Positions 1 through 64,000 of a DNA stretch of 64,000 nt are shown piece after piece. The stretch's first letter is position 1. Every line of letters begins with the position of its first letter. The notes under the pieces are model-generated. The model was given only the letters and a program-made list of their open reading frames with translations. It had not been told where the DNA came from and ran no database searches. Made by a program: the position numbers and the translations under genes. The stretch is from Arcobacter sp. EP1. GTDB taxonomy: Bacteria; Campylobacterota; Campylobacteria; Campylobacterales; Arcobacteraceae. The stretch covers positions 305,951-369,950 of the forward strand of contig LPNY01000042.1 of assembly GCA_001655195.1 (NCBI GenBank), written 5' to 3'.

Positions 1-1
1 C

Positions 2-874
2 AAAGGAAACATATCTGATTTAGTTTCTGCTCAAATCGAAAATGTGATTGACACAAAACTAAAAAACCCAAAAGAAGATAAATTAGCTTTATCCTCCTTT
101 AAAAAATATTTAGAAGGATTACCAAATAAAATTAATGACGGAAAACCAATTGTATTTATAATTGACGAATTAGATAGATGTCGACCTGATTTTGCGCTTG
201 AGTTAATAGAACAAATTAAACATTTATTTTCTGTCCCTAAAATAACATTTTTATTAGTTACAAACAGAGTGCAACTTGAAGAGATAATTAAATCAAAATA
301 TGGAAATGGAATTAATGCATCTCTATATTTGCAAAAATTTGTGAATATTTGGTTGAAACTACCTCGAAATATTTCACTTGACTATGCTTATCATGATGAT
401 GGAAAACGGTACTTAGAATATCTTTTAGAAAACCTTTCAAGTCATTCCGATGAAAATATTAACAAGAATGAACTAACAATTAGATTCTTTAGAGAACTTG
501 TAGAAGATAATAAAGTTAGTTTTCGAGAAATTGAGAGAATGTTATCTTCGTATTCAATATTACATAATTTTTTTGACAGTGCATATATAGATGAATATCA
601 ATTAGGACTAGCTTTTGTAAGTTATTTAAATATTTTTCATTACAAAATATTGTTAGATATCTGTAATAATACATATTTGTTAAGTGAAATACTTAGTATT
701 GTTCGTAAAATAACAAAAGATGATGAAAAATTAAAAGAATATATTGTAATGGATTTGGGAACTGTAGATGAGATTAATAGTTTTTTAGAGATTACTGTTA
801 ATAGTAATTCATGGAGAAGACATGAATCTAAGATAATTGTAATAGGAAAAAGGTTACTAGAACTTGGGAAATAA
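2..874 (+). CDS. KAP family P-loop NTPase, 5' end outside window
   Basis: The frame is open to the left edge, so the N-terminus with Walker A lies outside the window. A GTG at 44 is internal, not a convincing start. The visible part has the KAP-type Walker B region, IVFIIDELDRCRPDFALELI, then a sensor-like FLLVTNR, both diagnostic of KAP NTPases (STAND/AAA-related). The C-terminal part is helical and Lys/Glu-rich with no membrane segment in view. KAP NTPases are often membrane-linked and common on plasmids and in accessory or defence loci; the role here is unknown. It converges on nirD and shares a terminator hairpin with it. The family call is firm, the function is not. Confidence 0.8.
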   Translation, partial: KGNISDLVSAQIENVIDTKLKNPKEDKLALSSFKKYLEGLPNKINDGKPIVFIIDELDRCRPDFALELIEQIKHLFSVPKITFLLVTNRVQLEEIIKSKYGNGINASLYLQKFVNIWLKLPRNISLDYAYHDDGKRYLEYLLENLSSHSDENINKNELTIRFFRELVEDNKVSFREIERMLSSYSILHNFFDSAYIDEYQLGLAFVSYLNIFHYKILLDICNNTYLLSEILSIVRKITKDDEKLKEYIVMDLGTVDEINSFLEITVNSNSWRRHESKIIVIGKRLLELGK

Positions 875-878
875 TATA

Positions 879-904
879 AGGTTAGGAGAAAACTCTCCTA
901 ACCT
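879..904. terminator. Bidirectional terminator between KAP gene and nirD
   Basis: Perfect 10-bp inverted repeat AGGTTAGGAG / CTCCTAACCT with loop AAAACT. It is followed by AATTTT on the plus strand and preceded by an A/T-rich ATAATAT tract, which gives a U-rich tail on the minus strand. It ends the converging KAP and nirBD transcripts. Confidence 0.75.
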
Positions 905-1209
905 AATTTTAAATAAACAATCTCATCTTCCACCTTAGTCTCATAAACTTCCGTACAACCACAATCCCCACCAGTTGCTTCACCAGAATTTAAATCAATC
1001 ACCCAGTTATGCATTGGGCATGTCACCTCTTCATCATGAACAATACCTTCACTTAATTTTCCTTGTTTATGGGGACAAGTATTATTGACTGCATGAATGT
1101 TTTCTGATTTTGTTTTGAAGATGGCAATTTCTATCTCACCTACAACAACTTTTCGTGATCCCATTACTGGAACTTCTTGTGTAGTCACTACTTTAATCCA
1201 ATTTGCCAT
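898..1209 (-). CDS. nirD: Nitrite reductase small subunit (Rieske 2Fe-2S)
   Basis: Small subunit of the cytoplasmic NADH-dependent nitrite reductase, which reduces nitrite to ammonium with NirB. The 103-residue protein carries the Rieske ligands C45-x-H47 and C64-x-x-H67 (NTCPHK and TCPMHNW). A Cys pair near residues 83-85 (GDCGC) is extra. I chose the ATG at 1209, giving MANWIKVV, because it follows the nirB stop by one base; a longer frame from 1257 would run into nirB. Translational coupling to nirB is therefore likely. Length fits the family (about 100-110 residues). Confidence 0.93.
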   Translation of the reverse strand: MANWIKVVTTQEVPVMGSRKVVVGEIEIAIFKTKSENIHAVNNTCPHKQGKLSEGIVHDEEVTCPMHNWVIDLNSGEATGGDCGCTEVYETKVEDEIVYLKLG

Positions 1210-1210
1210 T

Positions 1211-3676
1211 TTACTGCTCCCCTTTTGCTTCATAGTTTGGTAAATCTTTTGTATCAATTACAATTGGGTTAAACTCTTTTGTAAACCCTTCATCAATTGC
1301 TTTTGCCCATGGGTCTACTTGTGCTGATTTTTGGCTCTTCTCGAATCTGTCTGCGTAGAATTTTCTTTTGTCATCATCAAGCATCACATTTTTAATGTAC
1401 TCTAATCCAACTCTTTCAATCCAGTGAGCAGTTCGTTCTAAATAGTAAGCATCTTCTCTGTAAAACTGCATGAATCCTTTTGTGTATTCGAAAAGTTCTT
1501 CATCGGTCTCAACCTTGCAAAGTAGGTCAGTAACACGCACTTTGATACCACCATTTCCTGCAATATGAATTTCCCATCCTGAATCAACACCAATAACACC
1601 AAAATCTTTGATAGTGGCTTCCGCACAGTTTCTTGGACATCCTGATACGGCAATTTTGTATTTGTGTGGCGTCCAACTGCCCCAGGTTAGTTTTTCTAGT
1701 TTAACACCCATACCCATTGAGTCTTGTGTTCCAAATCGGCACCATTGATTACCTACACAGGTTTTAACTGTACGTAAACCTTTTGCGTAAGCTTGTCCTG
1801 AAACAAATCCACAATCATTTAAATCTTTCCACATTGGTTCTAGTTGTTCTTTTTTGACACCCAACATATCAAGACGTTGACCACCTGTAAATTTAACCGT
1901 AGGCACATCATATTTAACAGCAATATCTGCCATATCTTTTAACTCTTGTGGCGTGGTTAATCCACCCCAAATTCTTGGGACTACTGAATAAGTACCATCT
2001 TTTTGGATATTGGCTGATACCCTGTCATTGACAAGTGCTGATCGTTTATCGTTGATATATTTATCATCATTATATTTAACAAGTAAGTAGTAGTTAACAG
2101 CTGGTCGACATTTTGCGCAACCATCTTTGGTTTTCCAATCAAGTTTTTTAAAGACTTCATAAACATTGTTGAACTCATTGGTATTTATACACTCTTTTAT
2201 CTCTTTGTGTCCCACATCACAACAGGGACAAATACCCTCTTCAGTTAAGTCAACTTCATCACCTAAAGTATTTACTAAAATCTGCTCCACTAAACCTAAA
2301 CATGAACCACATGACGCACCTGCTTTTGTACACGTTTTTACATCACTAAGAGATTTTAAATCTTTTTCTTTAATAGCTGTAACAATATCACCTTTACACA
2401 CACCATTACAACCACAAACTTCTTCATCATCACCCATAGCATTGACATCATCACCACCATGACCAGAATCACCCAAGAGTGCCGATTTACCAAAGAGTAT
2501 TTTTGTTCGTAAATCACTAATATCTGTATGCTCTTTTAAAAGTTTTAAGTACCACGAGGCATCAGCAGTATCTCCATAAAGGACAACTCCAATAATTTTA
2601 TTATCGTAGATAACTAACTTTTTATAGACACCAACTTTTTCATCTAACAAGATGAGTTCTTCAGTTGTTTCATCTCCTAAATAATCCCCCGCACTAAAGA
2701 GGTCAATACCAGAGATTTTTAGTCGCGTTGAAAGGGTAGAACCTGAATAACCATCAATATCTTTCGCTGAGAGTTTCTTTGCTAAAACTTTAGCTTGTTC
2801 ATAAAGAGGTGCTACCAAACCATAAGTATTCCCCTTGTGCTCAACACACTCTCCAATAGCAAAAATGTTCTCATCACTAGTTTTCATAAAGTCATCAACT
2901 AAAATACCTTTATGGCACTCAAGTCCTGCGTCTTTAGCTAAAGATGTATTTGGAATAATTCCCGTTGCAAAAACAACAATATTTGAGTCAACTTTTGTGC
3001 CATCAGTAAAACTTACTGTTTCAACCTCTTTTTCACCGCCGATTTCTTCAATGGTAGTATTTAGTTTAAATTCTATGCCATAACTTTCAAGGTTTCTTTG
3101 TAAAAGTTTTCCACCTGTTGAATCTAGTTGTTGTGAAAGAATAGAACTACTTCGGTGTACTAAAATGGTTTTAATCCCATGCATGGCAATACCATAAGCA
3201 GCTTCAAGACCAAGTAATCCTCCACCAACAACAACGGCTGTCTTGTTTTTATCAATGGTATCCATGATAATATCAACATCTTGTTTTGTTCTAAAGGCAA
3301 TGACATTGTTTAATTGACTTCCTGTTGTTTTAGGAATAAATGGTTTTGATCCTGTTGCTATAAGTAGTTTGTCATAGCTTATTTCCTGCCCACTTTGGCT
3401 CTTAATAGTTTTTGCTGTTTTATCAATAGCAATAACCTTGTCTCCTTTATGCAGGGTTACATTATTTTCCTCGTACCAAGATTGATGGTTGATAATAGTA
3501 TCTTCAAAAGTTTTTTCTTGTGATAAAATGTAGGAAAGCATGATTCGATTGTAGTTTACATAAGGTTCTTCGCCAAAAATAGTAATATCATATTTCTCTT
3601 TTTCAATATCTAAAAGGTCTTCTACTGTTCGAAGACCACTCATCCCATTTCCAATAATAATTAACTTCTCTTTCAT
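1211..3676 (-). CDS. nirB: NADH-dependent assimilatory nitrite reductase large subunit
   Basis: Reduces nitrite to ammonium using NADH, FAD, Fe-S clusters and siroheme. Order of domains in 821 residues: FAD-binding pyridine nucleotide oxidoreductase (GNGMSG near residue 10; second Rossmann motif VVGGGLLGLEAA near 150), BFD-like 2Fe-2S region with paired cysteines (CGCNGVCKGD, then CTKAGASCGSC), a further Cys-rich stretch (CPCCDVG, CAKCRPA), and the siroheme/4Fe-4S domain with CVGNQWC near 640 and CPRNC near 680. It is the first gene of nirBD. Its promoter carries the 17-bp palindrome described separately. It coexists with a second siroheme nitrite reductase at 7736-9325. Confidence 0.96.
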   Translation of the reverse strand: MKEKLIIIGNGMSGLRTVEDLLDIEKEKYDITIFGEEPYVNYNRIMLSYILSQEKTFEDTIINHQSWYEENNVTLHKGDKVIAIDKTAKTIKSQSGQEISYDKLLIATGSKPFIPKTTGSQLNNVIAFRTKQDVDIIMDTIDKNKTAVVVGGGLLGLEAAYGIAMHGIKTILVHRSSSILSQQLDSTGGKLLQRNLESYGIEFKLNTTIEEIGGEKEVETVSFTDGTKVDSNIVVFATGIIPNTSLAKDAGLECHKGILVDDFMKTSDENIFAIGECVEHKGNTYGLVAPLYEQAKVLAKKLSAKDIDGYSGSTLSTRLKISGIDLFSAGDYLGDETTEELILLDEKVGVYKKLVIYDNKIIGVVLYGDTADASWYLKLLKEHTDISDLRTKILFGKSALLGDSGHGGDDVNAMGDDEEVCGCNGVCKGDIVTAIKEKDLKSLSDVKTCTKAGASCGSCLGLVEQILVNTLGDEVDLTEEGICPCCDVGHKEIKECINTNEFNNVYEVFKKLDWKTKDGCAKCRPAVNYYLLVKYNDDKYINDKRSALVNDRVSANIQKDGTYSVVPRIWGGLTTPQELKDMADIAVKYDVPTVKFTGGQRLDMLGVKKEQLEPMWKDLNDCGFVSGQAYAKGLRTVKTCVGNQWCRFGTQDSMGMGVKLEKLTWGSWTPHKYKIAVSGCPRNCAEATIKDFGVIGVDSGWEIHIAGNGGIKVRVTDLLCKVETDEELFEYTKGFMQFYREDAYYLERTAHWIERVGLEYIKNVMLDDDKRKFYADRFEKSQKSAQVDPWAKAIDEGFTKEFNPIVIDTKDLPNYEAKGEQ

Positions 3677-3701
3677 TATAGTCCTTTTATATCATTATGG
3701 A

Positions 3702-3755
3702 ATTATGACATAAATGTATATTAAATTAACTATTATGTTGTATATAAAATATACA
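3702..3755 (-). promoter_or_regulatory. nirB promoter with nitrate-regulon palindrome
   Basis: The perfect palindrome TGTATATAAAATATACA is at 3739-3755, centre 3747. On the minus strand a -10-like CATAAT occupies 3707-3702, so its near edge is exactly 40 bp from the palindrome centre. The predicted start is near 3695, which puts the operator near -52. The same arrangement is seen before nirA-like, narK and nrtA. Binding protein unknown. Confidence 0.75.
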
Positions 3756-3789
3756 GAAAAGGGTGATTTCTAAATTGTTAGTGATGAAG

Positions 3790-3813
3790 AGTAAAAGCCC
3801 TTAGGCTTTTACT
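3790..3813 (-). terminator. Hairpin at the end of the nitrate reductase gene
   Basis: Perfect 10-bp inverted repeat AGTAAAAGCC / GGCTTTTACT with a 4-base loop that overlaps the stop codon of the nitrate reductase gene. There is no long U-run on the minus strand, so termination may be partial. It separates that operon from nirBD, which has its own promoter. Confidence 0.5.
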
Positions 3814-6110
3814 TTGTGAGTTAGTTCAGATGTAAATTGCAGTTCATTTTTAATGACAATATGTTCTAATTCCCCTGCAACTTGAACCTCTTTTAGTCTG
3901 ATTCCTTGGGGTACCTTTTGACTATGCAGTTGTATTGCACACTGTTTGAAGTTTGGCTCAAAAGATTGTGGATCAAAATCTGCAATGGTAATAGCATTAA
4001 TGAGTTGTTCATTAAAGTGAAAAGGAACAAACACGGTACCTTGTCGTATGGTTTGAGACTCTTTTACAATGATATCATCTACACGACCTCGACGTGAACT
4101 AATACTGAGTCTTTGACCACTTGTTACTTCTAATTCTTTGGCATCTTCTGGATTGATTTCAATCCACGCTTCTGGAGCCAAATCATTTAAAATTGAGATG
4201 GTTTTCGTTTTTGTTCGTGTATGCCACTGTTCAACAGTTCGTCCTGTATTTAAGATTAATGGAAAGGCGGTACTTTCATTTTCAACCATAGGAAGCCAAT
4301 CTAAAGCTAAAAGATTTGCTTTTCCTGTAGGAGTATTACATGGCATGGTTTCACTATAAAGCCTGCTTGTCCCTTGAGGGTTTTTTTCATTACATGGCCA
4401 CTGAATACCACCAAGCTTTTCAATTTTTTCATAGGTCATACCTGTGTAATCACACACTCTTCCTGCACTTAACTTTTTCCATTCATTAAATGCATCAATT
4501 GGTTTGTTAAAGTTACTAAAGAGTTTTTCATGAACCCCATCAAAATATTTTGAGAATTCAACCACAATATCAAAATCACTTTTTGTAATACCCAAAGGTT
4601 TAACCGCTTGTTTTGCATAGTTACACCGCCGTTCGCTATTTGTATAGGTTCCCTCTTTTTCACTCCATGTTGCTGCACTAAAGACTACATCTGCTTCAAG
4701 TGCCGTTTCACTTTTAAAGGCATCTTGTACAACTAAAATATCAAGTTTTTTTAATGCTTTTCTTAATCTATTTTGATCAGGAAATGAAACCAAAGGATTG
4801 GTTGCCACTAACCATAAGGCTTTGATTTCACCTCTTTCAATGGCATCAATAATTTGTGGATATGAGTAACCACGTTTTGTTGGTACATCTTCTAGGGGAA
4901 GATTGACAATATTAGCATACTCTTTTCTATCAGCTTCACTAGCAAAGTTTCTGTATCCTGGAATAGAAGAGGTAAATCCTGTTTCACGAGTTCCCATGGC
5001 ATTACATTGACCTGTGATTGATAATGCTGTTGCCCCTTTTCTTCCTAAATTTCCAGTAATGAGTGCTAAATTACAAATAGCGCTTACGGTGTCTGTACCA
5101 ATTGAACTTTGGTTAACTCCCATTGTCCAAGCACTCATGGCAGCACTTGATTTTGCATAAACACGGGCAAGTTCATATAAATCTTTTACTTCAATACCAG
5201 TAATCTCTGCCACATGTTGTGGTGCATAGTTATCCATGATATGTTTTCTAAAGACTTTAAATCCTGTTGTTCTGTCTTTAATGAACTTTTCATTTTCCCA
5301 ACCTTGCTCTAATATAATGTAACAAAGTCCATTCATCAGGGCTAAATCACTTCGTGGTTTTAAAGGAACATAAATATCTGCCATATTAGCTGTTTTAGAA
5401 AATCGTGGGTCAACCACAATAATGGTTGGTTTTTTACCCGTTATTTTTTCATTTTTGGCAATATGCAGTTTTAAAATAGGATGGTTATCAGCAATATTTG
5501 CACCAATTAGCATGATGGTATCCGCGTAAGAGAAATCTTCATAACATCCAACGGGACCATCACTTCCAAAGGTTTGTTTATATCCCATAACAGCACTAGC
5601 CATACATAACGTGGTATTTCCACAGTAGTTATTAGTTTTTAGACCCATTTGAACAAACTTACCTAAGGTATAGAATTCTTCGGTTAAAAGTTGTCCCGTA
5701 GAAATACATGAGATGGCTTTGTTACCATACTCTTTTTGGATGCTTTTAAATTTGTCACTTACGGTTTTAAAAGCTTCACCCCAAGAAGTCTGTGTCAGTT
5801 CGCCACCTTTTTTAATATGAGGCGCTAAAAATCTATTCTCACTTTGTACCATCTCATGTTCACTCAATCCCTTAGGACAAAGTGTTCCGCAGTTTACGGG
5901 GTGTGCTGGGTCACCTTTTGTATAGGTTGGTTTACCGTTTTGAACACCAATATATAAACCACACCCTACGCCACAATAACCACAGGTTGATCGTACCCAT
6001 TTTGTTGGTGCTTTTTCTTTGGATACTTTTCCAAAGGTTGAATCTTCTTGTAAAGAGTATTTTTCCTCTTTAATATCAAATCCTATTAATTTTTTTATTT
6101 TTTTTATCAT
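3801..6110 (-). CDS. nasC: Cytoplasmic molybdopterin nitrate reductase, NasC/NarB type
   Basis: Catalytic subunit reducing nitrate to nitrite for assimilation. The 769-residue protein has the N-terminal 4Fe-4S motif C43-x2-C46-x3-C50-x27-C78, the likely Mo-ligand cysteine in TLCMASA, and the molybdopterin oxidoreductase and dinucleotide-binding domains to the C-terminus (QRLSISSRRG region). There is no twin-arginine signal, so it is cytoplasmic like NasC/NarB and unlike periplasmic NapA. It lacks the C-terminal BFD-like 2Fe-2S domain of some NasA proteins, so electrons must come from a partner. The start overlaps the stop of the fused Fe-S/membrane-anchor gene (ATGA-type overlap), which suggests they form a complex. 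The symbol is by family; narB or nasA are used for the same enzyme elsewhere. Confidence 0.9.
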   Translation of the reverse strand: MIKKIKKLIGFDIKEEKYSLQEDSTFGKVSKEKAPTKWVRSTCGYCGVGCGLYIGVQNGKPTYTKGDPAHPVNCGTLCPKGLSEHEMVQSENRFLAPHIKKGGELTQTSWGEAFKTVSDKFKSIQKEYGNKAISCISTGQLLTEEFYTLGKFVQMGLKTNNYCGNTTLCMASAVMGYKQTFGSDGPVGCYEDFSYADTIMLIGANIADNHPILKLHIAKNEKITGKKPTIIVVDPRFSKTANMADIYVPLKPRSDLALMNGLCYIILEQGWENEKFIKDRTTGFKVFRKHIMDNYAPQHVAEITGIEVKDLYELARVYAKSSAAMSAWTMGVNQSSIGTDTVSAICNLALITGNLGRKGATALSITGQCNAMGTRETGFTSSIPGYRNFASEADRKEYANIVNLPLEDVPTKRGYSYPQIIDAIERGEIKALWLVATNPLVSFPDQNRLRKALKKLDILVVQDAFKSETALEADVVFSAATWSEKEGTYTNSERRCNYAKQAVKPLGITKSDFDIVVEFSKYFDGVHEKLFSNFNKPIDAFNEWKKLSAGRVCDYTGMTYEKIEKLGGIQWPCNEKNPQGTSRLYSETMPCNTPTGKANLLALDWLPMVENESTAFPLILNTGRTVEQWHTRTKTKTISILNDLAPEAWIEINPEDAKELEVTSGQRLSISSRRGRVDDIIVKESQTIRQGTVFVPFHFNEQLINAITIADFDPQSFEPNFKQCAIQLHSQKVPQGIRLKEVQVAGELEHIVIKNELQFTSELTHKVKA

Positions 6111-7732
6111 CGTTGGTTTCCTAAAAAGAAGTTTCCTGCTAAGCCTTGTGCTACGGCTGTTTTATAAAAAAGTGAACGTGCAATAATTTCACTGATAAAC
6201 GAAACGGCCAATGCAATAAGCAATAGATCAAAGGCGCTTTCATAACTAGCACTTGCAATTAAAAGCATTGATATAAGTGGTAAGAATAAGCTTCCAAAAA
6301 ACATGAAGGCAATTCGTACTAAATTGTGCACTTTAAAGGTTGTTTCATAAAGTGTTTTTGTTTTATTTAACTGATAAAAGTTTTCATGGGTTTCATCTAA
6401 AGTATCATAAAAACTTTTTTGCTCTTTACTATTAATAAATTGATAAATCCCTATAAATAATCCCAATGGAAGTACTACAGAGGCGCTTGTATAATCACCA
6501 TTAATTAGTAATAATAACGCAACAAGAAGTACACCAATATAACTAACACTAAAGAAGTTTTTAGTTGTTAGAATTTTGTTCCATGATGGACGGGCTTTAA
6601 TTCTATAAATCATTGATTGAGCATAAATACCATAAATACCAATGGCTAAGACACCAAGCTCTATGATTAAACGAAGTACTTGAGGAGCTTCTAGAAAAAA
6701 TAGTGCAATTACAAAGGTCATTCCACCTGTAAATAATCCAAGGGCCAATGCTTCTCGACTCAACCACGAGGTTTTTAAATTCTTCATGGCTGTATGGGCT
6801 AACATCGGTCTTCCTAAATGTAGCGCTGATAGAGGTAATCCAATAGCAGCAGGTAAGAAAATAGCAATCATCATCCATAAATTTGGTAAGGCTAAATTAA
6901 AACCTAAAAAGTTTGCAATCTCTCCTAAGGTAAGTGCAGCAAAACCTCCAAGTGAAATTTGTGTTAACACTGTCATAAATACCAAAGGCCACTCTGCATG
7001 ATTTGGTTTTACGATATGTTCATCTGCAGGAGTTAAGTTTTCATACTCTTCATTGAGGGTATATCGTGTGGTTGGTTTAGTAATATTGATATTTGGTAAA
7101 TGAGGGGCAACACCCTCTTTTGCTAATCCCTCTTCTAACCACTCTTTAGTATTGACAACTTCAATTTGAATGGCACCTGCAGGACAGGCTTGAACACAAG
7201 ATGGTGTTTCTCCCACATCGAGTTTCTCATGACACATATGACATTTGGTTACAATACCTCTGTCGTGATTAAATGTTGGTACTTCATAAGGACAGTTCCA
7301 TGTACAGTATTGGCACCCAATACAGGTTTCATCTTCATGGAATACAATACCATTTTCAAACTTGATATATGAATTAGTCGGACATCCTTTAAGACACTCT
7401 GGGTCAATACAATGATTACAACTCATAGAGTTAAAGTGGTGGCTTACTTTTGGAAAAATACCACTTTGCATCTCTCCTACACGGCGCCATTTCACATCGG
7501 CACTATTGTTGTTTTGTTCATTACAGGCAACTTCACAACAGTGACACCCAACACAAGCTGTTGCATCAAAATGAAATCGATATTGTTCACCCTCTTTTGG
7601 TTTTTCAATATCAATGGAATAGTTCCCACATTGCATACTGGTATTTGCTTTATGATTAATAAAACTCTCTAAAGGTGTTAATTCATCTTGAGTTTGAATA
7701 GTTGTTTCACTCTTAGTTTCAGTGTGACTCAT
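6107..7732 (-). CDS. Fused four-cluster ferredoxin and DmsC-type membrane anchor
   Basis: A single 541-residue chain joins a DmsB-like electron-transfer subunit to a DmsC-like anchor. Residues about 50-200 hold four 4Fe-4S cysteine groups (ACVGCHCCEVAC, SCNHCIDPECLKGC, TCIGCQYCTWNC, KCHMCHEKL with CVQAC). From about residue 245 there are eight predicted membrane segments, as in DmsC, a quinol-binding anchor. It is followed with a 4-base overlap by the nitrate reductase and preceded by the nirA-like gene with a 3-base gap. I infer that it passes electrons from membrane quinol to the cytoplasmic nitrate reductase. There is no Tat signal on either protein. DMSO reductase or a related enzyme is an alternative, but the surrounding genes are all nitrate genes. 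Confidence 0.85.
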   Translation of the reverse strand: MSHTETKSETTIQTQDELTPLESFINHKANTSMQCGNYSIDIEKPKEGEQYRFHFDATACVGCHCCEVACNEQNNNSADVKWRRVGEMQSGIFPKVSHHFNSMSCNHCIDPECLKGCPTNSYIKFENGIVFHEDETCIGCQYCTWNCPYEVPTFNHDRGIVTKCHMCHEKLDVGETPSCVQACPAGAIQIEVVNTKEWLEEGLAKEGVAPHLPNINITKPTTRYTLNEEYENLTPADEHIVKPNHAEWPLVFMTVLTQISLGGFAALTLGEIANFLGFNLALPNLWMMIAIFLPAAIGLPLSALHLGRPMLAHTAMKNLKTSWLSREALALGLFTGGMTFVIALFFLEAPQVLRLIIELGVLAIGIYGIYAQSMIYRIKARPSWNKILTTKNFFSVSYIGVLLVALLLLINGDYTSASVVLPLGLFIGIYQFINSKEQKSFYDTLDETHENFYQLNKTKTLYETTFKVHNLVRIAFMFFGSLFLPLISMLLIASASYESAFDLLLIALAVSFISEIIARSLFYKTAVAQGLAGNFFLGNQR

Positions 7733-7735
7733 ATC

Positions 7736-9325
7736 TTATGCTCCTATTCTTTCATACAATTCTTCTGTTGTAAACTTCGCTAACACACGGCTATCAAAGC
7801 TTTCAAAACTTTCATTGTTTATTTTTTCATTTTTATAGATAGTTAATAAGTTTTTAACAGCAACTTTGGCTTTTTCAAGACTTAACCCTTTATGTAACAG
7901 CCGTGCTTCTTGAACCTCTTTAGAGGCTTTTCCTCCAAGGAAAATTTTAACTCCTCCAATGGTAGTTCCTTCTTCATTTTTGATTTTACATCCTTCAAAA
8001 CCAATATCTGCAACACCATGAATCCCACACCCTTTAGGACAAGCTGACCAATACATTCGCACCTTACCATTACTCATTGGAACTTCTTCATTGAGGTAAT
8101 AGGCCATTTCTATAGCATCTGCTTTGTTTTCAATCACCCCAAAAGGACAGGTTTTAACTCCCGCACAGGCAATTTGGTTTGTAAAATAGATATTTTGAAA
8201 CTTTCCATACTTCTTATAAAGTGGAGAATTCTTTACATACGTCACATCTTCTTTGTCACAAATGATATAGAAGCTTTGTTCAACACTTAATCGAATCAAC
8301 CCTTTAGTATCTTCTGCTAAATATCCTGCTTCCATCATGGCAGTTCCCGTAAATATTCCTGAAGGAATTGGAAAATGTATGGCTTTTTTATTGTTTCTTA
8401 ACTCTATTGAATCTTCATTTGTAACAATGATATCTTCATTAACGAGTAACTCTCCACTACTATCAAGCGTCATATTTGCTTTTGTTTGGATGGCTAAAGC
8501 AAAGTGTTCAATTCCTACTTCTTGAATCAAAAAATGTAGGCGGTTTTTGTTTCTGTTATCTCTAAATCCATACTCTTTAAATAGATCAATAATGGCTTTA
8601 TATACCGTAGATACTTGTTCTTTTTTAATAAAAAGCCCTGAATCATAAGCTTGAATACCCACTTTACCTCCAAGATAGAGGTTAAATCCAATTGCATCAA
8701 ATTTTTTGGCTACGACAAAAGAACAATCTTGACCAAATACATTACAGTCATTAAAAGAGGTTCCTAAAACTGCGGTATTGAGTTTTCTAGGCATTACTCC
8801 AAAATACTCCTCTTTTTTAAAGAAAATGGCTTGTAATTCATCTATAATTGGTTTACAGGTAATATAGTTTTGTGCATAATGTCCATCAAAAGATGAGGTG
8901 ACAATATTTCTAAAGTTATCAATACCCGTTTGAAAGGTAGATAAACCTATATCTTCAATAGCTTTAATGACTTTATATAAATCTTTTTGTTTTAGAAATC
9001 GAAACTCAATTTGCTGTCGAGTTGTAATATCAATATAGTTATCCCCATACTGTTTCGCAATAGAACCTAATTCAATAGCTTGGTGAAATTCCAATTGACC
9101 AGCAGGGATACGTACTCGTAACATGAAATTATCTTTACCTTTATTGTATAACCCAAAACATTTTAAGAGATATTTTTCATGATTTTGAGTAATAGACTCA
9201 TAAGGCAAGTGACAAAAATCTTTAAATTGATTGTAAAACTCTAGTGGTGTTTGTAGTGCTTTTAACTTTTCAAGTTTATTGATTTTTTTAGTATGTTTAT
9301 TGAGTGCGTCTTGTAAAATTGTCAT
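7736..9325 (-). CDS. nirA: Siroheme nitrite reductase, ferredoxin-type (NirA-like)
   Basis: 529-residue nitrite/sulfite reductase-family protein. It contains two ferredoxin-like half-domains and two siroheme/4Fe-4S segments. The cluster ligands are C-x5-C in CAGVKTC (near residue 387) and C-x3-C in CPKGC (near 431). It has no FAD or NADH domain, so it should take electrons from ferredoxin or another small carrier. It is the first gene of the operon nirA-(Fe-S/anchor)-nasC and has its own palindromic operator. Assignment to nitrite rather than sulfite rests on context, because no cys genes are near. It duplicates the reaction of NirBD, which is unusual. Confidence 0.82.
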   Translation of the reverse strand: MTILQDALNKHTKKINKLEKLKALQTPLEFYNQFKDFCHLPYESITQNHEKYLLKCFGLYNKGKDNFMLRVRIPAGQLEFHQAIELGSIAKQYGDNYIDITTRQQIEFRFLKQKDLYKVIKAIEDIGLSTFQTGIDNFRNIVTSSFDGHYAQNYITCKPIIDELQAIFFKKEEYFGVMPRKLNTAVLGTSFNDCNVFGQDCSFVVAKKFDAIGFNLYLGGKVGIQAYDSGLFIKKEQVSTVYKAIIDLFKEYGFRDNRNKNRLHFLIQEVGIEHFALAIQTKANMTLDSSGELLVNEDIIVTNEDSIELRNNKKAIHFPIPSGIFTGTAMMEAGYLAEDTKGLIRLSVEQSFYIICDKEDVTYVKNSPLYKKYGKFQNIYFTNQIACAGVKTCPFGVIENKADAIEMAYYLNEEVPMSNGKVRMYWSACPKGCGIHGVADIGFEGCKIKNEEGTTIGGVKIFLGGKASKEVQEARLLHKGLSLEKAKVAVKNLLTIYKNEKINNESFESFDSRVLAKFTTEELYERIGA

Positions 9326-9351
9326 GATAAAACCCTTATTTTATATAAGAT

Positions 9352-9405
9352 ATTTTATCATTTAATAGACTTTTGATTTAAATTTTTTTGTATAAAAATT
9401 ATACA
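9352..9405 (-). promoter_or_regulatory. nirA-operon promoter with nitrate-regulon palindrome
   Basis: Perfect palindrome TGTATAAAAATTATACA at 9389-9405 (centre 9397), overlapping the stop codon of the upstream kinase gene. A -10-like TAAAAT lies on the minus strand at 9357-9352, exactly 40 bp from the centre. The half-site differs by one base (A for T at position 7) from the other three copies but keeps perfect symmetry, which supports it being a protein-binding site. Confidence 0.75.
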
Positions 9406-11033
9406 GAAAATCTTAAATATAAAAGAAAATTCAGAAGTAACATGACGTAGAAGCCATACTTGTAAAACTTAAGAGGGTCTCGTTTTAAAATAGGAGTGTT
9501 TTTATCAAAGTAAGGTTGTACTTTGGAAGAGTTTTCTAACTCATAACTCATAAATGAGTAGTTTTCATAACGTCGATTGGTATCTGTTGTAATAGCATGT
9601 AAAATAATACTCTCTAACCAGTGGGGAATATTGGGGTTTAGTTTTGTTGGACGTTTGGGTTGTTTAAAGGTGGGTGTTTGAAAAGGTTCAATTTCACCAT
9701 AAGGAAACTTACCGGTTAGGCTCTCATATAAGGTTACCCCAATAGCAAAGATTTCAGTTTTTTCATTAATAGGTGCTTGTTTAAATCGTTCGGGAGCTAA
9801 ATAAGAAGGTGTCCCTGCACGATTGTCAATTGAATAGACTTCTGTAATACTGCCAAAATCAATCACTTTAAAGATTTTTTTTCCATCTCGTTCTATAACA
9901 ATGATATTTTCAGGTTTTATATCACCATGGACTAAATCATATTTGATAAGATATTGACTCATATGTAATAGAGTTTTTCCTAGAGCTATAGATTCATCCA
10001 CTGAGAGTTTTCTTTTTTTCAGGTACTCTTTTAAGTTAATCCCTTGGATGTGACTCATAATATAGTAACGAGCAGTTCGTTTTTTTGGTACTGTTGATTT
10101 TGGGAAAAAGCCTGCCTTTAGTCGTTTTGCATTCCACACTTCTTTAACAAAAAGGTCAAGTATTTTGTCATCATTTTTGGCTTCTAATGGAGCAAACTTG
10201 ATGACATATTTGCTTCCTCTTTTTTCACATAACCAAGTACGGTCATTTTGAATGAGGGATTGCTGTAGCACATAACCATCAATTTCATCCCCTAAAACGA
10301 GTTTTTCGGGAATATCCAAAGGAAGTTTTTTTAGTTGTGATATCACATCGATATCATCAACCTCTAAAACAACTGCTGTTGTATCATCGGGCAAGTTATC
10401 TTCAACAAGTTTGCTGGCTTTTTTGACAATATGGTAGGCTCCATTGACTAAATGACGACTAAGCATATCTTCACTCATGAGTGAATACAAACCATCACTA
10501 CATAATAGAAGTTTATCTTCTTTTTGGATTTTGTTTTCAAAATAGAAGATCTCTACCTCTTTATCAATACCAACAGCATCTGTTAGAACATTTTCGTATC
10601 CTGCATCATCCATACTATGATCAAATGATAGCTGTGTTAAAATATCTTGCCTTAGAAGATAAATTCTACTATCCCCTACATTCGCCCCATAAAGGCGCTC
10701 CCCTTGAATAACAACAACAGTAACCGTTGTCACTAGTTCAGGACGTTCATAATCGCTCATTGATTGAGTATATAAGATTTGGTTGATTGAAGTAATGAAG
10801 CTTTTGATTGATTTTTCAATACTCCAAGCTTTGGGTCTATTTTTGAAATTTGTAATTAAGTGTTTGGTAACACGTTGGGCTGCAAGTGCCCCCTCTTGAG
10901 CACTTCCTACTCCATCACATACCACAGCAATAACTAAATCATCTAAAACTTTTATATCATAAAAGTCATCACCTTTAAGTTCTTGACGTTTTGCTAATGA
11001 GAATCCTGAAGTTTTTATGCTGTTTTTTGCCAT
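9399..11033 (-). CDS. PP2C phosphatase-Ser/Thr kinase fusion with C-terminal anchor
   Basis: About 544 residues. The N-terminal 230 or so form a PP2C-type phosphatase (DDFYDIKV, VVCDGVGSAQEGALAA, GDSRIYLLR, LCSDGLYSLM, DDTTAVVLEV). Residues about 255-515 form a Hanks-type kinase: KYVIKF supplies the ATP lysine, HGDIKPEN the catalytic loop (HGD in place of HRD), IDFGS the DFG motif and APE the activation-segment end. A single hydrophobic segment at the extreme C-terminus (YVMLLLNFLLYL) would tether it to the inner membrane. The ATG at 11033 is preferred over an in-frame TTG at 11045. It lies between narK and nirA. I infer post-translational control of nitrate uptake or reduction; targets are unknown. 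Confidence 0.88.
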   Translation of the reverse strand: MAKNSIKTSGFSLAKRQELKGDDFYDIKVLDDLVIAVVCDGVGSAQEGALAAQRVTKHLITNFKNRPKAWSIEKSIKSFITSINQILYTQSMSDYERPELVTTVTVVVIQGERLYGANVGDSRIYLLRQDILTQLSFDHSMDDAGYENVLTDAVGIDKEVEIFYFENKIQKEDKLLLCSDGLYSLMSEDMLSRHLVNGAYHIVKKASKLVEDNLPDDTTAVVLEVDDIDVISQLKKLPLDIPEKLVLGDEIDGYVLQQSLIQNDRTWLCEKRGSKYVIKFAPLEAKNDDKILDLFVKEVWNAKRLKAGFFPKSTVPKKRTARYYIMSHIQGINLKEYLKKRKLSVDESIALGKTLLHMSQYLIKYDLVHGDIKPENIIVIERDGKKIFKVIDFGSITEVYSIDNRAGTPSYLAPERFKQAPINEKTEIFAIGVTLYESLTGKFPYGEIEPFQTPTFKQPKRPTKLNPNIPHWLESIILHAITTDTNRRYENYSFMSYELENSSKVQPYFDKNTPILKRDPLKFYKYGFYVMLLLNFLLYLRFSV

Positions 11034-11050
11034 ATTATTACCCAATTTTA

Positions 11051-11088
11051 TTTATGTTAAAACATTTCTTGAAACATTTTAACATAAA
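11051..11088 (-). repeat. 12-bp inverted repeat before the kinase gene
   Basis: TTTATGTTAAAA at 11051-11062 is perfectly repeated in inverse at 11077-11088 (TTTTAACATAAA), with a 14-base loop. It sits in the short gap between narK and the phosphatase-kinase gene, directly next to the narK terminator. It could be a second terminator, an operator or a leader hairpin of the kinase gene. Confidence 0.6.
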
Positions 11089-11089
11089 T

Positions 11090-11116
11090 AAAAAAAGAGG
11101 GGATACCTCTTTTTTT
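11090..11116 (-). terminator. narK terminator
   Basis: Perfect 11-bp stem AAAAAAAGAGG / CCTCTTTTTTT with 5-base loop GGATA. Read on the minus strand it ends in a run of seven T and starts right at the narK stop codon. It is a classic Rho-independent terminator, so the kinase gene probably has its own promoter or depends on readthrough. Confidence 0.85.
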
Positions 11117-11117
11117 A

Positions 11118-12398
11118 TTAAATTTTTCCACCAGCTTGAACACCCCATGTTGTTCGCCATCTAGTTTTAACTAAACTAATACCTGAAATTGCTACAAAAA
11201 CAACAACTGCAAATATTAAGAATCCAGCTGTGTATCCATCAAAGGCACCTTTTGACCATCCTAGAGTTTTGATTAGTGCTGTACCACCAAGACCACCAGC
11301 ACATCCAACAATACCAGTCATAATTCCGATATCTTTTCCAAATCGTTGTGGTACGAGTTGGAAAACTGCTCCATTTGCCATACCAAGGTTTGCCATTACT
11401 AAGAAAAGTAGAACAATTGCAAACATAAATGGTAAGTCAAGTGTTGCATTGATAACTGCTAAAAGTGCTACGGTTCCGTAGAAGAAGTAAAGTGATCTAA
11501 CTCCACCAATTTTATCTGCTATTGCTCCTCCAACTGGTCTAAGAACTGCACCTGCAAAAATACATAGTGCTCCAAAATAACCTGCCATAACTTTCACATT
11601 CTCTTCTGCTAAAAAGTCAAGACCAAAAGCAAGCATCTCAGGTTGGTACGTATTCATTAAATATACTTTCATGTATCCTGCAAAACCAACAAACCCACCA
11701 AACGAAACTGCATAAAATAGACAAAACCACCATGTATCTTTGTCTTTTAATAGTTTTCCGTAATCTCTAAGTTTCTTAGGATTCTTTTTATAAACTGACT
11801 CTGGTGCATCTTTTGCTAAGAAAAGGTAGGCAATAAATACTACAATGGCCATTGCTGCACCGATTCCAAATACTGAAGCCCATCCCCAAAGCTCTGCAAT
11901 TTTTGGCGCGAATAAGAAATCAATAACAACACCAATGTTACCAGCACCTGCAATACCTAAAACTACACCTTGAAGTTTTGGTGGGTACCATTGTCCTGCT
12001 TGAGGAAGTGCTACTGCAAATGATGCTCCCGCAAAACCAAGACCTAGTGCAACAATTAAAAGTTGATTATAGGTAATTGTATCTGATTGAAAGTATGCTA
12101 ATAAAAGCGCTGCAATAACAATTGCTTGTGCAATTAAAGCTGTAAGTTTCGCTCCAATCTTATCAACACCAAATCCTAAAACGATTCGTAAAATTGCCCC
12201 TGAAAGAATAGGAAGTGAAAGTAAAGTTGCTTTTTCCCCTGCTGTTATAATGTGTCCGTTTAATGCTAATGCTTCTGCAATTTCCGTACTTAATGGTCCA
12301 AGCATTGTCCAAACCATAAAACTCATGTCAAAATATAAAAAAGCCATGAACAACGTAGTTCCGTGTCCTTGCCCTTTTAAATCTTTTAATCCTGCCAT
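11118..12398 (-). CDS. narK: Nitrate/nitrite MFS transporter
   Basis: 426-residue major facilitator with about 12 membrane segments, of the nitrate/nitrite porter family (NarK/NasA). Family-type stretches are visible: FDMSFMVWTMLGPL in TM1, GAGNIGVVIDFL mid-protein and GIVGCAGGLGG near the end, the last resembling the glycine-rich nitrate signature. Length and missing fusion fit a NarK1-like single domain. It is divergent from nrtA across a 278-bp region with two copies of the palindromic operator. Having both this porter and the ABC importer NrtABC suggests low- and high-affinity uptake, or nitrate and nitrite respectively. Confidence 0.9.
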   Translation of the reverse strand: MAGLKDLKGQGHGTTLFMAFLYFDMSFMVWTMLGPLSTEIAEALALNGHIITAGEKATLLSLPILSGAILRIVLGFGVDKIGAKLTALIAQAIVIAALLLAYFQSDTITYNQLLIVALGLGFAGASFAVALPQAGQWYPPKLQGVVLGIAGAGNIGVVIDFLFAPKIAELWGWASVFGIGAAMAIVVFIAYLFLAKDAPESVYKKNPKKLRDYGKLLKDKDTWWFCLFYAVSFGGFVGFAGYMKVYLMNTYQPEMLAFGLDFLAEENVKVMAGYFGALCIFAGAVLRPVGGAIADKIGGVRSLYFFYGTVALLAVINATLDLPFMFAIVLLFLVMANLGMANGAVFQLVPQRFGKDIGIMTGIVGCAGGLGGTALIKTLGWSKGAFDGYTAGFLIFAVVVFVAISGISLVKTRWRTTWGVQAGGKI

Positions 12399-12427
12399 CT
12401 TTTTTCCTTAAATAATAATTATGATGA

Positions 12428-12481
12428 AGTATACTCTTAAGAAGTAATAAATGGTCAGAATATTTGTATATAAAATATACA
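12428..12481 (-). promoter_or_regulatory. narK promoter with nitrate-regulon palindrome
   Basis: Palindrome TGTATATAAAATATACA at 12465-12481 (centre 12473). A -10-like TATACT is on the minus strand at 12433-12428, exactly 40 bp from the centre. The operator would sit near -52, one helical turn upstream of the usual class II activator position. Confidence 0.75.
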
Positions 12482-12581
12482 ATCATAAAATTGTCATTAA
12501 AAGCAATAAATCTGAGAATTTAAGTTTTATCTGCCTATATAGTGTATACAAAACAATAATAGCTCAACAAGAGACTAATAT

Positions 12582-12635
12582 TGTATATTTTATATACAAT
12601 TTATTGTTTGTTTTTTGTTCAACATGGAATATAAT
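12582..12635 (+). promoter_or_regulatory. nrtA promoter with nitrate-regulon palindrome
   Basis: Palindrome TGTATATTTTATATACA at 12582-12598 (centre 12590), the reverse complement of the narK-side copy. A -10 TATAAT is at 12630-12635, exactly 40 bp from the centre. A shorter GTGTATAC at 12543-12550 lies between the two sites but lacks the 3-base spacer. Confidence 0.78.
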
Positions 12636-12676
12636 TTCACCATCAACTGTTTTTGAACATTATTTAAGGAGAAGAT

Positions 12677-14053
12677 ATGTTAAAGAAAATGTTAGGTTTA
12701 GGTTTAGGTATTTCTGTTATTACTAGTACACTTATGGCAGCACCTGAAAAAACAAAATTAAAAATTGGATTTATTGCATTGACTGACTGTGCCCCTTTAG
12801 TTATTGCAAAAGAGAAGGGCTTTTTTAAAGCAGAAGGACTTGATGTACATGTAGCAAAAGAGGGTGGCGGATGGCCAGGAATTCAACAAAAAGTAATCTC
12901 TGGTGAGTATGACTTTTCTCATGCTCTTGCAGGTATGCCAATTGCTGCAACATTAGGAATCAATGGTAATGCACATTTACAAGCGCTTTTATCATTAGAT
13001 TTTAATGGTAATGCAATTACCTATGGTAATAATATTATTGCTGAAATGGAAAAATATGGTTTAGATAAAACACAGCGACCTGTATCAGCAGACTCACTGA
13101 AAAAATTCATTGATGCAAAACGTGCTAAAGAAGGTAATAACTACCAACCACTTAACTTTGGTATGGTTCACCCTGTATCAACACACAACTACGAGTTACG
13201 ATACTGGATGTCTGCAAGTGGTATCAAACCCGACCAAGATTGTACGATTAAGCCATTTCCACCACCAACAATGCCTAGTAACCTAATTGCTGGAAATATT
13301 GAAGGCTATTGTGTAGGAGAGCCATGGAATTCACGAATTGTATTAAAAGGAAAAGGTTCCGCTCTTGTAACTAACTATGATATTTGGAACAACAATCCTG
13401 AAAAAGTACTTCAAGCACGAGCTGATTTTGTAAAAAAATATCCAGAAACGACTAAAGCAGTTATGCGAGCAGTAATTAAAGCCCAAAAATGGCTTGACAC
13501 ATCATGGGAAAATAGAGAAGAAGCGATTAAATACTTAGCAAAGAAAAACTATGTTAAAGCACCAAAAAAAGTTTTACAAAAATCTATGTCAGGAACGTTT
13601 CTTTATAACAAAGGTGTAGACTCTTCTAATCCAATGTTTAATGTATTTGCAAATAACTATGCATCTTATCCATACTATTCACATGGAATGTGGTTTATTA
13701 CACAAATGTACCGATGGGGACAATTGGATAAACCAGTTAATATGAAAGAGGTTATTGAAAAAGTTTACCGACCTGATCTTTTTGCTGAAGTTGCAAAAGA
13801 AGTGGACTATAAATTACCTCCAAGTCCGTGGAAAAAAGATGGTGTTGATGAATATAACAAATTCTTAGATGGAAAAGTTTGGGATCCAAATAAAGCCGTT
13901 GATTATATCTTTGACTTTAAAGTTCAAAACTCTTTGGTCTCAAAAGAAGCATTGGCAAAAGCTAATAATTGGTCTGTTGAGACAAAACAACCAGGATATG
14001 TATGTCACTATGGACCTGCAGGTTGTGCTGATCCAAAATACATTACAAAATAG
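12677..14053 (+). CDS. nrtA: ABC nitrate-binding periplasmic protein
   Basis: 458-residue substrate-binding protein of the NrtA/CmpA family. It has a Sec signal peptide (lysines, then GLGLGISVITSTLMA, cleaved before APEK) and no lipobox cysteine, so it should be soluble in the periplasm or held otherwise. Family stretches: KIGFIALTDCAPLVIAKEKG, GGWPGIQQKV and CVGEPWNSR. The mature part starts with the nitrate-binding lobe. It is first in nrtABC, with AAGGAG shortly before the ATG. A strong hairpin follows it, so it is probably made in excess of the permease and ATPase. Bicarbonate (CmpA) or cyanate are alternative ligands, but the neighbours favour nitrate. Confidence 0.9.
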   Translation: MLKKMLGLGLGISVITSTLMAAPEKTKLKIGFIALTDCAPLVIAKEKGFFKAEGLDVHVAKEGGGWPGIQQKVISGEYDFSHALAGMPIAATLGINGNAHLQALLSLDFNGNAITYGNNIIAEMEKYGLDKTQRPVSADSLKKFIDAKRAKEGNNYQPLNFGMVHPVSTHNYELRYWMSASGIKPDQDCTIKPFPPPTMPSNLIAGNIEGYCVGEPWNSRIVLKGKGSALVTNYDIWNNNPEKVLQARADFVKKYPETTKAVMRAVIKAQKWLDTSWENREEAIKYLAKKNYVKAPKKVLQKSMSGTFLYNKGVDSSNPMFNVFANNYASYPYYSHGMWFITQMYRWGQLDKPVNMKEVIEKVYRPDLFAEVAKEVDYKLPPSPWKKDGVDEYNKFLDGKVWDPNKAVDYIFDFKVQNSLVSKEALAKANNWSVETKQPGYVCHYGPAGCADPKYITK

Positions 14054-14143
14054 AGTGAGCTATTTGAATAAACAAAGTTTGTATTTGCGAAGAAAATGGT
14101 AATGATGTTTCTTTGAAAATATATTACTAAGTAAGATAGATAA

Positions 14144-14181
14144 TAGTGTTATGAATTGGCTCTTGCTACTTCATAACACTA
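14144..14181 (+). repeat. Hairpin between nrtA and nrtB
   Basis: Perfect 12-bp inverted repeat TAGTGTTATGAA / TTCATAACACTA with a 14-base loop. A T-rich tract (TGTTTATTTTTTT) starts about 10 bases later. It may attenuate transcription into nrtBC or protect the 3' end of the nrtA message. Confidence 0.65.
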
Positions 14182-14196
14182 ACACTACAAATGTTT

Positions 14197-14266
14197 ATTT
14201 TTTTAAGTACTTAGGTTTTTATTCCTCCCATAAACTTCCTTAATTTAGCTTAAGTACTTTAAAAAA
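14197..14266 (+). repeat. Second inverted repeat before nrtB
   Basis: AAGTACTT occurs at 14205-14212 and again at 14252-14259. The flanking T and A tracts make the two arms almost fully complementary (T6-AAGTACTTA against TAAGTACTTT-A6). It would form a hairpin with a loop of about 40 bases just before nrtB. Function unknown; it may compete with or extend the hairpin at 14144-14181. Confidence 0.5.
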
Positions 14267-14290
14267 TAAATAACAGAAGAAAGGTTTTTT

Positions 14291-15100
14291 ATGAACAGTG
14301 AATTATTAAAGAAGATATTTTTACCATTGATTGTATTGGTGATAATTATTCAAGTATGGAGTGGCGTTGCTTCAATTGTTGATGACTTTCCAACACCAAG
14401 TGATACATATGTGTATGCGTTTGGAGGTGAAACAGCAGATGGGGATGAAATAGAGGGTGTTTTAGCAGATCCATTTTACATTGAAAACCAAGACGATAAG
14501 GGAATTTTCTGGCAGATTTTAGCTTCTTTACAAAGAGTATTTGGTGGTTTTGCTTTGGCTGTATTAGTGGGAGTTCCTATTGGACTTATTATTGGAATGA
14601 GTAAAACGATGCAATATGCATTAGATCCTTTTATTCAAATCTTTAAGCCAGTGTCACCATTAGCATGGCTTCCTTTGTTACTATTTGTATTTCAAGATAT
14701 TAATACAACGGCTATTTCAACCATATTTATTACTTCAATTTGGCCAATTATTATTAATACGGCTCTTGGGGTTAAAAATGTAAATGAGGACTATTTAAAT
14801 GTTGCAAAGGTATTAAAGTTTACTGCTTTAGAGAAAGTCTTTCAAATAATTTTACCCGTAGCTGTTCCATATATTTTTACGGGAATGCGATTATCTTTAG
14901 GTATTGCATGGCTTGTAATTGTTGCAGCAGAAATGTTAACAGGTGGTATTGGTATAGGATTTTGGATTTGGGATGAGTACAACAACTTGTCGTACCATAA
15001 TATTATTATCGGGATTATCTTAGTTGGTGTAATCGGATTTATTTTAGATGTTGTTATGGGTAAAGTAGCAGATTTCTTTGATTATAGAAAAAAGATGTAA
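14291..15100 (+). CDS. nrtB: ABC nitrate transporter permease
   Basis: 269-residue inner-membrane permease of the NrtB/SsuC/TauC family with about six membrane segments. The stretch IFKPVSPLAWLPLLLF and the EAA-type cytoplasmic loop around KFTALEKVFQIILP are visible. It pairs with NrtA and with the ATPase 10 bases downstream. A region of about 30 residues after TM1 (PTPSDTYVYAFGGETADG) is a periplasmic insertion also typical of NrtB. Confidence 0.9.
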   Translation: MNSELLKKIFLPLIVLVIIIQVWSGVASIVDDFPTPSDTYVYAFGGETADGDEIEGVLADPFYIENQDDKGIFWQILASLQRVFGGFALAVLVGVPIGLIIGMSKTMQYALDPFIQIFKPVSPLAWLPLLLFVFQDINTTAISTIFITSIWPIIINTALGVKNVNEDYLNVAKVLKFTALEKVFQIILPVAVPYIFTGMRLSLGIAWLVIVAAEMLTGGIGIGFWIWDEYNNLSYHNIIIGIILVGVIGFILDVVMGKVADFFDYRKKM

Positions 15101-15110
15101 GGGTTAGAAA

Positions 15111-15911
15111 ATGACAAATGATAAAAAGTTTTTACAATTAGAAAATATTCATAAAACATTTCCATTACCAGGTGGGAAAGAGTATAAAGCCGTTGTTGAT
15201 GTTAATGTTGATATTTCAAAAAATGAGATTATTTCAATTATTGGGCATAGTGGTTGTGGTAAAAGTACCTTGCTTAATATGATTGCAGGGCTTGATGCCC
15301 AAACACAAGGTAATATTATTTTAAATAATAAAGAGGTTAAAGGACCAGGACCTGAACGTGCAGTGGTTTTCCAAAACCATTCACTTCTTCCTTGGTTAAC
15401 AGTTTATCAAAATATTGAGATGGCAGTTAAAAAAGTGATGCCAGAACTGGATTCAAAAGAGCTAAAAGAACGAGTTGAACGATTTGTTTCTATGGTAAAC
15501 CTTGACCATGCAAAAGATAAATACCCAGGGGAAATTTCAGGGGGTATGAAACAGCGAGTGGGAATTGCTAGAGCATTATCAATTAAACCTGATGTGTTAC
15601 TCATGGATGAGCCTTTTGGTGCATTGGATTCTCTAACGCGGGCTAACTTACAAGAGCATCTTATGCGAATTCAGCAAAAGGTTGAAAATACTGTTATTAT
15701 CATTACTCATGATATTGATGAAGCAGTACTTTTAAGTGATAAAGTAATTATGATGACCAATGGTCCTAAAGCAACAATTGGAGAAATCTTAGAAGTAAAT
15801 TTATCAAGACCACGAAACAGAGTAGAACTTCAACATGACCCCGAATATATTAGGTGTCGGGAATCAATTCTTAGTTTCCTTTATGAAAAATTCGCAAAAG
15901 ATGATGAATAG
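15111..15911 (+). CDS. nrtC: ABC nitrate transporter ATP-binding protein
   Basis: 266-residue ABC ATPase. Walker A is GHSGCGKST, the signature is SGGMKQR, Walker B is VLLMDEPFGALD, and the switch histidine is in ITHDIDEA. It is of NrtD/SsuB length and lacks the extra NrtA-like domain that cyanobacterial NrtC carries. The symbol is therefore by position; nrtD would fit equally. It drives nitrate import through NrtB. Confidence 0.88.
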   Translation: MTNDKKFLQLENIHKTFPLPGGKEYKAVVDVNVDISKNEIISIIGHSGCGKSTLLNMIAGLDAQTQGNIILNNKEVKGPGPERAVVFQNHSLLPWLTVYQNIEMAVKKVMPELDSKELKERVERFVSMVNLDHAKDKYPGEISGGMKQRVGIARALSIKPDVLLMDEPFGALDSLTRANLQEHLMRIQQKVENTVIIITHDIDEAVLLSDKVIMMTNGPKATIGEILEVNLSRPRNRVELQHDPEYIRCRESILSFLYEKFAKDDE

Positions 15912-15973
15912 TCTTTACCTACGGTATCCAAGCTTTTAGTTTGGATGCTACTTAAATTAAAAAAAGGATAAAT

Positions 15974-17902
15974 ATGCAAACCTTTTTGAACAAGCTCAAT
16001 TTAAAAACTAAACTTATTTTACTAACACTTCTTCCTTTGATTGCTTATGTTGTTATTGTTTTAGGTTTAATCAACGAAAATTATAGTGCCTATAGTAACT
16101 ATACTCAATTAAAAGAGCTGATACAAAATAAAAATAGACTCACAGTAGAAAATAAAATGGTATTGTCGTTACTGGCTTTAGAAAATGAAAAGAGTGATTA
16201 TCTAAAACTCATCGATGAAAAGATTGATAGTTCTTATAAAAAGTATGTGACAAGTTTGGTCATTACTTTGATAACCCTATTAATATCCTTAGGCATATTT
16301 TTAGTGGTTCTAAAAAATATACTCTCTTCCATATCAATTATCAAAGAGGGAATGGGACGATTTTTCCATTATTTAACTTCGACGGAAAAAAATCTTGATT
16401 TAATCTCTTTGGATTCAAAAGATGATTTTGGAGAAATGGCAAAAGAGTTAAATGAAAATATCCAAAAAGTAAAAGAGGGATTAGCTGTTGATAATGAAGT
16501 TATCAATGAAGCAAAATTTGTCTCTAAAATGGTCGGAAAAGGTTTCCTTGTTTATCGTATTAACAGTGAAGCTAACAATACTTATATCAATGAACTCAAA
16601 GATAACTTTAACCTTATGATTGATAGTTTACGTTTAAATATTGTTAACTCGTTTCAAACATCATTAAATTATGCAAATCGTGATTTTAAGATCAAAGCGG
16701 ATAAAACAGAAATTGGTGCAATTGTTAATACATTGTTACGTTGTTTAAATATGATTGGAACTAATATCTCTGAGTTTTTAGCTATGGTTAATAAAAATGG
16801 AACGATTCTTGATAATCGTTCAAAAGAGTTATTAGGCTTAGTTAATCAACTGCATGAGGCTTCTATTAACCAAGCAGCTTCTTTGGAACAAACAAGTGCA
16901 TCTGTTCAAGAAATAACCCAAAGCATAACACAAACATCAAATAAAGCAGTGAACATGTTAGAGATTGCAAACTCCACCAAGACTTATGCCAACGAGGGAA
17001 TTAAACTGGTTGAAGATACACAAAAGTCTATGCTAGAAATTAATGACTCAACTCAAGCTATTAATGAAGCTATTACTATTATTGACCAAATTGCTTTTCA
17101 AACTAACATCCTATCACTTAATGCTGCGGTTGAAGCAGCAACTGCTGGAGAAGCTGGTAAAGGTTTTGCTGTTGTTGCACAAGAGGTAAGAAATCTAGCA
17201 AGTCGAAGTGCTGAAGCTGCAAAAGAGATTAAAGATTTAGTAGAAGTAGCAAACAGTAAATCTGATGAAGGTAAAAATAATTCAGAGCAAATGTTAGAGA
17301 GTTTCAATAAACTCACTGCCATGATTGAGGATAATACTGCAATTATTGATGATGTGGCCAAATCAAATGAAGTACAAATGCAAAATCTCACACAAATTAA
17401 TGAAACCATGAGTAATCTTGATAAGATAACCCAAGAGAATGCACATATGGCAACTCAAACAAAAGATGTGGCAATTTTAACAAACCAAGTGGCTTTTGAT
17501 ATGATTAAAGCAGCTGCATTAAATGAGTATGATAAGTCTGTTGAGATGCGTATTGCAGACTTTGACTTTACGCAAAAAGTTAATAACATCAAAATAGAGT
17601 TTGCCAAGTATAAACAAGCGGTTTTAAATCAGGTTAATAATAACTCAACAACCATTAATATGAATATTGAACATAAAAATGCTATTCAAGAGTTTGTAAA
17701 TAACTATGAAAATAGACTATCACACAGTAGTTTATGGCAAGTATTTAAAGATAAAACAGTGTTATTAGATACCTTGCTTAATGATTATGGACTTAGAATG
17801 AAACAGCGTGATGAAATAGGAATTATAGAAAGTTCAAATAAAATTGAGGGTATATTAGATGAGATATTTGAATATCTCAATGAGTTTAAATCAATAAATT
17901 AA
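15974..17902 (+). CDS. Methyl-accepting chemotaxis protein
   Basis: 642 residues. TM1 is at about 13-32 and TM2 at about 92-115, leaving a periplasmic loop of only about 60 residues, too small for a normal dCache or NIT sensor domain. A HAMP-like linker follows. The signalling domain has its hairpin tip around residues 375-405 ([20 protein letters not shown]). After it comes a helical C-terminal segment of about 115 residues without a CheR-docking pentapeptide that I can see. It stands 62 bp after nrtC on the same strand. I infer a possible role in taxis to nitrate or energy conditions, but only from position. Confidence 0.88.
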
Positions 17903-17925
17903 AGTAGAAAACTCTACTTTAATTT
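17896..17925. terminator. Bidirectional terminator after chemoreceptor
   Basis: Perfect 12-bp inverted repeat AAATTAAAGTAG / CTACTTTAATTT with loop AAAACT. It overlaps both converging stop codons. The loop is identical to that of the hairpin at 879-904. Confidence 0.7.
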
Positions 17926-18885
17926 AATGTATTCATTACCAAAATAGATGGTATCATCAATAGCAATTACATCCTCTTCTTCATCAAATGAGAAATCATA
18001 AATTGTATCAGTTTTAAAATCTTCACTAATATTAATTAAGTATCCTTGAGATTCTAAAGCGTAAAGTGAATCACCATATGCTAAAGCATAAATTTTTGCA
18101 AATTGGTATTTGTTTCGGTTCATAACATTTAAACTAATATCTGTTTGAATAATTTGTCCATCAATAGTTGCAATATAGATATCATTTTCATGAGAAATTA
18201 CATCTCTAATTTCATACTCTTTAATATTTAAAACACCATCTCCAACAGAGATGATTTTATTCGCAGTTGCAGTTACCAGTGTATCATTAACAACTTTTAA
18301 GAAAATGATGTTGTTAAATCTTCCATCAGCATCCACAGTGATGTTTCGTACTACTTTATAGTTTTGTAAAGATACTACGGTTACTTTTCCATTAAGTGTT
18401 GGGAAAAGTACAATGTTTGACATGAAGTGTGGATTTGCAATTCGAATATCGTTTGCATAAGATTTTTCTAAATACTCTTTGAAAACTGTTTTTTTGTCCG
18501 TTAAGTCAATCAAAGAAATTGCGTTGTTACTGTGAATAAGTGCTAACATATTATCTTTAATAGTTGCACCAATAATAACGTCACCTAATTCAATCTCTTC
18601 ACCATCAATAAGAATTTTATCCTTATTGTTGGTTGCAATCACTTTACCCTCACTAACATTTAAAAACTCAAACCCTTCTGGTAATGCTTTATCAAGAATC
18701 CCTTTTTGAGTAATAATTTTACCGTTTTCTAATGTTGCTCCATCACGATTAAAAGCTTTAATATCAGAACCTAAGTTTGAAGAACTTTTATGGAAGTCTT
18801 GTGTATCTTCTGGTTCAAAATATTGTCGTTGTGAACAACCAGTAATAAAAACGAGTGCTGCTGCAAGAAGTAAAAGATGTTTCAT
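17914..18885 (-). CDS. BamB-like outer membrane lipoprotein
   Basis: 323 residues with a lipoprotein signal (MKHLLLLAAALVFITGCSQ, lipobox ITGC). The mature protein is a run of short beta repeats with alternating hydrophobic residues (VIATNNKDKILIDGEEI, ALIHSNNAISLIDLTDKK, VVSLQNYKVVRNITV), consistent with a WD/PQQ-like propeller. It starts one base after the stop of a YfgM-like gene. In E. coli yfgM and bamB are adjacent, so I infer a BamB-type role in outer-membrane protein assembly. Sequence similarity is not strong enough by eye to be certain. Confidence 0.75.
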   Translation of the reverse strand: MKHLLLLAAALVFITGCSQRQYFEPEDTQDFHKSSSNLGSDIKAFNRDGATLENGKIITQKGILDKALPEGFEFLNVSEGKVIATNNKDKILIDGEEIELGDVIIGATIKDNMLALIHSNNAISLIDLTDKKTVFKEYLEKSYANDIRIANPHFMSNIVLFPTLNGKVTVVSLQNYKVVRNITVDADGRFNNIIFLKVVNDTLVTATANKIISVGDGVLNIKEYEIRDVISHENDIYIATIDGQIIQTDISLNVMNRNKYQFAKIYALAYGDSLYALESQGYLINISEDFKTDTIYDFSFDEEEDVIAIDDTIYFGNEYIKLK

Positions 18886-18886
18886 G

Positions 18887-19471
18887 TTATACCTTTGTTA
18901 ATAAAAAGTGATTTAAAATTTTAACGAGCTCAGTAACCTTTGATGTTTCAGGAATTAAACGTAATTTCTCTTTTGCATCTTGATATTGACCTTTTTGCGT
19001 TAAAATAAGTGCTTGGTTAAAAATAGCAAACTCTTTAAGTAAGAAATCATTTTGCATTGAAACTGAATTTAGCTTCTCAAGACTTTGTTCTTTTAATGCC
19101 TTATGATATGTTGAAATCTCTTTTAAAAACTCTACATTTGTTTGTGCAATTTTGTTCTCTTTTTGCGCTTGTAAATATAAAGCAATTTCATATAACTTCA
19201 TATTTTTCTCTTTTAGTGTAGTAATAGCCGCTTGGTTATTCGGGTTTTCTAATATTTGATTAAAGGCGATATTTGCCTCTTTTTTATTCTCTTCTTTTAA
19301 ATAATCCGTTGTGGTAACTGCAATAAAACCAAATACTGCAATTGCTACTGCAGCAATAAGAATTATTTTATTCTTTTTGAAAAAACGTTCAAACTTTACA
19401 AAACCTTCAAGAAATTGCTCTTCAGTATTAAGCTCTTGTTTTACTGATTTAATATCGTCTTTTAAACTCAT
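18887..19471 (-). CDS. YfgM-like membrane-anchored TPR-type protein
   Basis: 194 residues. There is a cytoplasmic N-terminus, one membrane helix at about 35-55 (NKIILIAAVAIAVFGFIAV), then a helical periplasmic domain with alanine-rich TPR-like repeats. Architecture and size match YfgM/ancillary SecYEG translocon subunits. It is translationally adjacent to the BamB-like lipoprotein, the same pairing as yfgM-bamB elsewhere. The function in envelope protein trafficking is inferred. Confidence 0.75.
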   Translation of the reverse strand: MSLKDDIKSVKQELNTEEQFLEGFVKFERFFKKNKIILIAAVAIAVFGFIAVTTTDYLKEENKKEANIAFNQILENPNNQAAITTLKEKNMKLYEIALYLQAQKENKIAQTNVEFLKEISTYHKALKEQSLEKLNSVSMQNDFLLKEFAIFNQALILTQKGQYQDAKEKLRLIPETSKVTELVKILNHFLLTKV

Positions 19472-19555
19472 CTGTTGTGACCCTTATGCATAAAAAAATT
19501 TTAGCTCATAGTGTACAAAAAAATTTATAAAATCTTACTTTTATGAAAATTTAAA

Positions 19556-19561
19556 TATAAT
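19556..19561 (+). promoter_or_regulatory. -10 element of ctpA
   Basis: TATAAT 36 bp before the ctpA start in an A/T-rich stretch, as is usual for the Campylobacterota housekeeping sigma factor. Confidence 0.55.
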
Positions 19562-19596
19562 ACTACCTATTTTATAAAATGTAAAGGTATCTATTC

Positions 19597-20901
19597 ATGA
19601 AAAAAATCTTATCACTTTTTATCCTTGTTTCGTTAAGTTTAACAGGATGTTATGCAAAAGAAGAACCAAAAAATAAACAAGAAGATGCACAAACACGTTT
19701 TGAGTCTCTCTCGAAGTTGACGCAAGTTATTAGTACTGTAGAAAAATATTATGTTGACGAAATTAAGCTACAAGAGATAGTAAACAAAGCCCTTAAGGGG
19801 TTAATGCAAGAGTTAGATGCTCACTCAACCTACATGGACAAAAAATATTTTAAAGAGATGCAAATTCAAACTGCAGGTGAATTTGGCGGACTTGGAATCA
19901 CAGTTGGTATGCGAGATGGTGCTTTAACAGTTATTTCACCAATTGATGAGACACCAGCATTTCACGCAGGAGTAGAGTCTGGTGATATTATTTTAAAAAT
20001 TGATCAGAAATCAACACTGAATATGACCCTTGATGAGGCAGTTGGTCTTATGCGTGGAAAACCTAAAACTAAAATTGAACTAACTGTGGTTCGAAAGAGT
20101 GAAACAAAACCATTAAAAATAGAAATTATTCGAGATATTATTAAAATCCAATCAGTTTATGCAAAAACAATCGGTGATGATATTTTATATTTACGAGTAA
20201 CAAGTTTTGATAAAAAAGTTGTTGATGGATTAACAAAAGCCATTAAAGAGAATAAAAAATTCAAAGGTATTATTTTAGATTTACGAAACAACCCAGGTGG
20301 ACTATTAACACAAGCAATAGGAGTTGTAGACCTATTTGTGGATAAAGGTGTAATTGTTTCTCAAAAAGGTCGAGAAGAGGAAAAAGAGGAGAAATTTAAT
20401 GCAAACTATTCAAATACACTCTCTAAAGTTCCAGTTGTAACGTTGGTTAATGGTGGTTCAGCATCAGCTTCAGAAATTGTTGCAGGAGCATTACAAGATC
20501 ACAAACGTTCTGTTGTTGTTGGACAAAAGACGTTTGGAAAAGGTTCAGTTCAAGTGGTACTTCCTATCACATCTGATAAGAGTGAAGGGATTAAATTAAC
20601 CATTGCAAAATACTATTTACCAAGTGGACGAACAATTCAAGCAACAGGAGTAACTCCTGATATTGAAGCCTTCCCTGGAAAAGCTGTTGCCCAAGAGGAA
20701 TCAGAGTTCCAAATCAAAGAAGCGGACTTAAAGAAACACTTAAAAGGTGAACTTGAAAAAGTTGATGGAAAATCAAAAAAAGAAGCAAAACGAGAACCTA
20801 AGAAAGATAAAAAAATAATTACAAAAGAAGATTTAGTTAAAGACAACCAACTAAAAATTGGTACTGATATTTTAAAAAGTTTAATAATAATTAATAAATA
20901 G
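19597..20901 (+). CDS. ctpA: Carboxy-terminal processing protease, S41 family
   Basis: Periplasmic serine protease of 434 residues. It has a signal with lipobox SLTGC, so it is probably a lipoprotein. A PDZ domain covers about 95-170 (GGLGITVG, GDIILKID, LMRGKPKT). The S41 catalytic domain has the nucleophile serine in NGGSASASE near residue 288 and the general-base lysine in QKTFGKGS about 25 residues later, the Ser/Lys dyad of CtpA. The C-terminus is very lysine/glutamate rich. Such proteases trim envelope proteins and cell-wall hydrolases. It stands 8 bases before purC, so the two may share transcription. Confidence 0.93.
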   Translation: MKKILSLFILVSLSLTGCYAKEEPKNKQEDAQTRFESLSKLTQVISTVEKYYVDEIKLQEIVNKALKGLMQELDAHSTYMDKKYFKEMQIQTAGEFGGLGITVGMRDGALTVISPIDETPAFHAGVESGDIILKIDQKSTLNMTLDEAVGLMRGKPKTKIELTVVRKSETKPLKIEIIRDIIKIQSVYAKTIGDDILYLRVTSFDKKVVDGLTKAIKENKKFKGIILDLRNNPGGLLTQAIGVVDLFVDKGVIVSQKGREEEKEEKFNANYSNTLSKVPVVTLVNGGSASASEIVAGALQDHKRSVVVGQKTFGKGSVQVVLPITSDKSEGIKLTIAKYYLPSGRTIQATGVTPDIEAFPGKAVAQEESEFQIKEADLKKHLKGELEKVDGKSKKEAKREPKKDKKIITKEDLVKDNQLKIGTDILKSLIIINK

Positions 20902-20909
20902 GAGAATAA

Positions 20910-21863
20910 ATGAAAATTAGTGATATTGTTGCACTTGGTCTTTGGCCGGAGTCTAAAAAAACTACATCACAAAAAGGTATTTCTGAGTTAGAAGAGTTAG
21001 GGTACAACTTATACTATATTGGAAAGAATGCAGATCTTTATACGTGTCCAGGTAATGACCCAAAAGTATTACTTGTACGAAGTGACAGATGTTCAGTATT
21101 TGATATTCCTTTAAATCTTGAGATTGAAGGAAAAGGTGTTTCTCAAACAGCTATTTCAAATAGTGGAGCAGCATATGCAAAAGAGTCAGGTATTCGAACA
21201 GCAATTTTATCTGAAACGGTAGATGATTCTTTAGAGATTGCTCCAAGATGTCAGTTAATGGAACTTTGTAAACCATTAGAAGCTGAAATTGATGGAGATG
21301 TTGTACAGTTCGAATTTATTTTTAGAAACTATTTAACAGGATCACTTTTTGAGGCAATCCAAAATGGAAACGACCCTTATGGACTAGAGTTAACTTCTGA
21401 TTTAAAACAGTGGCATAAATTTGAAACACCAATTTTTACACCAACAACTAAGGGAATCAAAGATGAACCTTTAAACACGGCAGTTGTTAGAGAAAAATTC
21501 CCTGAGATTGTTTCAAGTATGGAAAAACTATTTAAAGACTTTACTCAATATGCTCAAGAGAATGGTATTGTTGTTGTTGATACAAAATTTGAAATTTTTA
21601 TTAACTCAAAAGGTGAGTGGGTATTAGGTGATGAAGTATTAACACCTGAGAGTTCGCGGTTTATCGCTAGTGAAGAGTTTGATGCAGGAAACTATATTTC
21701 AATGGATAAACAAATTCTAAGAGACTTTGGAAAAGCCAATGATTGGAAAGGTAAATCAAAAGCATTAAGTGCTGGTGAGAAACTTGACGTTGAAGTTCCA
21801 GATTCAATTAAAAACGAAATTCTAAATGGTTATAGCGCTATTCTTAATAGATTAAGTAAATAG
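20910..21863 (+). CDS. purC: SAICAR synthetase
   Basis: Phosphoribosylaminoimidazole-succinocarboxamide synthase of purine biosynthesis, 317 residues. Recognisable motifs: LVRSDRCSVFDIPL near the start, VVVDTKFEIF, and GDEVLTPESSRF for nucleotide and aspartate binding. It belongs to the longer form (about 290-320 residues). It precedes purS and purQ, the next enzymes' subunits being for the FGAM synthase step. GGAG lies before the ATG. Confidence 0.95.
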   Translation: MKISDIVALGLWPESKKTTSQKGISELEELGYNLYYIGKNADLYTCPGNDPKVLLVRSDRCSVFDIPLNLEIEGKGVSQTAISNSGAAYAKESGIRTAILSETVDDSLEIAPRCQLMELCKPLEAEIDGDVVQFEFIFRNYLTGSLFEAIQNGNDPYGLELTSDLKQWHKFETPIFTPTTKGIKDEPLNTAVVREKFPEIVSSMEKLFKDFTQYAQENGIVVVDTKFEIFINSKGEWVLGDEVLTPESSRFIASEEFDAGNYISMDKQILRDFGKANDWKGKSKALSAGEKLDVEVPDSIKNEILNGYSAILNRLSK

Positions 21864-21870
21864 TTTTAGA

Positions 21871-21876
21871 TATAAT
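21871..21876 (+). promoter_or_regulatory. -10 element of purS-purQ
   Basis: TATAAT 27 bp before the purS start, suggesting that purSQ can be transcribed separately from purC. Confidence 0.5.
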
Positions 21877-21903
21877 CGCAAAAATATAAACAGAAGGTAA
21901 TAA

Positions 21904-22149
21904 ATGAAAGCAATTGTAAACGTAGCATTAAAACAAGGTGTATTAGACGATCAAGGTAAAGCAACACATCATGCCTTAGATACTTTAGGATTTAAAGAAG
22001 TTGTTCAAGATGTTCGAATTGGTAAACAAATCATTATGGAACTAAACGCAGCAACTCAAGAAGAAGCTAATGCAGAAGTTGTAAAAATGTGTGAGAAGTT
22101 ATTAGCAAATACGGTTATTGAAGATTACCAAATCGAAATTGTAGGGTAA
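21904..22149 (+). CDS. purS: FGAM synthase subunit PurS
   Basis: 81 residues, the small structural subunit of the three-part PurLQS phosphoribosylformylglycinamidine synthase. It has the typical start KAIVNVALKQGVLDDQGKA and the end TVIEDYQIEI. It is 4 bases before purQ. PurL is not in the window. Confidence 0.95.
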   Translation: MKAIVNVALKQGVLDDQGKATHHALDTLGFKEVVQDVRIGKQIIMELNAATQEEANAEVVKMCEKLLANTVIEDYQIEIVG

Positions 22150-22153
22150 GTTT

Positions 22154-22825
22154 ATGAACGTTACAGTATTACAATTTCCAGGAACAAACTGTGAATACGA
22201 TACGCAATATGCATTTGAAAAATTAGGATGTAATGTAGAGATTATCTGGCACAAAGATACTACTATTCCTGAAAACACTGATTTATTAGTGATTCCTGGT
22301 GGGTTCTCTTATGGAGACTACTTACGTTCAGGTGCAATTGCACGATTTGCAAATATCATGGACTCAGTTCAAGCATATGCTGCAAATGGTGGAAAAGTTT
22401 TAGGTATCTGTAATGGGTTCCAAATCCTTTTAGAAGCAGGACTTTTACCAGGTGCTATGAAACGAAATGATTCATTACATTTCATCTCTAAATATAATCA
22501 CTTAAAAGTAATTAACAACAATAACACTTTCTTATCTGAATTAAATAATGATGATATTGTTAATATCCCAGTTGCTCATCATGATGGTAACTACTACATT
22601 TGTGAAGATGGATTAAAAGAGCTTGAAGAAAATGAGCAAATCTTATTAAAATATTGCAATGAAGATGGAAATGTACAGAACTTAAATGGTTCAGTCTCTA
22701 ATATTGCAGGTATTTGTAATAAAGAGAAAAATGTTTTTGGACTTATGCCTCATCCAGAACGTGCAATGGAAGAACTTTTAGGTTGTTCTGATGGTGTAGC
22801 TATGCTAAAAGGTTTTTTAAAGTAG
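22154..22825 (+). CDS. purQ: FGAM synthase glutaminase subunit PurQ
   Basis: 223-residue class I glutamine amidotransferase supplying ammonia to PurL. The nucleophile cysteine is in LGICNGFQ and the catalytic His/Glu pair in MPHPERAME. FPGTNCEYDT near the N-terminus is typical of PurQ. Coupled to purS. Confidence 0.95.
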   Translation: MNVTVLQFPGTNCEYDTQYAFEKLGCNVEIIWHKDTTIPENTDLLVIPGGFSYGDYLRSGAIARFANIMDSVQAYAANGGKVLGICNGFQILLEAGLLPGAMKRNDSLHFISKYNHLKVINNNNTFLSELNNDDIVNIPVAHHDGNYYICEDGLKELEENEQILLKYCNEDGNVQNLNGSVSNIAGICNKEKNVFGLMPHPERAMEELLGCSDGVAMLKGFLK

Positions 22826-22845
22826 AAGAAGCTTAGGCTTCTTCT
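22824..22845 (+). terminator. Weak hairpin after purQ
   Basis: Nine-base stem AGAAGAAGC / GCTTCTTCT with loop TTAG, overlapping the purQ stop codon. There is no uridine tract, so termination is doubtful. Confidence 0.4.
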
Positions 22846-22861
22846 TCACGTAAGGCTCATT

Positions 22862-24271
22862 ATGAAATATATACTCTTTTTATTTCTAATCTCCAGTACT
22901 ATTTTTGCTAATCCTCAATTTGTTCAAGAAGAGAGTTCTGTTTTTGATAAAAAAATTGAGACCGTTATAGAAGAGGTCAAAGAAGAGAAAACAACTTTTG
23001 AATCAACCTCTCAATCACCTACTTCTCTTGAACAGACAACAACATTTTCAAATGCAATTGCTCCTGTAGAGACAATCAATCAAAAGTTATTACCTAAAAA
23101 GAAAGAAGTAGAAATTCTTGCAGTTGATGTAACTTCTGATGATAAAACAGATGATGAAGTATTAGCTGAAAATATAGAAGAAACTTTGCAAACCCAAGAG
23201 ACTATGAATATTGTTAAAGACTATTTTTCAGAAGTGATAATGCCTTCAAAAGATGGATCAAAAAATTTGTATGCGAGTTTTATTCACTCTCCTGAAACGA
23301 TTTATAAAAACCAACGTTTTGAGATTATTGTAAAAACATTGGTAACAACCGATGATTTTGATAGAATTGAAACACGTTTTATCAATGGTAAAAATATGAT
23401 CCCTCTTAATCCTGAAAATGTCTGGAGTGAGGTGGAGCAAAACAGTTTTGAAAATCGATATTTCTTTAAAGCATATGATAGTGATTTTGTTATGCCAACG
23501 CTACAGATACTTCTATATAAATATGGAATTGTCAAAGAGTTTACTTATTTAGCTCCCAAAGAGGTTGTTTTTTCTGAGATAGCAAAAGATGACGAGAAGT
23601 TTTCAAATGTTATTGCTCAAGAGTTAACTGTTAAAGCGTATAAATCAAAACAGTATAATAACAATGAACTTATTACTATTTTAGATGTGGAAGCTAACGA
23701 ATCGAATTTAGAGGACTTTCATTTGAACTTTGTTGAAGAACAAGGTTTTTCAAATATTGTTGATAACTACCCTGAACAAAAAATGCTTTATTATTTAGTG
23801 ATGCCAATTCATAAGAAAAAAATAGAGTTTAATTATTATAGCAGTGGTGAAAAAAGACTTAAAACGATTATAATTCCTATTCAATTAGAAAATGAGTTAG
23901 TGAGTACCCAAACGGACTTGAACCCAAATAACAGCAATATTCTTTTATATAAAAAGATTGCGTTGAGTATTTTGGTAGTAATCTTTTTAGGACTGTTTAT
24001 TTGGAAACGTAATTATATCTATTTGAGTGTTCTTTTATTGGTGCTTATTGTATTGATTTTATATATGATGCCAAATCGTCAAGCGTTTATCAAAGGTGAC
24101 ACAACCATCTATATTTTGCCAACAAAAAATTCAACAATTTTTTACAAAACAACACAAACCCGTGTTGCAGAGGTGGTTATGAAAAAAGCAGGTTTTGTTA
24201 AAGTGATGATGAATGTAAATAATAAAAAAATTATTGGATGGATAAAGGAAGGTAACCTTGTCGAGAATTAG
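22862..24271 (+). CDS. Uncharacterised membrane protein with SH3-like C-terminus
   Basis: 469 residues, not recognised as a named family. There is a signal peptide (LFLFLISSTIFA), then a low-complexity Glu/Thr/Ser-rich segment to about 120, a beta-rich periplasmic domain (about 125-340), two close membrane helices (about 360-405), and a final 60-residue domain of SH3b type (GDTTIYILPTKNS, GFVKVMM, IGWIKEGNLVEN). The ending resembles bacterial SH3 domains that bind peptidoglycan or partner proteins. It overlaps plsC by 14 bases. I infer an envelope role. Confidence 0.8.
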   Translation: MKYILFLFLISSTIFANPQFVQEESSVFDKKIETVIEEVKEEKTTFESTSQSPTSLEQTTTFSNAIAPVETINQKLLPKKKEVEILAVDVTSDDKTDDEVLAENIEETLQTQETMNIVKDYFSEVIMPSKDGSKNLYASFIHSPETIYKNQRFEIIVKTLVTTDDFDRIETRFINGKNMIPLNPENVWSEVEQNSFENRYFFKAYDSDFVMPTLQILLYKYGIVKEFTYLAPKEVVFSEIAKDDEKFSNVIAQELTVKAYKSKQYNNNELITILDVEANESNLEDFHLNFVEEQGFSNIVDNYPEQKMLYYLVMPIHKKKIEFNYYSSGEKRLKTIIIPIQLENELVSTQTDLNPNNSNILLYKKIALSILVVIFLGLFIWKRNYIYLSVLLLVLIVLILYMMPNRQAFIKGDTTIYILPTKNSTIFYKTTQTRVAEVVMKKAGFVKVMMNVNNKKIIGWIKEGNLVEN

Positions 24272-24941
24272 AGGGATAATTATATTAATACAGTTTTCCA
24301 TAACTGTAGCAATTGTTGTTGTATGTATGTATCTATTTAGAAAACATGTGCATAAAATTATTAAACTTTGGATGGCTTTTCAAATGAAATTCTTAGGAAT
24401 TACTCTTGAAGAGGTAGGAAAAATGGATGAGTCATGTGATATGGTGATTCTTAACCATCAAAGTCTGCTTGATATTATCGTTATTGAACATATTCATTCA
24501 CGCCATTTAGCTTGGGTTGGGAAAAAAGAGATAACCAATATGTTTTTCTTTGGACATATTATGAAAGCCCCTGAAATGATTACCATTGATAGGGAGAATA
24601 AAACAGGGCTTATTAAATTGTTAAAAGAGGCAAAAGATAGAGTTTCTAAAGGGCGACCAATTGCTATGTTCCCAGAAGGTACTCGAAGTGATGGCGAGTC
24701 AATTCTTCCTTTTAAACCAGGTGCTGCAATGGTTGCCAATAAACTCAAACTCAAAGTTCAACCAATTATTGTGCTAAATACTCGTGATATTTTAGACTCT
24801 AAAAAACTGGAATCAAATCCAGGTATTGTAAAAGTCATCTATTTAGACCCCGTACAAGCTGATCGGAAAACTGATTGGTTTGAACAAACAGAGGCTAAGA
24901 TGAAAGAAGTTTTAGCTCAAGAGATGGCAAAAGTAAAATAA
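24258..24941 (+). CDS. plsC: 1-acyl-glycerol-3-phosphate acyltransferase
   Basis: Adds the second acyl chain in phosphatidic acid synthesis at the inner membrane. The 227-residue protein has an N-terminal membrane helix, the catalytic HX4D motif in NHQSLLD, and the glycerol-phosphate-binding MFPEGTRSDG. The start is a TTG at 24258, inside the end of the preceding gene, with AAGGAAGG just upstream. The stop overlaps the crcB start (TAATG). Confidence 0.9.
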   Translation: MSRIRGIIILIQFSITVAIVVVCMYLFRKHVHKIIKLWMAFQMKFLGITLEEVGKMDESCDMVILNHQSLLDIIVIEHIHSRHLAWVGKKEITNMFFFGHIMKAPEMITIDRENKTGLIKLLKEAKDRVSKGRPIAMFPEGTRSDGESILPFKPGAAMVANKLKLKVQPIIVLNTRDILDSKKLESNPGIVKVIYLDPVQADRKTDWFEQTEAKMKEVLAQEMAKVK

Positions 24942-25321
24942 TGACATATTCAACCATATTAGCAGTAGGACTTGGAGGTTTTCTTGGAGCTATTGCTAGG
25001 GTATATGTGGTTCATTTATCAAATAAAACCTTTGTTAGCGATTTTCCCTATGGAATTCTTGCCGTTAATTTAATGGGATCCTTTTTAATAGGAGTTCTTT
25101 TTGCACTATTTACTGTATATTCATTTTCTGGTGTTACAAAGTCTTTTTTAACCTCTGGCTTTTTGGGTGCATTTACAACTTATTCCACATTTGCTATTGA
25201 ATCTTTTTTTCTATTAGAGACCTCATTTCTGTTGGGGGCTATGAATATGGGTCTTAATCTTTTTGGCACAATTTTAGCCGCAGGAAGTGGCTATAAGCTT
25301 CTTCATTTCTTCTTAAAATAA
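24941..25321 (+). CDS. crcB: Fluoride channel CrcB/FluC
   Basis: 126-residue four-helix membrane protein forming a dual-topology dimeric fluoride exporter. Family motifs: GGFLGAIAR in TM1, the pore asparagine in AVNLMGSF, and TTYSTF in TM3 with the phenylalanine box residues. It is overlapped by plsC, so no riboswitch can be placed directly before it. Confidence 0.92.
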   Translation: MTYSTILAVGLGGFLGAIARVYVVHLSNKTFVSDFPYGILAVNLMGSFLIGVLFALFTVYSFSGVTKSFLTSGFLGAFTTYSTFAIESFFLLETSFLLGAMNMGLNLFGTILAAGSGYKLLHFFLK

Positions 25322-25395
25322 AAAAATTCCTCTTTCACTAAAGCTTTTTAAAATATTTTGTGACCCAAGTCATAGTACTTAAAGAAATAACAAGA

Positions 25396-25401
25396 TATAA
25401 T
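25396..25401 (+). promoter_or_regulatory. -10 element of tatA
   Basis: TATAAT 55 bp before the tatA start, in an otherwise empty 135-bp gap after crcB. Confidence 0.5.
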
Positions 25402-25456
25402 AATTGCTTAAAATAGCAACACTTTGAATGTTGTAAATATATATTAGGAGTTTAAT

Positions 25457-25687
25457 ATGGGTATGCCAGGTGGTATGGAATGGGTTTTAATCGCATTAGT
25501 AATTTTATTACTTTTTGGTGGAAAGAAAATTCCAGAGCTTGCTAAAGGATTAGGAAGTGGAATTAAAAACTTCAAAAAAGCTGTAAAAGATGATGAAGAA
25601 ACTGAAGTAGCAACTAATGATAAAGCTGAAGAGATAGAGAAAAAAGCTGAAGAGAAATCTGAAGAAAATAAAGAAAAAACAGTATAA
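25457..25687 (+). CDS. tatA: Twin-arginine translocase subunit TatA
   Basis: 76 residues. A short N-terminal membrane helix ([15 protein letters not shown]) is followed by the amphipathic helix [20 protein letters not shown] with the conserved FGxxKxPEL pattern, and then by an acidic/lysine-rich tail. It forms the pore part of the Tat pathway. No tatB or tatC is adjacent. It is 9 bases before argS, probably one transcript. Confidence 0.93.
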
Positions 25688-25696
25688 GAGTCATAA

Positions 25697-27286
25697 TTGC
25701 AAAAAATTGTTAAAGACCTTATTGAAAAAATCCTCGAACGAGAGGTTGTATTAGAAAAACCTAAAGATATCTCTTTAGGTCACTATGCAACACCAGTTGC
25801 ATTCTCTCTTGCTAAAGAATTACGAAAAAATCCAATGATTATTGCAGAAGAACTCGCTTCTAAATTTGATGATGAATCTATTTTTGAAAGTGTAACAGCA
25901 ATAAAAGGGTTTGTTAACTTTAAACTTTCCAATTCATTTTTAGAAAACTTAGTTAATAAAGCGATTGAAAATCAAGAGAGTTTTGCACAAGGTGATACAA
26001 AAGAAGAGACAATACTTTTAGAGTATGTTAGTGCCAATCCTACTGGACCATTACATATTGGTCATGCCCGTGGAGCAATTTTTGGTGATACTCTTAAACG
26101 TGTTGGTACCTATCTTGGATATAACGTTACGACGGAATATTATATTAATGATGCCGGTGCTCAAATGGATATGCTTGGTCTCTCTGTTGCATTAGCTGGT
26201 CGTGATTTTATTTTAAATGAAGATGTGGAGTATCCTGAGACTTATTATCGAGGTGATTATTTAATCGATATCGCAAAAAAACTACAAGCACAACATGGTG
26301 ATGAAATTTTCCATGATGAATCTCGATATAGAGAGATGGCTGATTTTGCAAAAGATATTGTGATGGATATTATTGGGCAATCATTAGCTGATATTGGTAT
26401 TGAGTTTGATAACTTTGTATCAGAAGCATCTTTGTATAGTTCATGGGATGAAACAAAAGAGGTTTTAGAATCAAATGGATCGTTATATTCAAAAGATGAA
26501 AAAATCTATTTAAAATCAACTGAGCACGGTGATGATGCCGACAGAGTTGTTGTAAGAGACAACGGTATTCCAACCTATTTAGCAGGTGATATCATTTACC
26601 ATAAAGATAAATATGATAGAGGGTATGATCGTTATATTAACATCTGGGGTGCAGATCACCATGGATATATTAAACGAGTTAAAGCGGCTATTGAATTTTT
26701 AGGTAATAAATCTGACAAGCTAGAGATCTTACTTTCTCAAATGGTACAGTTACTTAAAGGTGGTGAACCTTACAAAATGAGTAAACGTGCAGGTAATGTT
26801 ATTTTAATGAGTGATATTGCTAATGAGATTGGTGCAGATGCTTTACGATTTATTTTCTTAACAAAAAAGAGTGACACTCATCTAGAGTTTGATCTAGATA
26901 TGTTAAAAAATCAAGACAGTTCAAATCCAATTTTTTATATTAACTATGCCTATGCAAGAATTAATCAAGTCTTTAAAAAAGCACAAAAATCTCGTAATGA
27001 TGTTATAATAAATAAATTGAGTGGTGAAAATAGTGATGCATTAGACTTGGTTTATCAATCATTGTTATTGCCATCTGTTTTAGAAGAGGCATTTGCTAAG
27101 CGCGATATGCAAAAGATTACGGACTTTTTATACTCACTTGCTGCACTTGTTCATCGATTTTATAATGAGTATAAAATTGTTGGAAATGAAAAAGAGGATG
27201 AGTACTTAAAAGTATTAGCAATGGCATCTGTTTCAATCAAAACAGGGTTAAAACTTTTAGGAATTAATGCTAAGGAGGTTATGTAG
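25697..27286 (+). CDS. argS: Arginyl-tRNA synthetase
   Basis: 529-residue class I synthetase. HIGH motif as PLHIGHARG near 115, KMSKR as YKMSKRAGN near 360, and a C-terminal DALR anticodon-binding domain with YAYARINQVFKKA. Start codon TTG at 25697. Length is at the short end of the family, as is usual in Campylobacterota. Confidence 0.95.
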   Translation: MQKIVKDLIEKILEREVVLEKPKDISLGHYATPVAFSLAKELRKNPMIIAEELASKFDDESIFESVTAIKGFVNFKLSNSFLENLVNKAIENQESFAQGDTKEETILLEYVSANPTGPLHIGHARGAIFGDTLKRVGTYLGYNVTTEYYINDAGAQMDMLGLSVALAGRDFILNEDVEYPETYYRGDYLIDIAKKLQAQHGDEIFHDESRYREMADFAKDIVMDIIGQSLADIGIEFDNFVSEASLYSSWDETKEVLESNGSLYSKDEKIYLKSTEHGDDADRVVVRDNGIPTYLAGDIIYHKDKYDRGYDRYINIWGADHHGYIKRVKAAIEFLGNKSDKLEILLSQMVQLLKGGEPYKMSKRAGNVILMSDIANEIGADALRFIFLTKKSDTHLEFDLDMLKNQDSSNPIFYINYAYARINQVFKKAQKSRNDVIINKLSGENSDALDLVYQSLLLPSVLEEAFAKRDMQKITDFLYSLAALVHRFYNEYKIVGNEKEDEYLKVLAMASVSIKTGLKLLGINAKEVM

Positions 27287-27288
27287 TT

Positions 27289-27432
27289 ATGAAATGGATT
27301 ATTATAATATTAGCTCTTGTTATAGGTTATGCTATTTTTACAGGAAATATGGGTGGTGCTAGAGATGCTGCTGGAAATTATAATAAACTACTAACTGGTA
27401 AACCAGCTGTAGAAGAAGCAGGTCGAAAGTAG
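27289..27432 (+). CDS. 47-residue single-helix membrane protein
   Basis: ATG two bases after the argS stop; GGAGG lies 14-18 bases upstream, inside the end of argS. The protein has an N-terminal membrane helix (MKWIIIILALVIGYAIF), then NMGGARDAAGNYNKLL and a hydrophilic tail. A strong terminator follows directly, so it is likely the last gene of the tatA-argS transcript. I do not recognise a family. Coupling to argS, the ribosome site and the clear helix support a real gene. Confidence 0.65.
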   Translation: MKWIIIILALVIGYAIFTGNMGGARDAAGNYNKLLTGKPAVEEAGRK

Positions 27433-27449
27433 TCATATATACATACGGT

Positions 27450-27477
27450 AAATAAAAAGGAGTGTTCCTTTTTATTT
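27450..27477. terminator. Bidirectional terminator after argS operon and rsfS
   Basis: Perfect 12-bp stem AAATAAAAAGGA / TCCTTTTTATTT with a GTGT loop. A/T-rich tails on both sides serve both converging transcripts. Confidence 0.8.
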
Positions 27478-27483
27478 ATTTCG

Positions 27484-27807
27484 TTATACTTGTTTTGTCT
27501 CTAATTCACTTAAGAAATCTTCAATAGAGTATTTTTCTCGATATGTTTCACTCATAAGATGAATAAAAACATCTCCTAAATCAATTACTGTCCAGTTGTC
27601 ATCTTCGTCAACTCGTAAGAACTCTTCACCATCAGGTTTTAATTCTTCTTTTAAATAAGTTAAAAGTGCAAAAGCATGTTTTGGGTTAAGTGTTGTTGCA
27701 ATAACAACATAATCAACGATATAATCTTTAGAAGTTAAATCAATAACCTCAATCTCTTCTGCTTTTTTTTCATCTAAAATATTTGCAATTTTTTCTAATC
27801 TTTCCAA
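27484..27807 (-). CDS. rsfS: Ribosomal silencing factor RsfS (Iojap/YbeB)
   Basis: 107 residues. Binds L14 and blocks subunit joining under starvation. Family motifs: IEVIDLTSKDYIVDYVVIAT, and DDNWTVIDLGDVFIHLM near the C-terminus. It starts immediately after the nadD stop, the usual nadD-rsfS pairing. Confidence 0.93.
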   Translation of the reverse strand: MERLEKIANILDEKKAEEIEVIDLTSKDYIVDYVVIATTLNPKHAFALLTYLKEELKPDGEEFLRVDEDDNWTVIDLGDVFIHLMSETYREKYSIEDFLSELETKQV

Positions 27808-28356
27808 TTATTGTGCCCTTTTATTATGCCAAATTTTTTTGACATCATTTTGTATTTTTTTTGGTATGTAGTCTAAATGCAGTGTATCTCTTAGTGTTGT
27901 TGAACTAATATTAATATTAATATCTAAAAGTTTCACATCTTTAAACGACTCATGTGTGCAGTGTCTTTTTGCCACTACAAATTCAACAAGCTTCGTTAAC
28001 GCTTCATAGTCATTCCATGTATGAATCGATTTGAAGTTATCCGCGCCAACAATTAAGTAGATTTTAGAGGGATTAAACTCTTTTTTTAGGTACTTAACGG
28101 TTTCAATGGAATTAACAGCTCTATTTTGATGTACCTCATAGTCACAAACTTCAACTTTTGACTCTTCATTGAAAAGTTTTTTGATCAGTTTCAGACGATC
28201 GGTTGCATTGATTAGAGCATTTTTCTTAAAAGGGTTTAAAAAAGTTGGCACGACAATTATCTTATCCACATTGAGTGTTACACAAGCCTCTTTTATAATC
28301 GCCTCATGTCCAATATGGGGTGGGTCAAAACTACCACCAAAAATTGCTATACGCAC
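27808..28356 (-). CDS. nadD: Nicotinate-nucleotide adenylyltransferase
   Basis: 182-residue nucleotidyltransferase making deamido-NAD from NaMN and ATP. N-terminal GGSFDPPHIGH is the T/HxGH motif; the C-terminal region has ISSTTLR for ATP binding. First gene of nadD-rsfS, divergent from gap across 123 bp. Confidence 0.94.
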   Translation of the reverse strand: MRIAIFGGSFDPPHIGHEAIIKEACVTLNVDKIIVVPTFLNPFKKNALINATDRLKLIKKLFNEESKVEVCDYEVHQNRAVNSIETVKYLKKEFNPSKIYLIVGADNFKSIHTWNDYEALTKLVEFVVAKRHCTHESFKDVKLLDININISSTTLRDTLHLDYIPKKIQNDVKKIWHNKRAQ

Positions 28357-28479
28357 CTAATTCTTACCTTTTTATTATAATTAACTTATATTATAGCAAT
28401 TTTTAGATAAAATCTTGCAAATTATAGAAAATAAAGAGTCTTTCAAAAAAGTGAAATGACTCCAATATAAAGGGATAGA

Positions 28480-29478
28480 ATGGCTGTAAAAGTTGCGATT
28501 AATGGTTTTGGAAGAATTGGTAGATGTGTTGCAAGAATTATTGCACAAAGAGATGATGTAGAGTTAGTAGCTATTAACGACACTTCAAGTACAGATATGC
28601 TTGAGTATTTAACAAAATTTGATACGGTTCACGGAACATTTAACGAAGAGATTAGCGTTGCAGATGGTTATGTGACAATTGGAAGTGAAAAAGCGAAATT
28701 ATATTCAACACGAGATGCAAAAGAGTTAACATTTACTGCAGATGTTGGTGCTGAAGTTGTTTTAGAGTGTACTGGAGCATACTTAACCCAAGAAAAAGCA
28801 CAAGTATATTTAGATAACGGTGCTAAAAAAGTAGTTATGTCTGCACCTGCAAAAGATGATACTCCTACATTTGTAATGGGTGTAAATGAAGATACTTATG
28901 CTGGTCAAGATATTGTTTCTAATGCTTCTTGTACGACAAACTGTTTAGGACCAGTGGCTAAAATTATTGATGATGCTTTTGGAATTGAAAAAGGGTTAAT
29001 GACAACAATTCACTCTTACACAAATGACCAAAATATTTTAGATGTAAAACATAAATCAGACAAAAGAAGAGCACGAGCAGGGGCACAAAACATGATCCCT
29101 ACAACAACAGGTGCTGCAAAAGCGATGAGACTTATTATGCCTCAACTTGATGGAAAACTACATGGTCAATCAGTACGAGTTCCAACTCCAAATGTATCTA
29201 TGGTAGATGTAAACTTTGTGATTAAGGGAAAAACAACAAAAGAAGAGTTAAACGCACTTTTTGAAGCAAAAGCAAAAGAGTTAGCTGGTGTTGTTGCAGT
29301 GGACAATGAAATGATGGTTTCTTCAGATTTAGTTGGAAATACAAACTCTACAATTATTGCATCAGATTTAACACAAGTAATTGGTGATGATATGATTAAA
29401 ATTATGACATGGTATGACAATGAGTGGGGATATTCAAGCCGATTAATTGATATGGCTGTTTACGTAGCAAACAAATAA
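28480..29478 (+). CDS. gap: Glyceraldehyde-3-phosphate dehydrogenase
   Basis: 332 residues. NAD-binding INGFGRIGR at the N-terminus, catalytic cysteine in [10 protein letters not shown], and WYDNEWGYS near the C-terminus. First of gap-pgk-tpiA-fabI, with 2-8 base gaps. In Campylobacterota these enzymes mostly serve gluconeogenesis. Confidence 0.96.
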
Positions 29479-29486
29479 GGGAACGA

Positions 29487-30683
29487 ATGAAATTACAAGA
29501 GATTAAAAATATTGATATTGCTGGAAAGAAAGTATTTATTAGATGTGACTTTAACGTTCCAATGGATGAGTACAGTAACATTACAGATGATAGACGAATT
29601 CGAAGTGCACTAAATACAATTCGATACTGTATTGATAATGATTGTTCAATTATCTTAGCTTCACACTTTGGTCGTCCAAAAGAGCCATTTGAAGAGAAGT
29701 ACTCGCTTAAGCCTATTGCAAAAAGATTACATACGCTTTTAAAGCAAGAGATTAAAATGGCAAAAAATGTTGTTCAAGACGATACTTTAGCAACAGCAAG
29801 TGAGTTACAAGCTGGTGAAATTTTATTGTTAGAAAACCTACGGTACAACCCAGGTGAAACTAAAAATGATGAAGAGTTAGCTTCAAAACTAGCTTCAATG
29901 GCAGATGTTTATATCAATGACGCTTTTGGTGTTTCACATAGAGCCCACGCTTCAGTAGAAGGTATTACAAAACATTTTGATATCAATAGTAAAGCCGCTG
30001 GATTTTTATTAGCAAAAGAGATTAAATTCTTCCATCGTATTGTGCATGAACCAAAACGACCATTTGTTTCTATTGTTGGGGGTTCAAAAGTTTCTGGAAA
30101 ATTAGAAGCCCTTTACAACTTAGTTCCAAAAGTTGATAAGATTCTTATTGGTGGGGGTATGGCATTTACTTTCTTAAAAGCATTAGGTTATGAAGTAGGA
30201 AATTCACTTGTTGAAGAGGACTTGATTCCTGAAGCTGTTAAAATCATGGAAGAAGCAAAAACATTAGGGGTGAAGTTTTATTTACCTGTAGATGTGGTTG
30301 CTGCTGAAGCATTTGACGCTGAAGCCATTGCAAAACTTGTAACTGTTCAAGAGATTCCAAAAAACTGGATGGGATTAGATATTGGGCCTGCAACAGCACA
30401 GTTGTTTAAACTTGCACTTAATGATGCAAACACTATTCTTTGGAATGGACCAATGGGTGTATATGAAATGGATAAATTCCTTAAAGGAAGTACCAAAGTT
30501 TCTCACGCCGTTGCTTCTTCATTTGCTACAACAGTTGTTGGTGGTGGAGATACTGCTGATTTAGTTCGAGTAACTGGTGATGAAGATGAAATGACATTTA
30601 TCTCAACTGGTGGTGGAGCTTCATTAGAGTTAATTGAAGGTAAAGTTTTACCAGGTGTTAAAGCACTTGTATTAGAGGACTAA
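29487..30683 (+). CDS. pgk: Phosphoglycerate kinase
   Basis: 398 residues. Conserved [14 protein letters not shown] at the N-terminus, substrate-binding ASHFGRPK, and nucleotide-binding GGGDTADL plus STGGGASLE near the C-terminus. It is second in the glycolytic operon. Confidence 0.96.
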
Positions 30684-30685
30684 AA

Positions 30686-32219
<1,534 letters not shown>

Positions 32220-32254
32220 GCATAAAGCGTAAGCTTTTGCCCAATACCTGCGTT

Positions 32255-32314
32255 GAAAAAAGGGATTTAGACACTCACATACTTTAGTATGCTCCTGCCT
32301 AAATCCCTTTTTCC
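32255..32314. repeat. Nested palindromic intergenic repeat
   Basis: Outer arms (left 32255-32270, right 32299-32314) pair over about 15 bases with one bulge: AAAAGGGATTTAG against CTAAATCCCTTTT. Inside is a second perfect inverted repeat CATACT-TT-AGTATG at 32278-32291. It occupies the gap after fabI and could act as a terminator. The shape (stem within stem, conserved-looking flanks GCCCAATACCTGCG and CACAAAATCTCAC) suggests a dispersed REP- or MITE-like element. Confidence 0.6.
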
Positions 32315-32431
32315 GCCTTGGTCTTGCACAAAATCTCACACTTTCTGCCTATTTATGTTTAATAGAAATTTTCATTTTGAATTCTTTGAATTTAAATTAA
32401 AGATTTTTAATAACTAGGAACAAAAAAACAG

Positions 32432-33640
32432 ATGAGTATTAATTATAAAGAATTAGCAGACAAATACCAAACGCCATTTTACGCGTACGACTTTGATCAT
32501 ATTACACAACAATACACAGAATTAAAAGAGGCTTTTAGAGCACGAAAATCACTGCTTGCATATGCAGTAAAAGCAAACTCAAATTTATCAGTGGTAAAAC
32601 ATTTAGCCGAGCAAGGTGCAGGTGCAGACTGTGTATCTATTGGTGAAGTTAAACGAGCACTTAAAGTAGGAATCGCTCCATACAAGATTATCTTTTCAGG
32701 TGTTGGAAAAATTGATGATGAAATCAGACAAGCATTAGAGTTAGATATTCTTATGATAAATGTAGAGAGTGAAGCAGAGCTTGACAGAGTTGAAGTAATT
32801 GCAAAAGAGTTAGGAAAAGAGGCACGAATTTCAGTTCGAGTTAATCCTAATATTGATCCAAAAACACATCCATATATTTCAACAGGTTTACATGAAAACA
32901 AATTTGGTGTGGATATTGATACCGCAAAACGAATGTACATTAAATGTAAAAACTCTGAAAACTTAGATGCTATTGGAATACATTGTCATATTGGTTCACA
33001 ATTAACAGAGTTAGAGCCAATTAAAGAATCAATTAATATCGTTGCAGATTTAGTGCGAAACTTAAAAGCTATCAAAATGGAGATTAGTTTCTTTGATGTT
33101 GGTGGTGGACTAGGTATTGTTTATGATGATGAAACACTAATTGATACTAAAGAGTATGGTCAAGTTATTATGGAAGCACTATTTGGACTTGATATTACAG
33201 TAGTATGTGAGCCGGGACGATTCTTAGTTGGAAACTCGGGAACATTTATTACAAAAGTATTGTATGAAAAAATCAATGGTGACAAACGATTTGTTATTGT
33301 TGATGGGGCAATGAATGACCTAATTCGACCAAGTTTATATAATGCTTACCACAAAATTGAAGTATTAGAAAAAAGTGAAAATGCAAGTGATTGTAACTTA
33401 GTTGGTCCAGTTTGTGAAAGTGGTGACTTCTTTGCAAAAAATATTGAGTTGCCAGCAACTGAACATAATGATTTAGTGGCAATTTATAGTGCGGGAGCAT
33501 ACTGTTTTACAATGGCAAGTAACTACAATACCCGTGGTAAAGTGGCTGAAATTGCTATTGAAAATGGTAAAGATAGATTGATTCGAAAACGAGAGATATT
33601 TGAAGATTTAATTGCTCTTGAAGAGGAATATATTAAATAA
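32432..33640 (+). CDS. lysA: Diaminopimelate decarboxylase
   Basis: 402-residue PLP enzyme for the last lysine step. The PLP lysine is in AYAVKANSN, GGGLG binds phosphate, CEPGRFL and GAYCFTMASNYN are conserved C-terminal blocks. It heads the lysA-HAD-pheA-hisC-dxs row, gene order partly shared with C. jejuni. Confidence 0.96.
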   Translation: MSINYKELADKYQTPFYAYDFDHITQQYTELKEAFRARKSLLAYAVKANSNLSVVKHLAEQGAGADCVSIGEVKRALKVGIAPYKIIFSGVGKIDDEIRQALELDILMINVESEAELDRVEVIAKELGKEARISVRVNPNIDPKTHPYISTGLHENKFGVDIDTAKRMYIKCKNSENLDAIGIHCHIGSQLTELEPIKESINIVADLVRNLKAIKMEISFFDVGGGLGIVYDDETLIDTKEYGQVIMEALFGLDITVVCEPGRFLVGNSGTFITKVLYEKINGDKRFVIVDGAMNDLIRPSLYNAYHKIEVLEKSENASDCNLVGPVCESGDFFAKNIELPATEHNDLVAIYSAGAYCFTMASNYNTRGKVAEIAIENGKDRLIRKREIFEDLIALEEEYIK

Positions 33641-33652
33641 TTCGTAGGTGAT

Positions 33653-34441
33653 ATGAGTATGACAAAAAGAGGGTTTTTTATTGATGTTCAAGGTACTTTG
33701 ATTGATGATATCAACAAAGAACCAATCGAGGGTGCAATAGAGTTTATTGATACCTTAAACAGTAAAAACATTCCTTATATGGTTATTACCAATAATACCA
33801 AAGCCAAAAGTGAAGAGTTCCTAAAGAGTTTAATAAAAAAAGGATTTAATATAAAAAATTATGTTGACCCTTTTTCTCTTTTAGGTAAAGTAGCAGTTGA
33901 AAAAAATGTAGCAGCTTTTGGTGCTGATGAATTTTTGGCTGTTTTAAAAGCTTTAGGTTACACTTTAGATTATGAAAACCCATCTTCACTGATAGTTTCC
34001 ATAAAAAAAGAGTACACCAACGAAGAGTATGCACAAATGATTGAGTGTGCTTATAAAACAGATAATCTCATTGGTATGCATGAAACATCAACCTATGCTA
34101 AAGATGGCAAGCGTTATCCAGGTGTTGGTGCCATTATGAACATGTTAAAGTTTGCAGTGAATAAAGAGTATAAAGTTGTTGGGAAACCAAGTTTTAACTA
34201 CTACAATCAAGCCAGAGAGATTTTGGATTTAGAGTTTAATGATATTACCATTATTAGTGACGATATGATGGGTGATTTAGTAGGGGCGAAAGCTTTTGGT
34301 ATGAAAACAGCATTAGTCTTAAGTGGTAAGGTAAAAAGTGCCAATGAAGTGCTACCAACACTTAATGACAAAGATAAACCAGAATGGGTTTGTCAAAATA
34401 TGCAAGAAGTATTAGAGTGTTTTAATAGGGGTGAAATATGA
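33653..34441 (+). CDS. HAD-superfamily protein with altered motif I
   Basis: 262 residues of the NagD-like HAD family. Motif I reads FFIDVQGTLI: the nucleophile Asp11 is kept but the second aspartate, normally the general acid/base, is Gln13. Motif II threonine is in VITNNT, motif III lysine in VVGKPS, motif IV in IISDDMMGDLVGAKAFGM. The stop overlaps the pheA start. The position between lysA and pheA is the same as in C. jejuni. Substrate unknown; the change at Gln13 may lower phosphatase turnover or alter the reaction. Confidence 0.85.
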   Translation: MSMTKRGFFIDVQGTLIDDINKEPIEGAIEFIDTLNSKNIPYMVITNNTKAKSEEFLKSLIKKGFNIKNYVDPFSLLGKVAVEKNVAAFGADEFLAVLKALGYTLDYENPSSLIVSIKKEYTNEEYAQMIECAYKTDNLIGMHETSTYAKDGKRYPGVGAIMNMLKFAVNKEYKVVGKPSFNYYNQAREILDLEFNDITIISDDMMGDLVGAKAFGMKTALVLSGKVKSANEVLPTLNDKDKPEWVCQNMQEVLECFNRGEI

Positions 34442-35508
34442 ATGAAGAAGTAGAATTAAAAAAACTACGTGATAAATTAGATGCCATTGATGATGAGGTA
34501 CTAAAACTTCTTAATGAACGAATGGAAGTAGTCCATCAAGTGGGTGAGCTAAAAGCTCAAACAGGTGGAGCGATTTATCGACCAGAACGAGAAAAAGCAA
34601 TTATTGATAGATTAGAGAGTTTAAATGATGGGAAATTAAACCGAAGCGCTATTGAAGCACTTTTCTTAGAGATTTTTGCCATTTCACGAAACTTAGAATT
34701 ACCAGAAAATATTGCCTATTTAGGACCTGATGGGAGTTTCACACACCAAGCAGCCGAGGCTCGATTTGGGGCAATGAGTGCTTATCAACCATTGGCTTCA
34801 ATCAAAGGTGTTTTCAGAGAAGTTAAACGAAAAAAAGCGAAGTTTGGAGTAGTACCTATTGAAAACTCATCAAACGGAATTGTTAGTGATACCATAAACT
34901 GTCTAAAAAAATATGATTTAAAAATTATTGCTGAAGTGATTTTAGATGTTCATTTTGCTTTCGCAACACGATGTCAAAAAGTTAAAGATATTAAAACAAT
35001 CTATTCAAAAGATATCGCTTTTGAACAGTGTCATAAGTTTTTAGCTGATTTTGCCTTAGATGAGGTAGAACATATTCCAGTTGAATCAACAGCAAAAGCG
35101 GCTAAATTAGCCTTAGAAAACCCGAATAGTGCGGCAATTTGTTCACATGTGGGGGCAAAGATGTACAACCTACCTATCATGTTTGAAAATATAGAAGATA
35201 AAGATAACAATAAAACACGATTCTTTATTGTAAGTGATTTTGAAAATGGTTCATCAGGAAATGATAAAACATCAATTTTAGCGCAACTTCCAAATACACC
35301 AGGGGCATTGGTTGAATTCTTAACAGATTTTGATAATGCAGGTATTAACTTAACAAAAATTAAGTCGCACATTGTTGAAGGTGTCTCTGTTTTCTTTATT
35401 GATTTTAATGGACACAAAGATGATGAAAATGTAAAAGCAATTTTCGAAAAACATGGAGAAGCTATTAAGTTTTTAGGTTCATATGTTAAAGAAGTAGATG
35501 ATATTTAA
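34438..35508 (+). CDS. pheA: Bifunctional chorismate mutase/prephenate dehydratase
   Basis: 356 residues for two steps of phenylalanine synthesis. AroQ chorismate mutase at about 5-90 (LRDKLDAIDDEVLKLLNERM, YRPERE). Prephenate dehydratase from about 95 (AYLGPDGSFTHQAA, VPIENSSNG, ESTAKAA). C-terminal ACT domain from about 280 (LPNTPGALVEFL) for phenylalanine feedback. Overlaps the HAD gene by 4 bases. Confidence 0.95.
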   Translation: MNEEVELKKLRDKLDAIDDEVLKLLNERMEVVHQVGELKAQTGGAIYRPEREKAIIDRLESLNDGKLNRSAIEALFLEIFAISRNLELPENIAYLGPDGSFTHQAAEARFGAMSAYQPLASIKGVFREVKRKKAKFGVVPIENSSNGIVSDTINCLKKYDLKIIAEVILDVHFAFATRCQKVKDIKTIYSKDIAFEQCHKFLADFALDEVEHIPVESTAKAAKLALENPNSAAICSHVGAKMYNLPIMFENIEDKDNNKTRFFIVSDFENGSSGNDKTSILAQLPNTPGALVEFLTDFDNAGINLTKIKSHIVEGVSVFFIDFNGHKDDENVKAIFEKHGEAIKFLGSYVKEVDDI

Positions 35509-35534
35509 TAAATAGATACAAAAGGGGAGAGAGA

Positions 35535-36656
35535 ATGAAATTTAACACAGTATTAGACGAAGTAAAGGTTTATGAAGCAGGTAAACCAATTGAGTTAGTT
35601 GTAAGAGAATACGGCGTTGCTGAAAATGATATTATCAAGTTAGCATCTAATGAGAACCCTTATGGTACATCACCATTAGTTACTAAAAAAGTACAAGAGT
35701 TAGCCAAAAATATGTTCATGTATCCTGATGATTCAATGTATGAACTCAAAGAAGCATTAGCAAACAAGTTTAACGTAGAGAGTGCAAACGTTGTAATTGG
35801 TGAAGGAAGTGACCAAGTGATTGATTTTTGTGTAAAAGCAAAAATGAATGAAAACACTAAAATGCTTATGTCAAAAACAACTTTTGCCATGTATGAAATC
35901 TATGGAAAACAGACAGGATGTACTATTGTTAAAACACCTGATGATGAGCACAATTTAGCGCAGTTTAGTGAACTTTACAAAGAGCACAAACCAGAGCTAG
36001 TTTTTTTATGTTTACCAAACAACCCATTAGGTGAGTGTTTAGATAAAGAAGATGTTTATAACTTTTTAGATGAAGTAGATTCTGATACTTTAGTAGTGGT
36101 TGATGGTGCTTATCAAGAGTATGCAACATTCAAAGATGCTAAAAAAGCTATTGAGCCAGCTGATTTAATTTCTAAATACAAAAACTGTGTTTATTTAGGA
36201 ACTTTCTCTAAAGCATATGCTTTAGGAGGTATGCGAACAGGTTATGGTATTGCTCAAAAAGAGATTGTTAAAACATTACATAAATTACGACCACCATTTA
36301 ATATTACAACACTTTCTTTAGCAGCAGCCATTGAAGCACTAAAAGATGAAGCTTTTGTAAATGATTCAATTAGTAAAAACTTTGATGAGATGAAACGTTA
36401 CGAAGAGTACGCAACCACAAAAGGTTTCTCATACATTGAAAGTTACACAAACTTTATTACATTAAAATTTGATAACCTGTATATCTCAGCAGATGTAGCA
36501 CAACAACTTTTAGAGAGAGGTGTAATTGTTCGTGACTTAACAGGTTACGGATTAAATGCTATTCGAATTACGATTGGTTCAAATGAACAAAATACGCGAG
36601 TTTTTAAAGTACTTGATGAAGTATTAACAAGTTTAGAGAAGACAGAAAATTTATAA
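35535..36656 (+). CDS. hisC: Histidinol-phosphate aminotransferase
   Basis: 373-residue fold-type I PLP aminotransferase. KLASNENPYG near the N-terminus, GSDQVID, and PLP lysine in TFSKAYALGGMRTGYG. It may also transaminate aromatic keto acids, which would suit its place after pheA. Strong AGGGGAGAG-like ribosome site upstream. Confidence 0.94.
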   Translation: MKFNTVLDEVKVYEAGKPIELVVREYGVAENDIIKLASNENPYGTSPLVTKKVQELAKNMFMYPDDSMYELKEALANKFNVESANVVIGEGSDQVIDFCVKAKMNENTKMLMSKTTFAMYEIYGKQTGCTIVKTPDDEHNLAQFSELYKEHKPELVFLCLPNNPLGECLDKEDVYNFLDEVDSDTLVVVDGAYQEYATFKDAKKAIEPADLISKYKNCVYLGTFSKAYALGGMRTGYGIAQKEIVKTLHKLRPPFNITTLSLAAAIEALKDEAFVNDSISKNFDEMKRYEEYATTKGFSYIESYTNFITLKFDNLYISADVAQQLLERGVIVRDLTGYGLNAIRITIGSNEQNTRVFKVLDEVLTSLEKTENL

Positions 36657-36666
36657 AAGAAGTTTT

Positions 36667-38469
36667 ATGGAAATTAAAAGCAAAAACCTACGTGAGTTAG
36701 ATCAGATTTGTTCTGACATACGAAATCGTATTATCGATGTAGTATCGCGTAATGGAGGACATTTTTCTTCAACACTAGGTGCAGTGGAACTTACAGTTGC
36801 AATGCACAAAGTGTTTGATGTAAAAAAAGATCCTTTTATTTATGATGTATCACATCAGTGTTATCCTCATAAACTTATCAATGATCGTTGGGACTCTTTT
36901 GAAACAGTTCGTCAGTTTGACGGAGTGAGTGGTTTTACCAAACCAAAAGAGTCCAAAGCTGATTATTTTGTAGCAGGGCATAGTTCTACTTCTATTTCAC
37001 TAGCTGTTGGTGCGGCAAAAGCTATCTCTTTAAAGGGTGAAGATAGAGTTCCAGTTGTCATGATTGGTGATGGTTCTATGACTGCGGGTATGGTTTATGA
37101 AGCTTTAAATGAATTGGGCGACAGAAAATATCCAGTAGTGATTATTTTAAATGATAATGAAATGTCCATTGCCAAACCTATTGGTGCAATTTCTAAATAT
37201 CTTAGTAAAATCTTAGCAGGTAAATTTTACCAAGGGTTTAGAGATACTATTGATAAAAATATTGTGCAAAAACTTCCAGAAGGGGCGACATATATTGCCA
37301 AAAAAATGGAAGAGTCAATGAAACTTATCACACCAGGTATTATCTTTGAAGAGATGGGTGTTGATTATATTGGTCCAATTGATGGACACAATATGGAAGA
37401 GATTATTGATACATTAGATATTGCTAAGAATTTAGGAAAACCAGTAATTGTTCACGCAAAAACAGTTAAAGGTAAAGGGTACCAAATAGCAGAAGGTCAC
37501 CATGAACATTGGCATGGAGTTGGACCTTTTGATTTACAAACGGGTGAATTCAAGAAAAAATCAGCTGGCAAATCAGCCACAGCTATTTTTGCAGATGCCC
37601 TGTTGGATTTAGCTAAAAAACATGAAAATGTTGTGGGTGTAACAGCAGCAATGCCAAGTGGTACTGGAATTGATAAACTCATGAAAGAATTCCCTGAAAG
37701 ATTCTGGGATGTTGCTATTGCCGAACAACATGCGGTTACTTCTATGGCGGCTATGGCAAAAGAGGGGTTTAAACCTTATATTACTATATATTCAACATTC
37801 TTACAACGTGGGTTTGACCAAATTATTCACGATGTTTGTTTGATGGATTTACCAGTTGTGTTTACAATAGATAGAGCTGGAATTGTAGGAAACGATGGAG
37901 AGACTCACCAAGGTGCTTTTGATATCTCTTTCTTACGGTTTATTCCAAACATGATTTTAATGGCGCCACGAGATGAAAAAACACTCATTGAAGCCATCAA
38001 TTTTACCCATAGTCTAACAAGCCCCTGTGCTCTACGATATCCTAGAGGAAGTTTTGCCGAACTTCCTTTTGAGGCAACGCCGTATGAGTTGGGTCGTGCT
38101 GAACTTCTCAAAGAGGGTAAATCAAAAAAACTATTCATTGGATATGGAGCAGGTGTTTCTCGAGCAGTTGCTACAGAAAAACTACATAAAGAAGATATTG
38201 CAGTATTAGATTTACGGTTTGTAAAACCATTGGATAAAGAACTTTTAACCAAACTATCAAAAAAATACAATGAGTGGTACGTTTTCTCTGACTCACAAAA
38301 ACAAGGTGGCGTTGGAAGTGCTATTTTAGAGTTCTTAAATGAAGAACAAATCTGTGTGAAAATGACAAGCTTCGAGTATGGGGATGATTTTATACAGCAT
38401 GGGGATACAAAGAAAATAGAGGAGTCACTTGGACTTCTCCCTAAACAGTTAGTTGATAGAGTAAAATAA
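36667..38469 (+). CDS. dxs: 1-deoxy-D-xylulose-5-phosphate synthase
   Basis: 600-residue thiamine-diphosphate enzyme starting the MEP isoprenoid pathway. Thiamine motif GDGSMTAGMVYEALN ending in ILNDNEMSI; catalytic histidine region YDVSHQCYPHK; transketolase central domain with IAEQHAVTSMAAM; C-terminal domain from about 470. Ten bases after hisC, so likely the end of the same operon. Confidence 0.95.
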   Translation: MEIKSKNLRELDQICSDIRNRIIDVVSRNGGHFSSTLGAVELTVAMHKVFDVKKDPFIYDVSHQCYPHKLINDRWDSFETVRQFDGVSGFTKPKESKADYFVAGHSSTSISLAVGAAKAISLKGEDRVPVVMIGDGSMTAGMVYEALNELGDRKYPVVIILNDNEMSIAKPIGAISKYLSKILAGKFYQGFRDTIDKNIVQKLPEGATYIAKKMEESMKLITPGIIFEEMGVDYIGPIDGHNMEEIIDTLDIAKNLGKPVIVHAKTVKGKGYQIAEGHHEHWHGVGPFDLQTGEFKKKSAGKSATAIFADALLDLAKKHENVVGVTAAMPSGTGIDKLMKEFPERFWDVAIAEQHAVTSMAAMAKEGFKPYITIYSTFLQRGFDQIIHDVCLMDLPVVFTIDRAGIVGNDGETHQGAFDISFLRFIPNMILMAPRDEKTLIEAINFTHSLTSPCALRYPRGSFAELPFEATPYELGRAELLKEGKSKKLFIGYGAGVSRAVATEKLHKEDIAVLDLRFVKPLDKELLTKLSKKYNEWYVFSDSQKQGGVGSAILEFLNEEQICVKMTSFEYGDDFIQHGDTKKIEESLGLLPKQLVDRVK

Positions 38470-38638
38470 AACAGCATATTTTACCTCTATCGGCATTCCA
38501 AGTATTTTGGCATAGTAAGAAAACTTCCTTGCTCCTCCTATAAATATATTACTCTTTCTATAAATCACAATAAGTTACTTATTTTAAGTATTATTCGATA
38601 CTATTATGTGATTAAAAAGTATATTATAAAGGTTAAAT

Positions 38639-39505
38639 ATGAGCTTATTTAAATTAATAGGAATATTTCTTTTCTTTACACAGTTAGTTTTTTCACAAGT
38701 TGTTGAATTAAAATTGAATGTTCTCCCTAATAATATTATAGAAACAAAAGTGGAATCAGAAAATGAAATTTTAATTGATATTGTTAACGCAAATAAAGAG
38801 GTTATGGATACTTTTAAAAAAAGAGGTCAAAAATTTCCTTCCGTTATGAAACAACACACAGAAATGAATATTTTAACAGAATCATTTTTAGAGGATAAGT
38901 TTGGAAATTTACCTATAAAAACAGTCATAACTAATAATGAAACGTTTTATATAAATAATGGAAAGAAAATTAAGATTGAGGATGATTCTAATCGTTTAAA
39001 AAATCTGGAAATGAAAATGCTTCAAGATAAAAATGGAAGTATTAAAATTCTTAGAATAGTTTCTAATACTTTAAAAGAACAAGAAAAAAATACTATCACT
39101 AAGATGATGGAGCAACTTTACAAATTACCTTTATCAAATCAAGAGTTTAAAATTGGTGATTCTTTCACGGAGAAGACACCTATGCAAATGCCTATTGAAG
39201 GAATGATAATTGATATGGTACAACACACTAAATATACACTTACAAAGATAGAATCTGGTAAAGCTTATTTTGATGTTGCAGTAAGCTTTGATATGAATTT
39301 TTCTGAAAAACAATTAGAATTAAATTTAGAAATGAACGGCTATGGACTTGGTGAATTAGTTTACGACATAAATAAGCAGCTTGATATAAGTAATAATTTA
39401 ACGACACACTTAAATGCTATTATGGATGCCAAAATATTTAAAATGGATATGAAGATGACTTCAAAATCAATGACAAGAAAGTATATGAAGATTAAAAAAC
39501 TTTAG
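38639..39505 (+). CDS. Secreted protein of unknown function
   Basis: 288 residues, family not recognised. The signal peptide (LFKLIGIFLFFTQLVFS) indicates the periplasm or outer membrane. The rest is hydrophilic, lysine-rich, with a central methionine-rich region (GDSFTEKTPMQMPIEGMIIDM) and repeated MKM/DMKMTS near the C-terminus. No cysteine and no membrane segment. It stands alone between dxs and the DMT gene with A/T-rich gaps on both sides. Confidence 0.75.
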   Translation: MSLFKLIGIFLFFTQLVFSQVVELKLNVLPNNIIETKVESENEILIDIVNANKEVMDTFKKRGQKFPSVMKQHTEMNILTESFLEDKFGNLPIKTVITNNETFYINNGKKIKIEDDSNRLKNLEMKMLQDKNGSIKILRIVSNTLKEQEKNTITKMMEQLYKLPLSNQEFKIGDSFTEKTPMQMPIEGMIIDMVQHTKYTLTKIESGKAYFDVAVSFDMNFSEKQLELNLEMNGYGLGELVYDINKQLDISNNLTTHLNAIMDAKIFKMDMKMTSKSMTRKYMKIKKL

Positions 39506-39603
39506 TATTGATTAAAAGAATTTAATTTAAAAGAATAAAATTATTTATGAATGCAATAATATTTTTAGCTCAAAAAAACTGAATTAATAAAGGTGAATAA
39601 GTT

Positions 39604-40461
39604 TTAATGCTTCCGCTTCAAAAGATAAACCGAATTAATCAACAACGTAACCAAAATAATAGCCCCACCAATAAACGTATTAGATGCTGGAACCTCTTTT
39701 AAGAATATCCACACCCAAATAGGTGCCATGACAGTTTCAATGATCATCAGCAAGCTTACTTCACTTCCGGGTAGGGTTTTTGTTCCTATTCCCATAAGTA
39801 CTCGTGAAACTGGTGAGATAAACATTCCCATGAGTAGAAGTATTAGTAGGGTAGAGATATCTATTTGTAAACTTTGTACAAATAGTGAAGAACCTATCAT
39901 TGAAAAAACTCCCGCAATTGCGGCAATGGAAAAACGGTTTAGCTTTGGGTGTTTAGACAGTATTACAAAAGCACACGAAAAAAACGAGGCACAAACCAAT
40001 GCATAGATATTTCCTAGAAAGTCACCACTTCCTATTTGTGAACCCACAATAAAAAGTAGACCAATAAAGATAAAAAATGAAGCGATATAAATATTCTTGC
40101 CACTTTTTTCTTTATAAAAAAGGTACGCAAAGATAGAGGCAAAGATTGGAGCTGCTGCTAAAATTAGTACCACATTAGCTACAGTGGTTGTTTTAATAGC
40201 ACTAATAAAAAAGATATTTGAAGTTCCAAATAAAAAAGCGGTAAACAACATAACTTTTAGATTGCCTTGGTAGACCGTTAAAATTTTGTGTTTATGTTGT
40301 ATAAAAAGAAAACTATTCAAACTCACAAACATAAATATCCCCACATAAAATGCAAATGTCAGTGAACTAATAGATGTTAGTTTTATAAAAAGAGATTCTA
40401 AACTCATAAGCAAAACCCCCAAAGAGGTTATGATTAAAGCTTTTAAGTGGTTATTACTCAT
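39604..40461 (-). CDS. DMT/EamA-family transporter
   Basis: 285 residues with ten predicted membrane helices in two EamA repeats (first ends near residue 140; second contains SLLMIIETVMAPIWVWIFLKEVP, a typical EamA end). Members export amino acids and metabolites. It is divergent from the GntR gene, sharing a 104-bp promoter region with inverted repeats, so it may belong to the diaminopropionate cluster, for example as an exporter. Substrate unknown. Confidence 0.85.
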   Translation of the reverse strand: MSNNHLKALIITSLGVLLMSLESLFIKLTSISSLTFAFYVGIFMFVSLNSFLFIQHKHKILTVYQGNLKVMLFTAFLFGTSNIFFISAIKTTTVANVVLILAAAPIFASIFAYLFYKEKSGKNIYIASFFIFIGLLFIVGSQIGSGDFLGNIYALVCASFFSCAFVILSKHPKLNRFSIAAIAGVFSMIGSSLFVQSLQIDISTLLILLLMGMFISPVSRVLMGIGTKTLPGSEVSLLMIIETVMAPIWVWIFLKEVPASNTFIGGAIILVTLLINSVYLLKRKH

Positions 40462-40487
40462 AATTTATGCCAATATTAAATTTTCAA

Positions 40488-40519
40488 AAATATACTCTAA
40501 ATATATTTAAAGTATATTT
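40488..40519. promoter_or_regulatory. Inverted repeat in DMT/gntR divergent promoter
   Basis: AAATATACT at 40488-40496 and AGTATATTT at 40511-40519 form an inverted repeat around a second perfect palindrome TAAATATATTTA (40498-40509). AGTATAT is repeated before the TRAP binding-protein gene at 41325-41331 and 41347-41353. It is a candidate operator of the GntR regulator. Confidence 0.45.
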
Positions 40520-40565
40520 AAAAGAGAATATTTTATAATATCTTTAATATATGTGGGAGTTTATT

Positions 40566-41207
40566 ATGAAAAGTAAATTAAAAAAGGACAAAAACAAAAC
40601 CATGACCGAACAGGTCTACGAAAAACTTGAAGATTTGATTGTTTTTTGTGAGATTGAGCCCGGAACGGTTTTAACTGAAGCTGAGATTTCAGAGATGGTA
40701 GGAGCAGGACGAACACCTGTACGAGAAGCCCTACGACTCTTAGCCAATGAGTCATTGGTAAGTATCTCTCGAATTGGAATCTTGATACCTGAGATGAGCG
40801 GTAGTACGCAACTAAAACTTTTAGAAGTACGACGTGCGATTTTACACCTGTGTGTTGATAAAGCTATTGATCGTTTAACAGAGTTAGATAAAAAATCGAT
40901 TCAAGAGTTACTTGATATTGTTGATGAGCAAGATGATGTAGAATTTTTATACTGGTTAAAACGGCGACACAAAGTATTAGCAAATTGTTCAAAGAATCCA
41001 TTTATTTATGAAGAGTTACGAAATGTCCAAGGACTCTCTCATCGTTTCTGGTACTTTTATGCTAAGAAAGAGGACCATAGCGATGGACAGCGACTCCATA
41101 AAGCAATATTAGAAGCTGTATTGATTCAAGATAAACAAAAAGCGAAAGAGACTGTAAATGAGCTACTTGATTACTTAGAAGAGTTCGTTCGTATCCATTC
41201 TATTTAA
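40566..41207 (+). CDS. GntR-family (FadR/FCD) transcriptional regulator
   Basis: 213 residues from the ATG at 40566, which has GGGAG eight bases upstream; an earlier in-frame ATG at 40551 has none. N-terminal winged helix (TMTEQVYEKLEDLI, LTEAEISEMVGAGRTPVREALRLLANESLV) is the GntR signature. The C-terminal helical FCD ligand-binding domain has the metal/ligand histidines in RRHKVLA and LHKAILEAV. It probably controls the TRAP-catabolic genes in response to the imported compound. Confidence 0.9.
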   Translation: MKSKLKKDKNKTMTEQVYEKLEDLIVFCEIEPGTVLTEAEISEMVGAGRTPVREALRLLANESLVSISRIGILIPEMSGSTQLKLLEVRRAILHLCVDKAIDRLTELDKKSIQELLDIVDEQDDVEFLYWLKRRHKVLANCSKNPFIYEELRNVQGLSHRFWYFYAKKEDHSDGQRLHKAILEAVLIQDKQKAKETVNELLDYLEEFVRIHSI

Positions 41208-41214
41208 CACCTAG

Positions 41215-41240
41215 CCCTAATCTAAACAGTAGATTAGGGT
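41215..41240 (+). terminator. Terminator after gntR gene
   Basis: Perfect 10-bp stem CCCTAATCTA / TAGATTAGGG, loop AACAG, followed by TTCTTT. It isolates the regulator from the TRAP operon. Confidence 0.75.
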
Positions 41241-41370
41241 TCTTTACTACATATTCAACCTAATACATACAAATTCTAAATAGGAATATAATTAGGTATA
41301 AAAGAAAATATAGAATATTTTCTCAGTATATCTAGAATATATCTTAAGTATATTTTAAGTTATTGAAGCG

Positions 41371-41376
41371 TATACT
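41371..41376 (+). promoter_or_regulatory. -10 element of the TRAP operon
   Basis: TATACT 32 bp before the binding-protein start. Upstream lie the AGTATAT repeats shared with the gntR promoter. Confidence 0.5.
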
Positions 41377-41407
41377 TTCAATATATAAACTTAGAAAAGG
41401 ACAAAAT

Positions 41408-42460
41408 ATGTTAAGAAATAAACTATTAGCGACAGCATGTGCTTTAGTATTAGGAACGGTTAGTTTAAGTGCAGAAACGTGGAAATTTGCAAGTGAAGAG
41501 GCTAAAAAAGATGTTCAAGACATTTATGCACAAGAGTTTGCAAAAGTGGTTAAAAAAGAGTCTAAGGGAAAAATTAAAGTTAGAATCTATTACTACGGAC
41601 AACTTGGTGGTGAAAATGATATCGTTGAGTTAACATCAAATGGTTCAATTCAATTTGTATCTGTAGGAACGGGTCACTTAGGTTCATACGTACCAGAAGT
41701 TCAAGCAATCTCTATTCCATACGTATTAACAAACAATGAAGACGCAGCTTACGAAGTATTAACAACAAGTAAAACAATTTATAATGATTTAGCATCTAAA
41801 TTTGAAGACAAAAACTTAAAACTATTATCAATGATTTCTGAAGGTGAAATGGCTTGGGGTGCAAACAAACCAATTCGAACACCAGAAGATTTTGCAGGTC
41901 AAAAAATTAGAACATTTACATCTACAATTCCAGTTGAAACTTACAAAGCATTTGGTGCAGTTCCAACACCACTATCATGGGGTGAAGTTTACTCTTCTTT
42001 ACAGTTAGGAACAGTTGATGGTATGGTAAACCCAATGTACTTTATCTATAACGCTAAATGGCACATGGTACAAAAATATATTATGTTCCCAGGTCAACAA
42101 CCATACATTGGAACTATTTCAACAAATGCAAAATGGTTTGCTAAACAAAGTCCAGAAAAGCAAGCGATTATCAAAAAAGCGATTGCATCGGCAAACAAAG
42201 CGGCATTTGAGTATCAAAAAAGAATCAACAAAGAAAACACTGAAAAGATGTTAAAAGAGAATCCAGAGTTAAAACTGATTACATTAACAGCTGATGAGCG
42301 AGCACGATTCAAAGAGTTAAGTATGTCTTTACATGGAACATTCTTAGACGTTGTGGCAAAAGCATACAATGATGAGAAAAAAGACCAAGCTAAAGCAGAC
42401 GCTAAAAAAATCTTAAACAATTTAATTTCTGAAGTAAAAGTAGCAGAAGCAAAACACTAA
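41408..42460 (+). CDS. TRAP transporter solute-binding protein (DctP family)
   Basis: 350 residues. Signal peptide (KLLATACALVLGTVSLSAE). DctP motifs: YYGQLGGENDIVELTSNG, AFGAVPTPLSWGEVYSSLQLGTVDGM with the conserved QTGVVDG-like block. The arginine in IRTFTS should bind a carboxylate, as in most DctP proteins. The ATG at 41408 is chosen because it gives a proper signal peptide and has AAAGGA before it; a 15-codon longer frame does not. First gene of the import operon. Ligand unknown. Confidence 0.92.
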   Translation: MLRNKLLATACALVLGTVSLSAETWKFASEEAKKDVQDIYAQEFAKVVKKESKGKIKVRIYYYGQLGGENDIVELTSNGSIQFVSVGTGHLGSYVPEVQAISIPYVLTNNEDAAYEVLTTSKTIYNDLASKFEDKNLKLLSMISEGEMAWGANKPIRTPEDFAGQKIRTFTSTIPVETYKAFGAVPTPLSWGEVYSSLQLGTVDGMVNPMYFIYNAKWHMVQKYIMFPGQQPYIGTISTNAKWFAKQSPEKQAIIKKAIASANKAAFEYQKRINKENTEKMLKENPELKLITLTADERARFKELSMSLHGTFLDVVAKAYNDEKKDQAKADAKKILNNLISEVKVAEAKH

Positions 42461-42501
42461 TTAAAAGTCCTCCTCGTCTTTTTCAAAGGGGAGGCTTTTA
42501 A
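42461..42501 (+). repeat. Hairpin after TRAP binding-protein gene
   Basis: TTAAAAG-T-CCTCC pairs with GGAGG-CTTTTAA (one bulged base), loop of 16. It lies between the binding-protein gene and the rest of the operon, and probably lowers downstream expression or stabilises the upstream message. Confidence 0.6.
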
Positions 42502-42511
42502 AGGATAGAAT

Positions 42512-43279
42512 ATGAAAATCAAAATAGCAAATAGCGAACTCAATAACAAAATTTCTCACAATGGAAAAATAGGTTTAATACTTCTTGCAACTGATCAAAT
42601 AACACTTTATGAATTTGATGCAATATTAAAAGATACTGGAATTTTATGTTTCCCTTCACGAGTACAGATGGATTCTGTGGAATTGACCCCAGAAGTATTA
42701 ATGGCAATTAAAAATGAACTCAGTGGAGCAGCAAATACAATTTTGCCAGGGCTTACTTTGGATGTGGTTGCCTTTTCATGTACTTCAGCATCTATGACAA
42801 TTGGTGAAGATGAAGTTGCAAGAATTATTAAACAAAGCGATGAAAACAGAGAGATTAAAGAGGTAACCAATCCTTACTCTGCAACAAAAAATGCTTGTGA
42901 GTTTTTAAACGTCAATGAGTTAGGTGTTATAACGCCTTATAGTCTTGAGGTAACGCAAGGAATTATTGATGGAATGGAACCTAATATTAAAACGATTAGT
43001 GCCGCAACATTCAATAATCCTAATGATAATCTAGTACCTAGTATCACTCCTGAATCAATAAAAGAGGCCGTTATTGAAATGGCAAAAGATGAAAATATTA
43101 AAACCATTTTTGTTTCATGTACCAACTTAAATATCTGTCGATACATTGATGAACTGGAAAAGAGTACAGGAAAAATGATTTTAACAAGTAACCAAGTTAT
43201 GGCTTGGGATATTCTAAGATTAGCTAACTATAAAGAGTCAATTTATGGCTTTGGTTCACTCTTGGAGAAAGAGAGATAG
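42512..43279 (+). CDS. Asp/Glu racemase-fold protein, maleate isomerase/EutA-like
   Basis: 255 residues of the Asp/Glu racemase superfamily, closest by motif to maleate cis-trans isomerases and arylmalonate decarboxylases. Two potential catalytic cysteines lie in equivalent half-domains: Cys90 (AFSCTSAS) and Cys203 (VSCTNLN). In ectoine catabolism loci the gene eutA encodes such a protein. Here it sits between the TRAP binding protein and TRAP membrane genes. I infer stereochemical conversion of a substrate or intermediate, possibly D/L-diaminopropionate, but the reaction is not shown. Confidence 0.82.
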   Translation: MKIKIANSELNNKISHNGKIGLILLATDQITLYEFDAILKDTGILCFPSRVQMDSVELTPEVLMAIKNELSGAANTILPGLTLDVVAFSCTSASMTIGEDEVARIIKQSDENREIKEVTNPYSATKNACEFLNVNELGVITPYSLEVTQGIIDGMEPNIKTISAATFNNPNDNLVPSITPESIKEAVIEMAKDENIKTIFVSCTNLNICRYIDELEKSTGKMILTSNQVMAWDILRLANYKESIYGFGSLLEKER

Positions 43280-43280
43280 T

Positions 43281-43832
43281 ATGAAAAATATATTAGCAAA
43301 AGTCAATTCTATCACCGCCAAAATAGAGAAAGTAGTTTTATCTTTATCTATTATGTTTATGATGATTAATACAACAGCAAATGCTTTAGGAAGGTATATC
43401 TTCAATCAAAGTATATACTTTTCTGAGGAATTAAATCAGTTCTTGATGATATCAGTGACCTTTATTGGATTAACTTATGCAGTTAGAAATGGTAGAAATA
43501 TTCGTATGACGGCTATTTATGATTCCTTGTCCCATAAAAAGAAGAAATTACTGATGATTATGATTGCAATTACAACATCCATGTTGATGTTTTTATTAGC
43601 TTACGAAGCCTATGTTTATGTGATGCAGTTAAAAGAGATAAACCGACAAAGCCCAGCACTACAAATACAGGTCTATTTAGTTTATATGATTGTACCAGTT
43701 GGGTTTTTTATGGCTGGTATTCAGTTCTTTATTCGATTTGTACAAAACTTATTACATGAGGAGATTTATCTCTCTTATGATGTCATAGAAGAGAAAGATT
43801 GTGACTCAACAATAGGAGATCAAGCATGTTAG
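43281..43832 (+). CDS. TRAP transporter small membrane subunit (DctQ)
   Basis: 183 residues from the ATG one base after the preceding stop, with four membrane helices. NALGRYIFNQSIYFSEELNQFLMI is the DctQ signature (N..R..F......EE). The stop overlaps the DctM start. Confidence 0.9.
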   Translation: MKNILAKVNSITAKIEKVVLSLSIMFMMINTTANALGRYIFNQSIYFSEELNQFLMISVTFIGLTYAVRNGRNIRMTAIYDSLSHKKKKLLMIMIAITTSMLMFLLAYEAYVYVMQLKEINRQSPALQIQVYLVYMIVPVGFFMAGIQFFIRFVQNLLHEEIYLSYDVIEEKDCDSTIGDQAC

Positions 43833-45163
43833 AATTTTTACAAAATGTTATAAATGGAGAGCTTGATGTTTATGTGATTACATTTACGCTGTTAACCGTG
43901 ATGGTAATCTTACTCTTTTTGAGTTTTCCAATGGTGGTTCCTTTAACAGTGGCCACAATGATAGGTTTTTTACATTTTTCAGATTTGCCTTTACAAAACA
44001 TAATTCAGCAGATGATTACAGGAATTACACCTAATGCGTTAGTGGCCATTCCTATGTTTATTTTTGCCGCAGACATTATGACCCGTGGGCATACAGCCAA
44101 TAGGCTTTTGGATTTAATTGAAGTATTTATTGGACACTACAAAGGTGGTTTACCAATAACAACCTGTTTAGCCTGTACTCTGTTTGGTTCAGTTTCAGGT
44201 TCAACACAAGCTACAGTTGTTTCTGTGGGAACAATTATGCGGCCAAAACTTTTAAAAGCAGGATACAAAGATAGTTTTGTATTAGGATTGATTATTAATG
44301 CCAGTGATATTGCATGGTTAATTCCACCTAGTATTGGACTGATTTTATATGGTGTTTTAGCCAATGCCAATATTGCTGAACTCTTTATTGCAGGTATTGG
44401 ACCTGGACTTGTATTAGCGGGTTTATTTTCTGTGTACTGTTATATCTATTCAGTGATTCACCAAGATGATATCAAACTAGCTCCAAAAGTTGATTGGGGT
44501 GCACGATTTAAAGCGGTGAAAAAAGCTATTTTACCAATGGGTTTTCCTGTATTAATTGTAGGTGGAATCTACAGTGGTGCTTTTACGCCAACAGAAGCTG
44601 CAGCATTTTCAGTGTTATACGCCATTATCTTAGAAGTGATTATTTATAGAAAACTAAACTTTAGTGACTTAATTGATTCTTCTTTAAGTACGGGGCTTAT
44701 TACCGCAGTTGTATTTATACTTGTTGGTGCAGGTCAAGCATTCTCGTGGTATATCTCATTTGAGATGATTCCTCAAGAGTTACTTGGCACACTAAATCTT
44801 GAAGATGCAAGTCCTGAGTTTATACTTTTTGTTATCTCAGTAGCCTTTGTCATTGGATGTATGTTTGTGGATTCAATTGTGGTACTGCTTGTGCTAACAC
44901 CAGTATTTATGCCAATCATTGATAGTTCAGGAATTGACCCCGTTTTAGTGGGAGTAGTGATTACGTTACAAATGGCAATTGGTTCAGCAACACCACCATT
45001 TGGATGTGACATATTTACAGCTATTGCTGTGTTCAAAAAGTCATATATGCAAGTCATTAGTGGAATTTTCCCATTCTTCTTAATACTTATGTTGATGTCA
45101 GCGATTTTAATATTCTTCCCTGATACAGCACTGTTCTTAAGAGATATAGCATTTGACAAATAA
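43826..45163 (+). CDS. TRAP transporter large membrane subunit (DctM)
   Basis: 445 residues with about 12-13 helices. Typical DctM stretches: AIPMFIFAADIM, ACTLFGSVSGSTQATVVSVGTIM, INASDIAWLIPPS and the C-terminal IGSATPPFG. It imports the DctP ligand with sodium. Confidence 0.93.
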   Translation: MLEFLQNVINGELDVYVITFTLLTVMVILLFLSFPMVVPLTVATMIGFLHFSDLPLQNIIQQMITGITPNALVAIPMFIFAADIMTRGHTANRLLDLIEVFIGHYKGGLPITTCLACTLFGSVSGSTQATVVSVGTIMRPKLLKAGYKDSFVLGLIINASDIAWLIPPSIGLILYGVLANANIAELFIAGIGPGLVLAGLFSVYCYIYSVIHQDDIKLAPKVDWGARFKAVKKAILPMGFPVLIVGGIYSGAFTPTEAAAFSVLYAIILEVIIYRKLNFSDLIDSSLSTGLITAVVFILVGAGQAFSWYISFEMIPQELLGTLNLEDASPEFILFVISVAFVIGCMFVDSIVVLLVLTPVFMPIIDSSGIDPVLVGVVITLQMAIGSATPPFGCDIFTAIAVFKKSYMQVISGIFPFFLILMLMSAILIFFPDTALFLRDIAFDK

Positions 45164-45195
45164 AGATTAAAAATAAAAAAATAAAAGGAAGACCA

Positions 45196-46407
45196 ATGTT
45201 AAACAATTTTAAAAAATATTTAGACCAAACAGAATTTTTCGATAACTCTAGTAATACAGAAATAAATGAATATAAACACCAAGAAATCCTAAGTTTAGAA
45301 GGATTTAGAAGAGCATCAAAAGAGATCACCTCATGGAATGAGTATAAAGAAACACCCTTAGTCTCTTTAGCTGAGTTAGCACAACAAACAGGAGTTGCAA
45401 AACTTCTTTATAAGAATGAACACTTTAGATTTTCTCTTAAAAGCTTTAAAGCTTTAGGTGGAGCGTACGCGGTTGCAAATTTACTCATTGGGCAGTTAAA
45501 AGAGCGAGGAATAGAGGCAAACTCTGAGGATTTACTTTCTGGAAAGTACAAAGAGATTACTAGTAAAATAACCGTTTCATGTGCAACGGATGGAAATCAC
45601 GGAAAATCAGTTGCGTGGGGAGCCTCTATTTTTGGATGTAATTGTGAAATTTTTATTCATGACCATGTGAGTGTTAAACGAGAAGAAGAGATTGGTAAAT
45701 ATGGCGCAATTATGCACAGAGTTCAAGGAAACTATGATGACTCAGTTCATGAGGCCGCAAATGTAGCTAGCCAAAAAGGATTCTTTACGGTTTCTGATAC
45801 CTCTTATGAAGGGTACACGGATGTTCCAAAAGATGTTATGCAAGGTTATACTGTTATGGTTGATGAAACCTTACGACAAATGGATGAGAAACCAACCCAT
45901 GTATTTTTACAAGGTGGTGTTGGTGGTATGGCTGCTGCTGTAGTTTCATTTATGCATGAAACTTACGGTGAAGAATTACCAATCATTGTTATGATTGAAC
46001 CAATAAATGCAGATTGTCTGTTACAAAGTGCTAAAAATGGAAAACCAACGGTTGTACATGGTAGTTTAGATACGGTTATGGCAGGTCTTTCTTGCGGTGA
46101 AATCTCAATTCTAGCTTGGCAAATTTTAGAACATACGACAAAAGGGTTTTTCTCAATTCCCGATGAACCAATTGCAGAGGTTATGAGATATTTAGCAAGC
46201 TTAGAAGAGCCAGTTGTTGCAGGTGAGTCTGCTGTTGCTGGACTTGCAGGGTTTATGATTACTCAGTTTGATGAAAACTATAAAAAAGCATTAGATATTG
46301 ATGAAAATTCTCGTATTCTTTTCTTTGGGACAGAGGGTGATACCGATGCAGATATTTACAAAAAGATGGTTGGAAAAAGTTCTGACGAGGTTTTAAAAAA
46401 GATATAA
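45196..46407 (+). CDS. dpaL: 2,3-Diaminopropionate ammonia-lyase
   Basis: 403-residue fold-type II PLP enzyme, matching the E. coli YgeX family. It converts 2,3-diaminopropionate to pyruvate and two ammonia. PLP lysine Lys85 in FRFSLKSFKALGG; PLP-binding block CATDGNHGKSVAW; GGVGGMAAAV phosphate loop; FGTEGDTDADIY at the C-terminus is diagnostic of the family. Followed 7 bases later by a YgeY-type gene, the same pair as E. coli ygeXY. AAGGAAG ribosome site. Confidence 0.9.
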   Translation: MLNNFKKYLDQTEFFDNSSNTEINEYKHQEILSLEGFRRASKEITSWNEYKETPLVSLAELAQQTGVAKLLYKNEHFRFSLKSFKALGGAYAVANLLIGQLKERGIEANSEDLLSGKYKEITSKITVSCATDGNHGKSVAWGASIFGCNCEIFIHDHVSVKREEEIGKYGAIMHRVQGNYDDSVHEAANVASQKGFFTVSDTSYEGYTDVPKDVMQGYTVMVDETLRQMDEKPTHVFLQGGVGGMAAAVVSFMHETYGEELPIIVMIEPINADCLLQSAKNGKPTVVHGSLDTVMAGLSCGEISILAWQILEHTTKGFFSIPDEPIAEVMRYLASLEEPVVAGESAVAGLAGFMITQFDENYKKALDIDENSRILFFGTEGDTDADIYKKMVGKSSDEVLKKI

Positions 46408-46414
46408 GGAATAG

Positions 46415-47647
46415 ATGATGGAAAAAATATTTGAAGGTATTCCTTTTGAACAAATCAAAGAGAGAGCAGATTTTTATAAAGAGGATATTTATCGATTTAC
46501 GCGAGACTTAGTACGATGTCCAGGTGGTTCCGGTGATGAATCAAAAGCGGCTCAATGTACCATTGATGAGATGAAAAAATTGGGCTTTAGCAAAATAGAC
46601 ATTGATCCAATGGGAAATATCTTAGCCTATATTGGAACAGGTAAACATCTTGTTGCCATGGATGGACATTTGGATGTTGTGGGTGCTGGAAACCTTGATA
46701 ACTGGGATTATGACCCTTATGAAGGTTTTGAAGATGAGAATCGAATCATAGGACGAGGAACAACAGATATGAAAGGTGCGATAGCATCTATTGTATATGC
46801 CGCTAAAATTATCACTGATTTAGATATTAGAGATGATTTTACACTATTGGTATCAGCTTCTGTTGCCGAAGAAGATTGTGATGGATTATCATGGAAGTAT
46901 ATGATTGAAGAGCAAAATATTAGACCTGAATTTGTTCTTTTAGCAGAACCTAGTGATGGAAAAATTTGTCGAGCGCAAAAGGGACGAATGGAAATTTCTG
47001 TGACGACTTATGGAACATCAGCCCACGGCTCAATTCCTCATACTGGTGATAATGCTATTTATAAAATGTCAGGGATTTTACAAGAGTTGAGAGCTCTCAA
47101 TGAAAATTTACTTATTGATGACTTACTTGGAAAGGGATGTTTAACAGTTTCTGAAATCACATCAACCTCACCATCACGGTGTGCAGTATCTGATTCGTGT
47201 ACAATCTCTATTGATAGACGTTTGACTTGGGGTGAAAAACCAGAAGATGCCCTACAAGAAATCAGAAACCTACCGGCAGTTAAAATGGCAGATGCGCAAG
47301 TTTCTATTTATAACTATGATGAACCATCATATACAGGGTTAGAATATGGACAAGAGTGTTCTTTTAAACCATGGAAAATGGAAGAGACTCATGATGTGAC
47401 ACAAAGTGTTGCAAAGGCTTATAAAGAGTTATTTAAGGAGGATGCAGTAATTGATATTTGGCCATTTTCAACCAATGGTGTATCTATTATGGGTGAACAT
47501 AATATTCCTGTTATTGGATATGGACCTGGGGAATTGAAATTTGCCCATGCTCCAAATGAAGAAGTAAAAAAAGCAGACCTGATTTTATGTACTGCATTAT
47601 ATGCGGCAATTCCTTCAGTGTATGTGAGAATGTTAGAAGGTAAGTAA
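46415..47647 (+). CDS. M20-family hydrolase of YgeY type
   Basis: 410 residues. Strong resemblance to E. coli YgeY: IDPMGN, SPSRCAVSDSCTISIDRRLTWGE, FSTNGVSIMG and the end APNEEVKKADLI. M20 metal ligands: His/Asp in MDGHLDVV, Asp in RGTTDMKG, Glu pair in AEEDCDG, Glu in AEPSD and the C-terminal His in FAHAPNE. YgeY-type enzymes are thought to be amide or peptide hydrolases; the true substrate is unknown. Here probably a deacylase or dipeptidase that releases the diamino acid for DpaL. ATGATG at the start leaves a one-codon ambiguity. Confidence 0.88.
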   Translation: MMEKIFEGIPFEQIKERADFYKEDIYRFTRDLVRCPGGSGDESKAAQCTIDEMKKLGFSKIDIDPMGNILAYIGTGKHLVAMDGHLDVVGAGNLDNWDYDPYEGFEDENRIIGRGTTDMKGAIASIVYAAKIITDLDIRDDFTLLVSASVAEEDCDGLSWKYMIEEQNIRPEFVLLAEPSDGKICRAQKGRMEISVTTYGTSAHGSIPHTGDNAIYKMSGILQELRALNENLLIDDLLGKGCLTVSEITSTSPSRCAVSDSCTISIDRRLTWGEKPEDALQEIRNLPAVKMADAQVSIYNYDEPSYTGLEYGQECSFKPWKMEETHDVTQSVAKAYKELFKEDAVIDIWPFSTNGVSIMGEHNIPVIGYGPGELKFAHAPNEEVKKADLILCTALYAAIPSVYVRMLEGK

Positions 47648-47648
47648 T

Positions 47649-48815
47649 ATGTTAGTAGCACCAAAAAGAGGCTTTTTACAAGCTGAATATGAAAACAGAT
47701 TGGCAAAAATTCAAAAGCTCATGTTTGATGAGAAAATGGATGCCATACTTTTAACTACCCAAGTGGATATTGAATATTACACAGGGTTTAAAACACAGTT
47801 TTTTGAAAGTCCTACGCGACCTTGGTTTGTATTACTTCCACTTAATGGAAAACCAAAGGCAATCATTCCTGTCATTGGTGAAAGTGGTATGCGAGATACT
47901 TGGGTTGATGATATAAAAACGTGGGTTTCCCCTAATCCAGAAGATGAAGGGATTTCACTATTAACAGCTTCTATTGAGTCATTGATGAAAAAGTATAAAG
48001 TCTTAGGAATACCACAAGGACATGAAAGTAGTCTTCGAATGCCAATATCTGATTATAATAGACTGATTGATAATTTACATGGATTAGAGATAAAAGATGC
48101 CACCAATATTTTAAGATATGTGCGTTATGTAAAATCAGCTGCGGAAATTGAAAAAATACGATATGTGTGTCAAGTGGCTTCTCAAGGGTTTGAAGATTTG
48201 CCCTCATTACTTAAAGTAGGAGAGAGTGAACGTGAAAATTGTCAACGATTTAAAAATCATCTTTTAACCTTAGGTGTTGATGATTTCCCTTATTTAATTG
48301 CTGGGTCTGGTGCTGGTGGATATGGGTCAATTATTATGGGACCAGGTGAGAGGATTTTAGAAAATGGAGATATTTTCATCATTGATACTGGGTGTGTGTA
48401 TGATAGCTACTTCTGTGATTTTGACAGAAATTATGCTTTTGGTCATGCCAGCGACGAATCAAAACGAGCTTACGAGGTAGTTTTCAAAGCAACTGATGCA
48501 GGTTTTCAAGCATGCCAAGTAGGAAATACGACAACTGATATTTTTCATGCTATGAATAAAGTGATGCAAGAAGGCGGTGCTTTAGGCAATAGTGTAGGAC
48601 GACTAGGACATGGTTTAGGTATGCAACTTACTGAATGGCCTTCAAATACAATCACCGATAACACTCTTTTAGAAGAGGGTGTTGTTATTACACTAGAGCC
48701 AGGAATGGAGTACTTAAAAGGAAAAGAGATGGTTCACGAAGAGAATGTTCTCATTACCAAAGATGGCCCTGTATGGTTATCTAGGCGTGCCAGTCCAGAA
48801 CTACCAATAATTTAG
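47649..48815 (+). CDS. M24-family hydrolase (creatinase/aminopeptidase P fold)
   Basis: 388 residues. N-terminal creatinase-like domain to about 165, then a pita-bread domain with all five metal ligands: Asp in IIDTG, Asp in CDFDRNY, His in GRLGHGLGMQ, Glu in TLEPGMEY and Glu in HEENVLIT. Ectoine hydrolase (EutD/DoeA), creatinase and Xaa-Pro peptidases share this fold. It is 2 bases after the YgeY gene and the last of the operon. I infer hydrolysis of a cyclic or amide bond in the imported compound. Overlaps the converging maf by 4 bases. Confidence 0.87.
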   Translation: MLVAPKRGFLQAEYENRLAKIQKLMFDEKMDAILLTTQVDIEYYTGFKTQFFESPTRPWFVLLPLNGKPKAIIPVIGESGMRDTWVDDIKTWVSPNPEDEGISLLTASIESLMKKYKVLGIPQGHESSLRMPISDYNRLIDNLHGLEIKDATNILRYVRYVKSAAEIEKIRYVCQVASQGFEDLPSLLKVGESERENCQRFKNHLLTLGVDDFPYLIAGSGAGGYGSIIMGPGERILENGDIFIIDTGCVYDSYFCDFDRNYAFGHASDESKRAYEVVFKATDAGFQACQVGNTTTDIFHAMNKVMQEGGALGNSVGRLGHGLGMQLTEWPSNTITDNTLLEEGVVITLEPGMEYLKGKEMVHEENVLITKDGPVWLSRRASPELPII

Positions 48816-49363
48816 CTTTCCAAGAAAGGTATGAGTTTTTGGGCACATAATCCCATGGCAGTAGACTCATACCCTACAACCTCTTTGATATAGGGTTTAC
48901 AAAACCCTTCTACCATAATAGCTCCCGCTTTTCCAAAACATTCACCCGATTTAATGTATTCGTTCATATGATTTTCATCAAAGGTTTCAAATTTGTAGGT
49001 AGTTATAGAGATATCAATAAGTTCTTTAGTTTTACTCTTATAAATCATACAAGTGATTACAGAAGTTTCATTTCCACTTTGTAACTCTAACATACGTCGC
49101 GCATCATTTTCATCTTTTGCTTTACGTAAAAGTTCACCATTGGCAGTAACCACACTATCAGCAACAAGTAGGGGCATTTCATTTATACCATACTTTGCTA
49201 ACAGTTCATTGTATTTTCCCTTTGTTGCTTCATAGACAAAAGATTTTGGATCAGTTGTAGTGATACTATCTTCGTCAAAACTTCCTCCATTTTGAATAAA
49301 ATTAACTTTGAAGTCATTGAGAATTAACGCACGTGTTTTGGAGTTTGAACCTAATCTAATCAC
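48812..49363 (-). CDS. maf: Maf-family nucleotide pyrophosphatase
   Basis: 183 residues. GSNSKTRALIL is the N-terminal substrate loop (Ser and Arg kept), the catalytic acidic residue is in LLVADSVV, and SGECFGKAGAIMVEGF is the conserved C-terminal block. Family members hydrolyse non-canonical or methylated NTPs. Not part of the TRAP operon. Confidence 0.88.
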   Translation of the reverse strand: MIRLGSNSKTRALILNDFKVNFIQNGGSFDEDSITTTDPKSFVYEATKGKYNELLAKYGINEMPLLVADSVVTANGELLRKAKDENDARRMLELQSGNETSVITCMIYKSKTKELIDISITTYKFETFDENHMNEYIKSGECFGKAGAIMVEGFCKPYIKEVVGYESTAMGLCAQKLIPFLES

Positions 49364-49423
49364 TTTTTTTTCCTAAAGATATTTAAATTTTTTGGTATTG
49401 TATCTAAATGGAGAATAATTTTG

Positions 49424-49437
49424 TATAATGTCAGCGA
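49424..49437 (+). promoter_or_regulatory. -10 element placing transcription start at the ATG
   Basis: TATAAT at 49424-49429 is followed by seven bases and then ATG at 49437. Transcription would start at or within one or two bases of that ATG, giving a leaderless message. An upstream in-frame ATG at 49428 lies inside the hexamer. Confidence 0.5.
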
Positions 49438-50720
49438 TGAAACAGCAACAACTCTCGGGTGTCTTTATTTTTCTTAGTTTTCTTTTTACTCTAATTGCCT
49501 ATTTTTTAGATGAAAACCTTTTCGTATTTGCGGGTGTTTTTGCATGGTTGGCTTTAATACTGCTCTTTAGATTCATTGCTAAAAAGGGTTTATTACTTCT
49601 TTTAGTTGGTGCAACATCTGCTGTATTGATTTTTAGTTTTCTTCAAGGTCTCTCTATTGATTTTCAAAAAGCTTTATTGGTCAATCAACATCTATTAACC
49701 TTGCTCATTGGTGTTGGTTTCTTACGTTTGATTGCAACACCTAAAGTGGATAAGATAAAAACTTTACCCAAAGGGAAACGCTCTTTTTTAAAAACTTATT
49801 TAGGTATTCATCTGTTTGGTTCGGTGATTAACCTCTCATCGTTAATTTTAGTGGCGGATAAACTTTATAAAAAAGCACCCTTAAGCAATATTCAAATTGT
49901 GTTACTGACTCGAGCTTTTTCTTCGGATGCTTATTGGTCACCGTTTTTTGTAGCATTTGCAGCAGCTGTTACCTATGCTCCAAATTTGGATGCTTCTATT
50001 ATTTTAATCAATGGATTAGTGTTAGCATCCATTGCTTTTGTAGTGAGTTATTTAGAAGTATCACGAAGTAGTGCTCTTGATATAAAAGAGTTTAGGGGAT
50101 ATCCTATTCATTTTGAGACGCTTTATATTCCTGTAATTTTAGCTCTTTTAGTTTTAGTAGTTAATCACTATTTTCCTGAGACAAAGGTGATTGTATTAAT
50201 ATCCCTTTTCTCTCTTCTTTTAACAATTATTATTTTGCCTACAAAAGTAGGTTTAAATAAGGCAGTCACTACCTTTAGTCACTATATCACACATGAGTTG
50301 CCTTTGATGAAAAATGAGTTGGCACTTTTTTTAATTGCAGGTGTTTTTGGGGTGAGTATTAGCTCTATTTTAATAGGCTTTGATGTAGCTGTACCTTTTG
50401 ATGATTTTGATGGACAAAGTGCATCATTACTTCTGTTGGTATTGATTCTTTTATCCTTTGTGGGAATTCATCCTATTATCTCTATTGCAGTTATTGGAAA
50501 CTGGATGAGTGAGATAAACCATACGCTTTTAGCTGTAGCATTTTTAATGTCCTGGGCAACGGCAGTTTCAACTTCTCCTTTTAGTGGATTAAATCTTACT
50601 TTGCAAGCACGGTACAATCTTAAAGCCATTGATATTTTTAGGCTAAATATTGGATATGCCGTGAAAATGTATTTGGTTTGTGCTGCGATTTTATGGGCAT
50701 TGGAATATCAAATAGGGTAA
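49437..50720 (+). CDS. Uncharacterised 12-helix membrane transporter-like protein
   Basis: About 427 residues, strongly hydrophobic with about 12 helices arranged in two halves. LTRAFSSDAYWSPFFVAFAAAV and SWATAVSTSPFSGLNL resemble the re-entrant loops of ion-transporter-superfamily carriers. Such proteins are sometimes labelled tellurium resistance, without proof. The ATG at 49437 is chosen from the promoter position. It is divergent from maf and the following gap holds the candidate RNA. Substrate not predictable. Confidence 0.8.
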   Translation: MKQQQLSGVFIFLSFLFTLIAYFLDENLFVFAGVFAWLALILLFRFIAKKGLLLLLVGATSAVLIFSFLQGLSIDFQKALLVNQHLLTLLIGVGFLRLIATPKVDKIKTLPKGKRSFLKTYLGIHLFGSVINLSSLILVADKLYKKAPLSNIQIVLLTRAFSSDAYWSPFFVAFAAAVTYAPNLDASIILINGLVLASIAFVVSYLEVSRSSALDIKEFRGYPIHFETLYIPVILALLVLVVNHYFPETKVIVLISLFSLLLTIIILPTKVGLNKAVTTFSHYITHELPLMKNELALFLIAGVFGVSISSILIGFDVAVPFDDFDGQSASLLLLVLILLSFVGIHPIISIAVIGNWMSEINHTLLAVAFLMSWATAVSTSPFSGLNLTLQARYNLKAIDIFRLNIGYAVKMYLVCAAILWALEYQIG

Positions 50721-50778
50721 ATTTTTTAAAATCTATGAACATATGCCCAAATGTCATACCTATGTCATATGACTTACT

Positions 50779-50784
50779 TATAAT
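50779..50784 (+). promoter_or_regulatory. -10 element of candidate RNA
   Basis: TATAAT with an A/T-rich upstream region that includes a direct repeat of TGTCATA. It predicts a start near 50791, with no reading frame following. Confidence 0.5.
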
Positions 50785-50790
50785 TACAAC

Positions 50791-51100
50791 CAAGGAAGTA
50801 AATGTATTAAATTTACAGATGTAGAGCGACTGATAATAGTGTAAACCTAGTTGGAATCCTTTCTCCCGTTAATAATACAATTTACAGCATTTACTACCCT
50901 GTTTCTGGACACAAATAACAAAAATGTAAAAAGTTACACTATTAGATAGCACCCAAACATATCTCCCTATGGTATGAGCGCGTTCTATGCAAAAAATACT
51001 AGTAAAAAGTATCCCTTGCTTTTTACGTCAACATTCTCATAACCAATTATCGGAGTTAAACTCCCTCCCTATTAGTCACATCCGATAATTGGTTTTGTTT
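50791..51100 (+). ncRNA. Candidate structured non-coding RNA
   Basis: A 414-bp stretch without a gene. It has a promoter-like TATAAT (50779), a long-range stem (TAATAGTGTAAAC at 50834-50846 with GTTACACTATTA at 50933-50944, one bulge) enclosing an 86-base interior that itself can pair (TTTAC..ATTT with AAAATGTAAA), and a perfect 14-bp terminator hairpin at 51041-51094. The downstream gene has its own -10 at 51104. I could not match it to 6S, tmRNA, SRP or RNase P signatures. It could instead be a long leader or riboswitch of the AEC gene. Confidence 0.45.
51041..51100 (+). terminator. Terminator of candidate RNA
   Basis: Perfect 14-bp stem AACCAATTATCGGA / TCCGATAATTGGTT with a 26-base loop, followed by TTGTTTTGTT. 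Confidence 0.75.
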
Positions 51101-51103
51101 TGT

Positions 51104-51109
51104 TATAAT
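51104..51109 (+). promoter_or_regulatory. -10 element of AEC transporter gene
   Basis: TATAAT 25 bp before the ATG at 51135, directly after the terminator hairpin. Confidence 0.5.
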
Positions 51110-51134
51110 CTTGTTGCAAATACGAGGAAACAAA

Positions 51135-52064
51135 ATGTCACTTTTTTTTATTATTCTTATGAAAATATTTCCACTCTATATCAATGTTATTTTAGGGTAT
51201 GTTTCTTCTCGATATTTAGCCGTTAAACGCGAATCAATAGCAACCATACTTATTTATATTTTAGGACCCATCGTTACCTTTTCAGCTGCTGTTAGTGTTA
51301 AAATTGATTTAGCCGTTGTCTCTTTGCCTATTTTTCTTTATATTTTTTGTTCAATTATTGCCTTTGCTTCATTGTGGATTTGGGGAAAATCTTGGGATAA
51401 TCCTACGGGTAATATTTTAGCCTTTAGTGCAGGAACGGGTAACACAGGTTATTTTGGAATTCCCTTAGCTATTATCTTTTTTGAACCTGGTCTTGCTGAT
51501 ATTTATATTTTTACAGTTTTAGCTTCACTTTTATATGAAAGTAGTACAGGATTTTATGTAACTGCAAAAGGAAACTTCACCGTAAAAGAGTCATTATTAA
51601 AAGTATCACGATTACCAATTTTATATGCATTTATTTTAGGAGTCATTTTAAATCTTGCAGGTGTTTCTATTCCTGAAGAGATTAGTGCTTATACGGGTCA
51701 ATTTAAAGGAGCTTATGGAATCCTTGGAATGATGATGTTAGGTATGGGACTCATTGGGCTTAAAAGTAATCCTGATAATTTTGATATGAAGTTTATTAGT
51801 ATCACCTTTATTCTGAAATTTGTTTTTTGGCCATTGGCGATGCTTGCGGTTATTTATGCAGATCGTACTTTTTTTCAATTTCTTTATGAGGATTTATACA
51901 AAGTTCTCTTTCTTTTCTCTATTGTTCCACTAGCTGGTAACACAGTAACTTTAGCGGTATTGTTAAATGCAAAACCAGAAAAAGCTAGTTTAGCAGTCTT
52001 TTTATCGACCGTTGTTTCTGTTGTTTCTATTCCAGTTTATCTGTTTTTATATGGTGGATTTTAA
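51135..52064 (+). CDS. AEC-family (auxin efflux carrier-like) transporter
   Basis: 309 residues with about ten helices, from the ATG at 51135 that has GAGGAAAC upstream. Family stretches: FSAGTGNTGYFGIPLAI (TM4 region) and PLAGNTVTLAVLLNAKPEKASLAVFLSTVVSV at the C-terminus. Bacterial relatives carry malate and other organic acids. No operon partner. Confidence 0.87.
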   Translation: MSLFFIILMKIFPLYINVILGYVSSRYLAVKRESIATILIYILGPIVTFSAAVSVKIDLAVVSLPIFLYIFCSIIAFASLWIWGKSWDNPTGNILAFSAGTGNTGYFGIPLAIIFFEPGLADIYIFTVLASLLYESSTGFYVTAKGNFTVKESLLKVSRLPILYAFILGVILNLAGVSIPEEISAYTGQFKGAYGILGMMMLGMGLIGLKSNPDNFDMKFISITFILKFVFWPLAMLAVIYADRTFFQFLYEDLYKVLFLFSIVPLAGNTVTLAVLLNAKPEKASLAVFLSTVVSVVSIPVYLFLYGGF

Positions 52065-52114
52065 TCTCTTAAATAAATGGCTTTTCTATTTTACATTAAA
52101 TTTTTAAATCTATA

Positions 52115-52173
52115 ACTGACCAGTCAGTCAATAATTATAAGTCCTGCTTATTATAGTCAATAATTATTGACTA
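52115..52173. promoter_or_regulatory. Two palindromes upstream of the small membrane protein genes
   Basis: ACTGACCAGTCAGT (52115-52128) and TAGTCAATAATTATTGACTA (52154-52173), both perfect. The left half of the second, AGTCAATAATTAT, is repeated at 52126-52138. Candidate regulator sites, possibly of the TetR type. Confidence 0.45.
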
Positions 52174-52202
52174 CCTTAATAACTTTTTAAATAAATTTAA
52201 CC

Positions 52203-52233
52203 TATACTTTCAAATAAATGAATAGTCATTCAT
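52203..52233 (+). promoter_or_regulatory. Promoter and palindromic operator of first 30-residue gene
   Basis: -10-like TATACT (52203-52208) and the palindrome ATGAAT-AGTC-ATTCAT (52218-52233), which ends 22 bases before the ATG. The site covers the predicted start of transcription, so it fits a repressor. Confidence 0.6.
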
Positions 52234-52255
52234 AAAATTAAATAAAGGACATTTT

Positions 52256-52348
52256 ATGTTTTTAACGGAGATTTCTCTTTTTATAGTTGCAGGTTTAGTT
52301 GCTTTTACAGGTGTAAGTTTTATTATTAAACAATTTGTTCGAGGTTAA
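52256..52348 (+). CDS. 30-residue membrane protein, copy 1
   Basis: Reads MFLTEISLFIV, a glycine-containing hydrophobic stretch, and the ending IIKQFVRG. It is one membrane helix with a short acidic N-terminus and a basic C-terminus. AAAGGA precedes the ATG. About 60 percent of positions match the second gene at 52538, and both end in KQFVRG. Each has its own promoter and terminator. I do not recognise the family; toxin peptides and accessory subunits of transporters have this size. Confidence 0.72.
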   Translation: MFLTEISLFIVAGLVAFTGVSFIIKQFVRG

Positions 52349-52357
52349 AATAATTAA

Positions 52358-52392
52358 GAATAAAGAGGTCAATTTTTATTGTCTCTTTATTC
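52358..52392 (+). terminator. Terminator after first 30-residue gene
   Basis: Perfect 10-bp stem GAATAAAGAG / CTCTTTATTC, extended inside by CAAT / ATTG, followed by GACTCTTTTAGTACTTTTT. Confidence 0.7.
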
Positions 52393-52488
52393 GACTCTTT
52401 TAGTACTTTTTATTTCTTTCTTCTCTTTTTTATAGAATTTACCCTCATATTTTAAAATTCACTTATTCTGGCTTAATTTGACTTTTCT

Positions 52489-52517
52489 TATAATTTATTA
52501 TGAATAATTATTCATAA
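52489..52517 (+). promoter_or_regulatory. Promoter and palindromic operator of second 30-residue gene
   Basis: -10 TATAAT (52489-52494) and a 20-bp palindrome TTATGAATAATTATTCATAA (52498-52517). Its core ATGAAT-N4-ATTCAT (52500-52515) ends 22 bases before the ATG, the same spacing as in copy 1. Confidence 0.62.
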
Positions 52518-52537
52518 ATAGAACAAAGGAGAAAGGG

Positions 52538-52630
52538 ATGTTTTTAAGTGAAATTGCACTGTTTACAGCAGTAGGGCTAGTTGTATTTATGTTTGCTAGT
52601 TTTGTTGTGAAGCAGTTCGTTCGAGGATAA
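52538..52630 (+). CDS. 30-residue membrane protein, copy 2
   Basis: Reads MFLSEIALFTA, a hydrophobic helix, and the ending VVKQFVRG. Same length, same topology and same start and end as copy 1. GGAGAAAGGG gives a strong ribosome site. It is followed by a two-tier hairpin. Conservation of protein ends and of the operator, but not of the DNA between, argues for a coding function under selection. Confidence 0.72.
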   Translation: MFLSEIALFTAVGLVVFMFASFVVKQFVRG

Positions 52631-52669
52631 GGAAGAAATAGGGACAGACTTTAAGTCTGTTCTTCCTTA
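52629..52669. terminator. Two-tier hairpin terminator
   Basis: Outer arms AAGGAAGAA / TTCTTCCTT and inner arms ACAGACTT / AAGTCTGT. It ends copy 2 and, on the minus strand, the NlpC/P60 gene. Confidence 0.65.
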
Positions 52670-52672
52670 TTA

Positions 52673-53179
52673 TTACTTAATGATCCGTTGAGTTTTCCAG
52701 TAATGTTTACTCCAATAAGGATTATCCAATCGTGAAATAATCACCCCTTTACTTGTAGATGCATGCATAAAATGCCCATTGTTTAAATAAATTCCCACAT
52801 GACGTTTTTTATGTCCTGTAATAAAAAAGACTAAATCGCCAGTTTTAAGACGGTGTTTGTTAACTTCTTGTCCCTGCTTCGACTGATATTTTGTTGTACG
52901 AGGTAGTTTTATATTGAGGGATTGAATATAAGCATTTTGTACAAAATAGGAACAATCCACACCTTTTTTTGTATTTCCTGCATACTTATAAGGTGTGCCT
53001 TCCCACTCTTTGAAATGATCTAATAGTGCTTGACTAATGTTGATATTATTGTAGGTATCTTGGGTATATAAGGTATTAATATTTATGCTTTTTTTTGTAT
53101 AGGTACTGTTGTTAGTTGAAAAACATCCCGTAAATAGAAGGGCTAAAAGAATTAAAAATGTGATATTTAATGTTTTCAT
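52673..53179 (-). CDS. NlpC/P60 (C40) cell-wall peptidase lipoprotein
   Basis: 168 residues with lipobox LFTGC (lipid Cys19). Catalytic Cys76 in GVDCSYFV, His127 in RHVGIYL and third residue His139 in HFMHAS. This is the gamma-D-glutamyl-meso-diaminopimelate endopeptidase fold that cuts peptidoglycan stem peptides. It lies after the CopD-like gene with a 39-bp gap. Confidence 0.9.
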   Translation of the reverse strand: MKTLNITFLILLALLFTGCFSTNNSTYTKKSININTLYTQDTYNNINISQALLDHFKEWEGTPYKYAGNTKKGVDCSYFVQNAYIQSLNIKLPRTTKYQSKQGQEVNKHRLKTGDLVFFITGHKKRHVGIYLNNGHFMHASTSKGVIISRLDNPYWSKHYWKTQRIIK

Positions 53180-53218
53180 AGTTTCAATTTTAACGATTTG
53201 AAACTTAAAAAGAGGGGA

Positions 53219-53698
53219 TTAAAACCCTCTTAGTGTAACACCCAAATAAACAGCAATAAGTCCTAAAACAATATTAATAGGAATAAGATATTGTGCAATT
53301 GGAATAAGTTGAGCTTTAGTTGTAATCATATCACCTAATTCATACGCTTTTTGTGCTTTGTTACGTTTGATATAAACAGTGATAAAAATAAGTGTCATGA
53401 TAACCCACACACCCTCTTTAATATGAATAAACTTATTTAATGGAGTCTCTTTAAATCCAATACCAAAAATAAGTAATAGCGCCGTAAAAAGTAAAATAAC
53501 AATAAATGGAAGAACAATATTAAAAAAACGTTGTAAGTTTTCTAATGTTCTTTCAATTTTGATTTTAGGTTCTGCAATATTTTGCATGGAGTAGTGCACT
53601 GCAAAACGTACGGCTATCATTCCACCAATCCAAATGATAGCACTAAGTACGTGTAGAAAAATTACTAAAGATGGAGAGAGTAGAAATAACTCTTTCAT
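53219..53698 (-). CDS. Four-helix membrane protein, CopD/HemJ-like
   Basis: 159 residues from the ATG at 53698; a longer frame from 53725 would overlap alaS and adds an unlikely hydrophilic start. HVLSAIIWIGGMIAVRF in TM1 is typical of CopD-like and related heme/copper membrane proteins, with a conserved His and Trp-Ile-Gly-Gly. Four helices in all. Directly after alaS. Function not established. Confidence 0.75.
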   Translation of the reverse strand: MKELFLLSPSLVIFLHVLSAIIWIGGMIAVRFAVHYSMQNIAEPKIKIERTLENLQRFFNIVLPFIVILLFTALLLIFGIGFKETPLNKFIHIKEGVWVIMTLIFITVYIKRNKAQKAYELGDMITTKAQLIPIAQYLIPINIVLGLIAVYLGVTLRGF

Positions 53699-53705
53699 AG
53701 GTATC

Positions 53706-56273
53706 TTATAAGTTTTCTTTTGCAAATGCTAAAGCAGCAGCTTTCGCATCGTCAATTTTTGAAACATCTTTTCCACCTGCTTGTGCGAAGTCTGGTCTAC
53801 CACCACCTCCACCACCAACAATAGGAGCTACGTTTTTAATCCAGTCACCTGCTTTGATGTTGGTATTTTTGCTACCAGCAACTAACATCACTTTTTCACC
53901 TTTTGGTTGAAGTAATAACACTGCTAGTTTTTCATTAGCATTTTTTAAATCATCAACAATTTTTTTGATATCACCATTTTTAACGATATCAACGATAACT
54001 TTTACATCATCTATCATCTCTTCAGCAATTGGAGATTGGCTTGCACTTTGTGCTTCAACAACCTCTTGTTTTAATGTTTTAACTTGCTCTTTAAGTTTTT
54101 TAATACCTAGAACAGCATCATTGTTTTTTACTTCTGCTTTAACACGGTTAAGTTCAGCAATAATATCTTTTGTATATGAAATTGCAGCAGCTCCACAAAC
54201 AGCTTCAATTCGCCGTACTCCTGCACTTACACCTGATTCTTTTACAATATAAAAACTTCCAATATCATGGGAATTTCTTACGTGCGTTCCTCCACAGAAC
54301 TCTACAGATACATCTCCAAACTCAACAACACGTACAGTATCACCATATTTTTCACCAAACATAGCAATTGCGCCTTTGTTCTTCGCTTCTTCAATAGGTA
54401 ACTCTTCAACACTTCCTTTGATTCCTCGTGCAATCATTGAGTTTACTAAATCTTCAACTTCTGTAATTTGATCATCATTCATTGCTTTTGCATAAGTAAA
54501 GTCAAATCGTAAACGAGAAGCATCATTAAGTGAACCTGCTTGTGATACTGTATCCCCTAGTACCATTTTTAAAGCACTTTGTAAAAGGTGCGTTGCTGAG
54601 TGATGTTTTGCAATTTCATATCGGTTTACAACGATTGCATCAACAACTTCTCCTGCACTAATATCAGAATTTTCTACTTTTACTTTTGAAAGATTAAGTC
54701 CATGGAATTTTTGAGTATCTTCAATAATAGCAATGTGCTCATTATCTTCTAAGGCACCAATATCTCCACTTTGTCCACCACTTGTTGCATAAAATGGCGT
54801 ATTTTCAAGCATAACCCAACCAGAACTTCCTTTTGCAAGTGATGATACCTCTTTGAAGTTTTCATCTAAAAGCGTTACGATTTTAGTCTTGTAGGCAGTA
54901 TTGTCATATCCAACAAAATTGTTTTCACCATATTTTTCTAAAAGGATTTTAAAATCACCCTCTGTTGCACTATCTCCACTACCTTTCCAAGCAGCTTTTG
55001 CTTTTGCTTTTTGTGCATTCATGAGTTCATCAAATTTTGCATTGTCAACGCTTAGGTTTTTATCCCGAAGCATATCTTCTGTTAAGTCTAATGGGAATCC
55101 ATAAGTATCATAAAGTTTAAATGCAATCTCTCCAGAGAAGATATCTTTAGTTTTTGCTAACTCATCATTAAAAATTGTCATTCCTGAATCAATGGTTTTA
55201 ATAAATCGCTCTTCTTCTAAAGTCAGTTGCTCTTTTACGTAATCTGCTTGTTCAACCAGTTCTGTATAGTGAGAACCCATGATTTCACATAATGTATCGT
55301 AAAGTTCTGCAATAAATGGTTTTCTAAACCCTAAAAGGTATCCGTGTCGAACTGCTCTTCGCATAATTCTTCGGTTTACATAAGGTCTTCCTTCATTTCC
55401 AAATAGAATTCCTTGACTTAACATAAATGAGTTTGCTCGTAAGTGATCAGCAATAACTCTAAATGAACCGATTGTTTCAGCAGTTGCTTCTTTGCCACAT
55501 AGGCTTTCGATTTTTTTGATAATTGGTTGGAAGTTAGATGAGTCAAAGTTGTTTAAAACACCCTCTTTGATGGCAATAACTCTTTCAAGTCCCATTCCCG
55601 TATCAATAGAAGGTTTTGGAAGAGCTGTTCGAGTAATTGTTCCGTTTTCATCTTTTGTTTGTTCATATTGCATGAATACAAGATTCCAGATCTCTAAGAA
55701 TCTATCACCCTCTCCACCTAAATAGTCTTCATCGCTAGAGAAGTGTTCTGCCCCTTGGTCAAAAAAGATTTCTGAACATGGTCCACAAGGTCCTGTGTCA
55801 CCCATTGACCAGAAGTTATCTTTATCTCCAAATCGTTTGATTCTATCAGCGCTAATATGCTCTTGCCATAGCTCATATGCTTCATCATCACTATCGTGAA
55901 TTGTTACCCATAGTTTTTCTACAGGCATTTCAAGATTAACCGTGATAAATTCCCATGCGTAAGCAATGGCATCTTTTTTAAAGTAGTCACCAAAAGAGAA
56001 GTTTCCTAACATCTCAAAGAGCGTATGATGTCGTGCAGTATAACCTACATTTTCTAAGTCATTATGCTTTCCACCTGCTCGAACACACAGTTGACATGAT
56101 GTTGCAGTAGGATTTTGAGGTCGCGGAACGGCACCTGTGAAAATATCCTTAAACTGAACCATACCAGCATTGGTAAACATTAGTGTCGGGTCATCAGGTA
56201 CTAGTGGCATTGAAGAGATAACTTCGTGCCCTTTACTTTTGAAATAATTTAAATACTCTTGTCTTACATCCAT
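53706..56273 (-). CDS. alaS: Alanyl-tRNA synthetase
   Basis: 855 residues. Class II motif 1 ([10 protein letters not shown]), catalytic domain to about 450, editing domain with zinc ligands HSATH and CGGTH, then C-Ala/DHHA1 domain with [15 protein letters not shown]. Length is normal for the family. Confidence 0.97.
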
Positions 56274-56446
56274 AAAATTTATCCATTATCAAATTTAAAA
56301 TCAGACATAATAGCTAAAAACATATTTATAAAAAATAAAAATATTATTTATGGCGCCTATTCGCTACACAATGACACACAATATGAATTTGAAATGAGAG
56401 CATAATTTATTTTAAATTGGTACAACTTTTTTTAAGCTTAGGTGTG

Positions 56447-56452
56447 TATAAT
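56447..56452 (+). promoter_or_regulatory. -10 element of trxA
   Basis: Extended-type TGTGTATAAT 32 bp before the trxA start. Confidence 0.55.
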
Positions 56453-56483
56453 TTCTGAATAAACAATAATTAAAGGAATAAAA

Positions 56484-56801
56484 ATGGGTAAATATGTTGA
56501 TTTAACTCCTGCAAACTTTGAGGAAGTAACAAACTCTGGTGTTTCACTTGTAGACTTCTGGGCTCCATGGTGTGGACCTTGTAGAATGATTGCTCCAGTA
56601 ATCGAAGAATTAGCTGAAGAATTTGAAGGTAAAGCAAACATTTGTAAAGTAAATACAGATGAAGAGCAAGATTTAGCAGTAAAATATGGAATTCGATCTA
56701 TTCCTACTATTATTTTCATGAAAGATGGTGAAATCGTTGACCAAATGGTTGGAGCTTCATCTAAACAAGCTTTCATTGACAAAATCAATTCATTATTATA
56801 A
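56484..56801 (+). CDS. trxA: Thioredoxin
   Basis: 105 residues with the active site W-C30-G-P-C33 and the cis-proline loop in IRSIPTIIF. Cytoplasmic disulfide reductant, re-reduced by TrxB (62848-63777). Single gene with its own promoter and terminator. Confidence 0.96.
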   Translation: MGKYVDLTPANFEEVTNSGVSLVDFWAPWCGPCRMIAPVIEELAEEFEGKANICKVNTDEEQDLAVKYGIRSIPTIIFMKDGEIVDQMVGASSKQAFIDKINSLL

Positions 56802-56819
56802 TCCCAATTATAATTACAT

Positions 56820-56852
56820 AAAAAGGCAAGAGAAAAACCTCTTGCCTTTTTT
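56820..56852 (+). terminator. trxA terminator
   Basis: Perfect stem of at least 12 bp AAAAGGCAAGAG / CTCTTGCCTTTT, loop AAAAAC, and a T-run. Confidence 0.9.
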
Positions 56853-56944
56853 TATGCCTAAATTTTCCACTTCTTTTTAAATGCCACATTAAAGCCACTT
56901 ACGTTTCATATCATTTCATTATAAAGAAATTCAAAGGAGACGTT

Positions 56945-58354
56945 ATGTTAAGTAATAAAATGAAATTTATATTACCTGTCTTAGTTGCTATTATTATAGC
57001 AATACTGCCAACCCCTGAAGGGTTAAGTGTTAATGCTCACTACTTTTTCGCACTGTTTTTAGGTGTGATTGTAGGACTAATTTTAGAACCAATTCCACCA
57101 GCACTCATTGGTTTAATTGGTGTTTCATTTGCCGCAACCTTTGGTTTGGTTGGTGAAACTGCAAAAGCTAGCCGTTCATGGGCGTTAAGTGGTTTCTCAA
57201 ATGGTGTTATTTGGTTAATCTTTGCGGCATTTATGTTTGCCTTAGGATATAAAAAAAGTGGACTTGGTAAAAGAATTGCTTTAATTTTGGTAAAAATGTT
57301 AGGAAAAACAACCTTAGGTTTAGGGTACGCTGTAGCATTTGCTGATGGAATTCTTGCACCTTTTATGCCTTCAAATACAGCCCGAAGTGCAGGAACAATT
57401 TTTCCAATTGCTATTAATATTCCTCAAATGTTTAACTCTACTCCAGATGAGAGCCCGCGAAAAATTGGTTCATACATCTCTTGGGTTGCAATTGCAGCAA
57501 CGTGTGTGACAAGTTCGATGTTCTTAACAGCACTTGCTCCAAATCTTTTAGCGGTGTCATTGGTTGAGAAAAATACAGGAATTATGATTGAGTGGGGAAC
57601 ATGGTTTAGTACCTTAGCTGCGATTATGATACCGCTATTTTTATTGGTTCCTTTTTTAACCTATATTGTTTATCCACCTGAACAAAAACACTCTCCTGAA
57701 GCTCCTGCTTGGGCTAAAAAAGAGTTGGAAACTATGGGCTCAATTACACGAAATGAAATTGTGATGTTAGGTCTTGGTATTTTAGCGTTAGTGATGTGGA
57801 TATTTGGTAAACAAATTGGCGTTAATGGTACAACAGCTGCTTTAGCAGTTCTATGTTTGCTTGTACTTAGTAATGTAATTACCTGGGAAGATGTTATTAC
57901 TAATAAAGGTGCTATCAATGTATTCATTTGGTTTGCTACTTTAGTTGCCATGGCCAGCGGACTTAAAAAAGTTGGTTTCTTAAAATGGGCAGCGGGATTG
58001 ATTTCTGGAGGATTATCTGGAATGGACCCTGTTACGATTGTCATACTGTTAGTGGTGCTGTTTTTCTTATTTCACTATTTTTTTGCAAGTGTCACCGCTC
58101 ATACAGTGGCACTGTTACCTCTATTTTTAGGAGTAGCATCAAACTTACTTCCTGCTGAGATGATTCAACCTTTAGCTTTACTGCTTGTTGGTTCACTAGG
58201 ACTTATGGGAATTTTAACACCATATGCTACAGGACCTTCACCAATTTGGTATGGAGCAGGGTATATTTCTCAAGCTACTTGGTGGAAACTAGGTGCTGTT
58301 TTTGGTGCTGTTTATTTAGGAGCATTGGTTGCCTTAGGATTAGTGATTCTTTAA
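56945..58354 (+). CDS. DASS-family dicarboxylate/anion:sodium symporter
   Basis: 469 residues with about 12-14 helices. SNT motif in MPSNTARSAGTIFPI, second re-entrant motif in GILTPYATGPSPIWYG. Closest in style to CitT/SodiTl 2-oxoglutarate/malate translocators. It is followed by a two-component system on the same strand, which may sense its substrate. Confidence 0.9.
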   Translation: MLSNKMKFILPVLVAIIIAILPTPEGLSVNAHYFFALFLGVIVGLILEPIPPALIGLIGVSFAATFGLVGETAKASRSWALSGFSNGVIWLIFAAFMFALGYKKSGLGKRIALILVKMLGKTTLGLGYAVAFADGILAPFMPSNTARSAGTIFPIAINIPQMFNSTPDESPRKIGSYISWVAIAATCVTSSMFLTALAPNLLAVSLVEKNTGIMIEWGTWFSTLAAIMIPLFLLVPFLTYIVYPPEQKHSPEAPAWAKKELETMGSITRNEIVMLGLGILALVMWIFGKQIGVNGTTAALAVLCLLVLSNVITWEDVITNKGAINVFIWFATLVAMASGLKKVGFLKWAAGLISGGLSGMDPVTIVILLVVLFFLFHYFFASVTAHTVALLPLFLGVASNLLPAEMIQPLALLLVGSLGLMGILTPYATGPSPIWYGAGYISQATWWKLGAVFGAVYLGALVALGLVIL

Positions 58355-58376
58355 GACAAATTTACATAAACCATTT

Positions 58377-58406
58377 AAAAGGGATGCTTTTAGGTATCCC
58401 TTTTTT
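58377..58406 (+). terminator. Terminator after DASS gene
   Basis: Nine-bp stem AAAAGGGAT / ATCCCTTTT and a run of six T. Confidence 0.8.
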
Positions 58407-58426
58407 GGTTGTTAGTAAGAATTGAC

Positions 58427-58439
58427 TATAATACTATTA
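58427..58439 (+). promoter_or_regulatory. -10 element placing transcription start at the kinase ATG
   Basis: TATAAT at 58427-58432 is six bases before the ATG at 58439, with no ribosome site between. A message from this promoter would be leaderless or nearly so. Confidence 0.5.
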
Positions 58440-60604
58440 TGAAAAAGATTTTACTGCTATTTATCTTTCTACAAATATCTCTTTTTGCTAATAGTTCAGT
58501 TTTGATTTTAAACTCCTATCATAAAGGGTATGAGTTTAGTGATAATATTGTACGTGGAATTGAGCAAACCCTTTATCCTCACACTAATATAGATATCAAT
58601 ATTTTATACATGGATTCCAAACGTGTAACTTCTAAAGAGTATTATGAGAGTTTAACAAGTCTGTATAAAGTTCAACTCAAAAATAGAAAGTATGATTTAA
58701 TCATTGCTGTTGATCGTTTTGCTTATGATTTTGTTTTAAAAATCTATAATGAGTTTTTTACAACAGAACCTATTTTAACCGTGGGAATTGAAAACTTCTC
58801 ACAAGAAAAAGCGAAACAGTACCAAGTTCAAGATAAAGTCTCTGCTCTTTTAGAAAAAAGAGATTTAACTGGTAATGTAAAAGCCATCGAAAAACTAATT
58901 CCTCGACTTAAAAAGCTTTATATTATCAACGATATTAGTCCCAATGCTTTACATACTGAGCCATTGATTCAAGATTTTATTAATAGTTTTCACAATGAAT
59001 ATGAACTTATTTATTTAAAAGAAGATAGTTTAGAGGCATTGATTAAACGTTTTAAAACTTATGAAGAACATAGTGCTGCACTCTTTATTCGCTTTTATAA
59101 AAATAAGAGTGGAGAGTTAAATAAAAACCATACCATAGCAAACTTTATTAAAAATGCGAAAATACCTATTTTTATTACGGACTCTATTTTTATACAAAAA
59201 GGAGCAACAGGCGGAAAAATTGTTGATCTGTTCCGTTTTGGTAAAAGTGCAGGGGAAATGGCATTAAATATTTTAGATAAGCAACCTGCTCAAATAAAAG
59301 TTTCTGATGATTTACACTATATTTATGATGCCCAAAAGCTTGAAGAGTTTACTTTGCCTGTTGATGCGTTATCTGTTGAGTACGAGATTGTGAACAAACG
59401 GGAAACTTTTTATGATAAACACCGTGGGTTTATTAATTTTGTTTTTACTATTTCGCCTTTTTTATTACTATTGATTATTGGACTGTTTCATAATATCTAT
59501 ATGCGAAAACGGGTGGAAAAAGACCTACGTCAGCGTATAGAGTTTGATGGTGTATTGCTCAATGCTATTGAGAGTCCTATTTTTTGGCAAGATACTCAAG
59601 GTAAGATTATAGATTCCAATACAAAGTTTTGTAAGTTACTTGGAATTTCATGCCATGATTTATATAAAAATACTCTCAATGATTTTCCTGCTAATAAAAA
59701 TGCAAAACGAATTGTGAAGGTTCTTGAAAAGTATGGAAATAACCCCAAAGAGAACATTCAATTTAAATATATTGATGAATTAAATCACCGTAAAACCTAT
59801 TTGATTAAACAAGCGTGTTATGTGGATGAAAAAACAAAAGCATCAGGAACGGTGACAATTTTTACAGATATCACCCGTGAAAAAGAGATTGAAAAAGCTT
59901 ATAGTAGAAACCAACAGTTTGTTATACAACAAAGTAAACTGGCTGAAATAGGAGAAGTGTTCTCTTCTATTGCCCATCAGTGGAAGACACCTTTAGTTGA
60001 AATTACTACTATTGCCCAAGAGAGTTTTTATCAAAATTCGCAAGCTATTAGTGAAGATGAGTCTTATGTAAAAGATATCATGACCCAAGTAAACTATATG
60101 AATACGACCATTAATGATTTTCAAAAATTTATTATGCCATCGCACCAAAAAGTGAGTTTCAATGTGAAAGAAGCTATTGATTCTATCATGGAAATAATGG
60201 CACATAATATCAAATATAACTATTTACAAGTAAACATTGATGTGCAAGAGAATACGAAGTTAAATATTGTGGGCTTCCGTAATGAGTTTATGCAATCATT
60301 TTTAAATATTATTAATAATGCCAAAGATGCATTGCTTAAAAATGATGTTAAAAATAGAGTTATTAATATTCGACTTTTTAATGAAAAACAGAAATTATTG
60401 ATTATTGTTGAAGATAATGCAGGAGGAATTCAAGAGAAGTTTTTACATAAAATTTTTAAACCTTATTTCTCCACAAAATCAAATGGACATGGTATTGGGT
60501 TATATATGTCAAAAGTAATTATTGAAGATAAGATGAATGGAAAAATTCGTGCATATAATACACCAAAGGGTGCCGCACTTAAAATAATATTGGAATTAGA
60601 ATGA
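58439..60604 (+). CDS. Sensor histidine kinase with ABC-binding-protein-like sensor
   Basis: 721 residues. Signal/TM start (KKILLLFIFLQISLFA), periplasmic region of about 300 residues resembling the ABC substrate-binding (PF04392-type) fold (VLILNSYHKGYEFSDNIVRGIEQ, DLIIAVDRFAYDFV, GATGGKIVDLFRFG), TM near 340-360, a PAS domain (IESPIFWQDTQGKIIDSN), then HisKA (phosphoacceptor in IAHQWKTPL) and HATPase (NIINNAKDAL, EDNAGGI, HGIGLYM). The ATG at 58439 is used because the longer frame from 58409 adds a charged prefix before the signal and runs over the -10 box. Overlaps its regulator by 4 bases. Confidence 0.9.
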   Translation: MKKILLLFIFLQISLFANSSVLILNSYHKGYEFSDNIVRGIEQTLYPHTNIDINILYMDSKRVTSKEYYESLTSLYKVQLKNRKYDLIIAVDRFAYDFVLKIYNEFFTTEPILTVGIENFSQEKAKQYQVQDKVSALLEKRDLTGNVKAIEKLIPRLKKLYIINDISPNALHTEPLIQDFINSFHNEYELIYLKEDSLEALIKRFKTYEEHSAALFIRFYKNKSGELNKNHTIANFIKNAKIPIFITDSIFIQKGATGGKIVDLFRFGKSAGEMALNILDKQPAQIKVSDDLHYIYDAQKLEEFTLPVDALSVEYEIVNKRETFYDKHRGFINFVFTISPFLLLLIIGLFHNIYMRKRVEKDLRQRIEFDGVLLNAIESPIFWQDTQGKIIDSNTKFCKLLGISCHDLYKNTLNDFPANKNAKRIVKVLEKYGNNPKENIQFKYIDELNHRKTYLIKQACYVDEKTKASGTVTIFTDITREKEIEKAYSRNQQFVIQQSKLAEIGEVFSSIAHQWKTPLVEITTIAQESFYQNSQAISEDESYVKDIMTQVNYMNTTINDFQKFIMPSHQKVSFNVKEAIDSIMEIMAHNIKYNYLQVNIDVQENTKLNIVGFRNEFMQSFLNIINNAKDALLKNDVKNRVINIRLFNEKQKLLIIVEDNAGGIQEKFLHKIFKPYFSTKSNGHGIGLYMSKVIIEDKMNGKIRAYNTPKGAALKIILELE

Positions 60605-61257
60605 AAATACTTGTACTTGAAGATAATGAACGACTTTTAAATTTAATTAAAAGTTCACTGGAAAAAGAGTCCTATCAAGTGGATTGTTTTACTGATGGGG
60701 ATGAAGCTTTAAATGCCTTAGAAAATGGTTATAGCTGTTTTATTTTTGATATCAATGTTCCTCACATTGATGGTATCTCATTGCTTGAGCTTTTACGTTT
60801 AAATCATCCAAAAATACCTGCTATCATAATTAGTTCTAATCATGATTTAGAAAAGATACAACAGTCCTATGCTTTGGGCTGTGATGACTATTTAAAAAAG
60901 CCCTTTTATATTTTAGAACTTATTCAAAAGGTGAAAAAACTTTGTGCAATTGAAAAACAGTTTTTACAGTTTGATGAGGTACATAAATATGATTTTCAAA
61001 GTCATATTTTGTATAAAGGTTCCCAAGAGATAGAACTGACAAAAAAAGAGATACTCTTTTTAGAACTTTTTAGTAAAAATTTACATCATGTGGCAACTTA
61101 TGAAGAGATAGAAGAGTATGTTTGGGAAGGGGATGAAACGACGCTAATAAATATTCGTTCGGTGATTAAACGGTTGCGAAAAAAGATACCCTATGACAGT
61201 ATAGTCATTGTCAAAGGGTTAGGTTATTCGTTAAATAAAGAGGTGAAGCTAGTATAA
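60601..61257 (+). CDS. OmpR-family response regulator
   Basis: 218 residues. Receiver domain with acidic pair Glu7/Asp8, phosphoacceptor Asp50 (FDINVPHIDG) and lysine in YLKKPF; C-terminal winged helix (ELTKKEILFLELF, IRSVIKRLRKKI, VKGLGYSL). Partner of the preceding kinase. I infer regulation of the DASS transporter or the AGCS gene nearby. Confidence 0.93.
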   Translation: MKILVLEDNERLLNLIKSSLEKESYQVDCFTDGDEALNALENGYSCFIFDINVPHIDGISLLELLRLNHPKIPAIIISSNHDLEKIQQSYALGCDDYLKKPFYILELIQKVKKLCAIEKQFLQFDEVHKYDFQSHILYKGSQEIELTKKEILFLELFSKNLHHVATYEEIEEYVWEGDETTLINIRSVIKRLRKKIPYDSIVIVKGLGYSLNKEVKLV

Positions 61258-61275
61258 GCAAAGTGCTTATACTAG
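61249..61275. terminator. Bidirectional terminator at converging stops
   Basis: Perfect 12-bp stem CTAGTATAAGCA / TGCTTATACTAG with a 3-base loop. It overlaps both stop codons and is followed by TTTGTTTTA. Confidence 0.75.
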
Positions 61276-62597
61276 TTTGTTTTAAAATAACGATTCGTCT
61301 CTTCTGTGACTATTTTGGACAGAAGTAGTAAGGCTATCAAGTTAGGAATTGCCATAAGACCATTGGCTAAATCTGAGAAGTTCCAAACTAGTTTTAACTC
61401 CATCATTGCTCCAACCATCACGAAACTTACAAAAACAACACGGTAAATCTTGATTGATTTCTCACCAAAGATATACTCAAAAGCACGTTCTCCATAATAT
61501 GACCATCCTAAAATAGTTGAATATCCAAATAAAATAGTGGCTAAAACAACAACCAGTGCCCCGTATTCACCTAAGAAAAATTCAAAACTTTTAAGGGTTA
61601 ATTCTCCAGCACTTCCTCCTGTCGTCCATACAGGAGCCATAAGAATAATAAGTGCTGTCATAGTACAAACTACAAGAGTATCAATAAACGTTTGTGTCAT
61701 AGAAACCAAGGCTTGTTTAACAGGGTCGTTGGTTTTTGCAGCAGCTGCTGCAATTGGTGCAGAACCAAGTCCAGATTCATTGGAGAATACTCCTCGTGCA
61801 ATACCGTATCTTATAGCTGCTGCAACTGCTGCTCCTGCAAATCCACCACCTGCTGCAATTGGGTTAAAAGCGTGGTAAAAAATCAGTCCAAAGGCATCAG
61901 TAATTTTATCTGCATTTGTGGCTAAAATAATAATTGCAGTAGTTAGGTAAACAAAAATCATAAATGGAATGAGATATGACGTTGTTTTTCCAATAGATTT
62001 AATTCCGCCTAAAACAACAAAAGAAGTAACGGTGAGTAAAACAATTCCTGTTACCCATGTTGGTGTACTAAATTGTGATGATAAGGCATTTGCTACTGCA
62101 TTGGATTGGGTCATGTTCCCAATACCAAAAGAAGCTAGCACAGTAAATAGTGCAAAGGCAAACCCAAGTTTTGGCATATTTGCACCCTTTGCAAGGTAGT
62201 ACATTGGTCCACCTTTGTAGCCATTCTCACCTTTTTCTCGATATTTTACTGCGAGTATGGCTTCAGAGTATTTAGTTGCCATTCCTACAAGTCCGGTAAT
62301 CCACATCCAAAAAACAGCACCTGGTCCACCAAAGGTAATTGCTGTTGCAACCCCTACAATATTTCCAATACCCACAGTTGCAGCTAAGGCTGTCATCAAT
62401 GCTTGGAAGTGTGTAATATCACCTTTAGCATTTTCCTCTTTTACAAAGATAAGTTTAAAGGCATGTCCTAGTGCCCAAAACTGCATTCCTCGTAATCGGA
62501 TAGTTAAATAAAGTCCTGTTCCAACTAGTAAAACTAACATTGGAACACCCCATACTAACGATGAAGCTGACGAAATTAATTTGTCTAAAATTTCCAT
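61272..62597 (-). CDS. Alanine/glycine:cation symporter (AGCS)
   Basis: 441 residues with about 11 helices. AGCS signature region GNIVGVATAITFGGPGAVFWMW, GGPMYYLAKG and SNESGLGSAPIAAAAA. Imports alanine or glycine with sodium or protons. Single gene with a 250-bp upstream region in which I see no clear motif. Confidence 0.93.
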   Translation of the reverse strand: MEILDKLISSASSLVWGVPMLVLLVGTGLYLTIRLRGMQFWALGHAFKLIFVKEENAKGDITHFQALMTALAATVGIGNIVGVATAITFGGPGAVFWMWITGLVGMATKYSEAILAVKYREKGENGYKGGPMYYLAKGANMPKLGFAFALFTVLASFGIGNMTQSNAVANALSSQFSTPTWVTGIVLLTVTSFVVLGGIKSIGKTTSYLIPFMIFVYLTTAIIILATNADKITDAFGLIFYHAFNPIAAGGGFAGAAVAAAIRYGIARGVFSNESGLGSAPIAAAAAKTNDPVKQALVSMTQTFIDTLVVCTMTALIILMAPVWTTGGSAGELTLKSFEFFLGEYGALVVVLATILFGYSTILGWSYYGERAFEYIFGEKSIKIYRVVFVSFVMVGAMMELKLVWNFSDLANGLMAIPNLIALLLLSKIVTEETNRYFKTN

Positions 62598-62847
62598 AAT
62601 ATTCCTTTTTAAGAGTGAGAGAATAACTTAATTTTCTTTAAAAAGTATTGAACATATGTTCACTTTAAAACTTTTGTATTCTTTTAATTCTTTAACTCTT
62701 TTGAAACAATGCTTAATCATATGGACTAAATTTTTTCAATTAACCTTGTGCTTAATAAAATTTGAGTATTATTATGCCCTTATATTAAATGAGAGAATAA
62801 GTCTGTTTATTTTTTCATTTGGTATAAACACACAAAAGGAATGATAC

Positions 62848-63777
62848 ATGTTAGATTTAGCAATAATTGGTGGAGGACCTGCTGGGTTAACGGCAGGGTT
62901 ATATGCTACACGAGGTGGATTGAAGAACGTTACTATGTTTGAAATGGGAATGCCTGGCGGTCAAATTACTGGAAGTAGTGAGATTGAAAACTACCCTGGT
63001 CAAGGTGATATCATGACAGGTATGGAGCTTATGGAAAACTGGCCAAAACAAGCAATGAAATTTGGTTTAAAACATGAGATGAACCAAGTATCAAGAGTAT
63101 CAAAAAGTGGTGATACTTTTGAATTAGAGCTTGTTGATGGAACAAAACATGAAGCAAAATCAGTACTTCTTGCAACGGGTTCAGTTCCTAGAAAAGCAGG
63201 TTTTGAAGGTGAAGATAAATTCTTTGGAAGAGGAATTTCTACTTGTGCAACGTGTGATGGTTTTTTCTATAAAGGTAAAGAAGTTGCTTTAGTTGGTGGT
63301 GGTGATTCAGCACTTGAAGAAGCAGTTTACCTTGCAAAACTTTGTTCTAAAGTTTATTTAGTGCATCGACGTGACACGTATCGAGCAGCACCAAGTACAA
63401 TCGAACATATGAAAGCTTGTGAAAATATTGAAGAAGTAACTAACGTAACTGTTGAAGAAGTTATTGGTGATAATATGGGAACAACTGGTTTGATTGTAAA
63501 ATCAAAAGAGACTGGTGAAACACGACAATTAGATGTTCCTGGTGTTTTTGTATTTGTTGGACGAGATGTTTTAAGTGATAGTTTAAAACAAGACGATGGT
63601 TCTTACCTTTGTGATGTAAATGAGCAAGCAGAAGTAATTGTAGATTTAAAAATGCGAACAAATGTACCCGGTCTTTATGCAGCAGGTGATGTAAGAATTG
63701 ATGCAGCAAAACAAGTTGTTTGTGCAGCAGCAGATGGTGCAACAGCAGCTGTTGATATTATTGAGTACGTAGGTTAA
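62848..63777 (+). CDS. trxB: Thioredoxin reductase
   Basis: 309 residues. FAD motif GGGPAG, redox-active Cys133-Ala-Thr-Cys136, NADPH motif GGGDSALEEA, C-terminal AAGDVRIDAAKQVVCAAADGA. Reduces TrxA with NADPH. AAAGGAATG before the ATG. Confidence 0.96.
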   Translation: MLDLAIIGGGPAGLTAGLYATRGGLKNVTMFEMGMPGGQITGSSEIENYPGQGDIMTGMELMENWPKQAMKFGLKHEMNQVSRVSKSGDTFELELVDGTKHEAKSVLLATGSVPRKAGFEGEDKFFGRGISTCATCDGFFYKGKEVALVGGGDSALEEAVYLAKLCSKVYLVHRRDTYRAAPSTIEHMKACENIEEVTNVTVEEVIGDNMGTTGLIVKSKETGETRQLDVPGVFVFVGRDVLSDSLKQDDGSYLCDVNEQAEVIVDLKMRTNVPGLYAAGDVRIDAAKQVVCAAADGATAAVDIIEYVG

Positions 63778-63799
63778 AAACCTAAAAATAAGAGATTTG

Positions 63800-63826
63800 A
63801 GTCCCCTTTTAGTGGGGACTAATTTT
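63800..63826 (+). terminator. Hairpin between trxB and dapB
   Basis: AGTCCCC / GGGGACT with a 7-base loop, then AATTTT. Possibly only partial termination, because dapB follows by 15 bases. Confidence 0.55.
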
Positions 63827-63840
63827 AAGGAAAAGAGTAA

Positions 63841-64000
63841 ATGTTAAACGTAGGAATAGTTGGAAGTACAGGAAGAGTTGGTTCTTTATTAATTGATGAC
63901 TTAGCAACGGATGAACAAGCGAAACTTACTGCTTGTCATGTGTTTGATGAGTTAAAAAAACCTGTACCAGAAGGTACAGTAATTACAAATGATATGGGTA
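63841..64000 (+). CDS. dapB: 4-Hydroxy-tetrahydrodipicolinate reductase, 3' end outside window
   Basis: The first 53 codons are visible. MLNVGIVGSTGRVGSLL is the DapB dinucleotide-binding start (GxxGRxG). It takes part in lysine and diaminopimelate synthesis. AAGGAAAAG upstream is the ribosome site. The gene runs off the right edge. Confidence 0.85.
   Translation, partial: MLNVGIVGSTGRVGSLLIDDLATDEQAKLTACHVFDELKKPVPEGTVITNDMG

Follow-up and report, generated by a model that had tools for sequence, protein, structure and literature searches.

The nitrate and nitrite assimilation genes of Arcobacter sp. EP1 are preceded by four 17-bp palindromes, which lie within a 64-kb stretch of DNA (the window, meaning the whole stretch analysed). 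With high confidence, these palindromes can be regarded as nitrogen-limitation operators of the Arcobacteraceae, which belong to a system found in much of the Campylobacterales and are bound by a 250-aa protein composed of an AAA+ domain and a Fis-type helix-turn-helix (HTH) domain. This protein is the best candidate because it co-occurs with the operator, because its recognition helix co-varies with the operator sequence, and because its own gene bears sites of the matching type. For nitrogen control in environmental Epsilonproteobacteria and their nitrogen fixers, the present analysis thus names a candidate gene and supplies an operator, a predicted regulon and a specificity prediction that concerns a single residue.

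Palindromes in the nitrate island

The palindromes of the window have the form TGTATA-N5-TATACA, with 7-bp arms flanking a 3-bp centre in each case, and are listed in Table 1 together with the genes behind them. The main features given in the preliminary description were confirmed: all four are perfect (0 mismatches), the copy of the nirA operon carries a compensating change, i.e. a symmetric difference from the other copies at positions 7/11, and the centre is exactly 40 bp away from a correctly oriented -10-like hexamer, which is TAAAAT for the nirA operon. The distance of 40 bp corresponds to 39 bases between the centre base of the palindrome and the first base of the hexamer. The absence of a regulator gene from the nitrate island was likewise borne out. 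A pattern scan of the 64 kb allowing up to 2 mismatches yielded, beyond the four palindromes, an unrelated match at 40937 as the sole further one; shuffled sequences gave a mean of 1.07 matches under the same conditions, and 0 of 100 shuffles reached 5.

Table 1 Palindromes and associated genes in the 64-kb window of Arcobacter sp. EP1
Feature	Positions	Strand	Remarks
nirB(D) operator TGTATATAAAATATACA	3739..3755	-	CATAAT begins 40 bp from palindrome centre
Operator of the nirA / ferredoxin-DmsC-like / molybdopterin nitrate reductase operon TGTATAAAAATTATACA	9389..9405	-	
narK operator TGTATATAAAATATACA	12465..12481	-	-10 = TATACT
nrtA operator TGTATATTTTATATACA	12582..12598	+	-10 = TATAAT
nirB, 821 aa	1211..3676	-	followed by nirD-like ORF 898-1257
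Molybdopterin assimilatory nitrate reductase, 769 aa	3801..6110	-	target gene
4Fe-4S / DmsC-like subunit, 541 aa	6107..7732	-	target gene
nirA-like sirohaem reductase, 529 aa	7736..9325	-	target gene
PP2C phosphatase-Ser/Thr protein kinase fusion	9399..11045	-	between narK and nirA operon
narK, 426 aa, NarK family	11118..12398	-	target gene
nrtA-like substrate-binding protein	12677..14053	+	followed by permease (14291-15100) and ATPase (15111-15911) genes

The palindrome of the nirA operon covers the last codon and the stop codon of the PP2C-kinase gene. In another genome (G070), PP2C-type genes resembling the one of the window adjoin nirB or another copy of the motif (L043, L045).

The operator in the genome and in related species

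Five perfect copies of the palindrome are present in the 3.0-Mb genome of Arcobacter sp. EP1, compared with none of the reversed control pattern, and chance palindromes are ruled out by these controls. The fifth copy precedes amtB; the earlier statement that the palindromes occur only before nirB, nirA, narK and nrtA therefore holds within the window and fails genome-wide. A wide scattering of copies over unrelated regions, which had been named as evidence against an operator, was not seen when the genome was scanned. Copies with one or two mismatches are mostly background on the genome scale (57 versus 60 for the reversed control) and were accepted only in the case of a conserved gene and position. 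This applies to a copy with one mismatch between glnK and the second amtB gene (amtB2) and to a copy with two mismatches about 67 bp before glnA, which is found at the same distance in relatives. The other two 1-mismatch copies of the genome are located inside ORFs and were set aside.

For the relatives, gene names were assigned by reading the translations, and the family designates the Arcobacteraceae as judged from named relatives. Within it, many genera have the perfect TGTATA motif before glnA; further targets include amtB, glnK/amtB2, gltB, nirB, nitrate reductase, nrtA, narK, focA, eutB, urtA and nifA. A common operator is thus found before glnA, amtB, glnK and the assimilation genes, which is what characterizes a nitrogen-control regulon, and the proposal of a real operator with one regulator for the whole gene set is supported. 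As judged from these positions, the palindrome is a putative operator of general nitrogen control rather than a nitrate-specific one. It also occurs before nifA-like genes in two family genomes (L041, L054, L055) and before nifE in genome G001 (L099), which suggests that nitrogen fixation may be controlled by the same operator. In genome G070, several of the 15 copies of the motif precede genes with an unclear role in nitrogen metabolism.

Promoter geometry

The spacing observed in the window holds far beyond it: of 53 sites from family genomes and one f2 genome, 44 have a -10-like hexamer at a distance of 39 or 40 bases, measured from the centre, whereas other pairs of neighbouring offsets yield 7 sites with a hexamer on average and 20 at most. 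The activator-like position near -52 that had been proposed is supported by this distribution. Many target promoters have an extended -10, and an obvious -35 region is missing. In other families a second class of sites exists, with the hexamer at 29 and hence the centre one helical turn closer, near -42, and a few sites are not followed by a good -10 at 39/40, such as that of amtB2 in Arcobacter sp. EP1. A search for sigma54-type -24/-12 promoters gave GG-N10-GC matches at 4 of the 53 sites, all of which represent a ribosome-binding site plus start codon.

A candidate regulator of the NtrC superfamily

The gene of the candidate regulator (G000:C175:198853-199602) is located on another contig of Arcobacter sp. 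EP1 between the amtB/glnK genes and glnD, and in the family it is linked to amtB-glnK/glnB and usually also to glnD. The 250-aa product consists of a reduced NtrC-type AAA+ domain, with which it starts directly, a receiver domain being absent, and a Fis-type C-terminal HTH. It was the only match over the cut-off for HTH_8 in a scan of the genome, and its matches to Sigma54_activat were sub-threshold to borderline. Most members of this protein group retain Walker A, no GAFTGA-like motif was found in 56 alignment rows, and the stretch linking the Walker A and PPL-ReED blocks is about 54 residues shorter than in NtrC1. An AlphaFold2 model (mean pLDDT 92) gave NtrX as the best Foldseek hit and a probability of 1.00 to NtrX, ZraR, PspF and NtrC1, with moderate TM-scores. 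If membership in the NtrC superfamily is based on the fold and the Fis-type HTH only, the protein belongs to it. None of the curated NCBIfam models covers it; the best one, ntrC, scores 38 bits (cut-off 559), and the TyrR model scores 27 bits (cut-off 576). The protein would thus be a variant within the superfamily, having an NtrC-like role and TyrR-like properties in parts but failing the tests that define NtrC. Since it contains neither a GAFTGA motif nor a receiver domain, it should not drive sigma54. Control by sigma54 and NtrC themselves is ruled out by these two absences and by the identity of the GG-N10-GC matches.

The distribution of the protein follows that of the operator. Among 104 family genomes, 77 possess both, 21 neither, 4 the protein only and 2 the motif only (Fisher 6e-16), and in genus g2 both are present in 17 and both absent in 14 genomes with no discordant case. 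In a set of 22 family genomes, the protein was found in all 13 with the motif and in one of the 9 without it (G187). The genomes having the protein and no perfect TGTATA site are G187, G286, G288 and G325; those having the motif with the protein not found, G277 and G285, are both drafts. Genomes without the regulator retain glnA (and also amtB in the two that were checked for it) but have no site there. Loss of the regulator gene together with the adjacent glnD and amtB could account for part of the co-occurrence.

Recognition helix and operator dialects

The sampled motif-bearing members of the family and two distant genomes, G011 and G041, share the recognition helix [LI]NR[IV]TLRKK, and genus g27 of family f18 has LNRATLTKK. 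TGTATA sites are present at glnA and/or amtB in G011 and the g27 genomes and at amtB in G041. In most other families the helix reads [LI]NRNTLRKK (N-type), and glnA and amtB are preceded there by TGATTA-N5-TAATCA with the same layout and spacing, close variants of the half-site being TGCTTA and TGGTTA; TGATTA sites are also found before glnK, narK and nirA. In 13 regulator-containing genomes of family f1, 70 TGTATA and 3 TGATTA sites were counted, versus 6 and 102, respectively, in 41 genomes of f16 and f20, and one of each in 50 regulator-free genomes. Families f18 and f6 hold both types of regulator, and the operator tracks the type of regulator, not the family. G187 has a threonine variant of the helix (LNRTTLRKK) and hybrid or near-sites.

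The regulator gene is itself immediately preceded by sites of the matching type in G011, G041, G018, G051, G187 and G224 (N-type); in G217 the distance is 82 bp. The tree of the regulator genes requires only four changes of the helix residue, and all non-N copies group together on it with modest support. On this tree the difference between N and non-N types can be a single change, so that the co-variation is strong in terms of sites and comprises few independent events. Altogether, the evidence favours an NtrC-superfamily protein with a Fis-type HTH over the Crp/Fnr, LysR and GntR families that had been suggested first.

Proposed mechanism and alternative explanations

In the proposed mechanism, a dimer of the 250-aa protein would bind TGTATA-N5-TATACA, a 6-N5-6 layout as in the NtrC site, and would be centred at -52, or one turn closer at -42, on one face of the helix. 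From there it would help the sigma70 polymerase at extended -10 promoters that have no obvious -35 region. Under nitrogen limitation, ammonium capture (glnA, amtB, glnK) would be switched on, as would the assimilation of nitrate and nitrite and, where present, the genes for urea and ethanolamine utilization and the nif genes; the regulator would in addition adjust the expression of its own gene. The likely signal is the status of the PII system (GlnK/GlnB and GlnD), because the regulator gene sits with glnK/glnB and glnD. The sequences themselves show the site, its spacing, the set of genes, the co-occurrence and the co-variation of specificity; that the protein binds the site, that it activates instead of repressing, and that PII controls it are what we infer. 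A more far-reaching version, which we put forward only tentatively, is that the Campylobacterales possess a broad, phosphorylation-free and sigma54-independent nitrogen master regulator of the NtrC superfamily, whose TGTATA and TGATTA dialects are set largely by one helix position and which reads PII by direct contact.

The same protein could instead act mainly as a repressor that is released under nitrogen limitation. Its own-gene sites, which are very near or across the start, would suit self-repression; at the target genes, however, the sites are fixed at -52 or -42 upstream of the -10 and cover neither the -10 nor the start, and the promoters have no obvious -35, so that we consider repression an unlikely main mode. 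A further, rather improbable alternative is a different operator-binding protein, for example from the LysR, Crp or GntR family, that was lost or retained alongside the AAA+/Fis protein. Co-occurrence by itself cannot tell apart genes that are lost together, but across families, and also inside f18 and f6, a different operator goes with a different recognition helix in the AAA+/Fis protein, whose gene bears sites of matching type and sits with amtB and glnD.

A regulator specific for nitrate, as initially proposed for the island, would agree with the sites of the window, which precede nitrate and nitrite genes only. An equally spaced copy of this site is, however, found before glnA and amtB here and in relatives, and before gltB, eutB, urtA and nif genes elsewhere, and glnK/amtB2 is preceded by the site as well; a nitrate-only regulon is thereby ruled out and such a regulator very improbable. 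A MerR protein similar to TnrA or GlnR was attractive by the shape of the box and the best family match, the TnrA box TGTNANAWWWTNTNACA (PMC4475385) being a 17-bp TGT...ACA inverted repeat, too, that controls nitrogen genes. Arcobacter sp. EP1 does encode a MerR protein of 101 aa, for which TnrA is the top curated match (L018:1426-1731, C24); MerR_1 is also matched by HspR and a DNA methyltransferase in this genome. The 101-aa protein is, however, present in only 5 of 249 genomes of the order, namely Arcobacter sp. EP1, two motif-free genomes of the family and two f20 genomes with one copy of the motif or none, and it is absent from motif-rich genomes; its relatives adjoin isochorismatase and YceI-type genes. 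This distribution rules the protein out, and its binding to the operator would be exceedingly improbable.

Relation to known systems

NtrC recognizes the site TGCACC-N5-GGTGCA, and the candidate system resembles that of NtrC in its core regulon, the Fis-type HTH, the AAA+ fold and a 17-bp inverted repeat of the 6-N5-6 type. It differs in the half-site, in the sigma70-like promoter with a site at -52 or -42, and in the protein, which lacks the receiver domain, GAFTGA and the roughly 54 residues mentioned above. The core of the NtrC regulon comprises glnA, amtB, glnBK, nas, nir, narK and nrt (PMC5343134). The system suggests how an NtrC-like factor can shed sigma54 and phosphorylation and yet retain its job and the geometry of its sites.

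The TnrA/GlnR system of Bacillus shares with the candidate operator the 17-bp TGT...ACA repeat and the control of nitrogen genes, and its activated sites are located near -50; its regulators belong to the MerR family, however, and the MerR protein of Arcobacter sp. EP1 does not track the motif. The TyrR box, TGTAAA-N6-TTTACA, differs in spacing by one base. Like the candidate, TyrR, DhaR and HupR are AAA+/Fis proteins without a proper GAFTGA motif, and they use sigma70 (PMC3162934), which the architecture and promoter type of the candidate would fit as well; their sensory domains and the pathways they control are different. For Campylobacter and other Epsilonproteobacteria, a published account names FlgR as the sole sigma54 activator (PMC3162934), a protein of the same superfamily and bacterial class. 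In contrast to the candidate, it has a receiver domain and the sigma54 contact, and it controls flagella. Epsilonproteobacteria were omitted from a survey of proteobacterial regulons, as the target regulators including NtrC have no orthologues there (PMC5343134). In the open-access literature we found no nitrogen regulator described for Arcobacter, Sulfurimonas or the Campylobacterota, and no paper on the TGTATA-N5-TATACA operator or the 250-aa protein. The pairs of regulator and operator dialects provide natural material for a protein-DNA recognition code.

Gene neighbourhood of the regulator

In many Arcobacteraceae, a gene for a 288-aa membrane protein (L016:12951-13817 on C175 in Arcobacter sp. 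EP1), which has a weak match to a Cache domain and no NCBIfam match, is located between amtB and the regulator gene, sometimes with a palindrome of its own (L078:4707). This Cache-like protein could provide a second input. In G043 (L202:5407-6837), the regulator gene adjoins, next to amtB and glnB, that of a protein of 228 aa whose start may be PAS-like and which is a possible alternative sensor partner. The N-type copies examined outside the Arcobacteraceae are located in a slyD-fabD neighbourhood and not beside nitrogen genes, which may leave room for other roles of the N-type copies there. A conserved arrangement slyD-regulator-fabD-mtn-ttcA, mostly with tolB-pal upstream, contains the N-type relative in Sulfurimonas, Sulfuricurvum and Sulfurospirillum, at a large distance from nitrogen genes (L180, L150, L160, L172 and L187, around 10001).
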